Shown in pieces: positions 1 through 64,000 of a stretch of DNA of 64,000 nt. Both the position numbers and the translations under genes were made by a program. The notes beneath the pieces were generated by a model. It saw only the letters and a list, made by a program, of their open reading frames with translations. It made no database searches and was not told where the DNA came from. This DNA is from Hydrogenophaga sp. (GTDB taxonomy: Bacteria > Pseudomonadota > Gammaproteobacteria > Burkholderiales > Burkholderiaceae_C): the NCBI RefSeq assembly GCF_030373225.1, contig NZ_JAUCZG010000020.1, positions 1-64,000 on the forward strand, in the 5' to 3' direction. Position 1 is the first letter of the stretch; each line of letters begins with the position of its first letter.

Positions 1-56
1 GGCACATCGATGCCGTTACGGGTGGGGGCGTCCATCCCATTGGTCGGCGTCAACAC

Positions 57-482
57 TCATCGCAACGGAATCAAGTGCGGCACCGCATCGCCGCCGGTCC
101 AGACGACAGCGTTCTGCTCCCATCGCGATCCCAAGGTCATGGCCGCCTCGAGGGTCAACCCAAGGGCGAGGAAGCTGCTCTCGCCAGGTCACTGGTTCGA
201 AAGATGCTGACCAACCCCCTCGACGAAAGCAAGGCTGCGCGCGCTTAGTTCACGTCCAAGTGCGGCATGCCGCTCTGCGTTTGCCGCGCCATCAAGGGAT
301 TGGCTGAGCGGATTGCACCCAGTGACGTAGGCGCTGCAGTCAACGTGGTGACGCTTGTGGGCTACCGCTAATGCAGAGGAGCGTTCATCGACGAGCATGA
401 CGAATGGAGCATCGCCAAGGACCCGGTATTCAGTTTCCCTGTAGGCCTGCGCCGTTTCAGCGCTGATGATCGATTCGAACAA
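57..482 (-). pseudogene. DUF3293 family protein, interrupted by in-frame TGA
   Basis: A 142-codon frame reads as a DUF3293 protein: an N-terminal AYRETEY segment, a central GCNPLSQSLDGAANAERH segment (family form WNP.S....A.N), and a C-terminal GESSFLALG...WEQNAVVW segment. A TGA at 189-191 stops it after 97 codons, and the rest continues in the same frame to a TGA at 57-59. The TGA falls where this family usually has the Trp before Pro-Glu, so a TGG-to-TGA change is the simplest reading. The start is probably TTG at 482, preceded by GGAGAG seven bases upstream. Function of DUF3293 is unknown. It could still make a 97-aa truncated product, or the stop could be a sequencing error. Confidence 0.7.
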
Positions 483-733
483 AAAAACTCTCCATCATGG
501 ACGGGCCGGCGCTGCTCCCGCTTGGTTGCTCACGAGGGAGCCGCATCCGCTTTCGCGTTCCACTTTGCCCGGGACGGGGAGGTTGGCTTGGGCGTTGGCC
601 CAGTTCCAGTTCAGCCGGCAGCCTATCCGATCCCGTTGGCCCTCGCAAACCTCAACACACCGTGTTTGGACTGTTCCACCCTGCGCTCTTGTATGCTCGT
701 GGATCGCCTATGTAAAACCCACTAGAACCAGCA

Positions 734-928
734 ATGACGGTCAAGGATGTCGCAGCCTTTCTGAACGTCGACGACAAGGCTATCTACCGGTTCACCCAGA
801 AAGGTGAACTGGCGGGCTTCAAGGTAGCCGGTGCCTGGCGCTTCCAGCGCGCGGACATTCAGGGATGGATAGATGCGCATAAGAGCACCGGACCAGATGG
901 TGATGAAGTCAAGGGTGGCGGTGCGTAG
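734..928 (+). CDS. Helix-turn-helix (excisionase/MerR-type) DNA-binding protein
   Basis: The 64-aa protein is almost entirely one excisionase-family winged HTH: MTVKDVAAFLNVDDKAIYRF is the helix-turn-helix, and AGFKVAGAWRFQRADIQGWI is the wing and recognition segment typical of 'helix-turn-helix domain-containing' DNA-binding proteins. An in-frame TAA at 713-715 makes ATG 734 the first Met available. It is the first gene of the plus-strand operon, 66 bases before the DUF499 ATPase gene, so it most likely regulates the defence genes; a role as recombination directionality factor is a less likely alternative because the integrase lies 15 kb away. Domain assignment is from residue pattern; the regulatory role is inferred. 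Confidence 0.75.
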   Translation: MTVKDVAAFLNVDDKAIYRFTQKGELAGFKVAGAWRFQRADIQGWIDAHKSTGPDGDEVKGGGA

Positions 929-994
929 TGCGTTCTCGGTGTCGCCGCTGGCGGCACGAGGTACAAGATCGAAATCGAATTGAGGGAGCTATAG

Positions 995-3900
995 ATGCTA
1001 TTGACGGTTAGACAAGCTTGCACGCTGAACGAAGGCGCGCTCAACATCCGCATTAGCGACGGCATAGAGCGGGTCGACCAGGAGACCCAGAGCATCGACG
1101 ATGGGCGCCTGTTTCTCAAGCACTCTTACCTGACCAAAGGCATGGTCGAACTGGTCCAGGAGGGCTTTAAGCGGCTGTCAGGTGGCCTGGGCGGTAAGCC
1201 CGTTTTTCGCCTGAAGCAGGCCATGGGTGGCGGTAAGACCCACCTGATCAAAACCATGGCATTCCTAGCTCGCCATGAACTCCTTCGCTCTGAATTCTTT
1301 AGCGAAGCGGCCAGCCGGTACCAGTTCGGCGCCGCGAGGGTCACCTTCTTCAATGGCCGCGAGCAGCCAGACGACTACTTCTGGGGGCGCATCGCAGCGC
1401 AGTTGGGCCACGACGGATTTTTCGAGCCCGGTGTCAAGGCACCAGGTGAAAACCATTGGACGGCCCTGTTCAACAAGATCGATGCACCTGCGTTGATCTT
1501 GTTGGACGAAATGCCCACCTACTTCGCGTACTACAAGACGCAGCCGATTGGTGGGGGCACTGTGGCCGACGTGGCCGGGCGTGCGTTCGCGAACATGCTA
1601 ACGGCAGCCATGGCGCGCAATAATATATGCGTCGTCGTGTCCGACCTCGAAGCCTCTCACGCGGAAGGCACGCAGATCATCAATGCCGCTTTGGAGAATG
1701 CGCGCAAGGAACTGAGCCGTGTCGAGTTCAACATCACACCTGTTGACCTTGCGGGTGATGAGACCTACGCCATCTTGAAGAAGCGGCTCTTCGCTACGCT
1801 GCCAGACGCGAACAAGATCGGTCATCTGGCCCAGATGTATGCCAAGTCCATCGAGCAGGCTCAGAAGTCGCGCACGATTGACCAGCAGAAGACGCCCGAG
1901 CAGTTGGCGATGGAGGTGGAGCAGACCTATCCATTCCACCCACAGATGAAGAATCTGTTCGCCCTGTTTAAGGAGAACAAGGAATACCAGCAGACCCGCG
2001 GCTTGATGGAGCTTGCCTCGCGCTTGCTCAACTCGGTTTGGTCACGCAAGTCCGATGATGTCCTTTTGATAGGACCGCAACACTTCGACCTTAGCATTGA
2101 CGAGGTTCGCGAAAAAGTCATTTCGATATCCCGGCTCGAGGACGCGGTCGCCCGGGACATCTACTCCAAGGAGGGTGGCGCCCACGCCCAGGTCATCGAC
2201 GCCAATGCCGGCAGCGATTGCGCCACGCAGGCTGCGAACCTGCTTCTTATCTCCAGCATGTCCACCGCCGTCAATCCGGTGAAGGGGCTGACCCGCTCCG
2301 AAACGCTGGAGTGCCTGGCTTCCCCTATTGCCGACCTCAGCTTCTTCGAAGCAGCGCTTGATTCATTGCAGAAGTCGGCCTGGTACATGCACCGAACGAC
2401 TGAGGGTCGCATCTACTTCGACAAGATGGAGAACCTGACCAAGATGTTGGTCGGAATGGCCGAACGGGCGCCGGAGCCCAAGGTCAAGGAGTTGGTGTCG
2501 ACACGGCTTAAACAGATGTTCGAGCCCAAGCGCAAGTCGGCCTACAGCAAGGTCCTTGCGCTGCCAATGATCGACGAAATACAGGCGGATGTGCAGGCTG
2601 GACGCGTGCTGGCGATCGTGCCGCCGGACTCTGCACTGCCGCCCGAAGAGGTGGTCAAGCTTTTCGACGGCCTGACGCGCAAGAACAACCTGCTCATCCT
2701 GTGTGGCGAACGCTCGTTCGAGATGGACAAGCTTTGGGACGCGGCCCGGATGGTCTATTCCGCCAACCAGGCCGAGGCCCAGCGGCGCATCGAACGTGGC
2801 GGCCCGCAGTGGGAAGAGTTCGAAGACCTCCGCAAGCAGTTTGAACTGACGTTCACAGGCGTCGTGAAGACGCTGTTCGACAAGCTCTTGTTCCCCTTCC
2901 AGACGCCGAGTACCGCCCCGAAGCTGCAACCCCGCAACCTGGAGCAAAGTGGCGACACCAATGACGGGGAGGCGCGCATCGAGGCGACGCTGATCAAGGA
3001 CCCGATCAAGCTGTACCTGGACTGGCAGGACACGACCAAGTTTGCAGGCGTCAGGTCGCGCGTTGAGCGCCTATTCGGCCCGCAAGACGATGTCGCCTGG
3101 GCCGACATCAAGGACAAGGCGCAGACCGACTGTTCGATGTACTTCCTGCCGCAGGGCGACTTGGAAAAGATCAAGATCCGCGCCATCAACGAGGGTCTTT
3201 GGGAGGACCTGGGCAACGGCTACGTCACCAAGAAGCCCAAGCCCAAGCAAGCCGGAGTGCAGGTCACGCCGGTCGGCAAGATGCAGGACGATGGGTCCAC
3301 TGTGCTGCAGATCGGCGTCATCAACGCCAGCCCAGAGACCACGAGCGTCTATTACGCCGAGGACGGCGAGGTGTCTGAGGCTTGCCCAAAGCTGAGCGAC
3401 GATAAGCTCAGCACCAAGGCGCTCCGAGTCGCGTTTCTGGCCGTCGACCATTCCAGTCGCACCGAGAAGGGCGCACCGCACGTCTGGCAGAACAAACTTC
3501 TCGTTCAGTGGGAGATTAAACCGGGGAGCAATGGACAACGCTCAGTATCCCTCACGGTGCTACCTCACGCGGATGTGGTGCGTTACACCTTGAACGGTGC
3601 AGAGCCGCGAAACGGAACAAGCTATGCAGGACCCTTCTCCGTCGGAGGCGATGCCGCACTGCTGCTTGTTTACAGCGAGGCCAGCGGGCTCGAAGGCAGG
3701 GCGGAGTTCAGGATTCCAGCCTTGGGTGGCGGCGGTGGTGGCGGCGAGACGAAGCCGATCGAACCACCCCTCAACAAGCCAGTGTCCTATCCGACGCAGC
3801 GCAACGCGCAAGTCACATCGCGTGAGCAGGTATTCGCCGCGCTGGCCAAGGCGGTTGAAAGGAACATCGAGTTCACCGACGTCGTGCTGCGCATCCAGGA

Positions 3901-4111
3901 AGGTACCGCGTTCGGCCAATTCGGACTGCAGGGCAAGAGCAGCAAGGCCGAGCGAATCCAGCAGGCGCTGGAGACCCTCTCGGCAGGCTTTTCGCCGTCC
4001 ACTCCCGTAACCATGCAATTCAGAGCCCGGTTCCCAACTGGGCAAGATTTAATCGACTTTACCAAGTCGCTGGACCTGGCCTATGCCGGTGAGTGGGCGG
4101 AGGCGCCATGA
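995..4111 (+). CDS. DUF499 AAA-type ATPase, anti-phage system component (BrxC/PglY-like COG1483)
   Basis: A 1038-aa ATPase. Walker A is AMGGGKTH at residues 76-83 and Walker B is LILLDE at 167-172. The GGGKTH form with a surrounding H/L pattern is that of DUF499 (COG1483), the family that includes the ATPases of BREX type 3-like systems. A glycine run of seven near residue 910 links a C-terminal domain of about 110 residues. The start ATG is preceded by a GGGAG ribosome site. The stop overlaps the next gene (ATGA). In related systems this ATPase is thought to couple phage sensing to the methyltransferase and helicase; that role is inferred here. GC content and codon use match the rest of the operon except the methyltransferase. 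Confidence 0.85.
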   Translation: MLLTVRQACTLNEGALNIRISDGIERVDQETQSIDDGRLFLKHSYLTKGMVELVQEGFKRLSGGLGGKPVFRLKQAMGGGKTHLIKTMAFLARHELLRSEFFSEAASRYQFGAARVTFFNGREQPDDYFWGRIAAQLGHDGFFEPGVKAPGENHWTALFNKIDAPALILLDEMPTYFAYYKTQPIGGGTVADVAGRAFANMLTAAMARNNICVVVSDLEASHAEGTQIINAALENARKELSRVEFNITPVDLAGDETYAILKKRLFATLPDANKIGHLAQMYAKSIEQAQKSRTIDQQKTPEQLAMEVEQTYPFHPQMKNLFALFKENKEYQQTRGLMELASRLLNSVWSRKSDDVLLIGPQHFDLSIDEVREKVISISRLEDAVARDIYSKEGGAHAQVIDANAGSDCATQAANLLLISSMSTAVNPVKGLTRSETLECLASPIADLSFFEAALDSLQKSAWYMHRTTEGRIYFDKMENLTKMLVGMAERAPEPKVKELVSTRLKQMFEPKRKSAYSKVLALPMIDEIQADVQAGRVLAIVPPDSALPPEEVVKLFDGLTRKNNLLILCGERSFEMDKLWDAARMVYSANQAEAQRRIERGGPQWEEFEDLRKQFELTFTGVVKTLFDKLLFPFQTPSTAPKLQPRNLEQSGDTNDGEARIEATLIKDPIKLYLDWQDTTKFAGVRSRVERLFGPQDDVAWADIKDKAQTDCSMYFLPQGDLEKIKIRAINEGLWEDLGNGYVTKKPKPKQAGVQVTPVGKMQDDGSTVLQIGVINASPETTSVYYAEDGEVSEACPKLSDDKLSTKALRVAFLAVDHSSRTEKGAPHVWQNKLLVQWEIKPGSNGQRSVSLTVLPHADVVRYTLNGAEPRNGTSYAGPFSVGGDAALLLVYSEASGLEGRAEFRIPALGGGGGGGETKPIEPPLNKPVSYPTQRNAQVTSREQVFAALAKAVERNIEFTDVVLRIQEGTAFGQFGLQGKSSKAERIQQALETLSAGFSPSTPVTMQFRARFPTGQDLIDFTKSLDLAYAGEWAEAP

Positions 4112-4713
4112 CGCGTCACTCTCCGTCTGGAAACCCACCCTCGACTGCTAGTCCCGGGCCGGCGGGTTTTGTTGGCTTTGGTGCCAGTGCCGAGTACGGC
4201 GCCCATGTGTTCACTGTCAATATCCCGGCCGGCCGGTCGGGCGATGTGGTCTTGACCGAGGCATATGGTTACCTCGCCGGGCAGGAGGGCACACCCGAAT
4301 TCGAAATCCGGGCCATCCTGCCCCGCGCCAAGTGGGGAAAGCTTGCGGATGCCGCCCGCAAGGATTTCAACGCCCGACTTCGTAGCAGCAAGGTCCCACC
4401 CAGTACATGGAAGCCGCAAGCCAACTTCCTGGATCGCATGCTGGGCAAAGAGCTTTGCGTGCTCATATGGGCTGCGGAGCATGCCAGCGAGGAGCAGCTT
4501 GATGCCATTTGCATCAAGTGGACCGCGCTGCGCCCAGAGGAGCGATGGTGGCTTTACGCCATGACTGCGGCTCAAGGTGGTCTTGCGGAAGATGGGAAAC
4601 GTGGATGGCGCAAAGCCCTGTTTTATGCGCTTTCTGATATTGAGGCCGGCGAGCCACGCAAAGGCCGGCAAGCCCTCTTGGATGACGACAAGACCTTCAG
4701 CCTGTTCGGATGA
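4108..4713 (+). CDS. DUF3780 domain protein of the defence operon
   Basis: A 201-aa protein matching the DUF3780 family in length and in remembered pattern: FGFGASAEYG-like opening, the LPRAKWGKLADAAR segment, LLGKEL-like RMLGKELCVLIWA, and LRPEERWWLYAMT near residue 145. It starts inside the stop of the DUF499 gene (ATGA), so it is translationally coupled to it. Neither a catalytic motif nor a membrane segment is visible. DUF3780 proteins recur between DUF499 and DUF1156 genes in predicted anti-phage loci; a biochemical function is not known to me. It may be a structural or adaptor subunit of the ATPase/methyltransferase complex (inference). Confidence 0.75.
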   Translation: MTRHSPSGNPPSTASPGPAGFVGFGASAEYGAHVFTVNIPAGRSGDVVLTEAYGYLAGQEGTPEFEIRAILPRAKWGKLADAARKDFNARLRSSKVPPSTWKPQANFLDRMLGKELCVLIWAAEHASEEQLDAICIKWTALRPEERWWLYAMTAAQGGLAEDGKRGWRKALFYALSDIEAGEPRKGRQALLDDDKTFSLFG

Positions 4714-4729
4714 CAACGGAACCTAGTTT

Positions 4730-7588
4730 ATGGAAAAAAGAATAATGACAGCGAGATCGGAAATAGTTGAGTTCAGTCTAAAGAATGCACCCTCTCTTAT
4801 CGAAAAGGTCCTTCCCGTCCAAAGACTATCAATTGATGTCTACAAGGAGCGAATGGCCGGCTCGGGCCAAACTCTTACGTCGTTAGGCTCATATTGGAAG
4901 GGTAGAAAGCCGCTTGTACTAAACCGAGCATGCATTCTGGGTGCACTCCTACCCGCATCTGAAAACACAAAGAAGGATCTTGAAGTATTTGAGCTTCTAA
5001 TGGGAATGGACGATGAGTCCATGCGTAAGCGGCTTCAACTTGATGATGCAGAGCAGCTGCCATCACTTTCCTATAAAGCCCTCGCCAGTAAAGGGAAGCG
5101 AGCCGAAGAAATTTTCGAAACTATTCATACCCATATTTGGGAAAGGGTAAATTCTCATCTTGGTACATGTGCAAACAACTATGTGCAGTTGGTTGAACAG
5201 CTCGGAATCATGCGCTTTGGACATCGGCCGAGGGTTGCCGATACATTCTCGGGTTCGGGTCAGATACCATTTGAGGCTGCCCGATTAGGTTGCGATGTTT
5301 ACGCCTCGGACCTAAATCCAATTGCCTGCCTGTTGACTTGGAGCGCCTTTAAGATCGCAGGTGCTAGTGACAGTCGACGTGCTGAAATCGCAAATGAACA
5401 GGCAAGAGTAATTGCTGAGGCAAAGTCGAAGATTGATGCGTTAGGTGTAGAGACGGATGGTAAGGGATGGAGGGGAAAAGTCTACCTCTATTGCCTTGAA
5501 GTTCTTTGTCCAACTTCTGGGTGGAGGGTTCCTGTTCTTCAATCTCTAGTCGTCAGTGTCGGGTACAGGGTTGTGGCCAAGCTTGTGCCAGATCCAACAA
5601 ATAAGCGCTACAAAATTAGACTCGGCCACAATGCCTCGGACCTCGAACTCAAGACCGCGGAGACGGGCACGATAACGCGCAACAGTCGTTACGGCGAGGC
5701 TTACCTGACCCATACCGTCAACGGCGTTCTTCACAGGAACTCTATTTCAGGTATCCGTGGAGACAATGCCAGCAACGAGGATGGCGTCGAACGTCCGAGG
5801 AACCGCCTGAGGCAGTGGGAAAACTCCGATTTACTTTTTCGAGAAGAGGATATCTTCGGCGAGAGGTTGTATGCAATCCAATGGATAGAGGAATCTGCAG
5901 CGAGCAGACCGAAAAGTGAATTCAGAGATGTTACAGAAGAGGATTTAGCGCGGGAAGAACTCGTCACTGAGCATGTAAGAGTCAATTTAGGTGAGTGGCA
6001 GAGACTTGGATATGTGCCAGACCTTAAAATCGAGCCAGGCGCTCCCCCGCGGTATCAAGGTCGGAGTCTCGTCGTCGAGCGTGGATGGACACGCTGGCAA
6101 CATGCGTTCAATCCAAGACAAATACTTTTGAATGCCACGCTACTCTCCTGTTGTCAAACGGCGGAGAGTCTGGGGATGACGATACGCGGCCTTGACGTTA
6201 ATTCTCGGCTCAGTGTCTGGCACAGATCTCATGGTGGTGGCGGTAGTGTTCAGAAGGTCTTCATGAATCAAGCCTTGAACCCACTTTACGATTACGGCAG
6301 TCGTGGACTCGCATATCTGACTCCTTTCATTTCATCGCTCGGATCACATGCTCCAATCGCCGGAGATTACGACATAGTGAATGGTCCGGCAATTGAATTT
6401 ACGAGCAGTGCAGACCTTTTCATAACTGACCCGCCCTACGGGGATGCCGTCAAATATGAAGAACTCCTCGATTTCTTCATAGCATGGGTACGAAAGAGGA
6501 ATATCCCTGAATTTAAAGATTGGATTTGGGACTCCCGCCGCGCCATAGCGGTCAAGGGAGAGGATCATGATTTCAAATTGGGGATGGTCGCCGCTTACAA
6601 GCGGATGGCCGAGCGTATGCCAGAGAATGGCCTACAAATTGTGATGTTTACCCATCAATCCGGCTCAATTTGGACGGACATGGCAAATATTGTCTGGGCT
6701 AGCGGGCTGCGAGTTACGGCAGCGTGGTATGTAGTAACCGAAACAGATAGCGCTCTGCGGGACGGGCAGTACGTCAAGGGAACAATTTTGCTTGTCTTGC
6801 GTAAGCGCCTAGAAACCATTGATACGGCGCGCGACGAGTTGGCCTATGAGTTGGCCGAAGAGGTTAAGAATCAGGTTGACTTGCTAACGGGACTGAACAA
6901 GGACGTCAAGGATTTGTACCGCGATGAAAACCTATTCGAGGACGCTGATCTGCAGATGGCCGGTTACGCGGCAGCACTGAGGGTGCTTACCCGGTACTGC
7001 ACCATTGACGGTGTGTCGATGCCACATGAAGCCATGAGGCCGCGTGTGAAGGGCCAGACGACCATGATTGACGAGCTGATAGCGTTTGCTGTCAATATCG
7101 CTAACGAATACTTGGTGCCTGACGGAGTGGACCGTGCGGTTTGGGAAAAGAGTGCTGGCATCGAACGCTTTTATTTGAAGATGCTTGATATGGAGTCCAA
7201 AGACATTCACGTCCTGTCGAATTATCAGAACTTCGCCAAGGCGTTCAAGGTGCAGGACTACGGCGTGGTGATGGATGAGGTCAAGGCAAACCATGCCAAT
7301 CTGAAAAGCGCCTCGCAGCTCGGCAAACGGGGCATGACGGCGGCCGAAGAGTTCGGCCCAACCTTGCTGCGAAGCGTGCTGTACGCCGTGCACCTGCTGC
7401 AGGAAGACAAGATAAAACCCGAGGACGTCTTGCACCAGCTCCGTGACTTGGTGCCTGACTACTTCCGCGAGCGGGAGCGTATTACTGCTCTTGCGGACTA
7501 CGTGAGCAAGAAGACCGCGAAGACACGGCCGGACGAAAGCTCGAACGCCATGGTGTTGCGCGATCTGGTCCGGCGCGAGCGCGTTTGA
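4730..7588 (+). CDS. DUF1156 N6-adenine DNA methyltransferase (COG1743, PglXI-like)
   Basis: A 952-aa protein. The N-terminus carries the DUF1156 signature (LIEKVLPVQRLS ... SYWKGRKPLVLNRA, residues about 20-70). The SAM-binding motif I is DTFSGSGQIPFEAARLG at about 170-186, and the catalytic motif IV DPPYGDAVKYEE lies near 565, so a large, probably target-recognition insert separates them. The reaction would be N6-methylation of adenine in host DNA. The start may be ATG 4730 or 4745; GGAAC precedes the first and a purine-rich GGAAAAAAG precedes the second. The first two thirds of the gene are visibly poorer in G+C than its C-terminal third and its neighbours, which suggests that the recognition part was exchanged. 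Confidence 0.88.
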   Translation: MEKRIMTARSEIVEFSLKNAPSLIEKVLPVQRLSIDVYKERMAGSGQTLTSLGSYWKGRKPLVLNRACILGALLPASENTKKDLEVFELLMGMDDESMRKRLQLDDAEQLPSLSYKALASKGKRAEEIFETIHTHIWERVNSHLGTCANNYVQLVEQLGIMRFGHRPRVADTFSGSGQIPFEAARLGCDVYASDLNPIACLLTWSAFKIAGASDSRRAEIANEQARVIAEAKSKIDALGVETDGKGWRGKVYLYCLEVLCPTSGWRVPVLQSLVVSVGYRVVAKLVPDPTNKRYKIRLGHNASDLELKTAETGTITRNSRYGEAYLTHTVNGVLHRNSISGIRGDNASNEDGVERPRNRLRQWENSDLLFREEDIFGERLYAIQWIEESAASRPKSEFRDVTEEDLAREELVTEHVRVNLGEWQRLGYVPDLKIEPGAPPRYQGRSLVVERGWTRWQHAFNPRQILLNATLLSCCQTAESLGMTIRGLDVNSRLSVWHRSHGGGGSVQKVFMNQALNPLYDYGSRGLAYLTPFISSLGSHAPIAGDYDIVNGPAIEFTSSADLFITDPPYGDAVKYEELLDFFIAWVRKRNIPEFKDWIWDSRRAIAVKGEDHDFKLGMVAAYKRMAERMPENGLQIVMFTHQSGSIWTDMANIVWASGLRVTAAWYVVTETDSALRDGQYVKGTILLVLRKRLETIDTARDELAYELAEEVKNQVDLLTGLNKDVKDLYRDENLFEDADLQMAGYAAALRVLTRYCTIDGVSMPHEAMRPRVKGQTTMIDELIAFAVNIANEYLVPDGVDRAVWEKSAGIERFYLKMLDMESKDIHVLSNYQNFAKAFKVQDYGVVMDEVKANHANLKSASQLGKRGMTAAEEFGPTLLRSVLYAVHLLQEDKIKPEDVLHQLRDLVPDYFRERERITALADYVSKKTAKTRPDESSNAMVLRDLVRRERV

Positions 7589-7612
7589 ATCTTCACGACG
7601 TTGTTCGCTCCA

Positions 7613-7969
7613 ATGGCTCAGCTCGGTGACCTCACAGATCAGCAGCAGCTCTACTCGGCAATCCGCGAGGAAGTCGAGAAAGCATGTGGTATTGAGCGGC
7701 GTAAGCGCGGCTTCAATCTATCGGGTCGAGGGCACGAGCCTCGGATTACTCTGAATCGCAGGATGGCCGCGATTCTTCGGACTTGCGACATTCCTCGGGT
7801 CACTATCACTGGCTACGGGGCCAACAACTACTATCCCGCCCGAGTGTTTGAACGAGCAAAAGACGCATTGAACAGGCGACTTGGGTGGTGTCCATTCGCT
7901 CGGTCGAGTGACGGAGCTCTCTGCTTCGTCGAGCGTGCAGGCTCGGTGGCGAAGGAGCCCAAGCCGTGA
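7613..7969 (+). CDS. Unrecognised 118-aa protein within the defence operon
   Basis: I do not recognise this family. The protein is basic and soluble, with a predicted helical opening (DLTDQQQLYSAIREEVEKACG) containing a RRKRG cluster after it, and a conserved-looking ITGYGANNYYPARVFERAK segment around residues 65-83. ATG 7613 is taken; a TTG at 7601 in frame is an alternative. The end overlaps the helicase start (GTGA at 7966-7969), so the two are translationally coupled. Position between methyltransferase and helicase argues for a role in the same system, for example as a small DNA-binding or adaptor subunit; that is inference from context only. Confidence 0.65.
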   Translation: MAQLGDLTDQQQLYSAIREEVEKACGIERRKRGFNLSGRGHEPRITLNRRMAAILRTCDIPRVTITGYGANNYYPARVFERAKDALNRRLGWCPFARSSDGALCFVERAGSVAKEPKP

Positions 7970-10698
7970 TCCAACGTTTTTCTTCCCTGCGTCAGCGCCT
8001 GGACCATGTGTTCCTTGCCGATCGACTCAAAGGTGCACGGTCCTACAAGCGGATCGCGGGGTACTTTCGCTCCTCCATCCTGGAACTGGTCGGCGAACAG
8101 ATCGAGGAGATCGAGGACGTCCGTATCGTTTGCAACAGCGAGCTGGATCCGCATGACGTCATGGTGTCCAAGGCAGCGCGCGAAGTCGCGCTGAAGGAAC
8201 GTTGGAATCAGGAGCCGATTGAGACCGAGGCTTTTTTCCATCGAGAACGCTACCGGCGCCTGTACAACTTGCTTAGCAGCGGCCGCGTGCAGATCAAGGT
8301 GGTGCCGAAGAACCGGGTCTTTCTGCATGGCAAGGCTGGCGTGATTACGCTGGCAGATGGGCGGCGCACCAGCTTCCTGGGCAGCATCAACGAAAGCCGC
8401 GCCGCGTTCGCGGAGAACTATGAGATTTTGTGGGAGGACCCCTCAGAGGAGGGTTGCCGTTGGGTCGACGAGGAATTCGATGCGCTGTGGGCCGAGGGGC
8501 ATGACCTGCCCGATGCCATCCTCACTGAGGTCAAACGCATCGCCGAGCGAGTGGAGGTCACCTTCAAAGACCTGCCGGCCAAAGACCTGCCCGCGGCGAC
8601 GATGGTGGAGTCCCCCATCTACCGTGGCGGCGAGCAACTGCAGCCCTGGCAGAGGTCGTTCGTCGCCACCTTTCTGCAGCACCGAGAAATTTACGGCAAG
8701 GCCAGGCTCCTGATAGCGGATGAGGTAGGGCTTGGTAAGACGCTATCCATGGCTACGGCGGCTTTAGTCAGTTCACTGCTGGGCGATGGCCCGGTGCTGA
8801 TTCTGTGCCCGGCAACTCTGACCTTGCAGTGGCAGGCCGAGATGAAGGACCGTCTGGGAATTCCAAGCGGGGTCTGGGTGAGCAACCAGAAGTGCTGGCT
8901 GGACGCCGAGGGGCGCACGATCATGACGCGTGGTGCGGAGGACATCGCGCGCTGCCCTTTTCAGGTCGCGATCGTGTCCACCGGATTGATTGTTCACCAA
9001 TCCACCGAAGCCAACGTGTTGAAGCGTGTACGGGTGGGCACGCTGATCCTGGATGAGAGCCATAAGGCTCGGCGCCGCGGGCAACTTGGCGTTGACGACC
9101 CGGAGCCCAATAACCTGTTGGCCTTCATGATGGACATGGCTCACAACGCCCGTCACGTGCTTCTCGGCACAGCTACACCGATCCAGACGGCGGTACGCGA
9201 GCTGTGGGATCTGCTGATGATCCTGAACCAGAACGCCGACTTCGTAATGGGCCGGGACCAAGCGTCGATCTGGCGGTTCTGGCAGAGGACGCACCCGATC
9301 ATCACCGGCCGCGAATTCGTGCCCGATGAGGCAACAGCCTGGGACCTGCTGCGTTCGCCGCTACCCGCGAAGACCACACCGATGATGGATGTGATCTGCA
9401 GACCTCTGGTCCTGGCGATCCGAAACGACCTAAACCTGCCCGACGGCCAGTTTCACGTCTCTGACGCTTCGACAAGCCTGAGCCCTTTCACGCGTTCGGA
9501 CCTGCAGGCGTTGGTCAAGACAAACTTCTTCCAGCGAAACAATCCATTCGTGCGCCATGTCGTTCTTAGGCGACGGAAGACACTCGAGGACGCTGGGTTG
9601 CTGGAGAAGATCGCTGTCGATGTCCATCCTGACCCGGAGGCACCGCCTGGAACCTATCCCGGCGTAACTTTCCTGGGCCGCGGCCTCATGACCAACCATC
9701 CTTTTGAGTTGGCCTATGAAGCTGCGGAGGCGTTCATTGCCATCCTCAGCCAGCGCACGAAGGGCGCGAAGCTGCTGCGGTCGGTGTTCCTACAGCGAAT
9801 CTGTTCGTCGTTTCAGTCGGGGCGCCTGACGGTCGAACGCATGCTGGCGCGGCGGGTCGACACCAGCGGCGACAACCCGCAACTGGAGATGGTCGAGCTC
9901 GGCGCCCTGCAAACGCTGACCGATGAAGAGGTCGGATATCTCGAGGCGATTCGCGACGAGTTGACACGTGCGGAGGCGATCGACCCGAAGCTCAACGCCG
10001 TCCGTTGGTTCCTGAGCCAGCATCGAAGCGGTGGACAGACTTGGAGCGAGCTCGGCTGCATCATTTTTTCGCAGTATTACGACACCGCGCACTGGGTAGC
10101 CACTGAACTCGCCAAGGACTTCCCCGACAAGGTAGTCGCCGTGTATGCCGGCGCCGGCAAGAGCGGCCTCTTCCGTGACGGTGAGTTCATCGGCGTCGAC
10201 CGCGACCAGATCAAGAAGTTGGTCAAGACCCGGGAAGTCCAACTGGTGGTAGCCACCGACGCAGCTTGCGAGGGCCTCAATTTGCAGACTCTGGGTACGC
10301 TCATCAACATCGATCTGCCGTGGAACCCATCGCGGCTTGAACAACGCCTGGGCCGCATCAAGCGATTTGGCCAAGCCCGCGATACCGTGGACATGCTCAA
10401 CCTGACCTATCACGCCACACGAGATGAGGACGTCTACAACACGATTTCGTCACGGATGAAGGACCGCTTTGACATCTTCGGTGGGCTGCCGGATTGCATC
10501 GACGACGACTGGATCGAAGACATCCAGGAGTTCGAGGACCTGGCGCAGACTCATCTACATCTACGAGGTCAGGTTTCTAATATTTTCGAGGAGACCTGGG
10601 GATCGACCGTGAGCAGCGAACAAAACCGATGGGACGAGTGCACCCGGGTGCTGTCGCGGCGCGACATCCTGCAGGTGATGGGAGCTCCGTGGCGATGA
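7966..10698 (+). CDS. PLD-domain SNF2-family helicase (defence operon effector candidate)
   Basis: A 910-aa protein starting at GTG in a GTGA overlap. The N-terminal third has a phospholipase-D-like fold signature: HGK at residues 121-123 followed by LGSINES near 138-144. The SNF2 helicase core follows: Walker A ADEVGLGKT near 252, motif II LDESHK near 361, motif III-like LLGTATP, and C-terminal motifs V/VI (VVATDAACEGLNLQ near 760 and RLGRIKRFGQ). COG0553 helicases with such N-termini accompany DUF1156 methyltransferases in BREX type 3 and related loci. Probable roles are translocation on non-methylated phage DNA and, through the PLD part, cleavage; only one HKD-like motif is clear, so nuclease activity would need dimerisation (inference). 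Confidence 0.87.
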   Translation: MIQRFSSLRQRLDHVFLADRLKGARSYKRIAGYFRSSILELVGEQIEEIEDVRIVCNSELDPHDVMVSKAAREVALKERWNQEPIETEAFFHRERYRRLYNLLSSGRVQIKVVPKNRVFLHGKAGVITLADGRRTSFLGSINESRAAFAENYEILWEDPSEEGCRWVDEEFDALWAEGHDLPDAILTEVKRIAERVEVTFKDLPAKDLPAATMVESPIYRGGEQLQPWQRSFVATFLQHREIYGKARLLIADEVGLGKTLSMATAALVSSLLGDGPVLILCPATLTLQWQAEMKDRLGIPSGVWVSNQKCWLDAEGRTIMTRGAEDIARCPFQVAIVSTGLIVHQSTEANVLKRVRVGTLILDESHKARRRGQLGVDDPEPNNLLAFMMDMAHNARHVLLGTATPIQTAVRELWDLLMILNQNADFVMGRDQASIWRFWQRTHPIITGREFVPDEATAWDLLRSPLPAKTTPMMDVICRPLVLAIRNDLNLPDGQFHVSDASTSLSPFTRSDLQALVKTNFFQRNNPFVRHVVLRRRKTLEDAGLLEKIAVDVHPDPEAPPGTYPGVTFLGRGLMTNHPFELAYEAAEAFIAILSQRTKGAKLLRSVFLQRICSSFQSGRLTVERMLARRVDTSGDNPQLEMVELGALQTLTDEEVGYLEAIRDELTRAEAIDPKLNAVRWFLSQHRSGGQTWSELGCIIFSQYYDTAHWVATELAKDFPDKVVAVYAGAGKSGLFRDGEFIGVDRDQIKKLVKTREVQLVVATDAACEGLNLQTLGTLINIDLPWNPSRLEQRLGRIKRFGQARDTVDMLNLTYHATRDEDVYNTISSRMKDRFDIFGGLPDCIDDDWIEDIQEFEDLAQTHLHLRGQVSNIFEETWGSTVSSEQNRWDECTRVLSRRDILQVMGAPWR

Positions 10699-10875
10699 AC
10701 ACATTTGCTCCTCCCTGCGCCATTGCGAGCATGCCGGAAGGCAACCGTACCTCTAGTTTTGAAAGTCCGGAATTCAGGGGGATGTCAGAAAGATTGCTCT
10801 GAAAGATCGGGGATATAGCCGAATCAGGCGGCAAGTTTGTCGTCAATCGAAACTTCCAGCCCAAAGAACTGATGG

Positions 10876-11475
10876 CTAAGCTCCAATTCGAAGAGTTGGC
10901 GGCCATCGCAAGAGTCGGCAAATTTCATCGTCGATCGCCATTTCAACCTCCTGTAGTTTTTCAAACTGTTGGCGGTAGGTGTCGAGGTGCATGCCTTTTC
11001 TTCGGCTGCCATGAGGACCTAAATGTCGGAGGATCTTCTGTCGCTTGATCGCTAGGCGCCCCAGCCGAGACTCGCTTTGCGACTCGTAGGACAGCCGGTG
11101 GCAGTGCCTGCAGCGAAAAGTTCTGTTGCCGAAGAACATCACGGAGCAGCGCTGCCGACATCCAGGGCACAGCATCATCACCCGAGTTCCCCCGAATCCA
11201 CATGCGGCATGGCTCAGATCGATGGTCTCGTGCACGAGTAGGCCACCAACCGCGTAGGAAATCTCCATGTTGTTTTGTAATGTCCTGACCGAGATGGTCG
11301 ATGTCGTCGCAAGCGTCTCAGGGTTCTTCCACCACCACATGCCTTGCCACGGAGTCCGAAATAGACCGGCTTTCTGCATCTGGCGAATATCCAAGCGCCT
11401 CGCATCTTCCACATGGCAGGCGTTTCCTGGTCGGCCAGCTCCCGCACGCAACCCTCCCCGGTTTTCGCTTCTCAT
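10876..11475 (-). CDS. Island protein with Cys4 zinc ribbon
   Basis: A 199-aa protein whose start (ATG 11475) overlaps the stop of the upstream gene. It opens with GGLRAGAGRPG and DARRLDIRQMQKAGL, a layout common to hypothetical proteins of proteobacterial integrative elements. A zinc ribbon is formed by CPGCRQRC and CRHCHRLSYESQ in the middle, followed by a basic helical tail (RLAIKRQKILRHLG). No catalytic motif is seen. A DNA- or RNA-binding accessory function for the element is possible but not shown. It is the last gene of the minus-strand module and converges on the helicase gene. Confidence 0.65.
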   Translation of the reverse strand: MRSENRGGLRAGAGRPGNACHVEDARRLDIRQMQKAGLFRTPWQGMWWWKNPETLATTSTISVRTLQNNMEISYAVGGLLVHETIDLSHAACGFGGTRVMMLCPGCRQRCSVMFFGNRTFRCRHCHRLSYESQSESRLGRLAIKRQKILRHLGPHGSRRKGMHLDTYRQQFEKLQEVEMAIDDEICRLLRWPPTLRIGA

Positions 11476-11945
11476 TTCGGAATCAAGTTGAACCGGTAGC
11501 CGGCGAGACCGTAGGCGGCCTGGTTGAATAGATTGAGGTCGTATGGGCTGGCGCGCGTGAGAGCTGGTGCGCATTCAAGGTGCGTGACTTCAGTAGTGCA
11601 CTTGGCGGACGAGTAGTGGTGGTCATGGAGTCCCGGTGGGAGTCCACATGTGGAGGAGGGTGTATTTACCCAAGCGAAGTTTGCTGGACCTCTGCCGTGG
11701 CGAGGCATAGCCAGTGCTTTTGCGCGAACGACGCGCAGCGAGACCGCCGGCAATATAGCGCGCTGGGTGATCCAGCGAAACGCCGTGGAGTGGCGGCAGC
11801 CGATGAGCGCCGCGATGGCGCGCGAGGTGGTACCGGCAGCTCTTAGCTCGCGGGCGCGAGCGACCTCTACGTCGGTGAACCGATGGAAGTGATTGGCCTC
11901 GCCCACCGGCTGCCCAAAACGGTTCGTGTGCCGCGGTATCAGCAT
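11472..11945 (-). CDS. Hypothetical island protein with HTH-like N-terminus
   Basis: A 157-aa protein. ATG 11945 is chosen because GGAAGGG lies nine bases upstream; a GTG at 11963 is an alternative. Residues about 22-60 (VARARELRAAGTTSRAIAAL then WITQRAI) look like a resolvase/AsnC-type helix-turn-helix similar to 'HTH' segments used in crossing-over and phage regulators. The C-terminal half is not recognised. It is coupled by ATGA to the zinc-ribbon gene downstream. Likely a DNA-binding accessory of the integrated element; moderate certainty that it is a real gene because of the coupling and the clear HTH pattern. Confidence 0.5.
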   Translation of the reverse strand: MLIPRHTNRFGQPVGEANHFHRFTDVEVARARELRAAGTTSRAIAALIGCRHSTAFRWITQRAILPAVSLRVVRAKALAMPRHGRGPANFAWVNTPSSTCGLPPGLHDHHYSSAKCTTEVTHLECAPALTRASPYDLNLFNQAAYGLAGYRFNLIPK

Positions 11946-12084
11946 GTTGCTGGACCCTTCCACGCAGGAGCGCTTAGCCGGCGGGGTGAGCTGCAGATTT
12001 CCTGCTCGTTCAAGGCGCTATGGGCTGTCTTGCGTGAAACACCGACACCGTGTGCCCCCGCACCGAAAATCCCCCAGCACAACC

Positions 12085-12218
12085 TGCACGCGGTGCACGC
12101 GGTCTGATCTTCTGCACCGTGTGCAACCACGTTCGCAGAGTGCGTTTGCCTGCACGCACTGTGTGTGTAGGGTACAAGGGACCGAGTGCGTGCAGCTGTG
12201 CACCCGGCTTGGCTGCAC
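12085..12218. repeat. Cluster of TGCAC/GTGCA motifs, possible iterons of an island origin
   Basis: TGCAC or its complement occurs at 12085, 12094, 12113, 12121, 12151, 12190, 12198 (palindromic GTGCAC) and 12214, that is about nine times in 134 bases, usually as CTGCACG. The cluster lies immediately downstream of the primase-helicase gene in a stretch (11946-12225) without a convincing gene. Phage P4-type satellites replicate from iteron-bearing origins bound by their own primase-helicase, so this is a candidate replication origin; the assignment is inference. Confidence 0.45.
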
Positions 12219-12225
12219 GTGGTTT

Positions 12226-14628
12226 TCACAGCTCACCCTCCGGCGTGAAAACACCAGCGGCGGTCTCATGCCCCTTTTCGGTCAAAGCCAGGCACTCACC
12301 CGCGTTGCGGTTGCTCATCAGATAAGTGTCCACTTTTACGAACCCTTCACCGAGCCACCGGTTGACCTCCTTCATGACGTCGGCCGACTTCAAACCCGCC
12401 GGCATACCCTCCATCGATTTCAGCGTGTTGAAGACGCTGTTGCTAGAGTTTTGTTTTGGACTGACCCGGCGCCCTTGTTTGATGGCCTGGTCCAAAAGGT
12501 TTAGCAGCATGTCGCGGTGATCCTCGGCTCGGGCACGCCCTTGGCGAACCGTGACGACATCGAACAGCTTGAGCCCGTCGTTCCACTTGATAACCGCCTC
12601 GGCGCCGGCCTTGGCGTAGTTCACCTTCGGCAGCGTGAGCACGATCTCGTCGCTGTCCTTGACCCTAGCCATGAACCAGCGAGAGCGGGCACTGTTGTGC
12701 CACCCGGTGCTGCCTGAATACCCCTTGGCCTCGCCAACCTCGGCCATGCTGCTGGCGGCGTCGACGTGGGACAGCAGCAGTACCGCCGACGCCAACCGCT
12801 TCAGGTGCGACATGAACTGCCGTACCTTCGCCCGGTCGTTTTCGTTCGCGTCGATCGCGTCGGATGCGTTGTCGAAGATCAACACCTTGGCGTCGATGCG
12901 TTTGACCTCCTTCGCCAACCACTTGAACCTCTCCGTCGTCCGGCCGTTGACCTTTTCCTCCCCAGCAAACAGCACGTTGTCGCTCTCGGTTGCGTCCAAC
13001 ACGTGGAGCCACCCTTCCAGATCAGAACGGGCAATCTTCAGCTTGCGCATGTACCGCGCGAAGCGCAGGTGCATCACGTCAAGGTTGTCCTCGGCGCTGT
13101 AGAGCACAACCCGGGTCCGCGGGATCTTCTGGTCAGGGTCGAACGGGTGCCGCCCCGTAGCCAGGCACAGTGCGATGTACACGGACATGTAGCTCTTGCC
13201 GGTGCCGCCATGCGCCGCGAACATCGTCACCACCTTGTCGGGCATCCAGCCCGGTATGACGAACGGAATCTCGGGCGGATCCTCCGGCATCCTTGACCAA
13301 TCCAGCGCGACCGGGTGCCTATCCGTTTTGACCTCAACGCCCAAGTCTTCGGCCAGTTTCTCGGGCGTCCCACCGGTCTTGCCAGAAAGGCGCTTTAGCA
13401 CCGAATCGACCATCGCCTGGGCATGGTGCAGTGCTGGCAATTCCGCCTTGACCATCTCTATCAGATCAGTGGCGGCGACCCCTTCGCTCTCGGCCATCTC
13501 GATCATGCCCAGGATGTAGTCGCGCTTGTCTCTGTCCACCGCCTCCAAGTCTTCGAACTCCGCTGCCCCGGCTGGGCTGCTACGCGATGGCACAGCTGCC
13601 GAGAGGCCCAGCTCAGGGTGCTCACGCTCGAACCACTCAAGCACCTGGGGGAACTTCAGCTCGCCGCCATGCCGGTGGTGGCAGCGGTAACCGTAACTGC
13701 CATCGCTGTTGAGCCGCACTGCGGCGCCGTTGTCGGCGCTGTCGGTGTGCTCGTACACCTTGCAGCAGGTAACGTCGTGCCATCCGTCAGACAGTGCGTG
13801 TTTGTATGCTCCGATGGCAGCGAAGGCGTCGAGCACCGGATCGCCACCAACAACCGCGTCGTGACGCGCAGGTTTGGCCCCATCGCAGTCGGTATGCTTG
13901 CTGATGTCGTCCGCACTGATGCCGAACGCCTCAGCGATCTGGGCTATGGTGTACTTGCGCTCAGGCACATATTCGAGCATCTGGCAGAGGTAACCATCAG
14001 CCCCAAACCGCTCGAGATACGCCGACTTGCGGTTGCTGCCCACTGGCAGGCGCACGTAGCGAGTCACGCCCTTCATGCCTGGATCTTTTCCCTCGACGGC
14101 CAGACCCTTGGCCACCATGGCGTTCACCAGGCCCTCGACAAGCACCTGGTCGGCCTCGCCACCGCCGGAGATGATGTACCCAACCTGGCAGTTCCCTGGT
14201 GAAGTCTCAAGCCGCCAGGATGGCGGCAGCGTCACCACGTCTCGCGGCACCTTGGTGCCGACGTCGTCGACTACGATGCAGCAGGTAACCCGGTGCAGCG
14301 CCTTGCGCCGCCTGGCCTTCTTGATGCCGTCCTCGACGGAAGGCTCGAACAGGCTGATGGTGAAGTAGGTGTTGCTGCGCGCTACCAGCGCGCGGGCCTT
14401 GTCGCTGTACCAGCCGCCGGCCCAGCACCGCGCCGATTGCTTGCGACTATGTGGGTCGAGCGTATCTGGTGACTCAGTGAACGCCGTGACGTGGGCGAGC
14501 ATGTACTCGTCACCAAAGACATCGAGCAGGAACTGTTCGTTCGAAATCTGGATGCCGCTGCCGGGCGCGGCGGTGGATCCAGCTTTAGCTAATGGCGCAT
14601 ACCGCACCGTCTCTTGAAGTATCGTCAT
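12226..14628 (-). CDS. Primase-helicase replication protein of the island
   Basis: An 800-aa protein. The N-terminal part contains TLPPSWRLETSPGNCQVGYI, the pattern of RepB-type primases (PF16793-like), and a short Cys/His-bearing CRYHRHG-like segment (YRCHHRHGG) in the middle. The C-terminal half is a RecA-like hexameric helicase: Walker A AAHGGTGKSYMS near residue 476 and Walker B KVLIFDNASDAI near 583, with a LLLSHVDAASS sensor. This layout is that of plasmid/phage satellite replication proteins (RepA/alpha type). Its start overlaps the stop of a 32-codon ORF (ATGA). The gene implies that the element can replicate after excision; the iteron-like cluster lies just downstream. Confidence 0.78.
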   Translation of the reverse strand: MTILQETVRYAPLAKAGSTAAPGSGIQISNEQFLLDVFGDEYMLAHVTAFTESPDTLDPHSRKQSARCWAGGWYSDKARALVARSNTYFTISLFEPSVEDGIKKARRRKALHRVTCCIVVDDVGTKVPRDVVTLPPSWRLETSPGNCQVGYIISGGGEADQVLVEGLVNAMVAKGLAVEGKDPGMKGVTRYVRLPVGSNRKSAYLERFGADGYLCQMLEYVPERKYTIAQIAEAFGISADDISKHTDCDGAKPARHDAVVGGDPVLDAFAAIGAYKHALSDGWHDVTCCKVYEHTDSADNGAAVRLNSDGSYGYRCHHRHGGELKFPQVLEWFEREHPELGLSAAVPSRSSPAGAAEFEDLEAVDRDKRDYILGMIEMAESEGVAATDLIEMVKAELPALHHAQAMVDSVLKRLSGKTGGTPEKLAEDLGVEVKTDRHPVALDWSRMPEDPPEIPFVIPGWMPDKVVTMFAAHGGTGKSYMSVYIALCLATGRHPFDPDQKIPRTRVVLYSAEDNLDVMHLRFARYMRKLKIARSDLEGWLHVLDATESDNVLFAGEEKVNGRTTERFKWLAKEVKRIDAKVLIFDNASDAIDANENDRAKVRQFMSHLKRLASAVLLLSHVDAASSMAEVGEAKGYSGSTGWHNSARSRWFMARVKDSDEIVLTLPKVNYAKAGAEAVIKWNDGLKLFDVVTVRQGRARAEDHRDMLLNLLDQAIKQGRRVSPKQNSSNSVFNTLKSMEGMPAGLKSADVMKEVNRWLGEGFVKVDTYLMSNRNAGECLALTEKGHETAAGVFTPEGEL

Positions 14629-14723
14629 GGTTCTTTGATCTGATGTTTGAGGGGCCTCGGCTGTGGCGGCTGGGGCCTTTTCCTTCTTTGCTTTGCCATG
14701 AGGCGGATGAATTCGTTCTTCAT
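14625..14723 (-). CDS. Micro-ORF, 32 aa, overlapping at both ends
   Basis: A 33-codon frame begins with ATG at 14723-14721, overlapping the TGA of the upstream HTH gene, and ends with TGA at 14627-14625, overlapping the ATG of the primase-helicase. The product would be very basic and proline-rich (Lys/Arg-rich MAKQRRKRP segment). The double ATGA overlap is the best evidence that it is translated; it may serve mainly to couple primase-helicase translation to the genes upstream. No family is recognised. Confidence 0.5.
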   Translation of the reverse strand: MKNEFIRLMAKQRRKRPQPPQPRPLKHQIKEP

Positions 14724-15013
14724 GGCGGGGGCGTGCTCCAAGCCAGCAACAACGCGTTGAACTGGTAGATCAGTGCATCAGCCTGGCGGGCCTGCCACTG
14801 CGTGCCCACTGCTGCGGCTTTGTTCCAGGATCTCCCTGAAAGGGCATCGCGAATCGTGCGGCGCGCGACGCCGTACTTGTCAGCCAGCTCCTGCTGTGAC
14901 CACCCGGCATCTCGCAGCTCGAAGGTCTCGTCGACCTGGGCCTGCGTCAGGATGGCCCTCTGGTGGTGGTCCCCCAGAAACAGCCCGCGCTCATTGCGTA
15001 CCGGCCGCGTCAC
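14720..15013 (-). CDS. Small HTH protein of the island
   Basis: A 97-aa protein beginning with GTG at 15013 that overlaps the stop of the 39-aa ORF upstream (GTGA). The core LRDAGWSQQELADKYGVARR is a textbook helix-turn-helix of the type found in resolvases and phage DNA-binding proteins. The C-terminal 35 residues (ADALIYQFNALLLAW) are a predicted amphipathic helix. Function is unknown, likely DNA binding within the element's replication/regulation module. Confidence 0.6.
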   Translation of the reverse strand: MTRPVRNERGLFLGDHHQRAILTQAQVDETFELRDAGWSQQELADKYGVARRTIRDALSGRSWNKAAAVGTQWQARQADALIYQFNALLLAWSTPPP

Positions 15014-15129
15014 CGCCGGCCGCCTGTGACCTCTGCGGCCAGGTGCTCTAGGTCGACCAGGGCGATATGTGCGCGCGCAGTGATCAGGCACTTCGCATCG
15101 CTCGGCGTCAACGCTGTGGTGCCGGTCAT
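15010..15129 (-). CDS. Micro-ORF, 39 aa
   Basis: A 40-codon frame starts with ATG at 15129, overlapping the stop of the gene upstream (ATGA), and ends at 15010 overlapping the GTG of the next gene. The product (MTGTTALTPSDAKCLITARA at the start) is a short helical peptide without a recognised family. Chained overlaps on both sides support translation. Confidence 0.45.
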   Translation of the reverse strand: MTGTTALTPSDAKCLITARAHIALVDLEHLAAEVTGGRR

Positions 15130-15527
15130 GGCCGACCTCCTTCAAGCACTACGCACTTCGGGATCACCCCGGTGTAGAGTTTGATGAAAACGGCGTAAGG
15201 CACCCCTACCAACTCGGCCGCGTTCCTCCTCGCGGCGAGGTAGGAAACCCCACCCCTGCGATTTCGCTTCCGCCTGTCCGCCAGGCAGCAGATCACCAGC
15301 TCGCGGCACACCTCATGGATGGCCCTCTTCAAAGTTGGCTTTGCGTGCGGGGTGCGCTTCCCCAGCGGTGCGCCCGTGTGCTTGGCCAGCGTCCACTCGG
15401 CATCGGCAGCGACAGCGCGGTGGAAATCCTTCGACTGGTTGCACCAGTCGGCCTCGGCCTCGGCCCGGTACACCGCGATCAGGTGAGTCAGAAGTTCGAC
15501 TGCGCCCGGCACGCGATGCACGCTCAT
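15126..15527 (-). CDS. Hypothetical island protein, 133 aa
   Basis: I do not recognise this family. The protein is helical and basic, with TLKRAIHEVCRELVICCLAD and a RRKRNRRGG stretch near residue 88 followed by VSYLAARRNAAELVGVPY. Its start overlaps the stop of the 72-aa gene and its stop overlaps the 39-aa ORF, both as ATGA, so it belongs to the same transcript. The basic segment suggests nucleic-acid contact; this is only a guess from composition. Confidence 0.55.
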   Translation of the reverse strand: MSVHRVPGAVELLTHLIAVYRAEAEADWCNQSKDFHRAVAADAEWTLAKHTGAPLGKRTPHAKPTLKRAIHEVCRELVICCLADRRKRNRRGGVSYLAARRNAAELVGVPYAVFIKLYTGVIPKCVVLEGGRP

Positions 15528-15742
15528 TGAAGCGCTCCCGGTGCCTGCACCAGCAGCGGCCTAACACCGCCCTCTTCAGGGACTACCACGGGGTCTAGCA
15601 GCCCACTGGCCACGCTCAAGGCAACCTCGACGCAGAACACACCGTAGGCCTCGAGCGGCTCCTTGGCGGCAAGACGAAACTTCGCCAGCTCGAGGATGGC
15701 CTGCACCTCGGTGGCAGCCATGCGCATGTCGCTCGGGCTCAT
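15524..15742 (-). CDS. Hypothetical island protein, 72 aa
   Basis: A 72-aa protein of no recognised family. It opens MSPSDMRMAATEVQAILELA and is predicted to be mostly helical, followed by a Pro/Val-rich tail. ATG 15742 overlaps the stop of the AlpA-like gene and its own stop overlaps the 133-aa gene. An in-frame ATG at 15775 lies inside the AlpA-like gene and is not needed. Confidence 0.5.
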   Translation of the reverse strand: MSPSDMRMAATEVQAILELAKFRLAAKEPLEAYGVFCVEVALSVASGLLDPVVVPEEGGVRPLLVQAPGALQ

Positions 15743-16008
15743 GCTGCACCCCCGACGCGGTGCTGCACGAGCCAAGCATCCAGGTCAGTGACGAGGTATC
15801 GGACGGCCGTGGCGAGCGTCACCCACCGTGGGCCCTTACCGGGCTTGCTCTCACGAAGGGCGCGCATGTCTGCGACGCGGGTGTTTCGGAGAAAGCTGGG
15901 ACTCAGCCCAAGGTATTGGGCGGCTTCCTTTTCGCGAAGTGCTCGAGGCACGATCACGCTCGGCGGCCGATGCTTGCGCTGCGTGCTGGACTGGCTGGCT
16001 GTGTTCAT
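15739..16008 (-). CDS. AlpA-like helix-turn-helix regulator/excisionase
   Basis: An 89-aa protein with the AlpA/excisionase layout: VPRALREKEAAQYLGLSPSF, then a loop, then a wing and a DLDAWL ending, as in proteins that bind DNA to promote excision of P4-type elements or activate their integrases. ATG 16008 is chosen because AGGAG lies about six bases upstream; an upstream in-frame ATG at 16029 lacks such a site. It heads the chain of overlapping genes leading to the primase-helicase. A palindrome covers its leader. Likely controls excision and the replication module. Confidence 0.7.
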   Translation of the reverse strand: MNTASQSSTQRKHRPPSVIVPRALREKEAAQYLGLSPSFLRNTRVADMRALRESKPGKGPRWVTLATAVRYLVTDLDAWLVQHRVGGAA

Positions 16009-16021
16009 GAGAGGGCTCCTA

Positions 16022-16038
16022 AGGCCCACCGTGGGCCT
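16022..16038. promoter_or_regulatory. Palindrome just upstream of the AlpA-like gene
   Basis: AGGCCCA and TGGGCCT form a perfect 7-bp inverted repeat around a CCG centre, ending a few bases before the AGGAG ribosome site of the AlpA-like gene. It could be an operator for an HTH protein or an mRNA hairpin that affects ribosome access. No poly-T follows, so it is not a terminator. Confidence 0.35.
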
Positions 16039-16082
16039 CTGCAGCCAACTATTTCGGGACAGAAACCTTCTGTCGATTTATG

Positions 16083-16511
16083 TCACGGATTCTTTTTCCG
16101 GCGTTCTCGGTAGTAGGCTTGGCGCACGTCCTCGATTTCCGGGAACGCCGCACGGCGCTCCAGAATGTTGCAGGCCTGGGTGATGCTGCTGGCCTTACCG
16201 CTCGCTATGAGACCCTCAACAGCTTCCACCAGCCCGTCTTTTCCTGATGCCGGCCGGCCGGGAGCCCCACCTTCCTGAAACGCTGGAACAAAATCCATGG
16301 CTAGCTGCCAAGCGAGCAGCTGCCAGTCAGTACCGCCTGGTTCCCCGTCCTCAGCGGGCCTTTGTGCCTCTGGATACGCTGCGATGAGCACATCCAGGAG
16401 GTTCAGGGCGGGTGCGTAGCCTTCGGTCTGCAGGTAGCTGCTGCGGAGCATGGCCTTGGCCGCCGTTGGGTCTGTGGGCGCCTCGGTGGCGTTGTTGACC
16501 CGGGTCTTCAT
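16083..16511 (-). CDS. Hypothetical island protein, 142 aa
   Basis: A 142-aa acidic protein translated from an ATG that overlaps the integrase stop (ATGA). It has an N-terminal helical segment (AKAMLRSSYLQTEGYAPALN) and a C-terminal segment DGLVEAVEGLIASGKASSIT leading to a basic YYRERRKKNP tail. I do not recognise a family. Coupling to the integrase suggests an accessory role in recombination or control of the element, but nothing in the sequence shows it. Confidence 0.55.
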   Translation of the reverse strand: MKTRVNNATEAPTDPTAAKAMLRSSYLQTEGYAPALNLLDVLIAAYPEAQRPAEDGEPGGTDWQLLAWQLAMDFVPAFQEGGAPGRPASGKDGLVEAVEGLIASGKASSITQACNILERRAAFPEIEDVRQAYYRERRKKNP

Positions 16512-17770
16512 GCTGCGTCCAGCAAGGCCACGGCCGCGCGCTTCTGGTGAGGTGCCAGATGCGCATAGCGCTCGGTGAGAGTGATGCTCGAATGGCCGAG
16601 GAGATCTCTCACCTGATACAGGTCCACGCCGGCCTGCACCAGGCGCGAGGCAAAGTCGTGGCGCTGATCGTGAAAGGTGAGGTCGTTCAGCTGGGCCCGC
16701 TCGATCAGCACCGCCCAAGACTTCTTCAAGGTGACGAAGGGCTTGTCGGTATCGGCGTTCACGAATACGAACGGCGCAAGCTTTACTGGCTCGCCGGCGG
16801 CCTTGGCCTCGCGTGCGGCTGCGTCGCGCTCGGCCGCCAGCTCTTGCAGCACGCCAACGGCGGTTGCGTTGAGCGCGATGTGGCGGGTCTTGTTGCCCTT
16901 GCTCGATGCCGCCGTGACGATCAGCTCAGCACGTTGGATTGAGACGTTCTCCCACCGCAGCTTGAACATTTCACCGCGCCGCATACCGGTGTTCAGCGCC
17001 AGGATGCACAGTCGGCGCAGGTACGCCGGGGTGTCCGGATGGTTGAGGGCCTGCATGAACCGGGCGCGCTCGCCCAGCTTGTTGCCCTGGTCATCGAAGA
17101 TCTCTTCCTGCTCATCCCGTTGGCCAAGCCACCGCACGCGCTTGTCGTCGCCGATGAGGTCGCGCCCGAACGGTTTGAACGCAGGGTCGTCGAGGGGGTT
17201 CTTGTCGATGACACGAAACTCCACAGCCTTGTTCATAAGGGCGAGGAGGGCGGTGCGATCACGGTTCAGAGTCTGCGGGGCAATCTCCTCAGTCAGCCTA
17301 TCTGAACGGTGAGCCACGACCTTTTGGATATCCAGGGTGGCCATGTCGTCGTCGAGGATGGGTTTCCAAGCGGAAAGGATGCGGTTTTTGGTGTCCGAGC
17401 CGCTCTTGGCGCGGATCAGGCAATCAGTCCAGTACCTGCCTTCGACGAACTTGCGCACCGTGCGCGACTCGGCCTTCGCGTCTTCGACGCGCACCTCGCG
17501 CTTTTCGCCAGCTGGGTCTTTGCCGCGTACCTTGTCGACCGCCAGCCTGGCGCGCCCCGGGTCGAATTGCTCCAGGGTGCCGATGGTCCAGGTCTGTCTC
17601 TTACCAGCAGCGTCGCGATAGTCATAGGCCCAGGACATCTTGCCGGTGGCGCCCACTCGTAAGATCAGCCCACGGCACTCGGCATCACGATAGGTTTTGC
17701 GCTCGCCAGTGGGTTTGATGTGTTCGGCGATGTAGGTTTTCGTGAGCTTCGCGGTGATGACTGCGGCCAT
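16508..17770 (-). CDS. int: Tyrosine recombinase (P4-type site-specific integrase)
   Basis: A 420-aa phage integrase. The N-terminus has the DUF4102-like arm-binding form (YRDAECRGLILRVGATGKMS). The catalytic set is visible: Arg in TGMRRGEMFKLRW, Lys in SSKGNKTRHI, HDQR in LTFHDQRHDFASRL, His in LLGHSSITLTERYAHL and the nucleophile Tyr in the same RYAHL segment. It would catalyse insertion and excision at the 3' half of a tRNA gene. The gene lies 225 bases from the tRNA-Val remnant and is transcribed away from it, with phased repeats in between that could be its arm sites. The 142-aa gene downstream is coupled to it. Confidence 0.93.
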   Translation of the reverse strand: MAAVITAKLTKTYIAEHIKPTGERKTYRDAECRGLILRVGATGKMSWAYDYRDAAGKRQTWTIGTLEQFDPGRARLAVDKVRGKDPAGEKREVRVEDAKAESRTVRKFVEGRYWTDCLIRAKSGSDTKNRILSAWKPILDDDMATLDIQKVVAHRSDRLTEEIAPQTLNRDRTALLALMNKAVEFRVIDKNPLDDPAFKPFGRDLIGDDKRVRWLGQRDEQEEIFDDQGNKLGERARFMQALNHPDTPAYLRRLCILALNTGMRRGEMFKLRWENVSIQRAELIVTAASSKGNKTRHIALNATAVGVLQELAAERDAAAREAKAAGEPVKLAPFVFVNADTDKPFVTLKKSWAVLIERAQLNDLTFHDQRHDFASRLVQAGVDLYQVRDLLGHSSITLTERYAHLAPHQKRAAVALLDAA

Positions 17771-17836
17771 GATGCGGACCCTTGCTTCGGTAGGGCAGGG
17801 AGCCCGTGGACTCCTGCCGGGACTCCACGCTAGAAC

Positions 17837-17959
17837 AAGTGCAGTGAAGTGCGACTGAGTTCAAGGATATTCGACAGGGCAGGGGTCCCGCAAGGAATTT
17901 GCTGGGTGCATCGAAGTATTCAGGAGTCCAGCAAAGTGCTAAAAAGTGCTGCGAAGTAC
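17837..17959. repeat. Phased AAGTGC/AAGTAC repeats, candidate integrase arm sites
   Basis: AAGTGC occurs at 17837, 17847, 17934 and 17944, with AAGTAT at 17914 and AAGTAC at 17954. Neighbouring copies are spaced by 10 or 20 bases, that is one or two helical turns, and all lie between the integrase start and the att site. This is the arrangement expected of arm-type binding sites for a tyrosine integrase or its excisionase; binding is inferred. The stretch 17771-18195 holds nothing else but the att site, the terminator and 106 bases without visible features. Confidence 0.45.
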
Positions 17960-17994
17960 AACCCTGTACAAGCCAAAAAAGCCCCTATTTCGCT

Positions 17995-18039
17995 TTCACA
18001 CGGCAGGGGTCGCAGGTTCGAACCCTGCACCGCCCACCA
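17995..18039 (+). other. attR: 3' half of tRNA-Val(CAC) at the island's right end
   Basis: From the anticodon loop (TTCACAC) onward the sequence is a perfect tRNA 3' half: anticodon-stem GGCAG, a T arm GCAGG-TTCGAAC-CCTGC, acceptor strand ACCGCCC, discriminator A and CCA at 18037-18039. The matching 5' half is absent; the bases before the loop do not pair. The expected intact gene, tRNA-Val with anticodon CAC, would lie at the left end of the island outside this window. The crossover therefore lies at or near the anticodon loop, as is usual for tyrosine integrases. Confidence 0.85.
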
Positions 18040-18056
18040 GCCCACAGCTGTGAAAC

Positions 18057-18089
18057 AAGCCCTTGCAAGCGATTGCAAGGGCTTTTTTC
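18057..18089 (+). terminator. Intrinsic terminator of the tRNA-Val(CAC) locus
   Basis: A 12-bp perfect stem (AAGCCCTTGCAA / TTGCAAGGGCTT) around a GCGA loop is followed by TTTTTC on the plus strand, 18 bases after the tRNA CCA end. It is the tRNA's own terminator, left on the chromosomal side of the att site. Confidence 0.85.
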
Positions 18090-18195
18090 TTGCTTCAAAC
18101 AACCGCAGCTCATCGCATCTGCCGCGTGATCGGGTCCCGCGCTGTCTTCAGCGGGCAGAGAGTCCTAGAAGAATCGAGCGATCGGTCTGGGCGCA

Positions 18196-19092
18196 TCAGC
18201 GGGGAACGCTGTTCAGGGACCAGTCGTAGTCGAGGAATGCAATGTCGAAACGCCCGCTGCGAAGCCGCTCCCGGCCCGCAGGGGAATCGGACAGGCGTTC
18301 GGCGTGCAGGCCGGCAAACGCCTGCAGGGAGGTGATGCCCCGGTCGCCTCGCTTGAAGTCGTCGGCGTACCAGTCAAAGATGCGCGACAGCTGCAGCCGC
18401 CCCCGGGTTTCATCAAACCGGTTGCGCGTGCGGTCGGCCATGAAACGGTTCGTCTGCTCTTCGAGTTGGGCGTCGATGCGGCTTGCCTCGAAGGCTTCTT
18501 CGCGCAACATCGGGCAACCGATGGACGCACAGTTCACCGCGAAATGCACCCTGGGGTCGTCGTACACGCCCCGCTTGCGCAGCATGCCGTGTTCGATGTC
18601 GTCCAGCGACACCTTGCGGCCCAACAGGGCAATCCATGTCGGCTTCCAGGGACTGGAAAGGAGGCTGCCCAACGCCTTGATCGATGTCAGGTCCGGGTAT
18701 TTGGTGAGGATCAGTTCGACCGTGAACGCGTTGTAGGCGTTGATCAGGAACGCCTGGCGCTGCGCGGGCGAAAAGGTCGAGAAGGCGTCTTCGGTGATGG
18801 CCGAGAGGGACGACAGATAGGCCGTGAGCGCACCGCGGTCCTGCGCGAAGCCTGCGTAGCGAACCTGCGAGGCCTGCCCGCCACGAAGCAGCACGACATG
18901 CCGTTTGAGCAGACCGGTCCAGGCGGCGTGGGTGTGATCGAAGCTTGCAGCATGGCTCTGGCCCATGGGCCACAAGGCCGGCAGGCACCCGGCAGTGAAG
19001 AGCAGGAACTGGCGTCGGCGGGGGGTCATGACAGCGCTCACGGTCGCGGGCGCCGTGGTTGCGCGCGAGGTGGGCGTTGAAGGGGTTTTCAT
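18196..19092 (-). CDS. DUF547 domain protein, probably exported
   Basis: A 298-aa protein. The N-terminus has a twin-arginine-like signal (TPRRRQFLLFTAGCLPALW then SHA), and the DUF547 core is marked by FLINAYNAFTVELIL, YDDPRVHFAVNCASIGCP with its two Cys, and a C-terminal YDWSLN. ATG 19092 is chosen; ATG 19029, immediately before the signal, is possible. DUF547 has no firmly known function, though the family resembles a Cys-peptidase/transglutaminase-like fold. It is divergent from the ECF sigma gene, and a SigF-type promoter (19138-19163) lies 45 bases upstream, so it is probably a member of that regulon, acting in the envelope during metal stress (inference). Confidence 0.8.
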   Translation of the reverse strand: MKTPSTPTSRATTAPATVSAVMTPRRRQFLLFTAGCLPALWPMGQSHAASFDHTHAAWTGLLKRHVVLLRGGQASQVRYAGFAQDRGALTAYLSSLSAITEDAFSTFSPAQRQAFLINAYNAFTVELILTKYPDLTSIKALGSLLSSPWKPTWIALLGRKVSLDDIEHGMLRKRGVYDDPRVHFAVNCASIGCPMLREEAFEASRIDAQLEEQTNRFMADRTRNRFDETRGRLQLSRIFDWYADDFKRGDRGITSLQAFAGLHAERLSDSPAGRERLRSGRFDIAFLDYDWSLNSVPR

Positions 19093-19137
19093 CGGGCTTG
19101 CCTTGACGGGTTGAAAGGGAGGGAAGGGCACTGGTTT

Positions 19138-19163
19138 TACGAAGCCGCAGGCCTTTCGGTTAC
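19138..19163 (-). promoter_or_regulatory. SigF-type ECF promoter before the DUF547 gene
   Basis: On the minus strand GTAACC is followed after exactly 16 bases by CGTA, close to the GTAACC-N16-CGAA consensus reported for Caulobacter SigF. It ends 45 bases before the chosen start codon of the DUF547 gene and is divergent from a perfect copy serving the sigma gene. Confidence 0.55.
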
Positions 19164-19230
19164 AGGCAGTGCAGAATCCCGGGCCGACCATGCCTTTGGT
19201 CGGCACTGGTTCCAACCATCCCCCATCTGT

Positions 19231-19256
19231 GTAACCAAAGCAGCAGCTGCCACGAA
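19231..19256 (+). promoter_or_regulatory. SigF-type ECF promoter before the sigma factor gene (autoregulation)
   Basis: GTAACC at 19231-19236 and CGAA at 19253-19256 are separated by 16 bases, a perfect match to the Caulobacter SigF consensus as I know it. The -10 element abuts the ATG at 19257; transcription starting six or seven bases downstream would begin at or near the ATG at 19263, giving a leaderless or nearly leaderless mRNA. Confidence 0.6.
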
Positions 19257-19823
19257 ATGCCCATGGAGACAGGTCACAACGACTTCGAAGCCAGCCTCAA
19301 ACCGCTGTGGCTGCGCGCGCAGCAGGGCGACGAGGTGGCTTACCGCGAGGCGCTGGAGAAGATCGCGGTGCGCATTCGTGGATTCCTGCGCCGGCGCATG
19401 CAGTCGACGCCGGATGACATCGAAGACCTGGTCCAGGAAACGCTGCTGGCGCTTCATCTGCAACGCGGGACCTTCGATCCGAGCTTGCCGGTCAGCGCCT
19501 GGGTCACGGCCATCGCGCGCCACAAGCTGGTCGATCTCTGGAGGCGCCGTGGGCGTCGGGAGAACCTCCACGACGCGCTGGACGATGTGGACGAGGCCTT
19601 GCTGGCCGCCGAGCCGGTCGAGGATGGTGCACAGCGCGACCTTGAAAAGCTGCTTGCGGCGTTGCCGGATGTCCAGCGCCAGGCCATCGAGTTGACGAAG
19701 ATCGAGGGCCTGTCGGTGTCCGAGGCATCGAAGCGCACCGGCATCTCGGAATCGGCGATCAAGGTGCAGGTGCACAGAGGATTGAAGCGGCTGGCGCAAT
19801 GGGTGAAGGACACAGGAACATGA
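19257..19823 (+). CDS. ECF RNA polymerase sigma factor, SigF-like
   Basis: A 188-aa sigma-70 family protein with only regions 2 and 4. Region 2 shows LKPLWLRAQQGDEVAYREAL and DDIEDLVQETLLALH; region 4 shows LPDVQRQAIELTKIEGLSVS and SESAIKVQVHRGLKRLA. The start is ATG 19257 or 19263. The next gene encodes an NrsF (DUF1109) membrane anti-sigma factor whose start overlaps this stop, the pairing seen for Caulobacter SigF and for related metal-responsive ECF factors in Cupriavidus. It would drive transcription from GTAACC-N16-CGAA promoters, of which copies precede this gene, the DUF547 gene, the arsS operon and, weakly, the bufferin operon. Confidence 0.9.
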   Translation: MPMETGHNDFEASLKPLWLRAQQGDEVAYREALEKIAVRIRGFLRRRMQSTPDDIEDLVQETLLALHLQRGTFDPSLPVSAWVTAIARHKLVDLWRRRGRRENLHDALDDVDEALLAAEPVEDGAQRDLEKLLAALPDVQRQAIELTKIEGLSVSEASKRTGISESAIKVQVHRGLKRLAQWVKDTGT

Positions 19824-20455
19824 AAACACAATCGTTGATCGAGATGTTGGCCAAGGGCGCAGGGCCTGCCCCGCAGGCGCCCGTGCTGCGGCGACTGGCT
19901 CCGGTGATGGCACTCGGCCTGATCGCCAGCGCCTTGTTCGCCCTGGTGAGCATGGGATCGATCCCGGCGGCCATGTGGGCCACCTCGGCGCCCTGGCTCA
20001 AGCTGATGTACGGCGCCAGCCTGGCGCTGGCGGCGGGCTGGCTGACGGCTCGGCTGTCCCGGCCGGTGGCGCGCACCCGTTGGCCCGTGCGGGCCGTGTT
20101 GGCCGTTTTTGCCACCATGCTGGCCCTGGGCGCGCTCACGCTGGTGACCAGCGCGCCGGACCAGCGCTTGGCGGCGCTGTTTGGTGAAACCTGGCTGAGT
20201 TGTCCCAGGAACGTGGTGCTGCTGTCGCTGCCGGCGCTGGCCGGCGCTTTGTGGGCCTTGCGCGGGCTGGCACCCACCGAGCTCAGGTCCGCCGGCTTCC
20301 ACGCCGGGTTGATGGCCGGTGCTCTGGGCGCCATGGGCTACTCCCTGGTGTGCCCCGAGGTCTCGGCCACGTTCGTGGCGGTCTGGTACTCACTCGGCAT
20401 CTTGCTGACAGGGCTGCTGGGCGCAGTCCTCGGGCCGCGGCTGCTGCGGTGGTGA
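19820..20455 (+). CDS. nrsF: NrsF/DUF1109 membrane anti-sigma factor
   Basis: A 211-aa integral membrane protein with six predicted hydrophobic segments and two Cys, C128 in WLSCPRNVV and C178 in YSLVCPEVS. The family's two conserved Cys in such Cys-Pro contexts are needed for metal sensing in Caulobacter NrsF. ATG 19820 overlaps the sigma gene's TGA. It should hold the sigma factor at the inner membrane and release it when the Cys pair is modified by metals such as chromium or cadmium; the actual inducer here is unknown. Confidence 0.88.
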   Translation: MKTQSLIEMLAKGAGPAPQAPVLRRLAPVMALGLIASALFALVSMGSIPAAMWATSAPWLKLMYGASLALAAGWLTARLSRPVARTRWPVRAVLAVFATMLALGALTLVTSAPDQRLAALFGETWLSCPRNVVLLSLPALAGALWALRGLAPTELRSAGFHAGLMAGALGAMGYSLVCPEVSATFVAVWYSLGILLTGLLGAVLGPRLLRW

Positions 20456-20495
20456 GGCAGCGACAACGCCCCTGGCGGTATTTTTCTGTCGGGCT

Positions 20496-20521
20496 GTAAC
20501 AAACAGGCGGTGGTGAACGAC
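20496..20521 (+). promoter_or_regulatory. SigF-type promoter before the arsS operon
   Basis: GTAACA is followed after 16 bases by CGAC, one mismatch in each half of the GTAACC-N16-CGAA pattern. It lies between nrsF and arsS, 37 bases before the arsS start, so the operon could be induced with the sigma factor's regulon as well as by read-through from nrsF. Confidence 0.5.
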
Positions 20522-20558
20522 TGATGGCGTCCGACCTTCAACATCACCAGCCCGCCCC

Positions 20559-21605
20559 ATGCACGACACCCTGCCGCTGCTCAAAGCCACCGACTTTCCC
20601 GCCATCCGGCGCCAAGCCCTGAACACGCTGCAGGTCAACCTCGGTTACCGCTGCAACCAGTCCTGCCTGCATTGCCATGTCAACGCAGGCCCCAACCGCA
20701 CCGAAATGATGGACGGGGCAACCGTGGACCTGGTGATCGAGGTGCTGCAGGCCCGGGGCATCACCACGCTGGACCTCACGGGCGGCGCGCCAGAGCTCAG
20801 TGACCACTTCAGGCGGCTGGTGGTGGCGGCCCGGGCCCTGGGTGTCGAGGTGATCGACCGCTGCAACCTGACCATCCTCAGCGAGCCCGGGCAGGAGGAC
20901 CTCGCTGCCTTCCTCGCCGGGCAAGGCGTTCAGGTGGTGGCCTCCATGCCGTGCTATTCCCCGGCCAACGTCGATCGCCAGCGCGGCGACGGCGTGTTCG
21001 ACCTCAGCATCACCGGGCTGCAGCAACTCAACGCGCTGGGATACGGGGTGGAGGGCAGTGGCCTCACGCTGAACCTTGTCTACAACCCTCAAGGCCCCTC
21101 ACTGCCACCGCCGCAGGGTGCGCTGGAGGCCGACTACAAGCGCGAGCTGCTGCAGCACTTCGGCATCCGCTTCAACCACCTGTTTGCACTGACCAACATG
21201 CCGGTGCAGCGTTTCGGCAGCACCCTGGTGTCCAAGGGAACGTTTGGCGCTTACATGCAGCTGCTGAAGCAGTCGTACCAGGCCGACAACCTGGACACCG
21301 TGATGTGCCGCTCCATGATCAGCGTGGACTGGCAGGGCGATCTGTACGACTGCGACTTCAACCAGATGCTGGGCCTGCCGGCCCGCCTGGGCAAGACCTG
21401 GCGCCCGCAGTTGCGCGACCTGCTGCAGGCCGATCCCGAAGGCGAGGCCATCCGGATCGCTGACCACTGTTACGGCTGCACCGCAGGCCAGGGCAGCAGT
21501 TGCGGGGGTGCGCTGGAGTCGGCTGACACCGCCACCGCAACCGTGGCCGTTCATGTCGTGCACACCGGTACCCCCCAATCCGTGACTTCAGGAGCGACCC
21601 CATGA
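20559..21605 (+). CDS. arsS: ArsS-type radical SAM enzyme (arsenosugar biosynthesis)
   Basis: A 348-aa radical SAM protein. The iron-sulphur motif is CNQSCLHC (Cys32, 36, 39), followed by LDLTGGAPEL, the SAM-binding GGE-like segment. The C-terminal Cys-rich tail HCYGCTAGQGSSC (Cys304, 307, 315) is typical of the family TIGR04167, now called arsenosugar biosynthesis radical SAM (seleno)protein ArsS; some relatives have selenocysteine where a Cys stands here. ArsS transfers the 5'-deoxyadenosyl group of SAM to dimethylarsenite, giving a dimethylarsinoyl-adenosine, the precursor of arsenosugars. The gene heads a six-gene chain with start/stop overlaps. No arsM is in the window. Confidence 0.85.
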   Translation: MHDTLPLLKATDFPAIRRQALNTLQVNLGYRCNQSCLHCHVNAGPNRTEMMDGATVDLVIEVLQARGITTLDLTGGAPELSDHFRRLVVAARALGVEVIDRCNLTILSEPGQEDLAAFLAGQGVQVVASMPCYSPANVDRQRGDGVFDLSITGLQQLNALGYGVEGSGLTLNLVYNPQGPSLPPPQGALEADYKRELLQHFGIRFNHLFALTNMPVQRFGSTLVSKGTFGAYMQLLKQSYQADNLDTVMCRSMISVDWQGDLYDCDFNQMLGLPARLGKTWRPQLRDLLQADPEGEAIRIADHCYGCTAGQGSSCGGALESADTATATVAVHVVHTGTPQSVTSGATP

Positions 21606-22468
21606 CCGCGTTCACCCGCTGGCTGGCCAGCCTGTTGCTGCTGCTCGCAGCCTTGCCTGCGCACGCGCAAGGTACGCCCTTGAAGTTCGGTGTCGGCCTG
21701 TTCCAGCCCGACCGCGAGCGCAACGACGCCACCTACCGGCCGCTGGCCCAACACCTGTCCCGGCGCCTGGGCCGCCCGGTGGAGCTGCGCACGGTCGACA
21801 GCTGGGAGGGCCTGGCCAAGTCGCTGGCCAATGGTGAAACCGACCTGGCCTTGATGGGTCCGTGGGGCTATGTGCTGGCCAACCAGGCGGCCAATGCCCA
21901 GGTGGTCTCGACCATCCTGTACGAAGGCAAGCCCGAATATTTCGCGATGATCGTCACCCATCCGGACTCGGGCATCAATTCGGTGGCCGATCTCAAAGGC
22001 CGGACCTTCGCCTTTGGCGACAAGGGCTCCACCTCCGGCTACCTGATCCCGCTGCACTTTTTCATGAAGCAGGGCATCGACCCCGCGAAGCATTTTTCTC
22101 GCGTGCTGCACACCAAGCACCAGGCGATCCAGACCCAGGTCACCGCCGGGCAGATCGACGCCGGCGCCGACTACAACCGCAACCGCGACGCGATGATCGC
22201 GCAGGGCCTGATCAAGGCCGAGCGCTCCAAGATCATCTGGCAGTCCGACCCCCTGCCCAACGACGCGTTTGCCGTCAGCGAAGCGCTCCACCAGGACAAG
22301 GCCTTCGTGGCGCGACTGCAGGCGGCCCTCGCCGAGGTCGGCCCCTTGCTCAAGGCGCAGCCCGCACTGATGCCGCCGAGCTACACCGGCTTCATCAACA
22401 GCGACAACCGGGCCTATAAGCCGATTCGTGACGCAGGTCTGGCCACCGGCACCCTGCAGCCCAGGTGA
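21602..22468 (+). CDS. PhnD-like periplasmic substrate-binding protein
   Basis: A 288-aa protein with a signal peptide (about 22 residues, ending PAHA) and the phosphate/phosphonate-binding family pattern: FGVGLFQPDRERNDATYRPL, GLAKSLANGETDLALMGPWG, and FAFGDKGSTSGYLIPL, which carries the Ser/Thr residues that bind the oxyanion. ATG 21602 overlaps the arsS stop. The ligand could be a phosphonate, phosphite, phosphate or arsenic-containing organic anion; coupling to arsS points to the last or to a nucleoside product (inference). Confidence 0.85.
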   Translation: MTAFTRWLASLLLLLAALPAHAQGTPLKFGVGLFQPDRERNDATYRPLAQHLSRRLGRPVELRTVDSWEGLAKSLANGETDLALMGPWGYVLANQAANAQVVSTILYEGKPEYFAMIVTHPDSGINSVADLKGRTFAFGDKGSTSGYLIPLHFFMKQGIDPAKHFSRVLHTKHQAIQTQVTAGQIDAGADYNRNRDAMIAQGLIKAERSKIIWQSDPLPNDAFAVSEALHQDKAFVARLQAALAEVGPLLKAQPALMPPSYTGFINSDNRAYKPIRDAGLATGTLQPR

Positions 22469-23361
22469 ACGCGCTGCCGATCCAGCGGACGTTCTGGCCA
22501 TTGCCGTGGTCGGGCCGCACGCGCTTCCTGCTGCTGGTGCTTGCCTATGGCCTGCTGGTGGCTGCCTGCCTGGGCAGCCTCTGGGTCGCGGGCGAGTTGT
22601 CGCTGGGCCGCAACCCCGTGGCCAACCTGATCAAGTCGATCGGGGAGTTCGCCTACCCGAGCTTTCTGGATGTGTGGTTCGGGCCCGAGCGGCTGGAATA
22701 CCGCAGCGACGACGGCACCCTGTTGCGCGTGGAAAACCGCCGCGTGGTGGAGGCCGATTTTCTGGCGGCGCTGGGGCGTGCCACCTGGGTCACGTTCCAG
22801 ATCGCCACCCTGGGCTCGCTGCTGGGCGCCTTGCTGGCCCTGCCGTTGGGTCTGCTGAGCGCGCGAAACCTGGGCGCGCCGCGCTGGCTGGCCTGGGCGA
22901 GCAAAGGTCTGCTCGACGTGCTGCGCGCCATTCACACGTTGGTGTTCGGCCTGGTGCTGGTCGGCATCGTCGGCCTGGGCCCGACCGCCGGCATCCTGGC
23001 CATTGCGCTGCACTCCATGGGCACCTACGGCAAGCTGTACGCGGAGTCGGTCGAGTCGCTGGACATGGGGGCCGTCCACGCGGTGCAGGCCACCGGCGCG
23101 TCGCGCACCCAGGTCTTCTTCAACGCCGTGTGGCCCGCCGTGCTGCCCCAGTTCGTGTCGAACCACCTCTACATCTGGGAGTTCAACATCCGCGACTCGA
23201 CCATCCTCGGCCTGATCGGCGCGGGCGGACTCGGCTTGCTGATCTCCGAGGCGGTGAGCCTGTTCCAGTGGAGCCGCCTGGCCACCATCCTGCTCGTCGT
23301 CATCGCGCTGGTGGTGGCGTTCGACAGCTTCTCGCGGCGCATCCGCCAGGCTTTGCTGTGA
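22465..23361 (+). CDS. PhnE-like ABC transporter permease
   Basis: A 298-aa inner-membrane permease starting at GTG in a GTGA overlap with the binding-protein gene. About six hydrophobic segments are visible, and the EAA loop is represented by MGAVHAVQATGASRTQVFFN followed by WEFNIRDSTILGLIGAGGLG, a hallmark of PhnE proteins. It forms the channel of the transporter with the adjacent PhnD- and PhnC-like proteins. The usual two-permease arrangement of some phosphonate systems is absent; a homodimer is expected. Confidence 0.87.
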   Translation: MNALPIQRTFWPLPWSGRTRFLLLVLAYGLLVAACLGSLWVAGELSLGRNPVANLIKSIGEFAYPSFLDVWFGPERLEYRSDDGTLLRVENRRVVEADFLAALGRATWVTFQIATLGSLLGALLALPLGLLSARNLGAPRWLAWASKGLLDVLRAIHTLVFGLVLVGIVGLGPTAGILAIALHSMGTYGKLYAESVESLDMGAVHAVQATGASRTQVFFNAVWPAVLPQFVSNHLYIWEFNIRDSTILGLIGAGGLGLLISEAVSLFQWSRLATILLVVIALVVAFDSFSRRIRQALL

Positions 23362-24212
23362 GCGCCGGAACACTCGACATCCACATCCGTGATCTGGCCG
23401 TGAAGGCCGGTTCCCGGACCTTGCTGCGGCTGGACGAACTGCACATCGGTGCCGGCGAGCGGGTGGCCATCGTCGGGCACAACGGCGCGGGCAAGTCGAC
23501 CCTGCTGCGCGTCATCGGCGGCCTGCTTGAGCCTGCCGAGGGCTCGGTCAGTGTGCTGGGGCGACCTCTGCGGGAACCGGTGTCCGACGCCGCGCTGCGC
23601 GCCTGGCGATGCGAGGTGGGCCAGGTCATGCAGGGGCTGCACATGGTGTCGCGCCTGAGCGCGCGCGAGAACGTGTTGATCGGTGCCCTGGGACGCCTGA
23701 GCGGCTGGCGCAGCTGGAGCCGGCTGTACCCGGCGGCGCTGGTGGACGAAGCCAACCAGGCGCTCGCCCTGGTCGGCCTGCAGGGTCGGGGCGATGCCCG
23801 CACCGACCGTCTCTCGGGCGGTGAACGCCAGAAGCTCAGCATTGCACGGCTGCGCCTGCAGCGCCCGCGCCTGATCCTTGCCGACGAACCCACGGCCAAT
23901 CTGGACCCGGCCGCCGCCGCCGATGCCTGCCATTGGCTGGGCAGCATCGCGCCGGGTGCCACCCTGATCACCGTGGTGCACCAGCCCGCGCTGCTGCCGC
24001 TGCTGGCCGACCGGGTGATCGGCCTTCGCGACGGTGCGCCGGTGTTCGACCTGCCGATCGCCGAGGTGGGGGTCGATCGTTTGCAGGCGCTGTACGAACC
24101 CGGCCCGACGCCCGCTCCCACTTCCCCTCAAACCCAGGCTCCAACCTCCCGTCCGGACCCGGCGCCGGCGCTGATGGCCTGTCGGCCCACCTTGCAAGGA
24201 AACACACCATGA
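23358..24212 (+). CDS. PhnC-like ABC transporter ATP-binding protein
   Basis: A 284-aa ABC ATPase starting at GTG (GTGA overlap). Walker A GHNGAGKSTLLR, Q-loop GQVMQ, signature LSGGERQKLSIAR, Walker B LILADEPTANLDPA and switch His in VVHQPALL are all present. The last 50 residues are a Pro/Thr/Ala-rich extension not typical of the family. It powers the adjacent permease. Its end overlaps the phosphoesterase gene (ATGA). Confidence 0.88.
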   Translation: MSAGTLDIHIRDLAVKAGSRTLLRLDELHIGAGERVAIVGHNGAGKSTLLRVIGGLLEPAEGSVSVLGRPLREPVSDAALRAWRCEVGQVMQGLHMVSRLSARENVLIGALGRLSGWRSWSRLYPAALVDEANQALALVGLQGRGDARTDRLSGGERQKLSIARLRLQRPRLILADEPTANLDPAAAADACHWLGSIAPGATLITVVHQPALLPLLADRVIGLRDGAPVFDLPIAEVGVDRLQALYEPGPTPAPTSPQTQAPTSRPDPAPALMACRPTLQGNTP

Positions 24213-25204
24213 CCCTGGATGCACCCACGCTCGAGGCCGCGCCGGCGGCCGCCGGCCGAAGCTGCCCACTGCACTACCGCTACGCGCCCTCGGTGTTTGC
24301 CAGCGAGGCGCCGGAACACCTGGCCCATCTCGACGTGCTCTATGTCGTGGGCGGCCTGTACGGCAACGAGGCTGCGCTGCAGCGCGTGATTGAACTGTTC
24401 GGGCAGGAGCGCGGGCGTGCCCGCATGGTCTTCAACGGCGACTTTCACTGGTTCGACGCCGATCCCGCCGTGTTCACCCGCATCCAGCAATCGGTGCTGC
24501 GCTTCGATGCGCTGCGTGGCAATGTCGAGACCGAGCTGGCCGACGAGAACGCCGACGCCGATGCCGGCTGCGGTTGCGCCTACCCCGACTGGGTGGGCGA
24601 CCAGGTGGTCGAACGCTCGAACCGCATTCACACAGCGCTGCGCAGCTGCGTCACGCCCGGGCAGCAGCGCGAACTGCGGTCCCTGCCGATGTGGCAACGC
24701 GCCGACGTCGGCCCCCTGCGCCTGGGCCTGGTGCACGGCGACGCGCAGTCGCTCGCCGGCTGGGGCTTTGCCCAGGAGCATCTGCGCGACGCCGCGCACC
24801 GCGAGGAGGTGGAGCGCTGGTTCGACCAGGCCGGCGTGCACGCCTTTGCCAGCACGCACACCTGCCTTCCCGTGTTCCAGCGCCTGAGGTCGGGACCGGA
24901 CGCCCACGCACGCTGGGTGTTCAACAACGGCGCCACCGGCATGCCCAATTTCCAGGGCGATGCGGCGGGCCTGATCACCCGCATCGCGCTCGCGTCGTAC
25001 ACGGGCGCCGAGCGTCGCTTCGGCGTGGTCGAGCGCGGTGTCCATGTCGACGCCATCGCCATCGAGATCGACAGCACCGCCTGGCAGCGGCAATTCCAAC
25101 GGTTGTGGCCCGAGGGCAGCGACGCCCACGCTTCGTACTTCAACCGCATCCAGCACGGTCCGGCTTACCAGCTGCAGGACGCCGTGCGCCACGAGGAGAA
25201 CTGA
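24209..25204 (+). CDS. Calcineurin-like metallophosphoesterase of the arsS operon
   Basis: A 331-aa protein with the metallophosphoesterase motif series in somewhat unusual form: LYVVGGLYGN near residue 45, VFNGDFHWFD near 75, LRGNVETE near 105, GLVHGD near 175 and FASTHTCLP near 215 (GHTH-like). The first motif has GG where GD is usual. A Cys pair (AGCGCAYPDW) follows the third motif. It may remove phosphate from a sugar phosphate or nucleotide made in the pathway; together with the nucleoside phosphorylase downstream this fits turnover of a 5'-modified adenosine to a free sugar. AAGGAAAC before the ATG is a good ribosome site. Confidence 0.78.
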   Translation: MTLDAPTLEAAPAAAGRSCPLHYRYAPSVFASEAPEHLAHLDVLYVVGGLYGNEAALQRVIELFGQERGRARMVFNGDFHWFDADPAVFTRIQQSVLRFDALRGNVETELADENADADAGCGCAYPDWVGDQVVERSNRIHTALRSCVTPGQQRELRSLPMWQRADVGPLRLGLVHGDAQSLAGWGFAQEHLRDAAHREEVERWFDQAGVHAFASTHTCLPVFQRLRSGPDAHARWVFNNGATGMPNFQGDAAGLITRIALASYTGAERRFGVVERGVHVDAIAIEIDSTAWQRQFQRLWPEGSDAHASYFNRIQHGPAYQLQDAVRHEEN

Positions 25205-25207
25205 ACC

Positions 25208-26053
25208 ATGCTCGCCATCATCGGAGGCACCGGCCTCTACGAACTCGACGGCCTCGACATCCACGATCGCCTGGGCGGCGACACGCCGTTCGGCACGCCG
25301 TCGGGTGAGGTGTTGCGCGGCACCCTGCACGGCCAGACGGTGCTGTTTCTCGCGCGCCACGGGGCCGGTCACCGGCTGCTGCCGCACGAGGTGAACTACC
25401 GCGCCAACGTGTACGCGCTCAAGCGTGCCGGCGCCACCATGATGCTGGGCTTCTCGGCCGTGGGCAGCCTGGCCATGCAGGTCGCTCCCGGCGACCTCGC
25501 GATGCCCGAGCAGTACATCGACTGGACGCGGGGTGCGCGCGAGCGAACCTTCTTCGGTGGCGGCGTTGCCGCGCATGTGTCCACCGCCAAGCCAGTGAGC
25601 AGCGCACTGGTCGATGCGGTCATGGCCGCTGCCGACAAGGCTGGCCTCACAGTGCACCGCGGCCTGACCTACGCCTGCGTGGACGGTCCCCGCCTGGGCA
25701 CCCAGGCCGAGAGCCACCTGCTGCGCCAGATGGCTTGCCACCTGGTGGGCATGACCAATGCTCCCGAGGTGTTTCTGGCGCGCGAGGCCCAGATGGCCTA
25801 TGCCACCGTGGGCCTGGTGACCGACTACGACTGCTGGCTCGACGACCCCACGCAACACGTCAGCGTGTCGGCCGTGTTCGAGCTCTACGGTCAGAGCCTG
25901 GCCAAGGCACGTCGGTTGCTGGACGCGCTGCTGTCGCAGACGCTCCCGGTGCCCGAAACCTCGATCCGGACAGCGCTCACCGGGGCGCTGCTCACGCCCG
26001 ACGACGCGATGTCCGAGGCCCAGAAGACATGGGTGTCCCAGCTCCGGTCCTGA
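25208..26053 (+). CDS. MTA/MTI-type nucleoside phosphorylase
   Basis: A 281-aa member of the MTAP/PNP family: AIIGGTGLYEL at the N-terminus binds phosphate, LARHGAGHRLLPHEVNYRAN and FSAVGSLAMQVAPGDLAMPE are classic, and YACVDGPRLGTQAE with VGMTNAPEVFLAREAQMAYA completes the site. It resembles the bacterial 5'-methylthioinosine phosphorylase group more than human MTAP. GAGGAG precedes ATG by several bases. The usual substrate is 5'-methylthioadenosine or its inosine form; next to ArsS a 5'-deoxy-5'-dimethylarsinoyl-adenosine is a tempting analogue (inference). It ends the operon and converges on selD. Confidence 0.85.
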   Translation: MLAIIGGTGLYELDGLDIHDRLGGDTPFGTPSGEVLRGTLHGQTVLFLARHGAGHRLLPHEVNYRANVYALKRAGATMMLGFSAVGSLAMQVAPGDLAMPEQYIDWTRGARERTFFGGGVAAHVSTAKPVSSALVDAVMAAADKAGLTVHRGLTYACVDGPRLGTQAESHLLRQMACHLVGMTNAPEVFLAREAQMAYATVGLVTDYDCWLDDPTQHVSVSAVFELYGQSLAKARRLLDALLSQTLPVPETSIRTALTGALLTPDDAMSEAQKTWVSQLRS

Positions 26054-26083
26054 TCCCGGAAAACGCGGATCGGGTCCGGCACC

Positions 26084-28369
26084 TCACAGGCCCAGCACCA
26101 CCGGCTCCAACGCGTCGGACGCGCCGCTGATGCGTCCGATGGCTGCGGTGTGCCGGTAGCCGGCCGCCTGCAGGGCACGGATGCAGTCGGCGGCGCGGTC
26201 GGCCGGCACGCTGGCGAGCAGGCCGCCGGCCGTCTGCGGGTCGAACAGCAGCGGATAGCGTGGGTCTTTCACGAAGTCTTCGGCGTTGCGCAGGGCGCGG
26301 CGCAGCCGCACGTTGGCCGGCTGCAGCGAGCTGACAATGCCCGCTTCGATGCATTCCAGCGCGCCGTCGAGCAAGGGCAGGGCGCCCAGTTGCAGCTCGG
26401 CGTCCACGCCCGAGGGGCGGGTCATTTCCACCAGATGCCCCAGCAGGCCGAAACCGGTCAGGTCGGTGCAGGCGGTGGCGCCGTGCTCGCGCAGGATCCG
26501 CGCGCCGACCTGGTTGGACACCACCATGGAGGTCAGTGCCGCATCGATCCAGCGGCCCTTGGCGGCGTGGCGCGCGTGGGCCGCGAACAGCGTGCCGGTC
26601 CCGATGGGCTTGGTGAGCAGCAGCACGTCTCCCGCTTGCATGCCGCCCTTGCGCATGACGCCGTCCATGTTCTCGTCGATCAGTCCGTTGATGGCGAAGC
26701 CCAGCGCGAGTTCGCGGCCCTCGCCGGTGTGCCCTCCGACCAGGCTGCAGCCGGCGGCGTTGAGCACCTCGACCGCGCCGGTCATCATCTGCAGCAGCAG
26801 GTCCTCCACCTTGGATTCCAGGCCTGGTGGCACGGTGGCGATCGCCGTGGCGGACTGGGCTTCAGCCCCCATGGCAAAGATGTCGCCCAGGGCGTGATTG
26901 GCCGCGACCTTGCCGAACAGGTAGGGGTCGTCGATGAAGCTGCGGAAGAAGTCCACCGTGTGCACCATGGCCTTGCCCGGTGGCACGCGCACCACGGCGG
27001 CGTCGTCGGGCGAGTGGAGCCCGATCAGCACATCGTCGCGCTCGACCGGTTGCAGGTTGCTCAGCGCGCGGCTCAGGATGCTGGCGCCCACCTTGGCACC
27101 GCAGCCACCGCAGCGCATGGCAATGGCCGAGATGGCCTGGCGGGATTCTTCGGCGCTCAGCGCCAGGCTGCTGGCCGGTGCGGCCGACGGGGCGGCACCG
27201 GGCGCCATGGCCGGCAGCTCGGTGAATCGGCGCATGAATCGGCGATCGATCCAGTCTTTCCAGGTCCAGACCCAGGCACCGGCAAACCCGATGGAGCCGC
27301 GCGAGGCCACGGCGTATCGATTGCCGGTGGAGATCAGCGCCAGCCATTGGCGTTGCGGGTTGAATGCCACCGGCGGCTGGCCACGCAGGCACAGACGCAG
27401 GTTCCTCGCCAGCGGCGGGCCCATGCGCACGGCGAACACACCGGCCTTCTCCAGCGGGCGGTCGGTGAACGACGCCACGTCGCCGGCAGCGAAAACCTTG
27501 GGGTCGTCCAGCGTCTGCAACCGGTCGTTGACCTTGACGAAGCCGTTGTCGTCCAGTGCCAGGCCGGTGCCTTGCAGCCATGCCGGCCCGCCGGCTTGCG
27601 TGACCCACATCGTTTCGTCGGCATCGAAGCTTCGGCCGTCCTGCGTGTGCAGGCCGCCTGGCGAGAGCCGATCCACCTGCGCGTGCGTGTGCACCGCCAC
27701 CTGGCGCTCCTGGAGCACGCGGGCAAAGCGCGCACGCACCCCGGGGTTGTGCGTCGGCAGGATCGAGTCGCCCGCCGTGAGCAGGACAAAGTGCAGCCAG
27801 TCGGGGTTGCGACCCAGCTTCTGCAATTCGCTGCGCAGGCGGTACTGCATGGACAGCACCAGTTCAACGCCGCCCGCACCGCCACCGACCACCGCGATCG
27901 TGAAGCGGCCGCGCAGTTCGCGCACGCGCTCCAGCAGCTTGAGCCAGCGCAGGTTGAACTGGGCAATCGGCTTCACAGGCACGGCGTGGGCCTGTGCGCC
28001 TTCCACCTGTCGCACATTGGGGGTGGAGCCGGTGTTGATGGACAGCAGGTCGTACGGCACCGGAGGCCGATCCTTGAGCAGGACGCGCTGGCTGGTCCGG
28101 TCCAGGCCCGTGACTTCGCCGTGGATGAAGCGCGCACCGGCGAACGAGGCCAGGCGGCCCAGGTCGATGTGCACCTCGTCAAAGCTGTAGTGGCCCGAGA
28201 TGTAGCCGGGCAGCATGCCGGAGTAGGGCGTGTCGATGTCGGTGCAGATGAGGGTGATGCGCAGGCCGGGCTCGGGCTGCATGGCCAGCATGCGAAGCAC
28301 GACGACATGGCTGTGGCCGCCGCCGACGAGCACGAGGTCGCGCAGGATGGGTTGTTCTGAAACTTGCAT
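26084..28369 (-). CDS. selD: Fusion of pyridine nucleotide-disulfide oxidoreductase and selenide, water dikinase
   Basis: A 761-aa two-domain protein. Residues 1 to about 370 are a FAD/NAD-dependent NDH2-like oxidoreductase (DLVLVGGGHSHVVVLR at the start; AVVGGGAGGVELVLS; FAAGDVASFTDRPLEKAGVF). Residues about 410-760 are SelD, with the catalytic pair Cys423 and Lys426 in CGGCGAK, then LIGLHSPDDAAVV and VGGHTGEG. This fusion is known (TIGR03169 N-terminal to SelD). SelD makes selenophosphate from selenide and ATP. No selA, selB or selU is in the window. ATG 28369 is chosen; a weak ribosome site leaves the start open. It lies between the arsS and bufferin operons. Confidence 0.92.
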   Translation of the reverse strand: MQVSEQPILRDLVLVGGGHSHVVVLRMLAMQPEPGLRITLICTDIDTPYSGMLPGYISGHYSFDEVHIDLGRLASFAGARFIHGEVTGLDRTSQRVLLKDRPPVPYDLLSINTGSTPNVRQVEGAQAHAVPVKPIAQFNLRWLKLLERVRELRGRFTIAVVGGGAGGVELVLSMQYRLRSELQKLGRNPDWLHFVLLTAGDSILPTHNPGVRARFARVLQERQVAVHTHAQVDRLSPGGLHTQDGRSFDADETMWVTQAGGPAWLQGTGLALDDNGFVKVNDRLQTLDDPKVFAAGDVASFTDRPLEKAGVFAVRMGPPLARNLRLCLRGQPPVAFNPQRQWLALISTGNRYAVASRGSIGFAGAWVWTWKDWIDRRFMRRFTELPAMAPGAAPSAAPASSLALSAEESRQAISAIAMRCGGCGAKVGASILSRALSNLQPVERDDVLIGLHSPDDAAVVRVPPGKAMVHTVDFFRSFIDDPYLFGKVAANHALGDIFAMGAEAQSATAIATVPPGLESKVEDLLLQMMTGAVEVLNAAGCSLVGGHTGEGRELALGFAINGLIDENMDGVMRKGGMQAGDVLLLTKPIGTGTLFAAHARHAAKGRWIDAALTSMVVSNQVGARILREHGATACTDLTGFGLLGHLVEMTRPSGVDAELQLGALPLLDGALECIEAGIVSSLQPANVRLRRALRNAEDFVKDPRYPLLFDPQTAGGLLASVPADRAADCIRALQAAGYRHTAAIGRISGASDALEPVVLGL

Positions 28370-28530
28370 GGAGGGAATGTGGAGGCAATGACGGCCCATC
28401 ATAGGCATGCGGCCTGGGCGGGTGCCGCGCTGCCTTGCAGGCGAACCTCGTTCGAGAGATGGCCCGCCCGCTGCGAGCCGGGCCATCCCGTCACCATGCG
28501 CCCGATCGGCGCCGGTTGGCCGCCGCGCGC

Positions 28531-29061
28531 TCAGCGCGCCTGTCGGCTGGCGATCCAGGCGTCGATCGAGAGCTTTCCCGGGCCGTGTGCCATGAGGTAG
28601 AGCAGCACGGCAGCCCAGGTGCCGTGGGTGGGGTAGGCGTCGGGGTAGACGAAGAGCTGGATCACCATCGTCATGACCAGCAGGCCCAGGGCCGAAAGGC
28701 GGGTGGCCAGGCCAAGCAGGATCAGGACGGGCAGGATGTGTTCACCCAGCGCCGCCAGCACCGCTGCCAGCTCGGGCGACAGCAGGGGCAGCTTGTACTC
28801 CTCCTTGAACAGGAAGACCGCGTTCTCGGACAGGCGCGGCACACCCAGCGTGAAGGTGCCGCTGACGATGTCGATGGCCAGGCCCTCGATCTTGGTCTGG
28901 CCCGATTTCCAGAACACGGCGGCGATGGAAAAGCGCGCGATGAAGGCGAGCAGCGTGTTGGGCAACCGGCCCATCAGGCTGTTCACGCTGTGCAGCAGCG
29001 TGGTCAGGCGCCCCGTCGGGCCGCTGGTGGTTGGGCCTTCGGTGGAAGTCAGGGTGTTCAT
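28531..29061 (-). CDS. DoxX family membrane protein of the bufferin operon
   Basis: A 176-aa membrane protein with four hydrophobic segments and DoxX features (FIARFSIAAVFWKSGQTKIEG and GEHILPVLILLGLATRLSALG). GGAG precedes the ATG. It is the last gene of the DUF2282-DUF692-DUF2063-DoxX set, equal in order to gigPABT of Cupriavidus metallidurans and to the bufferin operons of Caulobacter. DoxX partners are thought to handle electrons or redox state for peptide modification or for handling of the metal-loaded peptide; not proven. Confidence 0.85.
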   Translation of the reverse strand: MNTLTSTEGPTTSGPTGRLTTLLHSVNSLMGRLPNTLLAFIARFSIAAVFWKSGQTKIEGLAIDIVSGTFTLGVPRLSENAVFLFKEEYKLPLLSPELAAVLAALGEHILPVLILLGLATRLSALGLLVMTMVIQLFVYPDAYPTHGTWAAVLLYLMAHGPGKLSIDAWIASRQAR

Positions 29062-29114
29062 GGGGGTCTCCTGGGTGGTGGTGAGCGAACGGGGACGCGT
29101 GTTTCGGTACAGGC

Positions 29115-29885
29115 TCAATGCCGGCGTTGTGCGCCGATCAGCAGTTCGTGGCGGATCAGCACCGCCAGGCCCTGCGACGGGTCGAAGCCTGGTTCGGCGC
29201 TGAAAGCCTGTTCCATGGCCGCACCGAAGCCGGTGTTGTCCAGCAGGGCGGCCAGCAGCGCCGCCAGGCCAGGGTCGGCCTGCAGCACCATCACGTTCAG
29301 CCCGCTGCGAAAGACCAGGGCCGATTCGGACCGCGCCGGATCGACGTCTTGCATGGCGAGGCCGCTGGCGGGCTGGTGGGCCGCCCAGAGCGACACCACC
29401 GCGTGTGGCGATTGCAGCAGGTGCAGGCTGGGATGCAGTTGCCATCGCAGCAGGGGCAGCCGCTCGACATCGGCCAGCAGCCTGGCGACGGCGGCGGTTT
29501 CCATGGCCGCTGCGTCGGCCGCGTGCAGTGCCTGCAGGCGCTGCCATTCCAGTTGCGCCACATCGGCCAGATACGGCAGGCCGGCGGCGGGTGGAAACTG
29601 CGCGACAAACCACGGGAGCTCATCGCCATAGTGGGCCAGCACGCGGGTGCGGGGCGGGTGGGCATGCACGAAGACCTGGGCCATGGCGCGGAAGAATGTT
29701 TCGCCCACCAGTTGCAGCGTCACTGGAAAGGTGCAGGCCAGTGCGTCCACCAGCGAGACGACCACATTGTTGCGGTGCACGGCCAGGCGCTTCGCGGGAT
29801 CGGTGTGGTTCCAGGTGGTCAGGCCGGTGGGCACTGCCATCGCGGGTTCGAGCAGAACCCTTGCCCAATGCTGCTGCGTGTTCAT
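29115..29885 (-). CDS. bufC: DUF2063 protein (BufC/GigB-like), partner of the DUF692 enzyme
   Basis: A 256-aa protein of the DUF2063 family: [33 protein letters not shown], and [20 protein letters not shown] are the familiar segments. Its start overlaps the stop of the DUF692 gene (ATGA). In bufferin systems BufC brings the precursor peptide to the BufB enzyme, acting as a recognition partner. No membrane segment is seen, so it works in the cytoplasm. Confidence 0.85.
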
Positions 29886-30859
29886 GGGCAGGCCACCTGC
29901 TCCGTTGCGCAGCGGGTTTTGGCACGGAGGTCAGGCCCGGCCTGGCTGGCGCTGCATGCAATGGCCGACAGGTGCTGCTCGGCCAGGCGCGCCTCCTGCT
30001 GCAGCACCTCGAATGCAGGCAGGTCGTTGTCGCGCTCGATCAGCGTGGGCAGCGGGCCGGTGATGGCCAGCGCGGTCTCGTACAGCGCCCAGACCGCTGC
30101 GGCCACCGGCGCGCCGTGGGTGTCGATCAGCAGGCGGTCGCCGGCGGCATCAACGTCTTGCGCGAAGCCTGCGAGGTGGATTTCGCCGGCAGCGTGGCAG
30201 GGCAGTTCGCGCAGACTGCGTTCGGGGTCGCGGCCGTGGTTGGTGCTGGACACATGCACGTTGTTGACATCGAGCAGCAGGCCGCAGCCGGTGCGGTGGA
30301 TCACCTCGCGCAGGAAGTCGCCCTCGCTCCAGGTCGAGCTGATGAACTCGACATAGGTGGACGGGTTCTCCAGCAGCAGGGTGCGACCCAGGCGGTTCTG
30401 CACCAGGTCGACGTGTTCGCACACGCGTTGCAGTGTGGGCAGGTTGTAGGGCAGGGGCAGCAGGTCGTTGAAGAACACGCCCCCGTGACTGGACCAGGCC
30501 AGGTGCTCGGAGAACACGGCCGGCTGGTAGCGCTGCACCAGGCCGGCCACGGCTTCCAGGTGGACGGTATCGAGGGCGTCAACGCCGCCGATGGACATGC
30601 CCACGCCGTGGATGCTCAGTGCATGACTTTCGCGGATGCGGGTGAGGTGGTGGTGCATGGGGCCGCCGGCCACGAGGAAGTTTTCCGCGTGCACCTCGAA
30701 GAAGCCCACATCCGGGCGGTGCTCGTGAACATGGGCGAAGTGTTCGGGTTTGAGGCCCAGTCCCGCGCGCTGCGGCAGTGGCCGGCGATCGGCGGGACGC
30801 GGGCGAGGGAGCGTGACCGGAGGAGCGCAGAAGGATGGCGAAACGGGAGGGCCGTTCAT
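29882..30859 (-). CDS. bufB: DUF692 multinuclear non-haem iron oxidase (BufB/GigA-like)
   Basis: A 325-aa TIM-barrel enzyme of the MNIO family. Metal-binding segments are visible: [59 protein letters not shown] and LLIDTHG. Such enzymes use two or three iron ions to turn Cys residues of the precursor peptide into thiooxazole or related heterocycles. The N-terminal 35 residues are Pro/Arg-rich and variable. It lies 45 bases downstream of the DUF2282 precursor gene and is coupled to bufC. Confidence 0.9.
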
Positions 30860-30904
30860 GGCGTCTTCTCCGGTGTCGGGTGTCCGTCGGTCACGCGCGG
30901 GGGC

Positions 30905-31225
30905 TCAGGCCTTTTCCTTGAATTCCTTGAGCTGGCCGAATCCGGTGGGCGACTTGGGCGAAGCGGTCTTCTCGCAGCTGCCCTTGGGCACCAGCGACCA
31001 GGCATTGCCCTGGTAATCCACTTTCGATGTGCCGGCGCAGCTGGTGCCGGGGCCTGCGGCGCAATCGTTCTTGCCTTTGAGCGCAACGCCGAAGCACTTC
31101 TCCTTGTCGGCGCTCTGTGCAGCAGCGGGGCTGGCAGCCAGTGTCAAGGCGGCGCCCATGGCGAGGGCGAGGGCCGCGCCCGAGGCGATCTGTGCGGCGT
31201 TGCGGCGGGTCATGTGTTGGTTCAT
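30905..31225 (-). CDS. bufA: DUF2282 bufferin precursor peptide (BufA/GigP-like)
   Basis: A 106-aa precursor with a signal peptide (basic MTRRNAAQ start, hydrophobic core, AAAQ cleavage region near residue 37) and a mature part holding four Cys ([22 protein letters not shown]), the DUF2282 core. In Caulobacter such peptides, after modification of two central Cys by BufB, are exported and bind copper, lowering its toxicity. AGGAG lies seven bases before the ATG. It heads the bufA-B-C-DoxX operon. A weak SigF-type promoter is seen 73-97 bases upstream. Confidence 0.9.
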
Positions 31226-31297
31226 GGTGATCTCCTGAAAGTGCTGGAAGGTGGATGGGGGAAGGTGCTCGCCAACCGGTTGGGCTCGCAGGGTGTA

Positions 31298-31322
31298 GTC
31301 GCCGCAGCCGCGGGATCGTTAC
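31298..31322 (-). promoter_or_regulatory. Possible SigF-type promoter before the bufferin operon
   Basis: On the minus strand GTAACG is followed after 15 bases by CGAC, two mismatches and one base less than the GTAACC-N16-CGAA pattern. It lies about 73 bases before the bufA start. Weak by itself, it gains weight from the better copies at the other members of this region. Confidence 0.3.
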
Positions 31323-31412
31323 AGCGACCGGCAAAAGTTTTTGCGGGCCGGCAAGTCCGGACGGGCTGGCGCGCGCCTGCGCGACCGGCAGCCAGTCGCC
31401 GGCACACACAGC

Positions 31413-31482
31413 GCAGGTTCGAGCCCTGCACCGTTTCCTGCCCCCGGTTGTGAGTCCGGCCCTTGCGAGTGTTCGCAAGGGC
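31413..31482 (+). other. Relic of a tRNA 3' end followed by a terminator-like hairpin
   Basis: An intact T arm (GCAGG-TTCGAGC-CCTGC, 31413-31429) followed by ACCG matches the tRNA-Val(CAC) remnant at 18013-18033 at 20 of 21 positions, but the acceptor strand and CCA are decayed. Thirty bases later a hairpin (GCCCTTGCGA...TCGCAAGGGC, 31459-31482) aligns with the tRNA terminator at 18057-18084. No tRNA 5' half is visible. It is read as a decayed att-type duplicate; it also lies in the gap between bufA and the RhlE gene. Confidence 0.5.
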
Positions 31483-31487
31483 TTGTT

Positions 31488-32738
31488 TCACGGCTGCTGC
31501 GGATCGGCCGGTGGACTCGATGCGGCGGCGCGCAGCTTGTCCTTCTTGCTCGGGCGTTTGCCCTTGATGCCGCCACCCGGCTCGCTCACCGGCGCCTCTT
31601 CGGTGGGTTCCAGTCCGGGCACCACTTCCAGCGGCAGGCTCAGCCCCTGGCGTTTTTCGATCAGGCGCCAATGGGCCATGCTGGCGGGTGTCACGAAACT
31701 CACGGCCAGGCCGCTGGCGCCGGCGCGGCCGGTGCGGCCGATGCGGTGCACGTAGTCCACCGCCGAGCGGGGCAGGTCGTAGTTCACCACCACCGGCAGC
31801 TGGCTGATGTCGATGCCGCGCGCGGCCAGGTCGGTGGTCACCACCACGTCCCAGCGCTTTTCCTTGAATTCCTCCAGCGCCTGCTTGCGCGCACCCTGGC
31901 TCAGGCCGCCGTGAAAGGAGGTGGCGAACAGGTCTCCCTGGTGAAGTTTGGAAGCCACCCGTTCGGCCGCGTACTGCGTGGCCACGAACACCAGCACGCG
32001 CTGCCAGCCCTGGGTCTTGATGAGCTGGCGCAGCAGCTGGGTGCGGCGCGTGCTGTCGACGAGAAAAGCCTGCTGCAGGATCACGGCTTCCTCGACGGGC
32101 GCAGCCGGCACGTCGATGCGCACGGGGGCGTGCAGCAGCTGCCCGGCGAGTTCCTGCACGGCTGGGGGGAAAGTGGCCGAGAAGAACAGGTTCTGCCGCG
32201 CCGCCGGCAGCAGCGCCAGCACGCGCTGGAGTTCCTCGGCAAAGCCGAGGTCCAGCAGGCGGTCGGCTTCGTCGAGCACCAGCAGCTCCACGCTGCCGAG
32301 CTTCAAGGCGTTGTGAGCGACCAGGTCCAGCAGGCGCCCCGGCGTGGCGACCACCACATCGGCGCCCCCGCGCAGGGCCAGCATCTGCGGGTTGATCGAG
32401 ACGCCGCCGAACACCACGGCGGTTCTGGCGGTGCCCGGCAAATGCTGCGCCATGCTGCGCACGACCTCACCCACCTGTGCTGCCAGCTCCCGGGTGGGCA
32501 CCAGCACCAGGGCGCGCACCCGTCGGGGCGCCTGGCCGATTTGCGGCAGCAGGCGTTGCAACAGGGGCAACACATAGGCGGCGGTCTTGCCCGATCCGGT
32601 CTGTGCCGTGGCGAGCACATCGGCACCGGACAGGGCGGCGGGCAAAGCCGCCTCCTGGATGGGCGTGGGGCGGGAGAAACCGAGGTCGGTGGCGGCTTGG
32701 GCGAGGGCGGGCGCGAGGCCCAGGGCTTGGAATGGCAT
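31488..32738 (-). CDS. rhlE: DEAD-box ATP-dependent RNA helicase, RhlE type
   Basis: A 416-aa helicase with all DEAD-box motifs: Q motif FSRPTPIQ, motif I TAQTGSGKT, PTRELAAQ, VATPGRLLD, DEAD in VLDEADRLLDLG, SAT in FFSATFP, ATDLAARGIDI-like TTDLAARGIDI and HRIGRTGRAG. A basic tail (GGGIKGKRPSKKDKLR) follows, as in RhlE proteins of proteobacteria. It unwinds RNA in ribosome assembly and mRNA decay in the cytoplasm. It is a single gene; the strand switches on both sides. Confidence 0.88.
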   Translation of the reverse strand: MPFQALGLAPALAQAATDLGFSRPTPIQEAALPAALSGADVLATAQTGSGKTAAYVLPLLQRLLPQIGQAPRRVRALVLVPTRELAAQVGEVVRSMAQHLPGTARTAVVFGGVSINPQMLALRGGADVVVATPGRLLDLVAHNALKLGSVELLVLDEADRLLDLGFAEELQRVLALLPAARQNLFFSATFPPAVQELAGQLLHAPVRIDVPAAPVEEAVILQQAFLVDSTRRTQLLRQLIKTQGWQRVLVFVATQYAAERVASKLHQGDLFATSFHGGLSQGARKQALEEFKEKRWDVVVTTDLAARGIDISQLPVVVNYDLPRSAVDYVHRIGRTGRAGASGLAVSFVTPASMAHWRLIEKRQGLSLPLEVVPGLEPTEEAPVSEPGGGIKGKRPSKKDKLRAAASSPPADPQQP

Positions 32739-32812
32739 GGCGTTGGATGGGTTCGGCCCAGTGTAGCGGCCGTGCGTGCCCCGGCGAGGGCGGCGCGCTA
32801 GGATCCAGCCCC

Positions 32813-33175
32813 ATGAAGAACAAACTCTCCAGCGGTGGACTCGTCTATTCCACCGATGCCGGGCGCATGTGCCCGGCGTGCCGTCAGCCGGTGGCGAGCT
32901 GCGTGTGTCGGGAGGCCCGGGCGGTGCCGACGGGCGATGGCGTGGTGCGTGTGTCGCGCGAGACGCAGGGTCGGGGCGGCAAGTCGGTCACGCTGGTCCG
33001 GGGGCTGGCCTTGCCGGCGCCGGCGCTGGCCGCGCTGGGCAAGCAGCTGAAGGCCGCTTGTGGGTCGGGTGGCACGGTGAAGGACGGCGTGATCGAGATC
33101 CAGGGCGATCACGCCGAGAAGGTGACCGCGGCGCTCAGGGCCCAGGGCCACAACGTCAAGCGCGCGGGTGGCTGA
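32813..33175 (+). CDS. yciH: YciH/SUI1 family translation factor
   Basis: A 120-aa protein with an N-terminal LVYSTDAGRMCPAC segment (the CPACRQPVASCVC Cys set of the bacterial form) and the SUI1 domain (VRVSRETQGRGGKSVTLVRG, CGSGGTVKDGVIEIQGDH). It is the bacterial counterpart of eIF1, which affects start-codon choice; its exact role in bacteria is unsettled. ATG 32813 is the start. It is divergent from the RhlE gene. Confidence 0.88.
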   Translation: MKNKLSSGGLVYSTDAGRMCPACRQPVASCVCREARAVPTGDGVVRVSRETQGRGGKSVTLVRGLALPAPALAALGKQLKAACGSGGTVKDGVIEIQGDHAEKVTAALRAQGHNVKRAGG

Positions 33176-33190
33176 GGGCCAGCCCCTGGG

Positions 33191-33340
33191 TCAGAACGGT
33201 TTGCGTCCGCTGATCAGGCGCAGCAGCACCATGACCACAGCGATCACCAGCAACACGTGAACGAAGCCGCCCAGCGTGGTGGAAGTAACCAGGCCCAGAA
33301 GCCAGAGGACAAGCAGAACGACGGCGATGGTGTAGAGCAT
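33191..33340 (-). CDS. Small lmo0937-type membrane protein, 49 aa
   Basis: A 49-aa hydrophobic protein with two membrane segments (MLYTIAVVLLVLWLLGLVTS and HVLLVIAVVMVLLRLI) and a basic RKPF end, the pattern of the lmo0937/DUF5670 family of general stress membrane peptides. It ends the minus-strand series of small envelope genes that runs from 35142. Confidence 0.7.
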   Translation of the reverse strand: MLYTIAVVLLVLWLLGLVTSTTLGGFVHVLLVIAVVMVLLRLISGRKPF

Positions 33341-33349
33341 GGTTTTTCC

Positions 33350-33727
33350 TTATCTCGAGGGAGCGTTCAACGCAGCGACGGGGCGGCGGCGCAACTGCGT
33401 CCACCACACCCATGCGCCGATGGCCGACACGGTTCCCAAGGTCAGAACGGGTCGACGGCGCAGCAGGCCCAGGCCGGTGCCCAGTGCAACCGCGGTCGCG
33501 GTGGATGAGCGTTTGGCGCGCGGTTTCATCCACCATTTGGTGAATGCGCCCATGGCCAGGCTGGCCAGGGGGTGGTCGGCAATGCGCCGGATCCAGGGGA
33601 TCGCGGTGAACTGACCCAGCCCGGTGTGCGAGAACGTTTCGCGCCGGCCCTGGTCGTGGTCGAGCCACTGCACCAGCTGGGTGCGGCTGCGTGCCAGCCG
33701 CTGCACGGGCGTTTCGGGTGGGTTCAT
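33350..33727 (-). CDS. Hypothetical protein of the envelope stress cluster
   Basis: A 125-aa protein, coupled by ATGA to the YqjE-like gene upstream. Residues 45-70 (PWIRRIADHPLASLAMGAFT) and a hydrophobic stretch LTLGTVSAIGAWVWW near the C-terminus suggest a peripheral or single-pass membrane protein. This is the third member of the usual YqjD-YqjE-YqjK order (DUF883, YqjE, small basic protein), and it may be the YqjK-like partner. Function is unknown. Confidence 0.65.
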   Translation of the reverse strand: MNPPETPVQRLARSRTQLVQWLDHDQGRRETFSHTGLGQFTAIPWIRRIADHPLASLAMGAFTKWWMKPRAKRSSTATAVALGTGLGLLRRRPVLTLGTVSAIGAWVWWTQLRRRPVAALNAPSR

Positions 33728-34107
33728 GGCGGTGTGGTCCTGCGCAGGAGCGCGGCGTCCTGGGCAAACTGCTCGCGCAGATTGGCAAAGGCCGGCGCCT
33801 CGCCGTCGTTGCGGGCCATCTGGAGGGCCAGTGCGCCGAGCGCGGCCGGCGCCAGCGGAGTGACCCACATCAACCAGGGTTGCTGCAGTGACGCCGCGGG
33901 CAATGAAGCCCACAGCAGCAGCGCGACACCCCCGAGGATGAATGCCACCATCAGGCTCAACAACCCGACAACCTGGAAAGTGATGCGCCGTTTGAGGTGC
34001 GCACCACTGCTGGCCACTTCTTCGGCCAGCAGACCGGCATAGCCGGCCGCGTGCTCTGCCAGCAATTGCGGTTGTGACGCCGCCAGGCGGAACACGGGGT
34101 GGAGCAT
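33724..34107 (-). CDS. YqjE/phage holin family membrane protein
   Basis: A 127-aa protein with two central membrane segments (VVGLLSLMVAFILGGVALLL and WVTPLAPAALGALAL) between a helical N-terminus and a charged C-terminus, the pattern of PF07332 (Holin_3_6/YqjE). It is not a phage lysis gene here; the YqjD-YqjE pair is chromosomal in proteobacteria and linked to stationary-phase ribosome anchoring at the membrane. Confidence 0.75.
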   Translation of the reverse strand: MLHPVFRLAASQPQLLAEHAAGYAGLLAEEVASSGAHLKRRITFQVVGLLSLMVAFILGGVALLLWASLPAASLQQPWLMWVTPLAPAALGALALQMARNDGEAPAFANLREQFAQDAALLRRTTPP

Positions 34108-34124
34108 GGACGTTGCGACCGCGA

Positions 34125-34502
34125 TCAGCGACCGTGGTGGCTGTTGCGGCTGAACAGGGCAACCAGCGCCATCAGGCCCGCGCCCACGGCAGCTGCCATG
34201 AGCACCGACTTCATCGGTTCGTGCTGGATGTAGCTGGAAGCGGTGTCCCTGGCGTGCAGCGACTTGTCGCGCAACTGGCCGGAGGCGTCGCGCACCTTGT
34301 CCATGCCGCGGTGCATCAGGGCATCCGATTCGGACGCGAGCTGGCGCAGGGCATTGCCGGTTTCCGAGCGTGCGTGCTGCAGGCCGTTGGACAGGTCGTG
34401 CATGCCCTGGCCGATACCGTTGCGAGCCGTGTTGGCGGCGCGTTCTGCGGTCTGTGCCAGGTTGGAGAGCTCGTCCCCGACGGATTTGTCAGTGGTGATC
34501 AT
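34125..34502 (-). CDS. DUF883/ElaB-YqjD-like membrane-anchored protein
   Basis: A 125-aa protein with a long amphipathic helical body (LAQTAERAANTARNGIG and further heptads) and a C-terminal membrane anchor (PMKSVLMAAAVGAGLMALVA). ElaB, YgaM and YqjD of E. coli share this build; YqjD binds ribosomes at the membrane in stationary phase. It precedes the YqjE-like gene in the same direction. Confidence 0.8.
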   Translation of the reverse strand: MITTDKSVGDELSNLAQTAERAANTARNGIGQGMHDLSNGLQHARSETGNALRQLASESDALMHRGMDKVRDASGQLRDKSLHARDTASSYIQHEPMKSVLMAAAVGAGLMALVALFSRNSHHGR

Positions 34503-34559
34503 GGGCGTCTTTCTTGAAGTGGGAACCAGGCGTCGAGGGCCGGCCGAGGCCGGCTTCGA

Positions 34560-34778
34560 TCACTTGCCGACCTGGTTGCCGATCAGGCCGCCGATGGCAG
34601 CGCCACCCAGCGTGCCAATGGTGCTGCCGCCGGTCAGCACGGCGCCGCCCACGGCACCTGCGCCTGCGCCAACGGCGGTGTTCTGGTCCTGGCGCGACAT
34701 GCCGCTGCAGGCGGTCAGGCCGACCAGCATTGCGATGGATGCGGCGACGGTGATGGAGCGCAGTTGAATCGATTTCAT
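34560..34778 (-). CDS. Glycine-zipper lipoprotein (OsmB-like)
   Basis: A 72-aa protein with a lipoprotein signal (AMLVGLTACSG lipobox, Cys near residue 24) and a glycine-zipper segment (AVGAGAGAVGGAVLTGG ... GGAAIGGLIGNQVG). OsmB and related outer-membrane lipoproteins share this form and are induced by osmotic and envelope stress. It stands alone between the BON and DUF883 genes, which face the same way. Confidence 0.8.
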   Translation of the reverse strand: MKSIQLRSITVAASIAMLVGLTACSGMSRQDQNTAVGAGAGAVGGAVLTGGSTIGTLGGAAIGGLIGNQVGK

Positions 34779-34824
34779 GGTGAGATCCTTGAGGTGAGTT
34801 GGAGGGTTGAAGTCAGCCCGAGGC

Positions 34825-35142
34825 TCACTTCATGCGCATGTCGTTCTTCACCGACGTCACACCGGAAACACCTTGTGCCACGGCCACAGCGCGCTGGATG
34901 TCGGCCTGCGAACTCACGAAGCCGCTGAGTTGCACGGCGCCCTTGAAGGTCTCGACATTGATTTCCGCCGACTTCAGCGAAGCGTCGTTGAAGATGGCCG
35001 CTTTCACCTTGCCGGTGATGGCGGTGTCGTCGATGTACTGGCCGGCGCTTTCCTGCTTGGGGCTGGTGGTGCAGCCTGCCAGGGTCATGACGGATGCGGC
35101 AACGGCGAGCATGGCGATGGGGAAGAATTGACGTGTTTTCAT
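34825..35142 (-). CDS. BON domain lipoprotein
   Basis: A 105-aa protein with a lipobox (SVMTLAGCTT, Cys24) and one BON domain (DTAITGKVKAAIFNDASLKS ... VQLSGFVSSQADIQRAV ... VKNDMRMK), as in OsmY/DolP-like proteins. BON domains bind phospholipid and often serve under osmotic stress. GGAAATC-type ribosome site precedes ATG 35142. It is the first gene of the minus-strand envelope stress cluster. Confidence 0.85.
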   Translation of the reverse strand: MKTRQFFPIAMLAVAASVMTLAGCTTSPKQESAGQYIDDTAITGKVKAAIFNDASLKSAEINVETFKGAVQLSGFVSSQADIQRAVAVAQGVSGVTSVKNDMRMK

Positions 35143-35300
35143 GGTGATTTCCTTGGAGTGAAGGGGTCGCGTGGCCCGACGTGTTCGCAAGGTCACCGCA
35201 TGGCACAGGGCTCGTGCCCCAGTGCCAATGCATTGACTTTAAAAAGAGATTTCGCCCGCGTCTGTGCGCTGTCGCACCATCGGGCGGTGCCGCGTCCGCC

Positions 35301-36026
35301 TCAGCGCAGCACGTCGAGCAGGCGGTCGAGCCCACCCTCGTTGATGGCCACCATGGCCTGTGCGCGCACGGCCGGTTTGGCGTGATAGGCCACCGACAGG
35401 CCGGCCACGCCCATCATGGGAAGGTCGTTGGCACCGTCGCCCATGGCGATGCACTGCGCAGGCTCGATGCCCAGCAGGGAGGCCACTTCCAGCAGCGTTC
35501 TGCGCTTCTCGGCGCCATCGCAGATGTCGCCCCAGGCCTGATCGACCATGCGGCCGGTGAGCTGTCCGCAGTTCGGTCCGCTTTCCACCTCGAGCACATT
35601 GGCTCGGGTGAAGTCGATGCCCAGGCGTTCGCGCACGCGTTCGCTGAAGAAGGTGAAACCGCCCGACACCAGCAGCACCTTCAGGCCGGCCTGCTTGCAG
35701 GCGCCGATGAGTTCTGCCGCGCCCGGGTTGATCTGAAGGCGTTCGGCATAGACCTGCTCCATGTCGGCCACGGTCACGCCGCGCAACAGCGCCACGCGCC
35801 GGCGCAGGCTGTCCTTGTAGTCGGCGATCTCGCCGCGCATCGCGGCTTCGGTGATGGCCGCCACCTCGGCCTTGCGGCCCACCGCGTCGGCGATCTCGTC
35901 CACGCATTCGATGCTGATCAGCGTGGAGTCCATGTCGAAGGCGATCAGCTTGAAATCGGCGAGCCTGAGCGGTGGCGTGAAGCCTTGGATGGTGAGTCCG
36001 GGGGCGAATTCGGTGGCGGTGGTCAT
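35301..36026 (-). CDS. serB: Phosphoserine phosphatase
   Basis: A 241-aa HAD-family phosphatase. Motif I is AFDMDSTLISIECVDEIAD, with the catalytic Asp pair; motif II is VSGGFTFF; motif III and IV are GDGANDLPMMGVAGLSVAYH preceded by Lys in AEKRR. It performs the last step of serine synthesis, hydrolysis of phosphoserine. No N-terminal ACT extension is seen, so it is the short bacterial form. ATG 36026 is chosen; the open frame upstream is antisense to mfd's end. It is followed by the BON gene on the same strand. Confidence 0.93.
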   Translation of the reverse strand: MTTATEFAPGLTIQGFTPPLRLADFKLIAFDMDSTLISIECVDEIADAVGRKAEVAAITEAAMRGEIADYKDSLRRRVALLRGVTVADMEQVYAERLQINPGAAELIGACKQAGLKVLLVSGGFTFFSERVRERLGIDFTRANVLEVESGPNCGQLTGRMVDQAWGDICDGAEKRRTLLEVASLLGIEPAQCIAMGDGANDLPMMGVAGLSVAYHAKPAVRAQAMVAINEGGLDRLLDVLR

Positions 36027-36079
36027 GGTTGGCGGGGGCTTCGACAGGCTTGGCCCGAACGGAGTTGGATGGGGTGCCT

Positions 36080-39000
36080 TCACACAGTGGCGGGTTGTTT
36101 GGTCGGTTGTCCGAGCGATCGCAGCACGTCGCGCACCAGTTGCACCCGGTCCTTCACGTCCGGCAGGGCCCGCTCGATGCGCAGCTTCTCGTTGCCGGCC
36201 AGCTTGATGTGGCGGTTCTTCTGGATCAGTTCGATGATGCGCATCGAATCGAACGGCGGGTCCGGACGGAAAGTGATCTGGATCACGCCAGGTGCTGCGT
36301 CCACCTTGACCACGCCGTAGGGCGCACTCAGCACCCGCAACCGGTGCACGTCCACCAGTGTCTGCGCCTGCGGTGGCAGCTTGCCGAAGCGGTCCACGAT
36401 CTCTTCGAGCAGGCCGTCGACCTGATCGGTGGTTTGTGCGGTGGCTAGCTTCTTGTAGAACGACAGGCGCAGGTGAACGTCGCCACAGTAGTCGCTGGGC
36501 AGCAGGGCGGGGGCGTGCAGGTTGATGTCGGTCGTGACCGACAGTGGCGAGAGCAGGTCGGGTTCGCGACCGGCCTTGAGTGAGCGCACCGCCTCGCTCA
36601 ACATCTCGTTGTAGAGCTGGAAGCCGACCTCGAGCATGTTGCCGCTCTGGTTCTCGCCGAGCACTTCGCCAGCGCCTCTGATCTCCAGGTCGTGCATCGC
36701 CAGGTAGAAACCGCTGCCCAGTTCTTCCATCTGCTGGATCGCATCGAGCCGCTGGGCCGCCTGCTTGGTGAGGCTCTCGATGTCGGGGACCATGAGGTAG
36801 GCATAGGCCTGGTGGTGGCTGCGGCCCACGCGTCCACGCAGCTGGTGCAGCTGCGCCAGGCCGAACTTGTCTGCGCGCGCCATCACGATGGTGTTGGCCG
36901 TGGGCACGTCGATGCCGGTCTCGATGATGGTGGAGCACAGCAGCACGTTGAAGCGCTGCGCCACGAAGTCGCGCATCACACGTTCGAGCTCGCGTTCGGG
37001 CATCTGGCCATGGGCAATCGCGATGCGCGCTTCGGGCAGGATTTCCTCGAGCTTCTGGCGGCGGTTCTCGATCGTGTCGACCTCGTTGTGCAGAAAGTAG
37101 ACCTGTCCGCCGCGCTTGAGTTCGCGCAGGATGGCCTCGCGAATCACGCCGTTGCCTTCGTTGCGCACGAAGGTCTTGATGGCCAGGCGGCGCTGCGGGG
37201 CGGTGGCGATGACGCTGAGGTCGCGCAGGCCTTCGAGGGCCATGCCCAGCGTGCGCGGGATCGGTGTGGCGGTGAGGGTGAGCACGTCCACCTCGGCGCG
37301 CAATGCCTTCATCTGCTCCTTGTGGCGCACGCCGAAACGGTGCTCTTCATCGATGATGAGCAGGCCCAGGTCCTTGAACTTCACGCTCTCCGAGAGCAGC
37401 TTGTGCGTGCCGACCACGATGTCGACCGAGCCGTCGGCCAGGCCCTTGGCGGCGGCGGTGATCTCCTTGGCCGACCGGAAGCGGCTCATCTCGGCGATCT
37501 TCACCGGCCACTTGGCGAAGCGGTCCACCAGCGTCTGGTAGTGCTGCTCGGCCAGCAGCGTGGTGGGCGCCAGCAAGGCCACCTGGCGCCCGCCGGTCAC
37601 GGCCACGAAGGCCGCCCGCAGCGCCACTTCGGTCTTGCCGAAGCCGACGTCGCCACACACCAGCCGGTCCATCGGGCGCGGACTGATCATGTCCTGGATC
37701 ACCGCGTGAATGGCCGCTCGCTGGTCAGCGGTTTCCTCGAAACCGAAGTCGTTGGCAAACACCTCGTAGTCCTGCGCCGAATACCGAAAGGCATGGCCCT
37801 GGCGTGCGGCGCGGCGGGCGTAGATGTTGAGCAGTTCGGCCGCGGCATCGCGCACCTGCTCGGCCGCCTTGCGTTTGGCCTTCTCCCATTGCCCGCTGCC
37901 CAGGCGGTGCAGCGGCGCCTCGTCGGCGCTCACGCCGGTGTAGCGCCCGATCAGTTGCAACTGGCTCACCGGCACGTAGAGCACGGCCTTGTCGGCGTAC
38001 TCCAGGTGCAGGAACTCCATCAGCGCGGGCGCGCCGTCGGCGGTTTTTTCGCCCATGTCCAGGTGGATCAGGCCGCGGTAGCGGCCGATGCCGTGGGCGA
38101 TGTGCACCACCGGATCGCCGAGGTTGAGCTCCGACAGATCCTTGATCAGCGCGTCAACGTCGCTGACCTGTTCCTGCTTCTTGCGCCGTCGCGTGACCGG
38201 GCTGGCGGCAAAGAGCTCGGTTTCGGTGACGAAATCGATGCCGTCTTCCAGCCACGAGAAACCGGTGGCCAGCGCGGCGGTGGCAATGCCCAGCTTCTCG
38301 CTGCTGGTCTGGAACTCCAGCAGCGAATCGAACGCCGGCGGGTTGACGCCGCTGGCACGCAGGAAGTCGAGCAGGCTCTCGCGCCGACCGTCGCTCTCTG
38401 CCAGCAGCAGCACGCGTTGTGCGGTGTTGCGGATGTGGCCCTGCAGGCGGGACAGCGGGTCTTCGGCGCCGCGCACCACCGAGAGGTCGCCGAGCTTCTG
38501 GGCGAACGCGCTGTGTTCCTGCCCGGCTTGAGCGGGGCGCAGCGATAGCTGGGCGTGTTCGTTGGCCCGTGCGTAAAACTGCTCGACGCCCAGAAACAGC
38601 GACTCGGGCGGCAGCACCGGACGCTCGGGGTCGCCGTGCACCAGGCGGTAGCGGTCCTTGGTGTCCTGCCAGAAGCGCTGGAAGGCGGGCTCCAGATCGC
38701 CGTGCAGCACCACGGTGGCGTCCGCACCGAGGTAGTCGAACACGGTGGCGGTGTCGTCGAAGAACAGCGGCAGGTAGTACTCGATGCCGGCGGTGGCCAC
38801 GCCGTTGCCCATGTCCTTGTAGATGCGGCTCTTGGTCGGGTCGCCATCGAGCAGTTCGCGCCAGCGGCTGCGGAATTTCGCGCGCGCGCTGTCGTCCATG
38901 GGGAATTCGCGCCCGGGCAGCAACCGAACCTCGGGCACCGGGTACAGGCTGCGCTGGCTGTCGGGGTCGAAGGTGCGGATGCTGTCGATCTCGTCGTCGA

Positions 39001-39562
39001 ACAGGTCCACGCGGTAAGGCACCAGGCTGCCCATGGGAAAGAGGTCGATCAGCCCGCCGCGAACCGCGTATTCGCCCGGACTCACCACCTGCGTCACGTG
39101 CTGGTAGCCGGCCAGCGTGAGCTGGCTCTTCAGGCGCGCTTCATCGAGTTTCTGCTTCACCTTGAATTCGAAGGTGTAGCCGGCGAGAAACGACGGCGGG
39201 GCCACGCGGTACAGCGCGGTGGTGGCGGGCACCAGCACCACATCGGCACCGGTGTCCTTGTCCCGCTGCGAGATTCGCCAGAGGGTGGCCAGCCGTTCGC
39301 TGATCAGGTCCTGGTGCGGCGAAAAGGTGTCGTAAGGCAGGGTTTCCCAGTCGGGAAACAGGGCGCAACGCAGGCCGGGGGCAAAGAACGCCATCTCGTC
39401 GATCAGGCGCTGCGCGTCGTTGGCGTCCGACGTGATGATGGCGGTGAGCCGACCCGCAGCCTTGTCGCGCACGGCCAGCGTGGCCAGCAGCAAGGCATCG
39501 GCCGAACCGCCAGGGTGGGGCAGGGTGAAGCGTTTGCCGGGTGTGAGTTTGGGCAGGTCCAT
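36080..39562 (-). CDS. mfd: Transcription-repair coupling factor
   Basis: An 1160-aa protein, close to the 1148 of E. coli Mfd. The N-terminal UvrB-like part (PGGSADALLLATLAV), the RNA-polymerase interaction domain (GDPVVHIAHGIGRYRGLI) and the translocase with Walker A VCGDVGFGKTEVALRAAF, DEEH in LLIIDEEHRFGVRHKE, and TATPIPRTL are visible, and a TRCF C-terminal domain follows. Mfd removes RNA polymerase stalled at DNA lesions and recruits UvrA. ATG 39562 begins at MDLPKLTPGKRF. The gene is divergent from ispD. Confidence 0.97.
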   Translation of the reverse strand: MDLPKLTPGKRFTLPHPGGSADALLLATLAVRDKAAGRLTAIITSDANDAQRLIDEMAFFAPGLRCALFPDWETLPYDTFSPHQDLISERLATLWRISQRDKDTGADVVLVPATTALYRVAPPSFLAGYTFEFKVKQKLDEARLKSQLTLAGYQHVTQVVSPGEYAVRGGLIDLFPMGSLVPYRVDLFDDEIDSIRTFDPDSQRSLYPVPEVRLLPGREFPMDDSARAKFRSRWRELLDGDPTKSRIYKDMGNGVATAGIEYYLPLFFDDTATVFDYLGADATVVLHGDLEPAFQRFWQDTKDRYRLVHGDPERPVLPPESLFLGVEQFYARANEHAQLSLRPAQAGQEHSAFAQKLGDLSVVRGAEDPLSRLQGHIRNTAQRVLLLAESDGRRESLLDFLRASGVNPPAFDSLLEFQTSSEKLGIATAALATGFSWLEDGIDFVTETELFAASPVTRRRKKQEQVSDVDALIKDLSELNLGDPVVHIAHGIGRYRGLIHLDMGEKTADGAPALMEFLHLEYADKAVLYVPVSQLQLIGRYTGVSADEAPLHRLGSGQWEKAKRKAAEQVRDAAAELLNIYARRAARQGHAFRYSAQDYEVFANDFGFEETADQRAAIHAVIQDMISPRPMDRLVCGDVGFGKTEVALRAAFVAVTGGRQVALLAPTTLLAEQHYQTLVDRFAKWPVKIAEMSRFRSAKEITAAAKGLADGSVDIVVGTHKLLSESVKFKDLGLLIIDEEHRFGVRHKEQMKALRAEVDVLTLTATPIPRTLGMALEGLRDLSVIATAPQRRLAIKTFVRNEGNGVIREAILRELKRGGQVYFLHNEVDTIENRRQKLEEILPEARIAIAHGQMPERELERVMRDFVAQRFNVLLCSTIIETGIDVPTANTIVMARADKFGLAQLHQLRGRVGRSHHQAYAYLMVPDIESLTKQAAQRLDAIQQMEELGSGFYLAMHDLEIRGAGEVLGENQSGNMLEVGFQLYNEMLSEAVRSLKAGREPDLLSPLSVTTDINLHAPALLPSDYCGDVHLRLSFYKKLATAQTTDQVDGLLEEIVDRFGKLPPQAQTLVDVHRLRVLSAPYGVVKVDAAPGVIQITFRPDPPFDSMRIIELIQKNRHIKLAGNEKLRIERALPDVKDRVQLVRDVLRSLGQPTKQPATV

Positions 39563-39698
39563 GAAAGGCAGTGGTCGGCGTGCAGGGCGGGGAAGCAGAC
39601 GGGCGAGCGGGGCAGCCGCGCCGCACCGTCCATGACGAACACCCCCGGCCCGGTGAGGCAGGGGGTGTGTGAGCCGTGATTTTAGAATGCAGGCACCC

Positions 39699-40433
39699 AT
39701 GCCCGATGCCGCCCGCGAATTGACCCCCCAGACGCCCCTTGAGGCCGGCATCCGTTGCCACGCCCTGCTGCCCTGCGCCGGCACCGGCTCGCGCGCCGGC
39801 ACCCTGCAGCCCAAGCAGTACCAGCCCATCATGGGCCTGCCGATGGTCCTGCACACCCTGCGGGCCCTGCGCGCCGTGACCCGACTGGACCGGATCGTCG
39901 TGGTTGCAGCGCCAGGCGACGGGTTCTGGGCGGGCACTGACCACGGCGTGACCGCGCTGGGTTGCGGCGGCAGCACCCGCGCAGAGAGCGTGTTCAACGG
40001 ACTTCAGGTGTTGCTCGACGAGGGCACCCAGCCCGACGACTGGGTGCTGGTGCACGACGCGGCGCGCTGCCTGGTCACCGCAGCCATGATCGATGCCCTG
40101 ATCGACGCCTGCCGGCACGATGCCGTGGGCGGCCTGCTGGCCATTCCCCTGCCCGACACGCTCAAGGACTCGGTCGACGGGCGCGCAAGCGCCACGGTGC
40201 CGCGCGCCGGCAAGTGGCTGGCCCAGACACCGCAGATGTTTCGACTCGGCGCACTGCACGCGGCCCTGAAGCTGGCCGCCCCGCAGGGCTTCTCCGGCGT
40301 GACCGACGAGGCCAGTGCGATGGAGCTGGCCGGGCACCGGCCGCTGCTGGTGCCCGGCAGTGCCCGCAATGTCAAGATCACCTACCCCGACGACTTCGAC
40401 CTGGCCGAAGCCATCTTCAGGAGCCGCACATGA
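39699..40433 (+). CDS. ispD: 2-C-methyl-D-erythritol 4-phosphate cytidylyltransferase
   Basis: A 244-aa enzyme of the MEP pathway, joining CTP to MEP. The nucleotide loop [31 protein letters not shown] and [14 protein letters not shown] are diagnostic. The N-terminus is about 20 residues longer than usual; ATG 39699 is taken and ATG 39687 is possible. The stop overlaps ispF by ATGA. It follows the usual betaproteobacterial mfd-ispD-ispF arrangement. Confidence 0.94.
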
Positions 40434-40933
40434 ACACCCCGATTCCCGCGCCCGCATGGCGCATTGGCGAGGGCTGGGACGTGCATGCCCTGGTGCCGGG
40501 GCGCAAATTGGTGGTCGGTGGCGTGCCCATCGAGCACACCCAGGGCCTGCTGGGTCATTCCGATGCGGACGTGCTGCTTCACGCCATCACCGATGCGCTG
40601 CTGGGCGCCGCCGCGCTCGGCGACATCGGTCGCCATTTCCCCGACACCGACGAACGCTTTCGGGGTGCCGATTCGGGCGTGCTGCTGCAAGAGGCCGCGC
40701 GTCGGGTGCGCGCGGCAGGTTTCGAGATCGGCAATGTCGACAGCACGGTGGTCGCCCAGGCACCCCGACTGGCGGCCCACATCCCGGCCATGGTGGCCAG
40801 CATCGCCCGCTCGCTGGGCCTGGCCGAGGCCCAGGTCAATGTGAAGGCCAAGACGGCCGAGAAGATCGGCCCGGTGGGTCAGGGCCTGTCGATGGAAGCG
40901 CGTGCCGTGGTCCTGCTCTGCGTGCGGTCCTGA
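40430..40933 (+). CDS. ispF: 2-C-methyl-D-erythritol 2,4-cyclodiphosphate synthase
   Basis: A 167-aa enzyme making MEcPP, coupled to ispD. Metal ligands are seen in [17 protein letters not shown] and [20 protein letters not shown], followed by [14 protein letters not shown] and [14 protein letters not shown]. Length is normal for the family. The product passes to IspG; dxr, two steps earlier in the pathway, lies at the right end of the window. Confidence 0.95.
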
Positions 40934-40945
40934 CAGGGCGGCCCG

Positions 40946-42349
40946 TCAGGCGGTTGCCCGCGGCAGCTTGATGTGGGCCGACAGGCCACCGGTGCTGCTG
41001 TTGGCGAGGGCGAAGCGCCCACCCATGCGGGCAATGGCGCGGTCCACGATGGCCAGCCCCAGGCCCGTGCCGGTGGCCGCGGTGCGTGAAACGTCACCGC
41101 GGAAAAAGGGTTGTGTGAGCTGCTCGAGGATCTCGGGGTCCACACCCTGGCCATGGTCGCGCAGCTTGATCAGCACCCAATCGTCCTTGGGCTTGGCGGC
41201 GATTTCCACGCGGGCCACGCCGGTGCCGGGGTCCCGCCCGTAGCGACAGGCGTTCTCCAGCAGGTTGGCAAACACGCGCTGCAACTCCACCGCGTCACCC
41301 ATCACCGCGGTGTCGGGCGGAATGCTGGTGGTGAACACATTGCTTTCGTTGTCACCCAGGGCGAACACGGCCGCATCGACCACCTGGTTCAGGCTCACGC
41401 GCTCGGGTTTGATGTGGTCGGGCCGGGCGTAGTCCAGAAACTTGTCGATGATCGAATTCACCTGTTCGATGTCGGCCGCCATGTGTTCGCGTGCCTGCGG
41501 ATCGGCCACGCTCATCTCGGTCTCCAGCCGCAGGCGCGACAGCGGGGTGCGCAGGTCGTGGGAGATGCCCGCCAGCATGAGGGCACGGTCCTGCTCGATC
41601 TTCGACAGGCGCTGCGCCATGCGGTTGAACCCGATGTTGACCTCGCGGATCTCGCTGGTGGCCACGGCTTCGTTGAGCTGGCTCGCGTTGAAATCGCCTT
41701 CGCGCACCCGGCTGGCGGCGAACGAGAGTTTTTTCAGGGGTCGGTTGATGAGGCGTGCGATGAGCGCGGCGCCGGTGAGCGAGAGCAGGGCAGCGGTGCC
41801 GAGCCAGATCAGCCAGGTGGTGCCCGCCACCGGGCCGATGCGCGAGGGATCGGTGAGCAGCCAGTAGGGATCACCATCGATCGTGAAGCCGATCCACAGG
41901 CCCGGCGCGCCGTTGACCTCGCGGGCCACCAGGGTGTCCGGACCGAGGCGACCGCTCAGGCGCTCGGCCACGTTGCGGCTGAGCACATCGGTGTTGTAGA
42001 GGCGAAACGTGTCGTTGGGCTCCCGCGGCGCAATGCGCAGGCCCTCCTCGTCGGCCAGGGTCTTGATCAGCGAGACGCGGGCGATCGAATCGGAATGGAC
42101 CAGCGCTGCGCGGCTCAGGTTGACCAGCGAGGCCAACTGGTTCGCGCTTTGCAATGCGCGAGGCTCGTACTCGAGCGCACGAAAGGTCTGCAGCCAGGCC
42201 ACGATGCAGCCCACCAGCAGCAGCGCCAGAAAGAAGAAGGTGCGCCAGAACAGGCTCACGCCCCGGCTGGGGCGCATCTCCAGCGGCGCGGGAGCCGTCT
42301 CCAGCGAGGTGGGTCGGGTTTCGAACGGAACCCGTGACTCTTCTGACAT
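40946..42349 (-). CDS. envZ: EnvZ/RisS-type sensor histidine kinase
   Basis: A 467-aa inner-membrane kinase: two membrane segments (about 34-54 and 178-200) flank a periplasmic domain, then HAMP (NRPLKKLSFAASRVREGDF), H-box with His264 in GISHDLRTPLSRLR, N-box LLENACRYG, G1 DHGQGVDPEIL and G2 GTGLGLAI. Its ATG overlaps the stop of the response-regulator gene by one base (TGATG). In Bordetella the RisAS pair controls acid and oxidative-stress genes. Signal is unknown. Confidence 0.9.
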   Translation of the reverse strand: MSEESRVPFETRPTSLETAPAPLEMRPSRGVSLFWRTFFFLALLLVGCIVAWLQTFRALEYEPRALQSANQLASLVNLSRAALVHSDSIARVSLIKTLADEEGLRIAPREPNDTFRLYNTDVLSRNVAERLSGRLGPDTLVAREVNGAPGLWIGFTIDGDPYWLLTDPSRIGPVAGTTWLIWLGTAALLSLTGAALIARLINRPLKKLSFAASRVREGDFNASQLNEAVATSEIREVNIGFNRMAQRLSKIEQDRALMLAGISHDLRTPLSRLRLETEMSVADPQAREHMAADIEQVNSIIDKFLDYARPDHIKPERVSLNQVVDAAVFALGDNESNVFTTSIPPDTAVMGDAVELQRVFANLLENACRYGRDPGTGVARVEIAAKPKDDWVLIKLRDHGQGVDPEILEQLTQPFFRGDVSRTAATGTGLGLAIVDRAIARMGGRFALANSSTGGLSAHIKLPRATA

Positions 42350-43080
42350 CAGGCGTTGCCGTCCGGCACGAACACGTAGCCCACGCCCCACACCGTCTGC
42401 AGGTAGCGCGGCGAGGCGGCGTCCTCTTCGATCAGCTTGCGCAGGCGCGAAACCTGCACGTCCAGGCTGCGGTCGAAGGGTTCGAATTCACGGCCCCGCG
42501 CGAGCTGGGCGAGCTTTTCGCGCGACAGCGGCTGGCGGGGATGGCGCACCAGAGCCTTGAGCATGGCGAACTCGCCAGTGGTCAGGGGCAGGTCGGCGCC
42601 TTCCTTGCGCAGCGTGCGCAGGCTCAGGTCGAATTCGAAGGGACCGAACTTCACCACCTCCTGGTCCTGCGACGGCGCGCCGGGCACTTCGACCGGTGGG
42701 CGTCGGCGCAGCACGGCATGGATGCGCGCGAGCAGTTCGCGCGGATTGAACGGCTTGCCGAGGTAATCGTCGGCGCCGACCTCCAGGCCCACGATGCGAT
42801 CGACATCCTCGCTTTTGGCGGTGAGCATGATGATGGGCGTGCGGTCGCCGTTGGCACGCAGGCGGCGGCAAATCGAGAGCCCGTCTTCGCCGGGCATCAT
42901 GAGGTCGAGCACGATCAGGTCGACCGAATCCCGCTGCAGCACCCGGTTGAGCGACTTGCCGTCTTCGGCGAGCATGACCTCGAATCCTTCCTGCATGAGA
43001 TAGCGGCGCAGCAGGTCGCGAATGCGGACATCGTCATCGACCACCAGGATCTTGTTGGCGCGTGTGTTGTTTTGTGGCAT
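42349..43080 (-). CDS. ompR: OmpR/RisA-type response regulator
   Basis: A 243-aa regulator: receiver domain with acidic pocket VVDDD, phospho-acceptor Asp59 in LIVLDLMMPGEDG, Thr/Ala TAKS and Lys in GKPFNPREL, then a winged helix (VVKFGPFEFDLSLRTL ... DVQVSRLRKLIEED ... VWGVGYVFVPDG). Phosphorylated by the coupled kinase, it binds promoter DNA. ATG 43080 is chosen over an in-frame ATG 48 bases upstream. It heads the two-gene unit and is divergent from a small secreted-protein gene. Confidence 0.92.
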   Translation of the reverse strand: MPQNNTRANKILVVDDDVRIRDLLRRYLMQEGFEVMLAEDGKSLNRVLQRDSVDLIVLDLMMPGEDGLSICRRLRANGDRTPIIMLTAKSEDVDRIVGLEVGADDYLGKPFNPRELLARIHAVLRRRPPVEVPGAPSQDQEVVKFGPFEFDLSLRTLRKEGADLPLTTGEFAMLKALVRHPRQPLSREKLAQLARGREFEPFDRSLDVQVSRLRKLIEEDAASPRYLQTVWGVGYVFVPDGNA

Positions 43081-43249
43081 TGGGACAGCTTCCTGAATAT
43101 GTAACAAACTCGATTGTGGCAGTGCCAAGTGCTTGTCAGCACTGGATTTTTATTTTCCTGACATGCTGTTACAGATGTTGCCCGCAGCGCCGAACGCTTC
43201 ACTGCTCGCACATCCCACAATCGCCGGAATGTTGATACTCGACCGGACC

Positions 43250-43543
43250 ATGAAAACGTATTTGCCTCTGGGCCTGATGATGTTGGCGTTGGGTTCGGTG
43301 CATGCCGGTCCGGACGATCAGCGCAACCCACCCCTGCCTTCCAATGGAGCGGTGATGGTCATGCCCATTTCGGTGGATGAGGGGGAGCCCCGCACGGCCA
43401 TGCGCCTGCGCGACGTGTTGCGGCAACCCTTTGACGACATGGAGGACAACGCCAAGCCTTACCGCCTGTCCGTTGAAGAGCGCCAACGTCTGCGCGAGCA
43501 GCTCCGCGGCCAGTCACCTCAAGAGTACAAGTTCAAACAATGA
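43250..43543 (+). CDS. Small secreted protein of unknown function
   Basis: A 97-aa protein with a signal peptide (MKTYLPLGLMMLALGSVHAG) and a charged mature part (RTAMRLRDVLRQPFDDMEDN and LSVEERQRLREQLRGQ). The family is common beside SIMPL-protein genes of Burkholderiales but has no known function. Its stop overlaps the SIMPL gene's start (ATGA), so the two are coupled. Confidence 0.7.
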   Translation: MKTYLPLGLMMLALGSVHAGPDDQRNPPLPSNGAVMVMPISVDEGEPRTAMRLRDVLRQPFDDMEDNAKPYRLSVEERQRLREQLRGQSPQEYKFKQ

Positions 43544-44280
43544 TCCCGTCCGCTCTTCGCTCGACTTCCCCTCGCTTCCCGCTTCGCACCGTTCTCCTCT
43601 CTTCATTGATGGCCTTTGGGACCCTGGCGCAAGCCCAGGGCTTGCAGGCGCCTCCCCTCAACGTGGTCAACCTGTCCGCGAGCGGCTTTCTCGAGGCCCC
43701 GCAGGACTGGTTGAGCATGAGCCTGAGCACCACCCGCGAAGGCAGCGATGCGGTGACCGTGCAGAACCAGCTCAAGGCCGCGCTCGAATCCGCGCTGGCG
43801 GTGGCGCGCGCCAGCGCCCAACCCCAGCAACTGGAAGTGCGCACAGGACAATTCAGCCTGTACCCGCGCTACTCTGACAAGGGCAAGATCAGTGGATGGC
43901 AAGGCAGCACCGAGCTGGTGCTGGAAGGGCGCGACTTTGCCCGCATCAGCAGCACCGCCGGCAAGATCCAGACGCTGACCATGAGCAACATGGGTTTCTC
44001 ACTCTCTCGCGAGGCGAGGCTCAAACTCGAATCCGATGTCCAGGCCATGGCCATCGAACGGTTCAAGTCAAAGGCTGGCGACGTCGCCAAGGGCTTCGGC
44101 TTTGCCGGCTACAGCCTTCGTGAGGTGTCGGTGAGTTCGGCCGACCAGGAGGGCCGCCCGTTTCAGCCGCGGGCGATGGCCATGGAGGCCAAGGCCGCCA
44201 TGTCGGATGCGGCGGTGCCGGTGGAACCCGGCAAGTCCACGGTCAACGTGACGGTGTCCGGTTCGGTGCAACTGAGATAG
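43540..44280 (+). CDS. SIMPL domain (DUF541) periplasmic protein
   Basis: A 246-aa protein with a signal peptide (about 33 residues, ending AQAQG) and the SIMPL/DUF541 domain: VNLSASGFLEAPQDWLSMSL, GSTELVLEGRDFARISS, FSLSREARLKLESDVQAMAI and a C-terminal VNVTVSGSVQLR. E. coli YggE of this family lessens oxidative stress. Coupled to the small secreted protein upstream. Confidence 0.85.
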   Translation: MIPSALRSTSPRFPLRTVLLSSLMAFGTLAQAQGLQAPPLNVVNLSASGFLEAPQDWLSMSLSTTREGSDAVTVQNQLKAALESALAVARASAQPQQLEVRTGQFSLYPRYSDKGKISGWQGSTELVLEGRDFARISSTAGKIQTLTMSNMGFSLSREARLKLESDVQAMAIERFKSKAGDVAKGFGFAGYSLREVSVSSADQEGRPFQPRAMAMEAKAAMSDAAVPVEPGKSTVNVTVSGSVQLR

Positions 44281-44391
44281 AAGGCAGGCCAGCCGCGCTG
44301 CGCCCGATCCCCTCAACGGGTCGACACCGACGGCCTGGCAAAGCCCGTTCCGCGGTATCTCTGGAGGCAGCACGCGCTTGCGTGGCCGGCT

Positions 44392-45162
44392 CTACTGTGC
44401 GGCCCAGCCGCCATCCATGTTCCAGGCCACGCCGCGCACGTTGTTGCCCGCGGGTGAGCAGAAGAACACCGCCAGTTCGCCCAGCTCCTCGGGCGTGGTG
44501 AACTGCATCGACGGTTCCTTTTCGCCCAGCAGCTGCTTTTTGGCGTCTTCGTTGGAAATGCCCATGGCTGCGGCCTTGGCGTCGACCTGTTTCTGCACCA
44601 GCGGCGTGAGCACCCAGCCGGGGCAGATCGCATTGCAGGTCACTCCGCTGCTGGCGTTTTCCAGTGCAGTGACCTTGGTCAGGCCCACGATGCCGTGTTT
44701 GGCCGCCACGTAGGCCGATTTTTCGGCCGAACCCACCAGGCCGTGCACCGAGGCCACGTTGATGATGCGGCCCCAGTTGGCCTTCTGCATGGCGGGCAAG
44801 GCCAGACGGCTGGCATGGAAGGCGCTGGTGAGGTTGATCGCGATGATCGCGTCCCAGCGCTCGACCGGGAAGTCTTCGATGCGCGCCACATGCTGGATGC
44901 CGGCGTTGTTCACAAGGATGTCGACCTGCCCGAAGGTGGCGGCAGCGAACGCCATCATGGCTTCGATGTCGGCGGGCTTGCTCATGTCGGCACCGTGGTA
45001 GGCCACCTTGGCGCCCAGGGCAGCGATCTCAGCCTTCGGACCTTCGATGTCACCGAACCCGTTGAGCACGATGTTGGCCCCCTGGCGCGCCAGGGCCTTG
45101 GCGATCCCCAGGCCGATGCCGCTGGTGGAGCCTGTGACGAGGGCGGTTTTGTTGGCAAGCAT
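44392..45162 (-). CDS. hbdH: 3-Hydroxybutyrate dehydrogenase (SDR family)
   Basis: A 256-aa short-chain dehydrogenase: NAD-binding TGSTSGIGLGIA, NNAG motif ILVNNAG, catalytic Ser/Tyr/Lys in INVASVHGLVGSAEKSAYVA and AAKHG, and the CNAICPGWVLTPLVQKQ segment usual in D-3-hydroxybutyrate dehydrogenases. It oxidises 3-hydroxybutyrate to acetoacetate, linking poly-hydroxybutyrate use to central metabolism; a PHA regulator gene (phaR) lies 3.7 kb away. It is divergent from an alpha/beta hydrolase gene. Confidence 0.9.
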   Translation of the reverse strand: MLANKTALVTGSTSGIGLGIAKALARQGANIVLNGFGDIEGPKAEIAALGAKVAYHGADMSKPADIEAMMAFAAATFGQVDILVNNAGIQHVARIEDFPVERWDAIIAINLTSAFHASRLALPAMQKANWGRIINVASVHGLVGSAEKSAYVAAKHGIVGLTKVTALENASSGVTCNAICPGWVLTPLVQKQVDAKAAAMGISNEDAKKQLLGEKEPSMQFTTPEELGELAVFFCSPAGNNVRGVAWNMDGGWAAQ

Positions 45163-45248
45163 GTGAAATTCTCACTTCCATTACGATTGATTGAACGGTG
45201 GCCACCTGATTATCACGGACACCTCCGGCCCCTTCACCCCATCGCCTC

Positions 45249-46169
45249 ATGCAAGCCAACCAACTCCAGTATTTCACCGTGGGCGGCGCTGCCGCCACGA
45301 CCGGCGCACCCCGTCGCCTGGCGTATCACGAGTGGTCGTGCCAGGCCGCTGATCTGCGCAGTGTTGTGCTCTGTGTGCACGGCCTGTCGCGCCAGGCGCT
45401 GGACTTCAACACCCTGGCCAGAACCTTGTGCCAGCGCTCGAGGGTCATTGCGGTGGATGTGGCCGGACGCGGACACAGCGACTGGCTGGCCGATCCGATG
45501 GGCTACCAGATCGCGACCTATGCGGGCGACCTCGCTGCCTTCGTGGCGCACCTGAAAGCGCAAACGCCCGATGTCCGGATCGACTGGGTCGGCACCAGCA
45601 TGGGTGGCCTCATCGGCATGGCGCTGGCGGCCCAGCCAGCGGTGGGTCTTCGGCGACTGGTCCTCAATGATGTGGGCCCGGTGATCCAGTGGGAGGCCTT
45701 GCTGCGCATCGGCACCTACCTCGGTCTGAATCCGTCGTTCGACAGCGAGCAGTCGGCGGTGGACTACCTGGCCACCATCTCAAGCGGTTTCGGTCCGCAC
45801 ACGCCCGAGCAGTGGCGTGCGCTGTCGCTGCCACTGCTGCGCGAACGAGACGGTCGCTGGTGGTTGCACTACGACCCTGCGATCGCCGTGCCCTTCAAGG
45901 CCATGACCGCCAGCGCGGACGAGGCGACGGCCCGGCAGATCGTGCAGGCTGGCGAGGCTGCGCTCTGGGGCCTGTACGACGCGATCAAGGCCCCCACGCT
46001 GCTGCTGCGGGGCGAAATGTCCGATCTGCTCACGCAAGCCACCGCGCTGGAGATGACCCGGCGCGGGCCCATGGCGCAGCTGGTGACCTTTGCCGGCGTC
46101 GGTCATGCGCCCACCCTGGTGGCGGACGACCAGGTGGCGGCGGTGCGGGATTTCCTGTGGTCGGCCTGA
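45249..46169 (+). CDS. Alpha/beta hydrolase
   Basis: A 306-aa hydrolase with nucleophile elbow GTSMGGLIG (Ser), LCVHGLSRQALDF (oxyanion HG), an acid in LLRGEMSDLL and the catalytic His in GVGHAPTLV. The fold is that of the peroxidase/esterase group of Burkholderiales alpha/beta hydrolases; its substrate is unknown. It lies 13 bases upstream of relA on the same strand and may be co-transcribed with it. The opposite-strand hbdH gene suggests, weakly, a role in ester or polyester metabolism. Confidence 0.85.
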   Translation: MQANQLQYFTVGGAAATTGAPRRLAYHEWSCQAADLRSVVLCVHGLSRQALDFNTLARTLCQRSRVIAVDVAGRGHSDWLADPMGYQIATYAGDLAAFVAHLKAQTPDVRIDWVGTSMGGLIGMALAAQPAVGLRRLVLNDVGPVIQWEALLRIGTYLGLNPSFDSEQSAVDYLATISSGFGPHTPEQWRALSLPLLRERDGRWWLHYDPAIAVPFKAMTASADEATARQIVQAGEAALWGLYDAIKAPTLLLRGEMSDLLTQATALEMTRRGPMAQLVTFAGVGHAPTLVADDQVAAVRDFLWSA

Positions 46170-46182
46170 CGGGGCGATCGGC

Positions 46183-48483
46183 ATGAAGCGATCTTCTTCT
46201 TCGGGCCAGGCCGACGTGGCCGACGCGCCGGTGGTGGTGCCGTCGGCCATCGTCGCGGCCACCGCCGACAGCTTGCCCCACCAGGCGCAGGCACTGGTGC
46301 GGGCCAGGGCGTTTGCAGAGCCCTTGCTCGCCCACGAAGAACTCGACACCGGTGAGAACATCCTGGCGCATGCCGATGCCGTGGCCAACGTGCTGGCCGA
46401 CATTGGCGGTTCCGAGGCCATGCAGGCTGCTGCCTACCTGGTGTATGCCTGCCAGTACCTGAACCGGCCCCAGGAGGTGATCACCAAGGCATTTGGCGAA
46501 AATTTCGCCGCCCTTGCCCTGGAGACCACCAAGCTGGTGCAGTTGCAGCGCCAGGCCCGCATCAAGACCGCCGAGGTTCAGGCCAAGAAGGAAGAGGAGC
46601 GGCTGGCAGCGCTCGATCAGGTCGCATCGACCACGAACAAGAGCCCGGTGTCCGAGCTGGCCGCGAGCCAGACCGAGAACGTCCGCAAGATGCTGCTGGC
46701 TTTCTCCCGCGACCTGCGTGTGGTCATGCTCAGACTGGCCTCGCGCCTGCAGACCTTGCGCTACTTTGCCGCCTGCAAGGGCGATCCGGGGCTGGGGTTG
46801 GCGAGCGAATCGCTGCACGTGTTCGCCCCCCTGGCCAACCGCCTGGGCATCTGGCAGATCAAATGGGAAATGGAAGACCTCGCCTTCCGGTTCCTGGAGC
46901 CCGACACCTACAGGGACGTGGCCCGCTTGCTGGACGAGAAGCGCGCCGAGCGGGAACTCCACGTCGAGCAGGTGCGCCAGCAACTCGAGGACGACTTGAA
47001 GCGCCAAGGTGTGGCGGCCTCGGTGCAGGGGCGGCCCAAGCACATCTACAGCATCGTCAAGAAAATGCGCGGCAAGTCGCTCGATTTCGATCGGGTGTTC
47101 GACATCCGGGCGCTGCGCGTGATCGTGCCGCAACTGGACGACTGCTACACCGTGCTGGCGCATGTGCATGCCCAGTTTGTGCCGGTGGCGGACGAGTTCG
47201 ACGACTACATCGCCAAACCCAAGGCCAATGGCTACCAGTCTTTGCACACGGTGGTGCGCGACGAGCAGGGCCGCGCCTTCGAGATCCAGATCCGCACGCA
47301 GGCCATGCACGACCATGCAGAGCACGGCGTGGCGGCGCACTGGGCCTACAAGGAGGCCGGCGCCAAGGGTTATGCCGGTGTGACGGCCAGCTCGGATTAC
47401 GACGCCAAGATCGCCGTGCTGCGCCAACTGCTGGCCTGGGAGCGCGACCTCAGCGGTGCGGCCCACGGCCTGTTTGAAGACCGCATCTACGTGCTCACTC
47501 CCGACGCGGCCATCGTCGAACTGCCGCAGGGGGCGACCGCGGTGGACTTCGCCTACACCGTGCACACCAGCCTGGGGCATCGCTGCCGCGGCGCGCGTGT
47601 CGACGGCGCCATGGTCACGCTCAACACGCCGTTGCAGAACGGCCAGACGGTGGAGATCACGGCGGCCAAGGAAGGCGGTCCTTCGCGCGACTGGCTCAAC
47701 GGTGAGTTGGGCTACCTCGTCAGCCACCGCGCCAAGAGCAAGGTGCGCGCATGGTTCAACGCGCAAGCCATGGAAGAGACCATGGCGCGCGGGCGCGAGG
47801 CGGTCGAGAAGCTGCTGCAGCGCGAAGGCCGCACGGCCCTGAAGTTCGACGACCTCGCCATGTCCATGGGGCTCGCGTCGGCCCAGGAGCTGTTCGAGCA
47901 GGTGGGCAAGGACGAGCTGTCCTTGCGCGCCATCGAGCAGCACCTGCGTCCTCCCGAAGTGGCGCCGGCGAACGAGCAACCGGTGTGGCTCAAGAAGCCC
48001 CGCAAAAACACCGGCCCGGCGGCCGGGGGCGTGCTGGTGGTGGGCGTGGACTCGCTCATGACCCAGCTGGCCAAATGCTGCAAGCCCGCACCGCCCGATG
48101 ACATCGGCGGATTTGTCACGCGCGGCAAGGGCGTGAGCATCCACCGCGCCGACTGCACCGACTTCGCCCACCTGCAGCGAAAGAACCCGGACCGCGTGAT
48201 CGAAGTTCAATGGAGCGGGCAAAGCGGAGCAGGGCGCGACGGCCAGGCCGCGGTGTATCCGGTCGATGTGGGCATCGAAGCGCAGGACCGGCAGGGTTTG
48301 CTGCGCGACATCTCCGACGTCTTCGCCCGCGAAAAGATGAACGTCATCGGCGTGCAGACCCAGTCTGTGCGCGGGGTGGCGTGGATGACTTTCACGATCG
48401 AAGTGGTCGACGCGAGGCAGGTTGCCCGAGCGATGGCCGTGGTGGGCGACGTGCCCGGTGTGCGCGAGGTGCGCCGGCGCTGA
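46183..48483 (+). CDS. relA: GTP pyrophosphokinase (RelA), hydrolase domain degenerate
   Basis: A 766-aa RSH protein. In the N-terminal domain the HD motif is lost (YACQYLNRPQE where SpoT has HDxxED), so no hydrolase is expected. The synthetase domain has GRPKHIYSIVKKM, FDIRALRVIV, and the acidic EFDDYIAKPKANGYQS typical of monofunctional RelA (EXDD rather than RXKD), then TGS (GATAVDFAYTVHTSLGH) and ACT parts. It makes (p)ppGpp on starved ribosomes. Start ATG 46183 is 13 bases after the hydrolase gene. Confidence 0.93.
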   Translation: MKRSSSSGQADVADAPVVVPSAIVAATADSLPHQAQALVRARAFAEPLLAHEELDTGENILAHADAVANVLADIGGSEAMQAAAYLVYACQYLNRPQEVITKAFGENFAALALETTKLVQLQRQARIKTAEVQAKKEEERLAALDQVASTTNKSPVSELAASQTENVRKMLLAFSRDLRVVMLRLASRLQTLRYFAACKGDPGLGLASESLHVFAPLANRLGIWQIKWEMEDLAFRFLEPDTYRDVARLLDEKRAERELHVEQVRQQLEDDLKRQGVAASVQGRPKHIYSIVKKMRGKSLDFDRVFDIRALRVIVPQLDDCYTVLAHVHAQFVPVADEFDDYIAKPKANGYQSLHTVVRDEQGRAFEIQIRTQAMHDHAEHGVAAHWAYKEAGAKGYAGVTASSDYDAKIAVLRQLLAWERDLSGAAHGLFEDRIYVLTPDAAIVELPQGATAVDFAYTVHTSLGHRCRGARVDGAMVTLNTPLQNGQTVEITAAKEGGPSRDWLNGELGYLVSHRAKSKVRAWFNAQAMEETMARGREAVEKLLQREGRTALKFDDLAMSMGLASAQELFEQVGKDELSLRAIEQHLRPPEVAPANEQPVWLKKPRKNTGPAAGGVLVVGVDSLMTQLAKCCKPAPPDDIGGFVTRGKGVSIHRADCTDFAHLQRKNPDRVIEVQWSGQSGAGRDGQAAVYPVDVGIEAQDRQGLLRDISDVFAREKMNVIGVQTQSVRGVAWMTFTIEVVDARQVARAMAVVGDVPGVREVRRR

Positions 48484-48509
48484 AAACGGCCTCTCGGGCC
48501 TGCTATACT
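48480..48509 (+). promoter_or_regulatory. Promoter of tRNA-Val(GAC)
   Basis: CTGAAA and TATACT are separated by 18 bases and lie at the end of relA, 22 bases before the tRNA 5' end. The -10 sits in TGCTATACT, the same extended form that stands upstream of rpsB. Confidence 0.45.
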
Positions 48510-48530
48510 TCGCAGCTTCGAATCGTTTGT

Positions 48531-48607
48531 AGGCGCGTAGCTCAGCTGGTTAGAGCACCACCTTGACATGGTGGGGGTCGTTGGTTCGAGTCCAATCGCG
48601 CCTACCA
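48531..48607 (+). tRNA. tRNA-Val (anticodon GAC)
   Basis: A 77-nt cloverleaf: acceptor AGGCGCG/CGCGCCT, D arm with GCTCAGCTGGTTAGAGC, anticodon stem CCACC/GGTGG with loop TTGACAT (GAC), T arm TTGG-TTCGAGT-CCAA, discriminator A and encoded CCA. A terminator follows at 48641. Confidence 0.97.
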
Positions 48608-48640
48608 AACTTTTTCCGGATGCAAGGCATCCAGCAAGCA

Positions 48641-48667
48641 AGCCCGGCCCTGTGTCGGGCTTTTTTG
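48641..48667 (+). terminator. Intrinsic terminator after tRNA-Val(GAC)
   Basis: AGCCCG and CGGGCT form a 6-bp stem around a nine-base loop, followed by TTTTTT. It ends the tRNA transcript before phaR. Confidence 0.75.
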
Positions 48668-48827
48668 TTGCCCACGCGCCTTGGTGCTGGCCGAATTCAA
48701 CGCCCGCGCTGCCCTCTTTGTGCACAGGGAAAACCCATGGCCCGGCGAGGCGCCGGCGTTTTTAGAATGGTCTGCGATCCCCGGCCTGCAGCGGTGGGTC
48801 CCTTCCCATTCCCAGAAAGATCCATCA

Positions 48828-49364
48828 GTGCAAAAAAACAAGGCCGAGAGCGGCAGCCAGCCCGCCGTGCGCGTCATCAAGAAGTACCCGAACCGGCGTC
48901 TGTACGACACCGACACGTCCTCCTACATCACGCTCGCCGAAGTCAAGACGCTGGTGATGGACAACGAGCCCTTTGTCGTTCGCGACGCCAAGACCAACGA
49001 CGATCTCACGCGCAGCATCCTGCTGCAAATCATCCTGGAGGAAGAAACCGCGGGCGTGCCGATCTTCACCGAGCAGGTGCTGGCCAACATCATCCGTTTC
49101 TACGGGCACGCCATGCAGGATTTCATGGGCGCCTACCTCGAGAAGAACGTGCAGATCTTCATGGACCTGCAGCACAAGATGACCGAGCAATCCAGCGGCG
49201 CGAACCCGGAAGCCTGGAAGCAATTCATGAATGTGCAGTCGCCGATGATGCAGGGCATGATGGGCACTTACCTTGAACAGTCGCGCAGCGCGTTCACGCA
49301 GATGCAGGAGCAGATGCAGAAGAACAGCGAGCAGATGCTCGCAGCGCTCGGACTCAAGCGCTGA
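48828..49364 (+). CDS. phaR: Polyhydroxyalkanoate synthesis repressor
   Basis: A 178-aa protein with the PHB/PHA accumulation regulator DNA-binding domain (VIKKYPNRRLYDTDTSSYIT), followed by a PHB_acc segment with VPIFTEQVLANIIRFYGHAM and a Met/Gln-rich tail. PhaR represses phasin genes and binds to PHB granules. GTG 48828 preceded by AGAAAG is the start used; no ATG lies nearer. It is monocistronic between the tRNA and rimO. Confidence 0.9.
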   Translation: MQKNKAESGSQPAVRVIKKYPNRRLYDTDTSSYITLAEVKTLVMDNEPFVVRDAKTNDDLTRSILLQIILEEETAGVPIFTEQVLANIIRFYGHAMQDFMGAYLEKNVQIFMDLQHKMTEQSSGANPEAWKQFMNVQSPMMQGMMGTYLEQSRSAFTQMQEQMQKNSEQMLAALGLKR

Positions 49365-49467
49365 ACCCCGGGCTTCGCGCGCCGCCGAAGCCCGCGGCGC
49401 CCGAGGGCCGGATCGACACGCCCTCGTGAGCTCTGCGCTGTTGCAGCAGGTCTGAGACAATCGGGCG

Positions 49468-50853
49468 ATGTCTGAAACGCTTGTCCCGGTCGCCAACGCG
49501 GCCCCCAAAGTCGGTTTTGTCAGCCTGGGCTGCCCCAAGGCGCTCACCGACTCCGAACTCATCCTCACACAACTCAGTGCCGAGGGATACCAAACTTCCA
49601 AGACCTTTGCCGGCGCCGATCTGGTGATCGTCAACACCTGCGGGTTCATCGACGACGCGGTCCGCGAGAGCCTGGACACCATTGGTGAGGCCCTGGCGGA
49701 GAACGGCAAGGTGATCGTCACCGGCTGCCTGGGCGCGCGCGAGGGCGAAGGCGGCGGCAATCTGGTGCGGCAGATGCATCCCAGCGTGCTGGCGGTGACC
49801 GGTCCGCACGCCACGCACGAGGTGATGAGCGCGGTGCACCTGCATCTGCCCAAGCCGCACGATCCCTTCGTGGACCTCGTGCCGCCACAGGGCATCAAGC
49901 TCACCCCTCGCCACTATGCCTACCTGAAGATCAGCGAAGGCTGCAACCACCGCTGCACCTTCTGCATCATCCCGTCGATGCGCGGGGATCTGGTGAGCCG
50001 CCCGATCGGTGATGTGCTGACCGAAGCGCGCAAACTGTTCGAGTCGGGCGTCAAGGAACTCCTGGTGGTCAGCCAGGACACCTCGGCCTATGGCGTCGAC
50101 GTGAAGTACCGCACCGGCTTCTGGGATGGCAAGCCGGTCAAGACGCGCATGTTCGATCTGGTGCGCTCGCTGGGCGAGCTGGCCAAGGGGTATGGCGCCT
50201 GGGTGCGCCTGCACTATGTGTATCCCTATCCGCATGTGGACGAGATCATTCCGCTCATGGCCGAGGGTTTGTGCCTTCCCTACCTTGACGTGCCGCTTCA
50301 GCACAGCCACCCCGATGTGCTGCGCCGCATGAAGCGCCCGGCCAGCGGCGAGAAAAACCTCGAGCGCATTGCACGCTGGCGCGAACTGTGCCCGGAGATC
50401 GTGGTGCGCAGTACCTTCATTGCGGGGTTTCCTGGCGAGACCGAAGCCGAGTTCGATCACCTGCTGGACTTCCTGCGCGAGGCGCACATCGACCGTGCCG
50501 GTTGTTTTGCCTATTCACCCGTGCAGGGGGCGGTGGCGAATGCGCTGCCCGATGCGGTGCCCGACGCCCTGCGTGAGGAACGTCGCGCACGCTTCATGGC
50601 GGTGGCCGAGGAGGTGTCGGCGCAAAAGCTGCAGCAGCGCGTGGGCGCGACCATGCAGGTGCTGGTGGATTCGGCGCCCGGCATGGGCAAAAAGGGCGGT
50701 GTCGGCCGCAGTTATGCCGACGCACCGGAGATCGATGGGCTGGTGCGTTTGCTGCCGCCCGAGAAGATCAGCAAGACCTTGAAGGTCGGTGAATTCACCA
50801 AGGCGAGGATCGTTGCTGCGCAGGGGCACGACCTGCTGGCGGTCCCGATTTGA
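49468..50853 (+). CDS. rimO: Ribosomal protein S12 methylthiotransferase
   Basis: A 461-aa radical SAM enzyme with an N-terminal UPF0004 domain ([26 protein letters not shown] giving three Cys), the central radical SAM motif CNHRCTFC, and a C-terminal TRAM domain ([20 protein letters not shown]). It adds a methylthio group to an Asp of S12. Length is normal. It ends 169 bases before the tRNA-Leu locus on the other strand. Confidence 0.95.
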
Positions 50854-50980
50854 AGGCGATGGCGCGGGTCCGGCTCAGCCCTGGCCTCGCGGCACCGGCC
50901 CTCCTTTGCCTGCTTCAGATTTCGCAGCATCTCTGCAGCGCGCCAGCAAGCGTTGGTTCGTTTGCTGCTGCCGGGACCAA

Positions 50981-51017
50981 AGAAAAAGGCTTGCAAACAT
51001 CACGTTTGCAAGCCTTT
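50981..51017 (-). terminator. Intrinsic terminator of tRNA-Leu(CAG)
   Basis: A 14-bp perfect stem (AAAGGCTTGCAAAC and GTTTGCAAGCCTTT, 50985-51017) lies just downstream of the tRNA on the minus strand and is followed there by TTTTTCTTT. On the plus strand the stem has only a short T tract after it, so it serves the tRNA rather than rimO. Confidence 0.8.
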
Positions 51018-51022
51018 ATGAT

Positions 51023-51107
<85 letters not shown>

Positions 51108-51141
51108 ATTTCAGGAAAAACGCAATCATAGCAGAGAAAAA

Positions 51142-53442
51142 GTGAACGAAAAAAACAGCCTGTTGGCCGAATTTGAAGGTGTCGTCTCCGGTCATCGGGA
51201 CGGCCATGGTTTTGTGGTCCGCGACGATGGTCAGGCCGACATCTACCTGCCGTCCAACGAGATGAGAGCGGTGCTGCACCGGGACCGGGTCAAGGCCCGC
51301 ATCGTGCGGCTGGACCGCAAGGGTCGACCCGAAGGTCGCGTGACGGAAATCGTCGAACGCTCTGACTCCCCCATCATTGGCCGCCTGCTCCAGGAGAGTG
51401 GTGTGTGGCTGGTGGCGCCCGAAGACAAGCGCTACGGGCAGGACGTCCTGATCCCCAAGGGGGCCACCGGCTCGGCCAAGCCCGGGCAGGTGGTGGTCGT
51501 GCAGCTCACCGAACCACCTGCCTTGTACGGCCAGCCTGTGGGTCGGGTGAAAGAGGTGTTGGGCGAGATCGACGATCCCGGCATGGAGATCGAAATTGCG
51601 GTGCGCAAATATGGCGTGCCGCACGAGTTCTCGGATGCGGCGATGGCGCAGGCGCGCGCGCTGCCCGACCATGTGCGCGCCGCCGATCACAAGAACCGTG
51701 TCGATCTGCGTGATGTGCCTCTGGTCACCATCGATGGTGAAGACGCACGCGACTTCGACGACGCTGTCTACTGTGAGCCGGCCAAGGTCGGCAAAGGCAA
51801 AGGGTGGCGCCTGCTGGTGGCCATTGCGGATGTCAGCCACTATGTGCAGACAGGCTCGGCCATCGACGTTGACGCCTACGAGCGAGCCACCTCGGTGTAC
51901 TTCCCCCGCCGGGTGATTCCCATGCTGCCGGAGAAGCTCTCCAACGGGCTGTGTTCCTTGAATCCCGGTGTGGAGCGCCTGTGCATGGTCTGCGACATGC
52001 TGGTCAACGCCAAGGGCGAGGTGCACGCCTATCAGTTCTACCCGGCGGTGATGTTCAGCCATGCGCGGTTCACCTACACCGAGGTGGCCGCCATCCTGCA
52101 GAACACGCGTGGGCCCGAAGCAAGTCAGCGCAAGGCTTTGGTGCCCTATTTGCTCAATCTGCACGACGTGTACCGCGCCTTGCTCACCGCGCGTGGTGAA
52201 CGCGGCGCGGTCGATTTCGAAACCACCGAAACGCAGATCGTCTGTGACGAATCAGGCCGCATCGAGAAGATCATCCCGCGCACGCGCAACGATGCACACA
52301 AGGTGATCGAAGAAGCGATGCTGGCGGCCAACGTGTGCTCGGCCGATTTCATCAGCGAGGGCAAACACACCGGCCTGTTCCGAGTGCACGAAGGCCCCAC
52401 GCCGGAGAAGCAGGAGATCCTGCGCAACTACCTCAAGGCCATGGGCGTGTCGCAGACCATCGGCGACAACCCCAAGCCGGCCGACTTCCAGAAGATCGCG
52501 GCCGCGACCAAAGACCGTCCCGAGTCGCAGCAGATCCACACCATGCTGCTGCGGTCCATGCAACAGGCCATCTACACGCCGGTCAACAGCGGGCACTTCG
52601 GCCTGGCCTTCGAAGCCTACACCCACTTCACCAGCCCGATCCGCCGTTACCCCGATTTGCTGGTGCACCGCGTCATCAAGGCGATCCTGGCCCGCCAGCG
52701 CTACGAGTTGCCCGTGCTGCCCACGCCGGGCGAGGCCCACGCCAAGCTGAGCAAACGCCTGGCCAGTCGCGCCAAGCCGCTGGCGGTGGGGGAGGTGGTG
52801 AAAAAGCCGTCGGTCGACACGCTGGCCTGGCAGGCCGCCGGCCTGCATTGCAGTGCCAACGAGCGCCGAGCCGACGAGGCCAGCCGCGACGTCGAGGCCT
52901 GGCTCAAGTGCAAGTACATGCGCGAACACCTGGGCGAGGAGTTCAGTGGCGTCGTGAGCTCGGTGACGAGCTTCGGTCTGTTTGTCACGCTCGATGCCAT
53001 GTATGTTGAAGGTCTGGTGCACATCACCGAACTCGGCGGCGAGTACTTCCGTTTCGATGAGGCCCGCCAGGAACTGCGCGGCGAGCGAACCGGCATCCGC
53101 TACGCACTGGGCACCCGCGTGCAGGTGCAGGTCAGCCGCGTCGACCTCGATGGTCGGCGGATCGACTTTCGATTGGTCAGCGGCGAGGACGACCTGGTGT
53201 TGCGCGCGATGCGTGACAAAACCGGTCAGGCTGGCACCCCCGAAGGCGCTGCGGGCCCTGGGCGCGGCGGCAAGGCCAGCCGGGGCAGGGGCGCCGAGCC
53301 CGCAGCCGCTGGCCGCCAGGACAGGGCGCCCCGCGCACCGGCGCCGGACACCAAGCCACCGGGCAAAAAGGCAGCGGGCAAGAAGTCCGATCGCGGCGCT
53401 GCACGCAGCACCGCCAACCAGCCCAGAAAGAGCCGGCGTTGA
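51142..53442 (+). CDS. rnr: Ribonuclease R
   Basis: A 766-aa 3'-5' exoribonuclease. Order of domains: cold-shock-like N-terminus (GVVSGHRDGHGFVVRDDG), the RNB catalytic domain with EDARDFDDAVY and TSPIRRYPDLLVHR, an S1 domain (FSGVVSSVTSFGLFVTLDAM), and a Lys/Arg/Ala-rich tail. The start is GTG 51142 with GAGAAAA upstream; the frame further up runs through the tRNA-Leu locus and cannot be coding. It degrades structured RNA. Its end overlaps the amidotransferase gene. Confidence 0.94.
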   Translation: MNEKNSLLAEFEGVVSGHRDGHGFVVRDDGQADIYLPSNEMRAVLHRDRVKARIVRLDRKGRPEGRVTEIVERSDSPIIGRLLQESGVWLVAPEDKRYGQDVLIPKGATGSAKPGQVVVVQLTEPPALYGQPVGRVKEVLGEIDDPGMEIEIAVRKYGVPHEFSDAAMAQARALPDHVRAADHKNRVDLRDVPLVTIDGEDARDFDDAVYCEPAKVGKGKGWRLLVAIADVSHYVQTGSAIDVDAYERATSVYFPRRVIPMLPEKLSNGLCSLNPGVERLCMVCDMLVNAKGEVHAYQFYPAVMFSHARFTYTEVAAILQNTRGPEASQRKALVPYLLNLHDVYRALLTARGERGAVDFETTETQIVCDESGRIEKIIPRTRNDAHKVIEEAMLAANVCSADFISEGKHTGLFRVHEGPTPEKQEILRNYLKAMGVSQTIGDNPKPADFQKIAAATKDRPESQQIHTMLLRSMQQAIYTPVNSGHFGLAFEAYTHFTSPIRRYPDLLVHRVIKAILARQRYELPVLPTPGEAHAKLSKRLASRAKPLAVGEVVKKPSVDTLAWQAAGLHCSANERRADEASRDVEAWLKCKYMREHLGEEFSGVVSSVTSFGLFVTLDAMYVEGLVHITELGGEYFRFDEARQELRGERTGIRYALGTRVQVQVSRVDLDGRRIDFRLVSGEDDLVLRAMRDKTGQAGTPEGAAGPGRGGKASRGRGAEPAAAGRQDRAPRAPAPDTKPPGKKAAGKKSDRGAARSTANQPRKSRR

Positions 53443-54422
53443 GCGAGCGCAAAACCGTCACTTCCGGGTTGAAGAAGGCCCCCGCGCGATCCGCTGCGCT
53501 GGAGGCCGTTTCGAGCACCCGTGTGCGGTTGGCGCCAGCCATCAAGCGTGTCCCCAAGGTCGGCCCGTTGCCCACCGAGCGCTCCTTGCGCATCGGCGTG
53601 TCGGCCCGCCTGCTCTACCAGGTACCGCTGGAACTGGGGTTTCGCAACAAGAACCTGCAGTACATCGAGCAGTCGCTGGCGCACTGGATCATGGAGCATG
53701 GAGCCATTGCCTTCATGGTGCCCGCCGTGGCGCACGACAGCAAACACGCCGCTCGCCACCTCAAGGTGGAGCACGTGGTCCAGGAACTGGACGCGCTGGT
53801 GTTGCAGGGTGGGGCGGATGTGGCGCCCCAGTCTTACGGTCAGGCGCCGATCGACCCGCGCTGGCAGGGCGACGTGGTGCGCGACCGGTACGAACTGGCC
53901 CTGCTCAGGACATTCCTGGCGCAAAAAAAGCCGGTGCTCGGCGTCTGCCGTGGGGCGCAGCTGCTCAACGTGGCGTTTGGCGGCACCCTCTACCAGGACA
54001 TCTCCACCCAATGCCCGGCCGCCCACGCCCATGTGGACACCGATCTGTACGACCAACTCGAACACGACGTGACCTTTCTGCAGGGAACGGCCCTCACCAA
54101 GCTCTACCCCAGCGCTTCGCAATTGCGGGTGACCAGCATCCACCACCAGGCGGTCGCAGAGCTCGGCAAGGGCATGGTGGTTGAGGCCGTGTCGACGCTC
54201 GATGGTCTGGTGGAGGCGATCCGCTGGACGGGCGACGCGTACGCACGGGGCGTGCAGTGGCACCCCGAGTTCCATCACGGTCGTCACGCGCTGGCCGACA
54301 GTTCGCCCATCATGCTGGACTTTCTCGAGGCCTCCCGCGAGGCGGCGATGGAGCGCCTGACCGCTGGCCGCGAGCCCGATCCACGTGTGCCCCGGCCACC
54401 GCTGCGGCTGGTGGGCGCGTGA
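53439..54422 (+). CDS. Class I glutamine amidotransferase-like hydrolase (peptidase C26)
   Basis: A 327-aa protein. The nucleophile Cys sits in GVCRGAQLLNVAFGG, with the His/Glu pair in GVQWHPEFHH; the first part LVLQGGADVAPQSYGQ agrees with gamma-glutamyl-gamma-aminobutyrate hydrolases (PuuD/PF07722). About 40 N-terminal residues precede the domain. It starts with TTG 53439 inside the rnr stop (TTGA overlap). Likely cleaves gamma-glutamyl compounds; no polyamine genes lie nearby, so its substrate is open. Confidence 0.82.
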   Translation: MSERKTVTSGLKKAPARSAALEAVSSTRVRLAPAIKRVPKVGPLPTERSLRIGVSARLLYQVPLELGFRNKNLQYIEQSLAHWIMEHGAIAFMVPAVAHDSKHAARHLKVEHVVQELDALVLQGGADVAPQSYGQAPIDPRWQGDVVRDRYELALLRTFLAQKKPVLGVCRGAQLLNVAFGGTLYQDISTQCPAAHAHVDTDLYDQLEHDVTFLQGTALTKLYPSASQLRVTSIHHQAVAELGKGMVVEAVSTLDGLVEAIRWTGDAYARGVQWHPEFHHGRHALADSSPIMLDFLEASREAAMERLTAGREPDPRVPRPPLRLVGA

Positions 54423-54491
54423 GCGGACGGCGCTCCACCGACCGGGCAACGAGACACCTTTCACTGTCATTCCCAACCGGACCCGCACAGC

Positions 54492-55043
54492 ATGCGCATC
54501 GTTTTTTTCCTGCTTGAGACGCTGTTCTTCTTCCTGATGGCGATGGCCTTGCTGCGCGCGTGGATGAACCACCTGCGTGTGCACATGTCGGCCCAACCCG
54601 GACGGTTTTCGATCGCGGTCACCGACTGGCTGGTGCAGCCGGTCCGGCGCATCCTGCCGCGCGCGCTGGCGCAAAGCAGGATCGATTGGGGAAGCCTGCT
54701 GTCGGCGATCCTGCTGGCGCTGGCGTATGGCGGCATCTGGCTGATGCTGGCCTCGGGCGTGTCCGACCTGTCGGTGTCGCCCGCCACCTGGGTCATCACC
54801 ATCCTCACCATGGCGCTGCGCATCCTGGTGCGAACCCTGTTGCAGGGACTGATGATCCTGCTGATCGGCTACGCGATCCTGTCCTGGGTACAGCCGCAGT
54901 CGCCGGTGCTGGCCACGCTGGATCGGCTGTGTGCACCCCTGCTGCGCCCGATCCGGCGCGTGGTGCCGCTGGTTGGCGGTGTCGATCTGTCGGTTCTGCT
55001 GCTCATCATCCTGCTGCAGATCGGCCTGATGCTGCTCGGCTGA
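54492..55043 (+). CDS. yggT: YggT family membrane protein
   Basis: A 183-aa membrane protein with two YggT repeats: FLLETLFFFLMAMALLRAWM with PGRFSIAVTDWLVQPVRRIL, then LMILLIGYAILSWVQ with LDRLCAPLLRPIRRVVPLVG. The family may take part in osmotic stress and cell division; exact role unknown. It stands between the amidotransferase and the convergent nnr gene. Confidence 0.88.
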   Translation: MRIVFFLLETLFFFLMAMALLRAWMNHLRVHMSAQPGRFSIAVTDWLVQPVRRILPRALAQSRIDWGSLLSAILLALAYGGIWLMLASGVSDLSVSPATWVITILTMALRILVRTLLQGLMILLIGYAILSWVQPQSPVLATLDRLCAPLLRPIRRVVPLVGGVDLSVLLLIILLQIGLMLLG

Positions 55044-55053
55044 ACGGCGTTCT

Positions 55054-56643
55054 TCAGTCGAACGGCCTGACGCGACGGGCCAGTTCGCCGGCCACCAGAC
55101 CCGCTGGCACCCCAGGCGATTGACCGTCGGCAGGCCAATGGTCGGCCAGCCAGCCATGCTGGAACACGGCGCCAGCCACCCGATCGAGGGTGCCCTGCCC
55201 GGGTGCCGGGGAGCCCGCCAGTGCGGCGCCGATCATGCCCGCCAGCACGTCGCCCGTTCCCGCCGTGGACAACGCGGCGTTGCCTGTCGGATTGATCATC
55301 GGCACACGGTTCGGCGCGGCCAGCACCGTGCCCGAACCCTTGAGCACGCAGATCACGCCAAACCGCTCGGCCAGCGTCCGGGCCGCCCGCAGCCGGTCGG
55401 CCATCACCTGCGCGGTGCTGCAACCCAGCAGCCGGGCCGCCTCCAGCGGGTGAGGGGTCAGCACCGTCACCTGCGCGGTGGACGTGCGCTGCGCCAGCAG
55501 GGTCTGCAGGGCGGTGTCGCTGGCCACCGCGTTGAGTGCATCGGCATCGAGCACCAGGGTGGCGGCGGCCATCCACCGGGGCAGGACCGCTGCCACCGAC
55601 AAGCCGCCGCCGCAACCGCAGACCACGCAGGCTCGCTCCACCCAGGCCTCGTCGGCCAAGGTTTGCGGACGTCGAAACATCAGTTCCGGACAGACCGGAT
55701 CCCAGCGGGTTTCGTTGGCCGCGCCGCTTTCCAGCAGGCCGACGAACACCCTTCCGGCGCCGCCGTGCAGGGCGGCCCGGGCCGCCAGCACGGCCGCGCC
55801 GGTCATGCCGGCGCCGCTGGTTGCGATGCCCTGGCCGCCGATCACCACCACGTCGCCGAAGCTGCCTTTGTGACTGGCGTGTGCCTTGTCCGCTCTGGTC
55901 GCGCCTGGCGCCGCTCGGCCCGCGAGCCAGGCTGTGGGCGCCACCGACGCGGATGGACGCACGCCCAGATCGTCCAGCCAGACCCTGCCGGCCGCGTCGC
56001 GGCCCTGATGGGTGAACAAACCGGGCTTCAGGGTGAGCAGTGCCAAGGTGTGGCGCGGACCGGCTCGATGGGCACGAACCGCAGACGCTTCTTCGATCGG
56101 TGCCAACTGCCCTGTGTCGGCCTGCAGACCGCTGGGCAGATCGACGCACAACACCGGTGCGTCCGTGGTGCGCAACCCCATGGCCCAGCTCGCCAGGCGT
56201 CCTTGCAGAGGCCGGCCGGCGCCGATGCCCAGCAGTGCATCGATCGCGAGGTCGAAGCTTTCGGGCGCATCCGGCTGGAAGACCACGCCGGCCGAACGTG
56301 CCTCTGCCAAGGCCCATCGGGCATCCGCTGGAAGCGCTTCTTCGCCGGCATGCCCGTCCACGGCGTGGGTGACGATGACTCTGAGACCGCTGTTGCTGCC
56401 CGCGGCCCAACGGTGCAGATGCATCGCCGCGACCAGGCCGTCACCTCCGTTGTTGCCCGGGCCGCAGGCCACCCAGATACATTGCGCATGGGGCGCCAGT
56501 GCCCGGGCCAGCCGGGCCACAGCAAGCCCGGCTCGCGCCATCAGGGTGTGAGCGGGCAGGGCGGCCTGCGCCACCTGTTCCAACTGGCGGGTGCCCGCCG
56601 TGTCGAACAAGGCTTCGCGCTGGTGGCTGTCGATGCTTCGCAT
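55054..56643 (-). CDS. nnr: Bifunctional NAD(P)H-hydrate repair enzyme
   Basis: A 529-aa fusion. The N-terminal half is the epimerase (VACGPGNNGGDGLVAAMHLH and VDLPSGLQADTG); the C-terminal half is the ADP/ATP-dependent dehydratase with KASHKGSFGDVVVIGGQG, VLTPHPLEAARLLG, and GTGDVLAGMIGAAL. It restores NADH and NADPH from their hydrated forms. ATG 56643 begins at MRSIDSHQREAL. It is 14 bases downstream of the DadA-like gene. Confidence 0.92.
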   Translation of the reverse strand: MRSIDSHQREALFDTAGTRQLEQVAQAALPAHTLMARAGLAVARLARALAPHAQCIWVACGPGNNGGDGLVAAMHLHRWAAGSNSGLRVIVTHAVDGHAGEEALPADARWALAEARSAGVVFQPDAPESFDLAIDALLGIGAGRPLQGRLASWAMGLRTTDAPVLCVDLPSGLQADTGQLAPIEEASAVRAHRAGPRHTLALLTLKPGLFTHQGRDAAGRVWLDDLGVRPSASVAPTAWLAGRAAPGATRADKAHASHKGSFGDVVVIGGQGIATSGAGMTGAAVLAARAALHGGAGRVFVGLLESGAANETRWDPVCPELMFRRPQTLADEAWVERACVVCGCGGGLSVAAVLPRWMAAATLVLDADALNAVASDTALQTLLAQRTSTAQVTVLTPHPLEAARLLGCSTAQVMADRLRAARTLAERFGVICVLKGSGTVLAAPNRVPMINPTGNAALSTAGTGDVLAGMIGAALAGSPAPGQGTLDRVAGAVFQHGWLADHWPADGQSPGVPAGLVAGELARRVRPFD

Positions 56644-56657
56644 GGTCGCAGTCTGGC

Positions 56658-57950
56658 TCAGATTCCGTGCCGGCGGGGTGAAAAAGGGGTCAGATCGATG
56701 TCGCTCGGTCGGCCATCGACCTGATCGGCCAGTGCCCGCGCCGAGCCGCACGCCATGGACCAGCCGCAGGCGCCGTGGCCCAGGTTCAGCCAGAGGCCTG
56801 GTATCCGGCTGGCGCCGATCAAGGGCAGGCCGTCGGGCAGCTCGGCCTGCGCGCCACACCACGCCTGCACGTTGCCCGCCGGGCCGCCCAGCCGAACCGC
56901 GCCGGGAAACCAGTCGGACAGCACCTTGTAGAGCCGTTGCAAGGCGGCTTTGGACGGCGTTCCGGTGCGACGTCCCCAGTCGTGGCCGCCCGCGACGCGC
57001 ACGCGCTGCCCGAGGCGGGCGATCGACACACCTTGGTGCGCATCCAGCACGGCCGACTGCGGGGCGTCCATCGGCTCCCTGACCGCAGCGCTGAGCGAAT
57101 GGCCCTGCACCGACTGAAGGGGCAGGTTCAGGCCCAGCTGCCTCAGCAGGCCGGCGCTGGCCACCCCGGCGCACACCACCACCGCATCGAATGTTCGGGC
57201 CGACGCGCTCGCAGCTTCGTTGGGCGGGCGTGACGCGGTGTGGGCCAGTTCGAGACGAAAGCCCGTGGGTGCCAGCGCATCGATGCGGCCGACGACGGTG
57301 TTGAACTCGAACCGGCAACCCGCCTGCAGGGCCCGAGCGCGCAGCAGCACGGCAAACTCCCTGCAGTTGGCCACCGCTTCCCCACCGAGCTCGATCGCGC
57401 CCTGCAGCGGCGTTTCGGAGCTGAGTGCTGTCTCCAGACCCCGGGCTTCGGCCGCGGTGATGAGCTGGGCGGGCAGCCCCTGGTCGCGCAGCTGCTGCAA
57501 TGGCGCCTGTGCGTGGGCGACCTCCTGCTCGGTTCTCAGCAACACCAGCATGCCGTGGCTGCGGTCGTGATCGAACTGGTACTGGTCGGTGATGGCCTCC
57601 AGACGCTGCTGGCTGTAGCGCATCAAGCCCTGCACCTGGCCCTGGCTGGCGGCCCATTGCGGTCCACGCCGGAGCTGGCGCCATTGCCAGAGCCAGCGCC
57701 ATTCGCTGCCGGTGGGAAGGCGCGCGAGGTGCAGGCCGTCGCTGTGGCTGGACCACGGCCACCCGAGCTGCCGCCCGGCCAGCCCCCAGCCCGCGGCCCA
57801 GCCCGGCGCGATCAGCGCTCCGCTGGCGAAGCTGGCTTCTTCGGCCACCGTGCTTCGGCGCTCGAACACCGTCACCTCGTGCCCGCCCAACGACAATTCG
57901 TGCGCGCTGCTGATGCCCACGACCCCCGCTCCGACCACCGCGATTTTCAA
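56658..57950 (-). CDS. FAD-dependent D-amino acid dehydrogenase-like protein
   Basis: A 430-aa flavoprotein with the dinucleotide fold at the N-terminus ([19 protein letters not shown] and [19 protein letters not shown]) and the DAO ending [20 protein letters not shown] then [20 protein letters not shown]. It resembles DadA, which deaminates D-alanine and other D-amino acids to keto acids in the membrane. No dadX or lrp gene is nearby, so the substrate is uncertain. It is divergent from rpsB. Confidence 0.85.
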
Positions 57951-58020
57951 ACCAGGCTCCCTGAAAGCTCCATTGTGCCGGCCGCCGGCCAGTGCCCGAG
58001 GCCGGGAGGAGGGGGCAGGC

Positions 58021-58196
58021 TGCTATACTCGACGGGCTTTGCAGTCAGCGGCCGGCATCCCTGCCACCCTGACACCGCAAGGTCAATCGCAAACCGGCCC
58101 AACCGGGTGTTGCCTGATGCCACCGAATCCAGAGTGATCGGTCGGTCACAGGCGATCGGGGCCGGATTTAAGACTCAACCTCTGGAAAGTCAACTC
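58021..58196 (+). promoter_or_regulatory. rpsB promoter and long leader
   Basis: TGCTATACT at 58021-58029 is an extended -10; no good -35 is seen at the proper distance. It leaves a leader of about 160 bases before the rpsB ATG with several inverted repeats (for example GGCCGGCATC...). In enterobacteria the rpsB leader binds S2 for feedback control; a comparable role here is inferred only from position and length. Confidence 0.45.
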
Positions 58197-58952
58197 ATGT
58201 CAATCTCCATGCGCGAAATGCTGGAAGCCGGTGTCCATTTCGGTCACCAAACCCGCTTCTGGAACCCCAAGATGGCTCCGTACATCTTCGGCCACCGCAA
58301 CAAAATCCACATCGTCAACCTCGAGAAGACGCTGCCGCTGTTCGAAGACGCGGCCAAGTTCGTGCGTCAGCTCTCGGCCAACCGCGGCACCATCCTGATG
58401 GTGGGCACGAAGCGCCAGTCGCGCGACATCGTGGCCCAGGAAGCCCGTCGTGCCGGCGTGCCCTTCGTCGACCAGCGCTGGCTCGGCGGCATGCTCACCA
58501 ACTTCAAGACCGTCAAGACCTCGATCAAGCGTCTGAAGGACATGCAGGCTCAAAAAGAAGCCGGCCTGGACACCATGACCAAGAAAGAGCAGCTGACCTT
58601 CTCCCGCGAGATGGAAAAGCTCGAGAAGGACATCGGCGGCATCCAGGACATGACGGCCCTGCCCGACGCCATCTTCGTGATCGACGTGGGCTTCCACAAG
58701 ATCGCGGTGCTTGAAGCGCAAAAGCTCGGCATCCCGCTCGTGGGCGTGGTCGACACCAACCACTCGCCTGTCGGCATCGACTACGTGATCCCCGGCAACG
58801 ACGACTCGGCACGCGCCGTGGCGCTGTACGCCCGCGGCATCGCCGATGCGATCCTCGAAGGCCGCAACAACGCCGTGAACGACGTCGTGAAGGCCGTTGC
58901 CGCAGAAGGCTCGGACGAATTCGTCGAAGTCAAGGAAAACACCGCCGCCTGA
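58197..58952 (+). CDS. rpsB: 30S ribosomal protein S2
   Basis: A 251-aa protein with full S2 hallmarks: [52 protein letters not shown], and [19 protein letters not shown]. It binds late to the 30S subunit and bridges with S1. The C-terminus is short as in betaproteobacteria. It opens the rpsB-tsf-pyrH-frr series. Confidence 0.98.
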
Positions 58953-58972
58953 AGGCCGTGCTCCCATGAAAG

Positions 58973-58995
58973 AGGGGCTTGTGAGCCCCTTTTTC
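58973..58995 (+). terminator. Intrinsic terminator/attenuator between rpsB and tsf
   Basis: AGGGGCT and AGCCCCT form a stem around TGTG, followed by five T. A terminator also sits between rpsB and tsf in E. coli, where it lets S2 be made in excess over EF-Ts; partial read-through is likely here too (inference). Confidence 0.8.
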
Positions 58996-59065
58996 ACACC
59001 GAAATCCGATCACTGAACAGAGCCGACCACACCCAGCGGGTGCGGCGGCGACAAGGAGAACCCAG

Positions 59066-59983
59066 ATGGCAATTACCGCAAGCATGGTCGCCGAACTGCG
59101 CGCCAAGACCGACGCTCCCATGATGGAGTGCAAGAAAGCCCTGACCGAAGCCGACGGCGACATGGCCAAGGCCGAGGAACTGCTGCGCGTCAAGCTCGGC
59201 ACCAAGGCCGGCAAGGCCGCCAGCCGCGTGACGGCTGAAGGCGTCGTGGCCGGTTTCATCGAAGGCGCCAACGGCGGCTTGATCGAAGTCAACTGCGAAA
59301 CCGACTTCGTGACCAAGAACGACAGCTTCCTGGCACTGGCCAACGCGGCCGCCGAGCTCGTGGCAAAACACCAGCCGGCCGACGTGGCGGCGCTGGGCGC
59401 GCTGCCCTACAGCCAGGACGGCTTTGGCCCGACGCTGGAAGATGTGCGCAAGGGCCTGATCGGCAAGATCGGCGAGAACATGTCGTTCCGCCGTTTCAAG
59501 GCTTACAGCGGCGCGGCCAAGCTGGCCAGCTACCTGCACGGCACCCGCATCGGCGTGGTGGTTGAATTCGAAGGCGATGAGGGCGCAGCCAAGGATGTCG
59601 CCATGCACGTGGCCGCCATGAAGCCCGTGTCCCTGACCAGCAACGACGTGCCTGCCGAGTTCATCGAGCGCGAGCGTTCGGTGGCCACGGCCAAGGCCGA
59701 CGAAGCCAACAAGGAGCTGCTGGCCGCCGGCAAGCCTGCGCAAAGCGCCGAAATCGTGGCCAAGCGCATCGATGGCGCGGTCCAGAAGTACCTCAAGGAA
59801 GTGTCGCTGTTCAACCAGCCCTTCGTGAAGAACGACAAGCAGACCGTCGAGGCCATGCTCAAGGCCACGGGCACCACCGTCAAGGGGTTCACCCTGTACG
59901 TGGTGGGCGAGGGCATCGAGAAGAAGGTGGACGACTTCGCCGCCGAAGTGGCTGCCCAGGTGGCCGCCGCCAAAGGCGCCTGA
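59066..59983 (+). CDS. tsf: Elongation factor Ts
   Basis: A 305-aa factor with the N-terminal UBA-like domain ([33 protein letters not shown]), the TDFV loop ([20 protein letters not shown]) and HVAAMKP. It exchanges GDP for GTP on EF-Tu. GGAGAACCC precedes the ATG. Normal length for the betaproteobacterial form. Confidence 0.98.
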
Positions 59984-60020
59984 CCGGGCTTCGCCTGCTT
60001 CATGCAGCTCCATGCTGCCT

Positions 60021-60060
60021 TGCACAAGACCACGGGCCGCAAGGCCCGTTGTCTTGTGCA
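60021..60060. other. Long GCAA-capped hairpin between tsf and pyrH
   Basis: TGCACAAGAC pairs with GTCTTGTGCA and, after one mismatch, ACGGGCC pairs with GGCCCGT around a GCAA tetraloop, 17 paired bases in all. No T run follows on either side, so it is not a standard terminator. It may protect an mRNA 3' end, mark RNase cleavage, or pause polymerase before pyrH. Confidence 0.5.
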
Positions 60061-60135
60061 CCACCGGTGCCGATGGGCGTCTCCTCGGTACACTTGCCGG
60101 CTGGGTTTTCTGTTTTTGCTACCTGAAAGTGCCAC

Positions 60136-60846
60136 ATGCCTGCCTACAAACGGATTCTGCTGAAGTTGTCGGGTGAAGCCCTGATGGGCGACGACGCCTT
60201 CGGCATCAACCGAGCGACCATCGTTCGCATGGTGGAAGAAATCGCAGAAGTCACGCGTCTCGGGGTTCAGGTCGCCATCGTCATTGGCGGCGGCAACATC
60301 TTTCGCGGCGTGGCTGGCGGCTCGGTCGGCATGGACCGCGCCACCGCCGATTACATGGGAATGCTCGCCACGGTGATGAACTCGCTCGCGCTGGCCGACA
60401 CCATGGACAAGGCCGGACTGGTGGCGCGCGTGATGTCGGCGATTGCCATCGAGCAGGTGGTCGAGCCCTATGTGCGTCCCAAGGCATTGCAGTACCTCGA
60501 AGAGGGCAAGGTCGTCGTGTTCGCCGCCGGAACCGGCAACCCCTTCTTCACCACCGACACGGCCGCGGCCCTGCGCGGTGCTGAAATCGGGGCAGAGATC
60601 GTGCTCAAGGCCACCAAGGTGGATGGCGTGTACAGCGCCGACCCGAACAAGGACCCGACCGCCACCCGCTACGCCTCCATCACCTTTGACGAGGCGATGA
60701 GCAAGAACCTGCAGGTGATGGACGCCACGGCCTTTGCCCTGTGCCGCGACCAGAAACTGCCCGTGAAGGTGTTTTCCATCTTCAAGCCCGGCGCATTGCG
60801 GGACGTGGTGATGGGCAAGGACGAAGGTACGCTGGTCCATGTGTGA
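60136..60846 (+). CDS. pyrH: UMP kinase
   Basis: A 236-aa amino-acid-kinase-fold enzyme: [55 protein letters not shown] and [19 protein letters not shown]. It makes UDP from UMP and, in proteobacteria, is allosterically ruled by GTP and UTP. The ATG lies 152 bases after tsf, separated by the long hairpin. Confidence 0.98.
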
Positions 60847-60886
60847 AGCCCGTGTGTTCACCCAGTTGCTGAAATGAGGAGTTTCC

Positions 60887-61447
60887 ATGAGCGTTGACGA
60901 CATCCGCAAAACCGCCGAGCACAAGATGATGCAGTCGGTGGAAGCGTTCAAGAACGGTCTGACCAAGATCCGCACCGGTCGCCCCAATCCGGCGCTGCTC
61001 GACACCGTGCATGTGGACTATTACGGTTCCATGCTGCCGCTGTCGCAAGTGGCCAACCTCACTTTGCTGGATTCGCGCACCATCGGTGTTGCCCCGTGGG
61101 AAAAGGGCATGGGGGCCAAGATTGAAAAAGCCATCCGCGAGTCCGACCTGGGCCTGAACCCGTCCAGCCAGGGCGACCTGATCCGCGTTCCCATGCCCCC
61201 CATGACCGAGGAGCGCCGCAAGGAGCTCACCAAGGTGGTGCGCGGCGACGGCGAGGCGGCCAAGATCGCGATCCGCAATCTGCGTCGCGACGCCAACGAA
61301 CAGGTGAAGAAGCTGGTGAAGGAAAAGCTGGCCTCAGAAGACGACGATCGCCGCTCGCAGGAAGACATCCAGAAGCTCACCGATCGTGTGATCAACGAGG
61401 TGGATCGCCTTGTCGCCGGCAAGGAACAGGACATCATGGCGGTCTGA
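60887..61447 (+). CDS. frr: Ribosome recycling factor
   Basis: A 186-aa factor with the usual segments: [60 protein letters not shown] and [12 protein letters not shown]. With EF-G it splits post-termination ribosomes. GAGGAG precedes the ATG. Downstream follow uppS, cdsA and dxr at short spacing. Confidence 0.98.
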
Positions 61448-61481
61448 ACACCACCCACCTTCGCCCGCAAACCCCCACGCC

Positions 61482-62252
61482 ATGCCTTCACCGATGCCCG
61501 AACAGGACCCGCTGGCCAGCGCCCGGCCTCGCCATGTGGCCATCGTGATGGATGGCAACGGGCGTTGGGCGCAAAAGCGCTGGTTGCCCCGCGTGGCGGG
61601 TCACAAGCAAGGGGTCGAGGCCCTGCGCCGCGTCGTCAAGGCCTGCCTCGAGCGCGACGTGACCGTGCTCACCGTGTTTGCCTTCTCGTCGGAGAACTGG
61701 AACCGTCCGGTTGAAGAGGTCTCCAGCCTCATGGACTTGCTGGTGGTGGCGCTTTCGCGCGAGGTGCCCACGCTCGAAGGCAACGGCGTGCGGCTGCACT
61801 TTCCCGGCGACCGTCGCGGCTTGTCCAGGCGCGTGGTGCAGGGATTGATCGACGCCGAACGGGCCACGGCGCACAACCACAAGCTGGTGCTCAACGTCTG
61901 CTTCAACTACGGCGGGCGCTGGGACATTGCCCAGGCCGCGCAGCGACTGGCCGCGCAGGGCCGCGAGATCACCGAAGAGAGCCTCAACAGCGAGCTGGCC
62001 CTGTCACACGTTCCCGATCCCGATCTGTTGATCCGAACCGGGGGCGAGCTTCGCATCAGCAACTTTTTGCTCTGGCAGGCGGCCTACACGGAGCTGGTGT
62101 TCACCGAATGCCTGTGGCCGGACTTCGATGCCGCCGAACTCGACCGTGCCTTGCTGGAGTACGCCAACCGCGAACGCCGGTTCGGCCGGACCTCCGAGCA
62201 GGTCACCCAGGGCGAGCCCTTGCTGGCGGTGGGCGGCGATCGACATGCTTAG
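61482..62252 (+). CDS. uppS: Undecaprenyl diphosphate synthase
   Basis: A 256-aa cis-prenyltransferase: catalytic Asp in HVAIVMDGNGRWAQKR, FAFSSENWNRP, CFNYGGRWDI and RTGGELRISNFLLWQAAYTE. It makes the C55 carrier for peptidoglycan. ATG 61482 is taken; ATG 61494 is possible. Its last eight bases overlap cdsA, so the two are translated together. Confidence 0.95.
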   Translation: MPSPMPEQDPLASARPRHVAIVMDGNGRWAQKRWLPRVAGHKQGVEALRRVVKACLERDVTVLTVFAFSSENWNRPVEEVSSLMDLLVVALSREVPTLEGNGVRLHFPGDRRGLSRRVVQGLIDAERATAHNHKLVLNVCFNYGGRWDIAQAAQRLAAQGREITEESLNSELALSHVPDPDLLIRTGGELRISNFLLWQAAYTELVFTECLWPDFDAAELDRALLEYANRERRFGRTSEQVTQGEPLLAVGGDRHA

Positions 62253-63078
62253 ACAACGCGTCATCACCGCCGTGCTGTTGCTGGCGGTCTTGTTGCCCGC
62301 GTTGTTCCATTCCGCCATCGAACCCTTTGCCGCCCTCACGCTGCTGCTGATCGTGGCGGCCGGATGGGAATGGGCCCGCCTCAATGGTGTGGGTTCGCGC
62401 CTGGCACTCGCGCTCGGGCTGGGCCTGGGTGCGGCGCTGGTTGCCTTCTGGCTGTCGGGCGGCCTGGAGCGGTCGTGGCGCCCGTTGTGGATCGGTGTGG
62501 GCGCCTCGTGGGTCGTGCTCGCCGTGGTCATGCTCCGCCGTGGCGTGGCGGGTTGGAGCACATGGCCAGCCGGTTTGCGCTTGTGGGTGGGACTGTTCCT
62601 GATCGCGTGCGCCTGGGTGGCGATGGTGCAGGCCCGGCTGCTGGGCCTAGGCTTTCTGCTGTCGGTGCTGTTGCTGGTGTGGATGGCCGACATCGCGGCC
62701 TATTTCGGTGGCAAGACGTTCGGCCGGCGCAAGCTGGCGCCCGGCATCAGCCCGGGCAAGACATGGGAAGGTGCCATGAGTGGCTTCGTCGGCGTCTTCC
62801 TGCTCGCCGCCGGGTGGCTCTGGGCAGACCCGCTGGCCCAGGGCGGCGCGGTCAGCCTGTACGCACGCCTGTGGTCGTTCGGTCCCTGGCTGGCGGTGGC
62901 GTGTCTTGCTTTCCTGGTGGCCATGAGCGTCGTGGGCGACCTGGTGGAGTCGCTGGTCAAGCGCAGCGCGGCCGTGAAGGACTCCAGCAACCTGCTGCCA
63001 GGACATGGCGGTGTGCTCGACCGGGTCGATGCCCTGCTGCCGGTGTTGCCGCTGGCGATGATGTTTGCCACTCTTTGA
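62245..63078 (+). CDS. cdsA: Phosphatidate cytidylyltransferase
   Basis: A 277-aa membrane enzyme with about eight hydrophobic segments and the CTP_transf_1 signature near the C-terminus ([20 protein letters not shown] then [20 protein letters not shown]). It makes CDP-diacylglycerol, precursor of all phospholipids. The ATG lies inside the end of uppS. Usual place in the betaproteobacterial uppS-cdsA-dxr run. Confidence 0.96.
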
Positions 63079-63083
63079 TCTTC

Positions 63084-64000
63084 ATGAACGACACCCAGTC
63101 CATCACCATCCTCGGATCCACCGGGTCCATCGGCAAGAGCACCCTCGATGTGCTGGCGCGCCATCCCGAGCGCTATCGTGTGTTTGCCCTCACCGCGTCC
63201 ACCCAGGTCGATCTGATGCTGGCGCAGTGCCGGCAGTTCTCGCCCCGCTATGCCGTGATGGTCAGCCCCGCCCACGCGGCCCAGCTGGCCGAGCGCGTCC
63301 ATCAACTCGGGTTGAAGGTGACGGTGTTGTCGGGCGAACAAGCCTTGTGCGATGTGTCGTCGGACCCGGAGGTGGACGCCGTGATGGCGGCGATTGTGGG
63401 TGCCGCAGGGCTCGCACCCAGCCTGGCGGCTGCCCGCTCGGGCAAGAAGCTGCTGCTGGCCAACAAGGAGGCGCTGGTGGTGGGCGGCGCGCTGTTCATG
63501 CAGGCGGTGCGCGACGGCGGTGCCACCTTGCTGCCGATCGACAGTGAACATTCCGCGGTGTTCCAGTCCTTGCCGGACGACCCCGCCGCCTGGTCGCGGC
63601 GGGTGGAGAAGATCGTGCTCACCGCCTCCGGTGGCCCGTTTCGCACGCGCGACCTGCAGTCGCTGTCGCAGGTGACGCCCGACGAGGCCTGCGCGCACCC
63701 CAACTGGGTGATGGGGCGCAAGATTTCGGTCGATTCGGCCACGATGATGAACAAGGCGCTGGAGGTCATCGAGGCCTGCTACCTGTTCGGCTTGCCGCCC
63801 GCGCAGATCGAGGTGGTGATCCATCCCCAGAGCGTGATTCATTCGATGGTGCAATACACCGATGGCTCGGTGGTGGCACAGCTCGGCACGCCGGACATGC
63901 GGGTGCCGATCGCCTACGGCCTTGCCTGGCCCGAACGCATGGCCTCCGGTGCCGAGCCGCTGGACTTCGGAACCTTGGGCGCTCTGACCTTCGAGAAACC
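63084..64000 (+). CDS. dxr: 1-Deoxy-D-xylulose 5-phosphate reductoisomerase (cut by window end)
   Basis: The first 305 codons of Dxr: NADPH-binding [46 protein letters not shown] with metal-binding residues, [28 protein letters not shown] and [20 protein letters not shown]. It makes MEP, the first committed intermediate of the isoprenoid pathway shared with ispD and ispF. The frame is open to the last base; about 90 residues should follow outside. Confidence 0.97.

Follow-up and report, generated by a model that had tools for sequence, protein, structure and literature searches.

Type-2 BREX-related (BR) systems are widespread: in the available part of the survey by Rakesh and Krishnan (2026, PMC12839542), they are found in 1120 taxa and show a standalone DUF3780 protein (98% of taxa), a DUF1156 methyltransferase, a helicase with an HKD nuclease at its N-terminus, and a DUF499 protein which in about half of the cases contains Fn3-like domains before a C-terminal RRM. 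Yet no experiments on a Type-2 BR system, either phage assay or methylome, were found in the literature searched.

The window analysed here, a stretch of 64,000 nucleotides from a Hydrogenophaga sp. contig, shows six plus-strand open reading frames (Table 1), each without internal stop and located where the earlier note, made from the sequence alone, had placed an operon. The ATG of the DUF3780 gene overlaps the stop of the DUF499 gene by 4 bases, and the GTG of the helicase gene overlaps the stop of the 118-aa gene, also by 4 bases. The operon is read here, with a probability of about 0.8, as a complete Type-2 BR anti-phage system on an integrative island, in which the methyltransferase chooses the target. 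The earlier note knew of no characterised system with exactly this gene set, and named, as one finding that would speak against it, identity with a fully described system known by another name; such a match exists at the level of bioinformatic description, since the set is already named as the Type-2 BR system (PMC12839542), of which the operon is another member, and the NCBIfam models NF042961-NF042964 label all four large proteins as anti-phage.

Table 1. Features of the operon and of its island in the window.
Feature	Positions	Strand	Details
HTH_17/excisionase-type DNA-binding protein	734..928	+	64 aa
DUF499 AAA+ ATPase	995..4111	+	1038 aa
DUF3780 protein	4108..4713	+	ATG start, 201 aa; alternative GTG at 4093, 206 aa
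DUF1156 N6-adenine DNA methyltransferase	4730..7588	+	952 aa
Methyltransferase TRD segment, aa 200-560	5327..6409	+	between FxGxG and DPPY motifs
118-aa basic protein	7613..7969	+	pI 9.8; ATG start; TTG at 7601 gives 122 aa
PLD (HKD)-SNF2 helicase	7966..10698	+	GTG start; 910 aa
Tyrosine integrase of the island	16508..17770	-	Pfam Phage_integrase 103 bits
Probable right attachment site, duplicated tRNA-Val 3' end	18007..18039	+	33-base tRNA-3' sequence

The proposal that the operon lies in an integrase-bearing island holds, with an integrase gene and a duplicated tRNA-Val 3' end downstream. The 33-base sequence has only one other copy in the genome with up to two mismatches, which is the 3' end of the intact tRNA-Val(cac) on contig C2 (G000:C2:16493-16567, minus strand). 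At the start of the window the contig breaks. The mobility of the island, together with this break, would fit an operon that is decayed or inactive cargo, a reading that is very unlikely given that all the reading frames are intact, the catalytic motifs are kept and starts overlap stops.

PADLOC, Pfam and NCBIfam profile scores agree with the families assigned in the earlier note, which had suggested the PADLOC search; they exceed chance by far, and the models of the four large proteins are matched over their full length. DUF499 shows 1094 bits to its PADLOC model over aa 4-1028 and 1173 bits to NF042962, just under the cut-off of 1200, and contains the Pfam domains DUF499 and CHB_HEX_C_1/Fn3_assoc, with an Fn3-like stretch at about aa 846-888, a GGGKT motif read from the sequence at aa 78-82 and a Walker B-like LILLDE at aa 167. 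DUF3780, which is the marker gene of Type-2 BR, matches PF12635 (218 bits) and NF042961 (214 bits, cut-off 200); its predicted structure (pLDDT 69) shows four strands followed by helices, and its comparison with the PDB gave no informative match. The methyltransferase scores 1263 bits to PADLOC DUF1156_MTase, 1167 bits to NF042963 (cut-off 1000) and 67.6 bits to Pfam DUF1156, and has the motifs DTFSGSG at aa 171 and DPPY at aa 567. The helicase scores 1318 bits to PADLOC PLD_Helicase and 1166 bits to NF042964 (cut-off 1100), a model which at E<=0.001 matches all 349 genomes and 14 of 14 controls through generic helicases, so only the 7 above the cut-off were counted. It contains PLDc_2 (aa 19-175), SNF2-rel_dom (236-422) and Helicase_C (698-802), with HGK at aa 121, GSIN at aa 139, DEVGLGKT at aa 252 and DESH at aa 363. 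In its PLD site HxK and GSxN are present and the textbook HxK-x4-D spacing is unmatched, so the predicted nuclease activity is not assured; the protein is the probable restriction effector. The HTH protein matches Pfam HTH_17 (46.8 bits) and the NCBIfam MAD1-like model (58 bits, under the cut-off of 80). A homologue 74% identical is located upstream of DUF499 in L008 and a weak one is present in L075, with none found in the other loci compared; the protein would be an optional regulator.

Of the 44 related loci to which DUF3780 or the helicase led, 36 contain all four large genes as judged by tblastn. In the 11 annotated plasmid loci these genes are in the same order, with inserted genes in three of them, and DarTG, PIN or Schlafen modules are often located at Type-2 BR gene junctions.

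Between most close relatives, the methyltransferase segment containing the target recognition domain (TRD) diverges far more than its surroundings. The window TRD is 49% identical to those of L008 and L009, whereas DUF499 aa 1-800 is 94% and the helicase 91-96% identical. Close pairs, defined by an identity of 90% or more over DUF499 aa 1-800, number 14, are drawn from three clades and are not independent; across the 14 the ATPase core and helicase are 86-99% identical, 12 show a TRD less than 70% identical, and median identities are 63.0% for the TRD, 93.7% for the N-terminal part of DUF499, and 96.0 and 90.6% for the helicase. The TRD is not low in the other two pairs, L068/L083 (96%) and L067/L084 (81%). 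At 4-fold-degenerate sites, agreement in the TRD falls below that in the flanks for L022/L028 (18/67 versus 600/811, p=2e-14) and L083/L085 (31/96 versus 587/832, p=7e-13), and exceeds it for L068/L083 (127/153 versus 377/792, p=1e-16). The same comparison on methyltransferase aa 1-600 gives 42/152 versus 403/798 for the window and L009 (p=2e-7), and 37/149 versus 298/772 for the window and L008 (p=0.0015). These sites show that TRD segments are exchanged by recombination. As they are exchanged beside a near-constant ATPase and helicase, the choice of target, in restriction as in methylation, probably lies with the methyltransferase. Some PLD-family restriction enzymes carry their own specificity, and the helicase could likewise recognise a fixed site which the methyltransferase merely protects; this Type II-like arrangement is highly improbable, because in L022/L028 the TRD has been replaced in nature next to a helicase that is 96-98% identical, a change that would leave sites in the host unprotected.

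In the window clade, divergence is also seen in the DUF499 C-terminus (aa 801-1038), which is 74-75% identical to L008 and L009 and may have a recognition role there. A cassette of DUF499 C-terminus, DUF3780 and TRD swapped as a unit, hinted at by this clade, is unsupported by L022/L028 and L083/L085, in which the DUF499 C-terminus is 93-94% identical and the TRD 47-63%.

The division of labour that we infer places target choice in the methyltransferase, with TRDs traded between systems of near-constant ATPase and helicase. The DUF1156 methyltransferase would use its TRD insert to recognise a short motif and would methylate adenine in the DNA of the host; together with the DUF499 ATPase and DUF3780, this recognition would also direct the complex to unmethylated incoming DNA, on which the PLD-SNF2 helicase would translocate, cutting or blocking it. 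The 118-aa protein would be an optional accessory. The natural pairs L022/L028 and window/L009 make the claim that the whole system takes its target from the methyltransferase testable. A Type IV-like system, in which DUF3780 reads modified bases of foreign DNA for attack by the helicase-nuclease and the methyltransferase only marks or regulates self, is improbable. In the available part of PMC12839542, some systems have DUF3780 fused to RAMA or ASCH reader domains and the protein is proposed to be a reader, and EVE proteins recur next to related archaeal operons in that of PMC7641849. Against this, the exchange of TRDs in three clades implies that the methylation motif is under selection, and the divergence of DUF3780, unlike that of a fast-changing sensor, follows that of the ATPase core (r=0.96 over 406 pairs, from the 29 of 45 loci in which all segments of the four genes are comparable).

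The 118-aa protein, unassigned in the earlier note as well, has no match in Pfam or NCBIfam (E<=5), PHROGs (E<=1) or PADLOC (E<=0.01). Its reading frame is coding, since a Variovorax homologue 45% identical occupies the same slot; differences per codon position between the two are 46/40/84 over 118 codons. The family contains five copies with 16 invariant columns: BR genes led to three of them (window, L009 and, through DUF3780, L079), and the 118-aa protein itself led to those of L073 and L089. BR genes adjoin the copy in all four cases with readable neighbours, just one of which was found without a BR anchor; one side of the L089 copy has unreadable neighbours. The L073 copy, in genome G880, is located between an HmaB methylase and a HEPN-DUF499 gene, which is a different BR subtype. 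Whole-genome searches gave 1/369, 1/299, 2/349, 1/130, 1/28 and 1/9 matches in overlapping genome sets, the first four counts including the window's own genome; the genomes matched were those of the window and L009, and G880, each with the copy beside BR genes. Searches of plasmids and phages, and of viral contigs with profiles A1 and A2, gave no new matches. Profiles A4 and A5 each matched L088, which is L079 and was already in the alignments used, and L089, and the L089 homologue as query matched itself only. The L073 member matches the ThiN fold at E=0.034, below the cut-off, and when the five-row family profile was aligned to one ThiN sequence with hhalign, 34 of 100 shuffles reached a score at least equal to it.

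The family is rare and real, and so far BR-linked. Most Type-2 BR loci, the near relative L008 among them, are without it; this, the variability of junction genes, its fast change (45% identity against about 90% for its neighbours) and the bias of a search which reached most copies with readable neighbours via BR genes would suit a passenger with no functional tie to the defence operon. That is unlikely, as the whole-genome matches all lie beside BR genes, one copy sits in another BR subtype, 16 columns are invariant and the gene overlaps that of the helicase. The 118-aa protein would be an optional BR accessory, perhaps a nucleic-acid-binding modulator, and with the DarTG, PIN and Schlafen inserts it points to accessory layers of BR systems.

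DUF3780 also occurs outside BR operons: three virus sequences (L081, L086 and Proteus phage vB_PvuS_Pm34) contain it without the BR core, each missing the C-terminal tail. In the Proteus phage, the tail-less DUF3780 follows the last 175 aa of DUF499, a non-catalytic part. These fragments are candidate anti-BR decoys. Overall, comparison with relatives suggests that the target-choosing part is traded among them, and that reduced versions of BR parts occur in a few phages. In a reading that is less likely than not, the fragments could block assembly of the BR complex, while the host retargets its ATPase-helicase engine by TRD exchange and gains accessories such as the 118-aa protein or DarTG. 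If they are decoys, the fragments would show which parts hold the BR complex together and what the DUF3780 tail does.

Compared with known systems, the operon shares with Type-2 BR a DUF499 ATPase with an Fn3-like stretch, a standalone DUF3780, a DUF1156 N6-methyltransferase with a TRD insert and an HKD-SNF2 helicase. It adds an upstream HTH gene to the system as published, and a 118-aa protein between methyltransferase and helicase which the available part of PMC12839542 leaves unmentioned. Type-1 BR, the Hma system of PADLOC (PMC8565338), shares the helicase, DUF1156 methylase and DUF499 ATPase, and one such locus, L073, has a homologue of the 118-aa protein, but the system is without DUF3780 and the N-terminal PLD, and HEPN is often fused to DUF499; the window has DUF3780, and its proteins score far lower with Hma models in PADLOC (HmaC 166 versus 1094 bits, HmaB 78 versus 1263). 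MADS, the methylation-associated defence system, shows a MAD1-8 set, of which the six operon proteins include only the MAD1-like HTH protein, under its curated cut-off, and a marginal match of the methyltransferase to mad2 (19.9 bits, PADLOC). BREX type 3 has a homologous ATPase, a methyltransferase with internal TRD and a BrxHII-type helicase (PMC12839542, available part), whereas in the window DUF499 replaces DUF6079, the PLD is fused to the helicase, and a profile search of the whole genome gave 0 matches to PglZ (PF08665), so that the earlier description of the operon as a PglZ-less relative of BREX type 3 stands.

The operon belongs to an already described kind of system, to which the 118-aa protein family, the exchange of target-recognition segments (TRDs) and the phage copies are additions. 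The six ORFs reported in the earlier note are present as described and all intact, and PADLOC, Pfam and NCBIfam concur with its naming of DUF499, DUF3780, a DUF1156 methyltransferase and a PLD-SNF2 helicase. NCBIfam gives anti-phage names to these four core proteins, three above the cut-off and DUF499 slightly below. The absence of PglZ noted earlier holds for the whole genome. The note knew of no characterised system with exactly this gene set; the accessible text of Rakesh and Krishnan (2026; PMC12839542) defines by these four genes the Type-2 BREX-related (BR) system and counts it in 1120 taxa, 98% of them with DUF3780 and 83% with an HKD-helicase. The DUF499 label is not exclusive: it is applied to SspD in the part of PMC8713573 available, and HEPN-DUF499 restriction-modification operons were already noted in 2013 (PMC3710099, available part).

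All four core genes are present in 36 of 44 related loci (tblastn). Among the incomplete loci, L013, L031, L033, L076 and L078 stop at or near a contig edge, and L031 shows a different gene order; L030 shows no helicase within the 2.1 kb fetched past the methyltransferase, and L081 and L086 contain DUF3780 alone (tblastn). The core order is the same in all 11 annotated plasmid loci opened (hosts: Acinetobacter, Halomonas, Thiodictyon, Methylocystis, Pseudomonas, Sinorhizobium, Desulfosarcina, Thermomicrobium, Deinococcus, Lichenicola and Stutzerimonas), three of which have inserted genes (L020, L024 and L026); in L023 and L024, one core gene is divided between two ORFs. A study of a Halomonas helicase-nuclease (Liu et al. 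2024, cited in PMC12839542) reportedly gives experimental support within the wider family and, to our knowledge, is the only such case.

Contig C20, one of 52 in the genome, begins where the window does, and this contig break truncates the island on its left. At the island's right end, a 33-base tRNA-3' repeat adjoins the integrase; elsewhere in the genome the repeat recurs only as the 3' end of an intact tRNA-Val(cac) gene, on contig C2. This tRNA gene has as its neighbour a gene for type IV restriction (mREase_IV, 96 bits), and the region may be the island's opposite end. An 800-aa AAA_25 ATPase and an HTH protein, encoded between the operon and the integrase, may form the module by which the integrative element is replicated or regulated.

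Coordinates and contents of the features described (L094 is the C2 region of the window's genome, G000; L096 is phage record KY420199.1)
Locus	Position (strand)	Feature	Remarks
Window	4108	DUF3780 start, ATG	overlaps stop of DUF499
Window	7966	Helicase start, GTG	overlaps stop of 118-aa gene
Window	12226-14628 (-)	AAA_25 ATPase	
Window	14720-15145 (-)	HTH protein	
Window	18007-18039	33-base repeat	
L094	15478-16440	mREase_IV gene	
L094	16493-16567	tRNA-Val	
L081	7992-8447	DUF3780	
L086	5185-5688	DUF3780	
L096	11371-11898 and 11944-12459	Pm34 gp5 and gp4 pieces	
L089	1-354	118-aa family copy	from first base of viral contig
L009		Methyltransferase/helicase slot	118-aa family
L010	13633-14568	Methyltransferase/helicase slot	DUF4357 protein, 311 aa; PADLOC candidate PDC-S14, 473 bits; PHROG 12629
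L020		Methyltransferase/helicase slot	VapC and small ORFs
L024		Methyltransferase/helicase slot	Schlafen protein
L026		Methyltransferase/helicase slot	AAA protein and unknown protein
L029		Methyltransferase/helicase slot	ParA-like ATPase and another ORF

The TRD insert is placed between the FxGxG and DPPY motifs of the methyltransferase (PMC12839542, accessible text). In 406 pairs among 29 complete systems (45 loci examined), every segment other than those within methyltransferase residues 1-560 tracks the ATPase core (r 0.95-0.97); the FxGxG-DPPY segment (r 0.75) and methyltransferase residues 1-199 (r 0.80) track it less. Close pairs, with DUF499 residues 1-800 at least 90% identical (n=14; ten loci in three clades), show a TRD segment below 70% identity in 12 of 14, with helicases 86-99% identical. 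Four-fold-degenerate sites, used to tell recombination from relaxed constraint, agree at 600/811 in the flanks versus 18/67 in the TRD for L022/L028, and at 587/832 versus 31/96 for L083/L085. The same deficit is found in the first 600 methyltransferase residues among the window and its two nearest relatives, L008 and L009, the latter from Variovorax (window/L008, p=0.0015; window/L009, p=2e-7; L008/L009, p=1.6e-6). The pair L068/L083 shows the opposite pattern (flanks 377/792, TRD 127/153). These results indicate that the systems trade TRDs and keep the ATPase and helicase. In L022/L028 and L083/L085, DUF3780 and the DUF499 C-terminus do not change along with the TRD. In methyltransferase residues 561-640 of L068 and L083, 32/33 four-fold sites are identical (377/792 in the flanking genes), which marks a recent exchange of the methyltransferase block between a genome-contig system and a viral-contig system.

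The 118-aa protein is encoded between the methyltransferase and helicase genes; the ORF at the corresponding place in L009 shows 45% identity to it, with differences gathered at third codon positions. L008 has 8 bases between the methyltransferase and helicase genes and no 118-aa gene, so this gene is optional. Among 349 family genomes one further copy is found, in locus L073 of genome G880, 17 bases downstream of an HmaB-type methylase gene (1527 bits) and 7 bases upstream of a HEPN-DUF499 gene; the ORF upstream of the methylase is truncated by the contig start, and L073 is likely a complete Type-1 BR operon. In the Type-2 BR operon of viral contig L079 a copy precedes DUF499, and a fifth, in L089, is beside two recombinase-like genes, which by eye we take to be serine recombinases. 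The window, L009 and L079 copies were reached through BR genes, and those of L073 and L089 through the 118-aa protein itself. The five copies share 16 invariant columns, and the four measured are basic (pI 9.8-11.3), a charge from which nucleic-acid binding might be guessed. The protein is unnamed in every profile library searched and its predicted structure model is unreliable; a weak resemblance of the family to ThiN failed a shuffle control.

With the window left out, 12 of 41 loci carry 700 or more extra bases at the DUF3780/methyltransferase junction, and six of 36 carry 300 or more at the methyltransferase/helicase junction. The former contains DarTG (single-stranded-DNA ADP-ribosyltransferase and macrodomain antitoxin) in five Type-2 BR operons (L067, L068, L083, L084 and L085), PIN/VapC in four loci (L026, L029, L032 and L034), Schlafen AlbA_2 in two (L030 and L069) and, by eye, a transposase-looking ORF in L080. 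DarTG was called by Pfam for L067 and the L084 macrodomain and by 70-84% identity for the others (against the L067 copies, 70-82% for DarT and 81-84% for DarG). PMC12839542 describes PIN, HEPN and Schlafen partners; 'DarT' and 'ADP-ribos' are absent from its main text, as accessible.

L081 and L086, two of 12 viral contigs, show no DUF499, methyltransferase or helicase in the available stretch; in L081, DUF3780 adjoins terminase-, portal- and protease-like ORFs (by eye). Only one of 50,697 phage records matches DUF3780, the complete Proteus phage vB_PvuS_Pm34 (39.6 kb), where gp4, annotated as hypothetical and close to the lysis genes, is 71% identical to DUF3780 of L080. The adjacent gp5 (175 aa) matches the C-terminal 175 residues of the L080 DUF499 protein at 78% identity, and neither annotation nor tblastn shows a further core gene in this record. 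From the RWW motif to its end, DUF3780 has 50-77 residues in all 42 BR loci measured (L027 was unmeasurable), with LF near the end in 31, versus 33 in L081, 40 in L086 and 33 in Pm34. These three virus-borne forms lack the C-terminal tail. The L081 and L086 proteins are 49% and 35% identical to that of the window. The Pm34 pair looks as if captured from a BR operon, and the L081 and L086 genes look like separate acquisitions. Such phage-borne pieces are candidate decoys against BR systems; chance captures are also a candidate explanation.

The operon's products carry the motifs of an ATPase, an adenine methyltransferase (DPPY) and a SNF2 translocase, and a PLD site. Walker A (GGGKT) is read in DUF499; the PLD site shows HxK and GSxN, with the HxK-x4-D spacing unmatched. 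The methyltransferase would be the source of target recognition for restriction as well as methylation. As TRDs are exchanged beside a constant ATPase and helicase, a fixed-site nuclease would attack a host with a changed methylation motif, so that a restriction target set by the methyltransferase would be the simplest reading of the exchange. No description of the 118-aa family, TRD exchange or phage copies was found in the openly accessible journal papers searched, and 'swap' and 'recombination' are absent from the main text of PMC12839542, as accessible. The Hma system (PMC8565338, available part) is Type-1 BR, the sister of Type-2 BR. Target recognition likewise serves restriction in Type I restriction-modification systems, as proposed here for the methyltransferase, and in BREX through PglX, by the title of PMC11341690.
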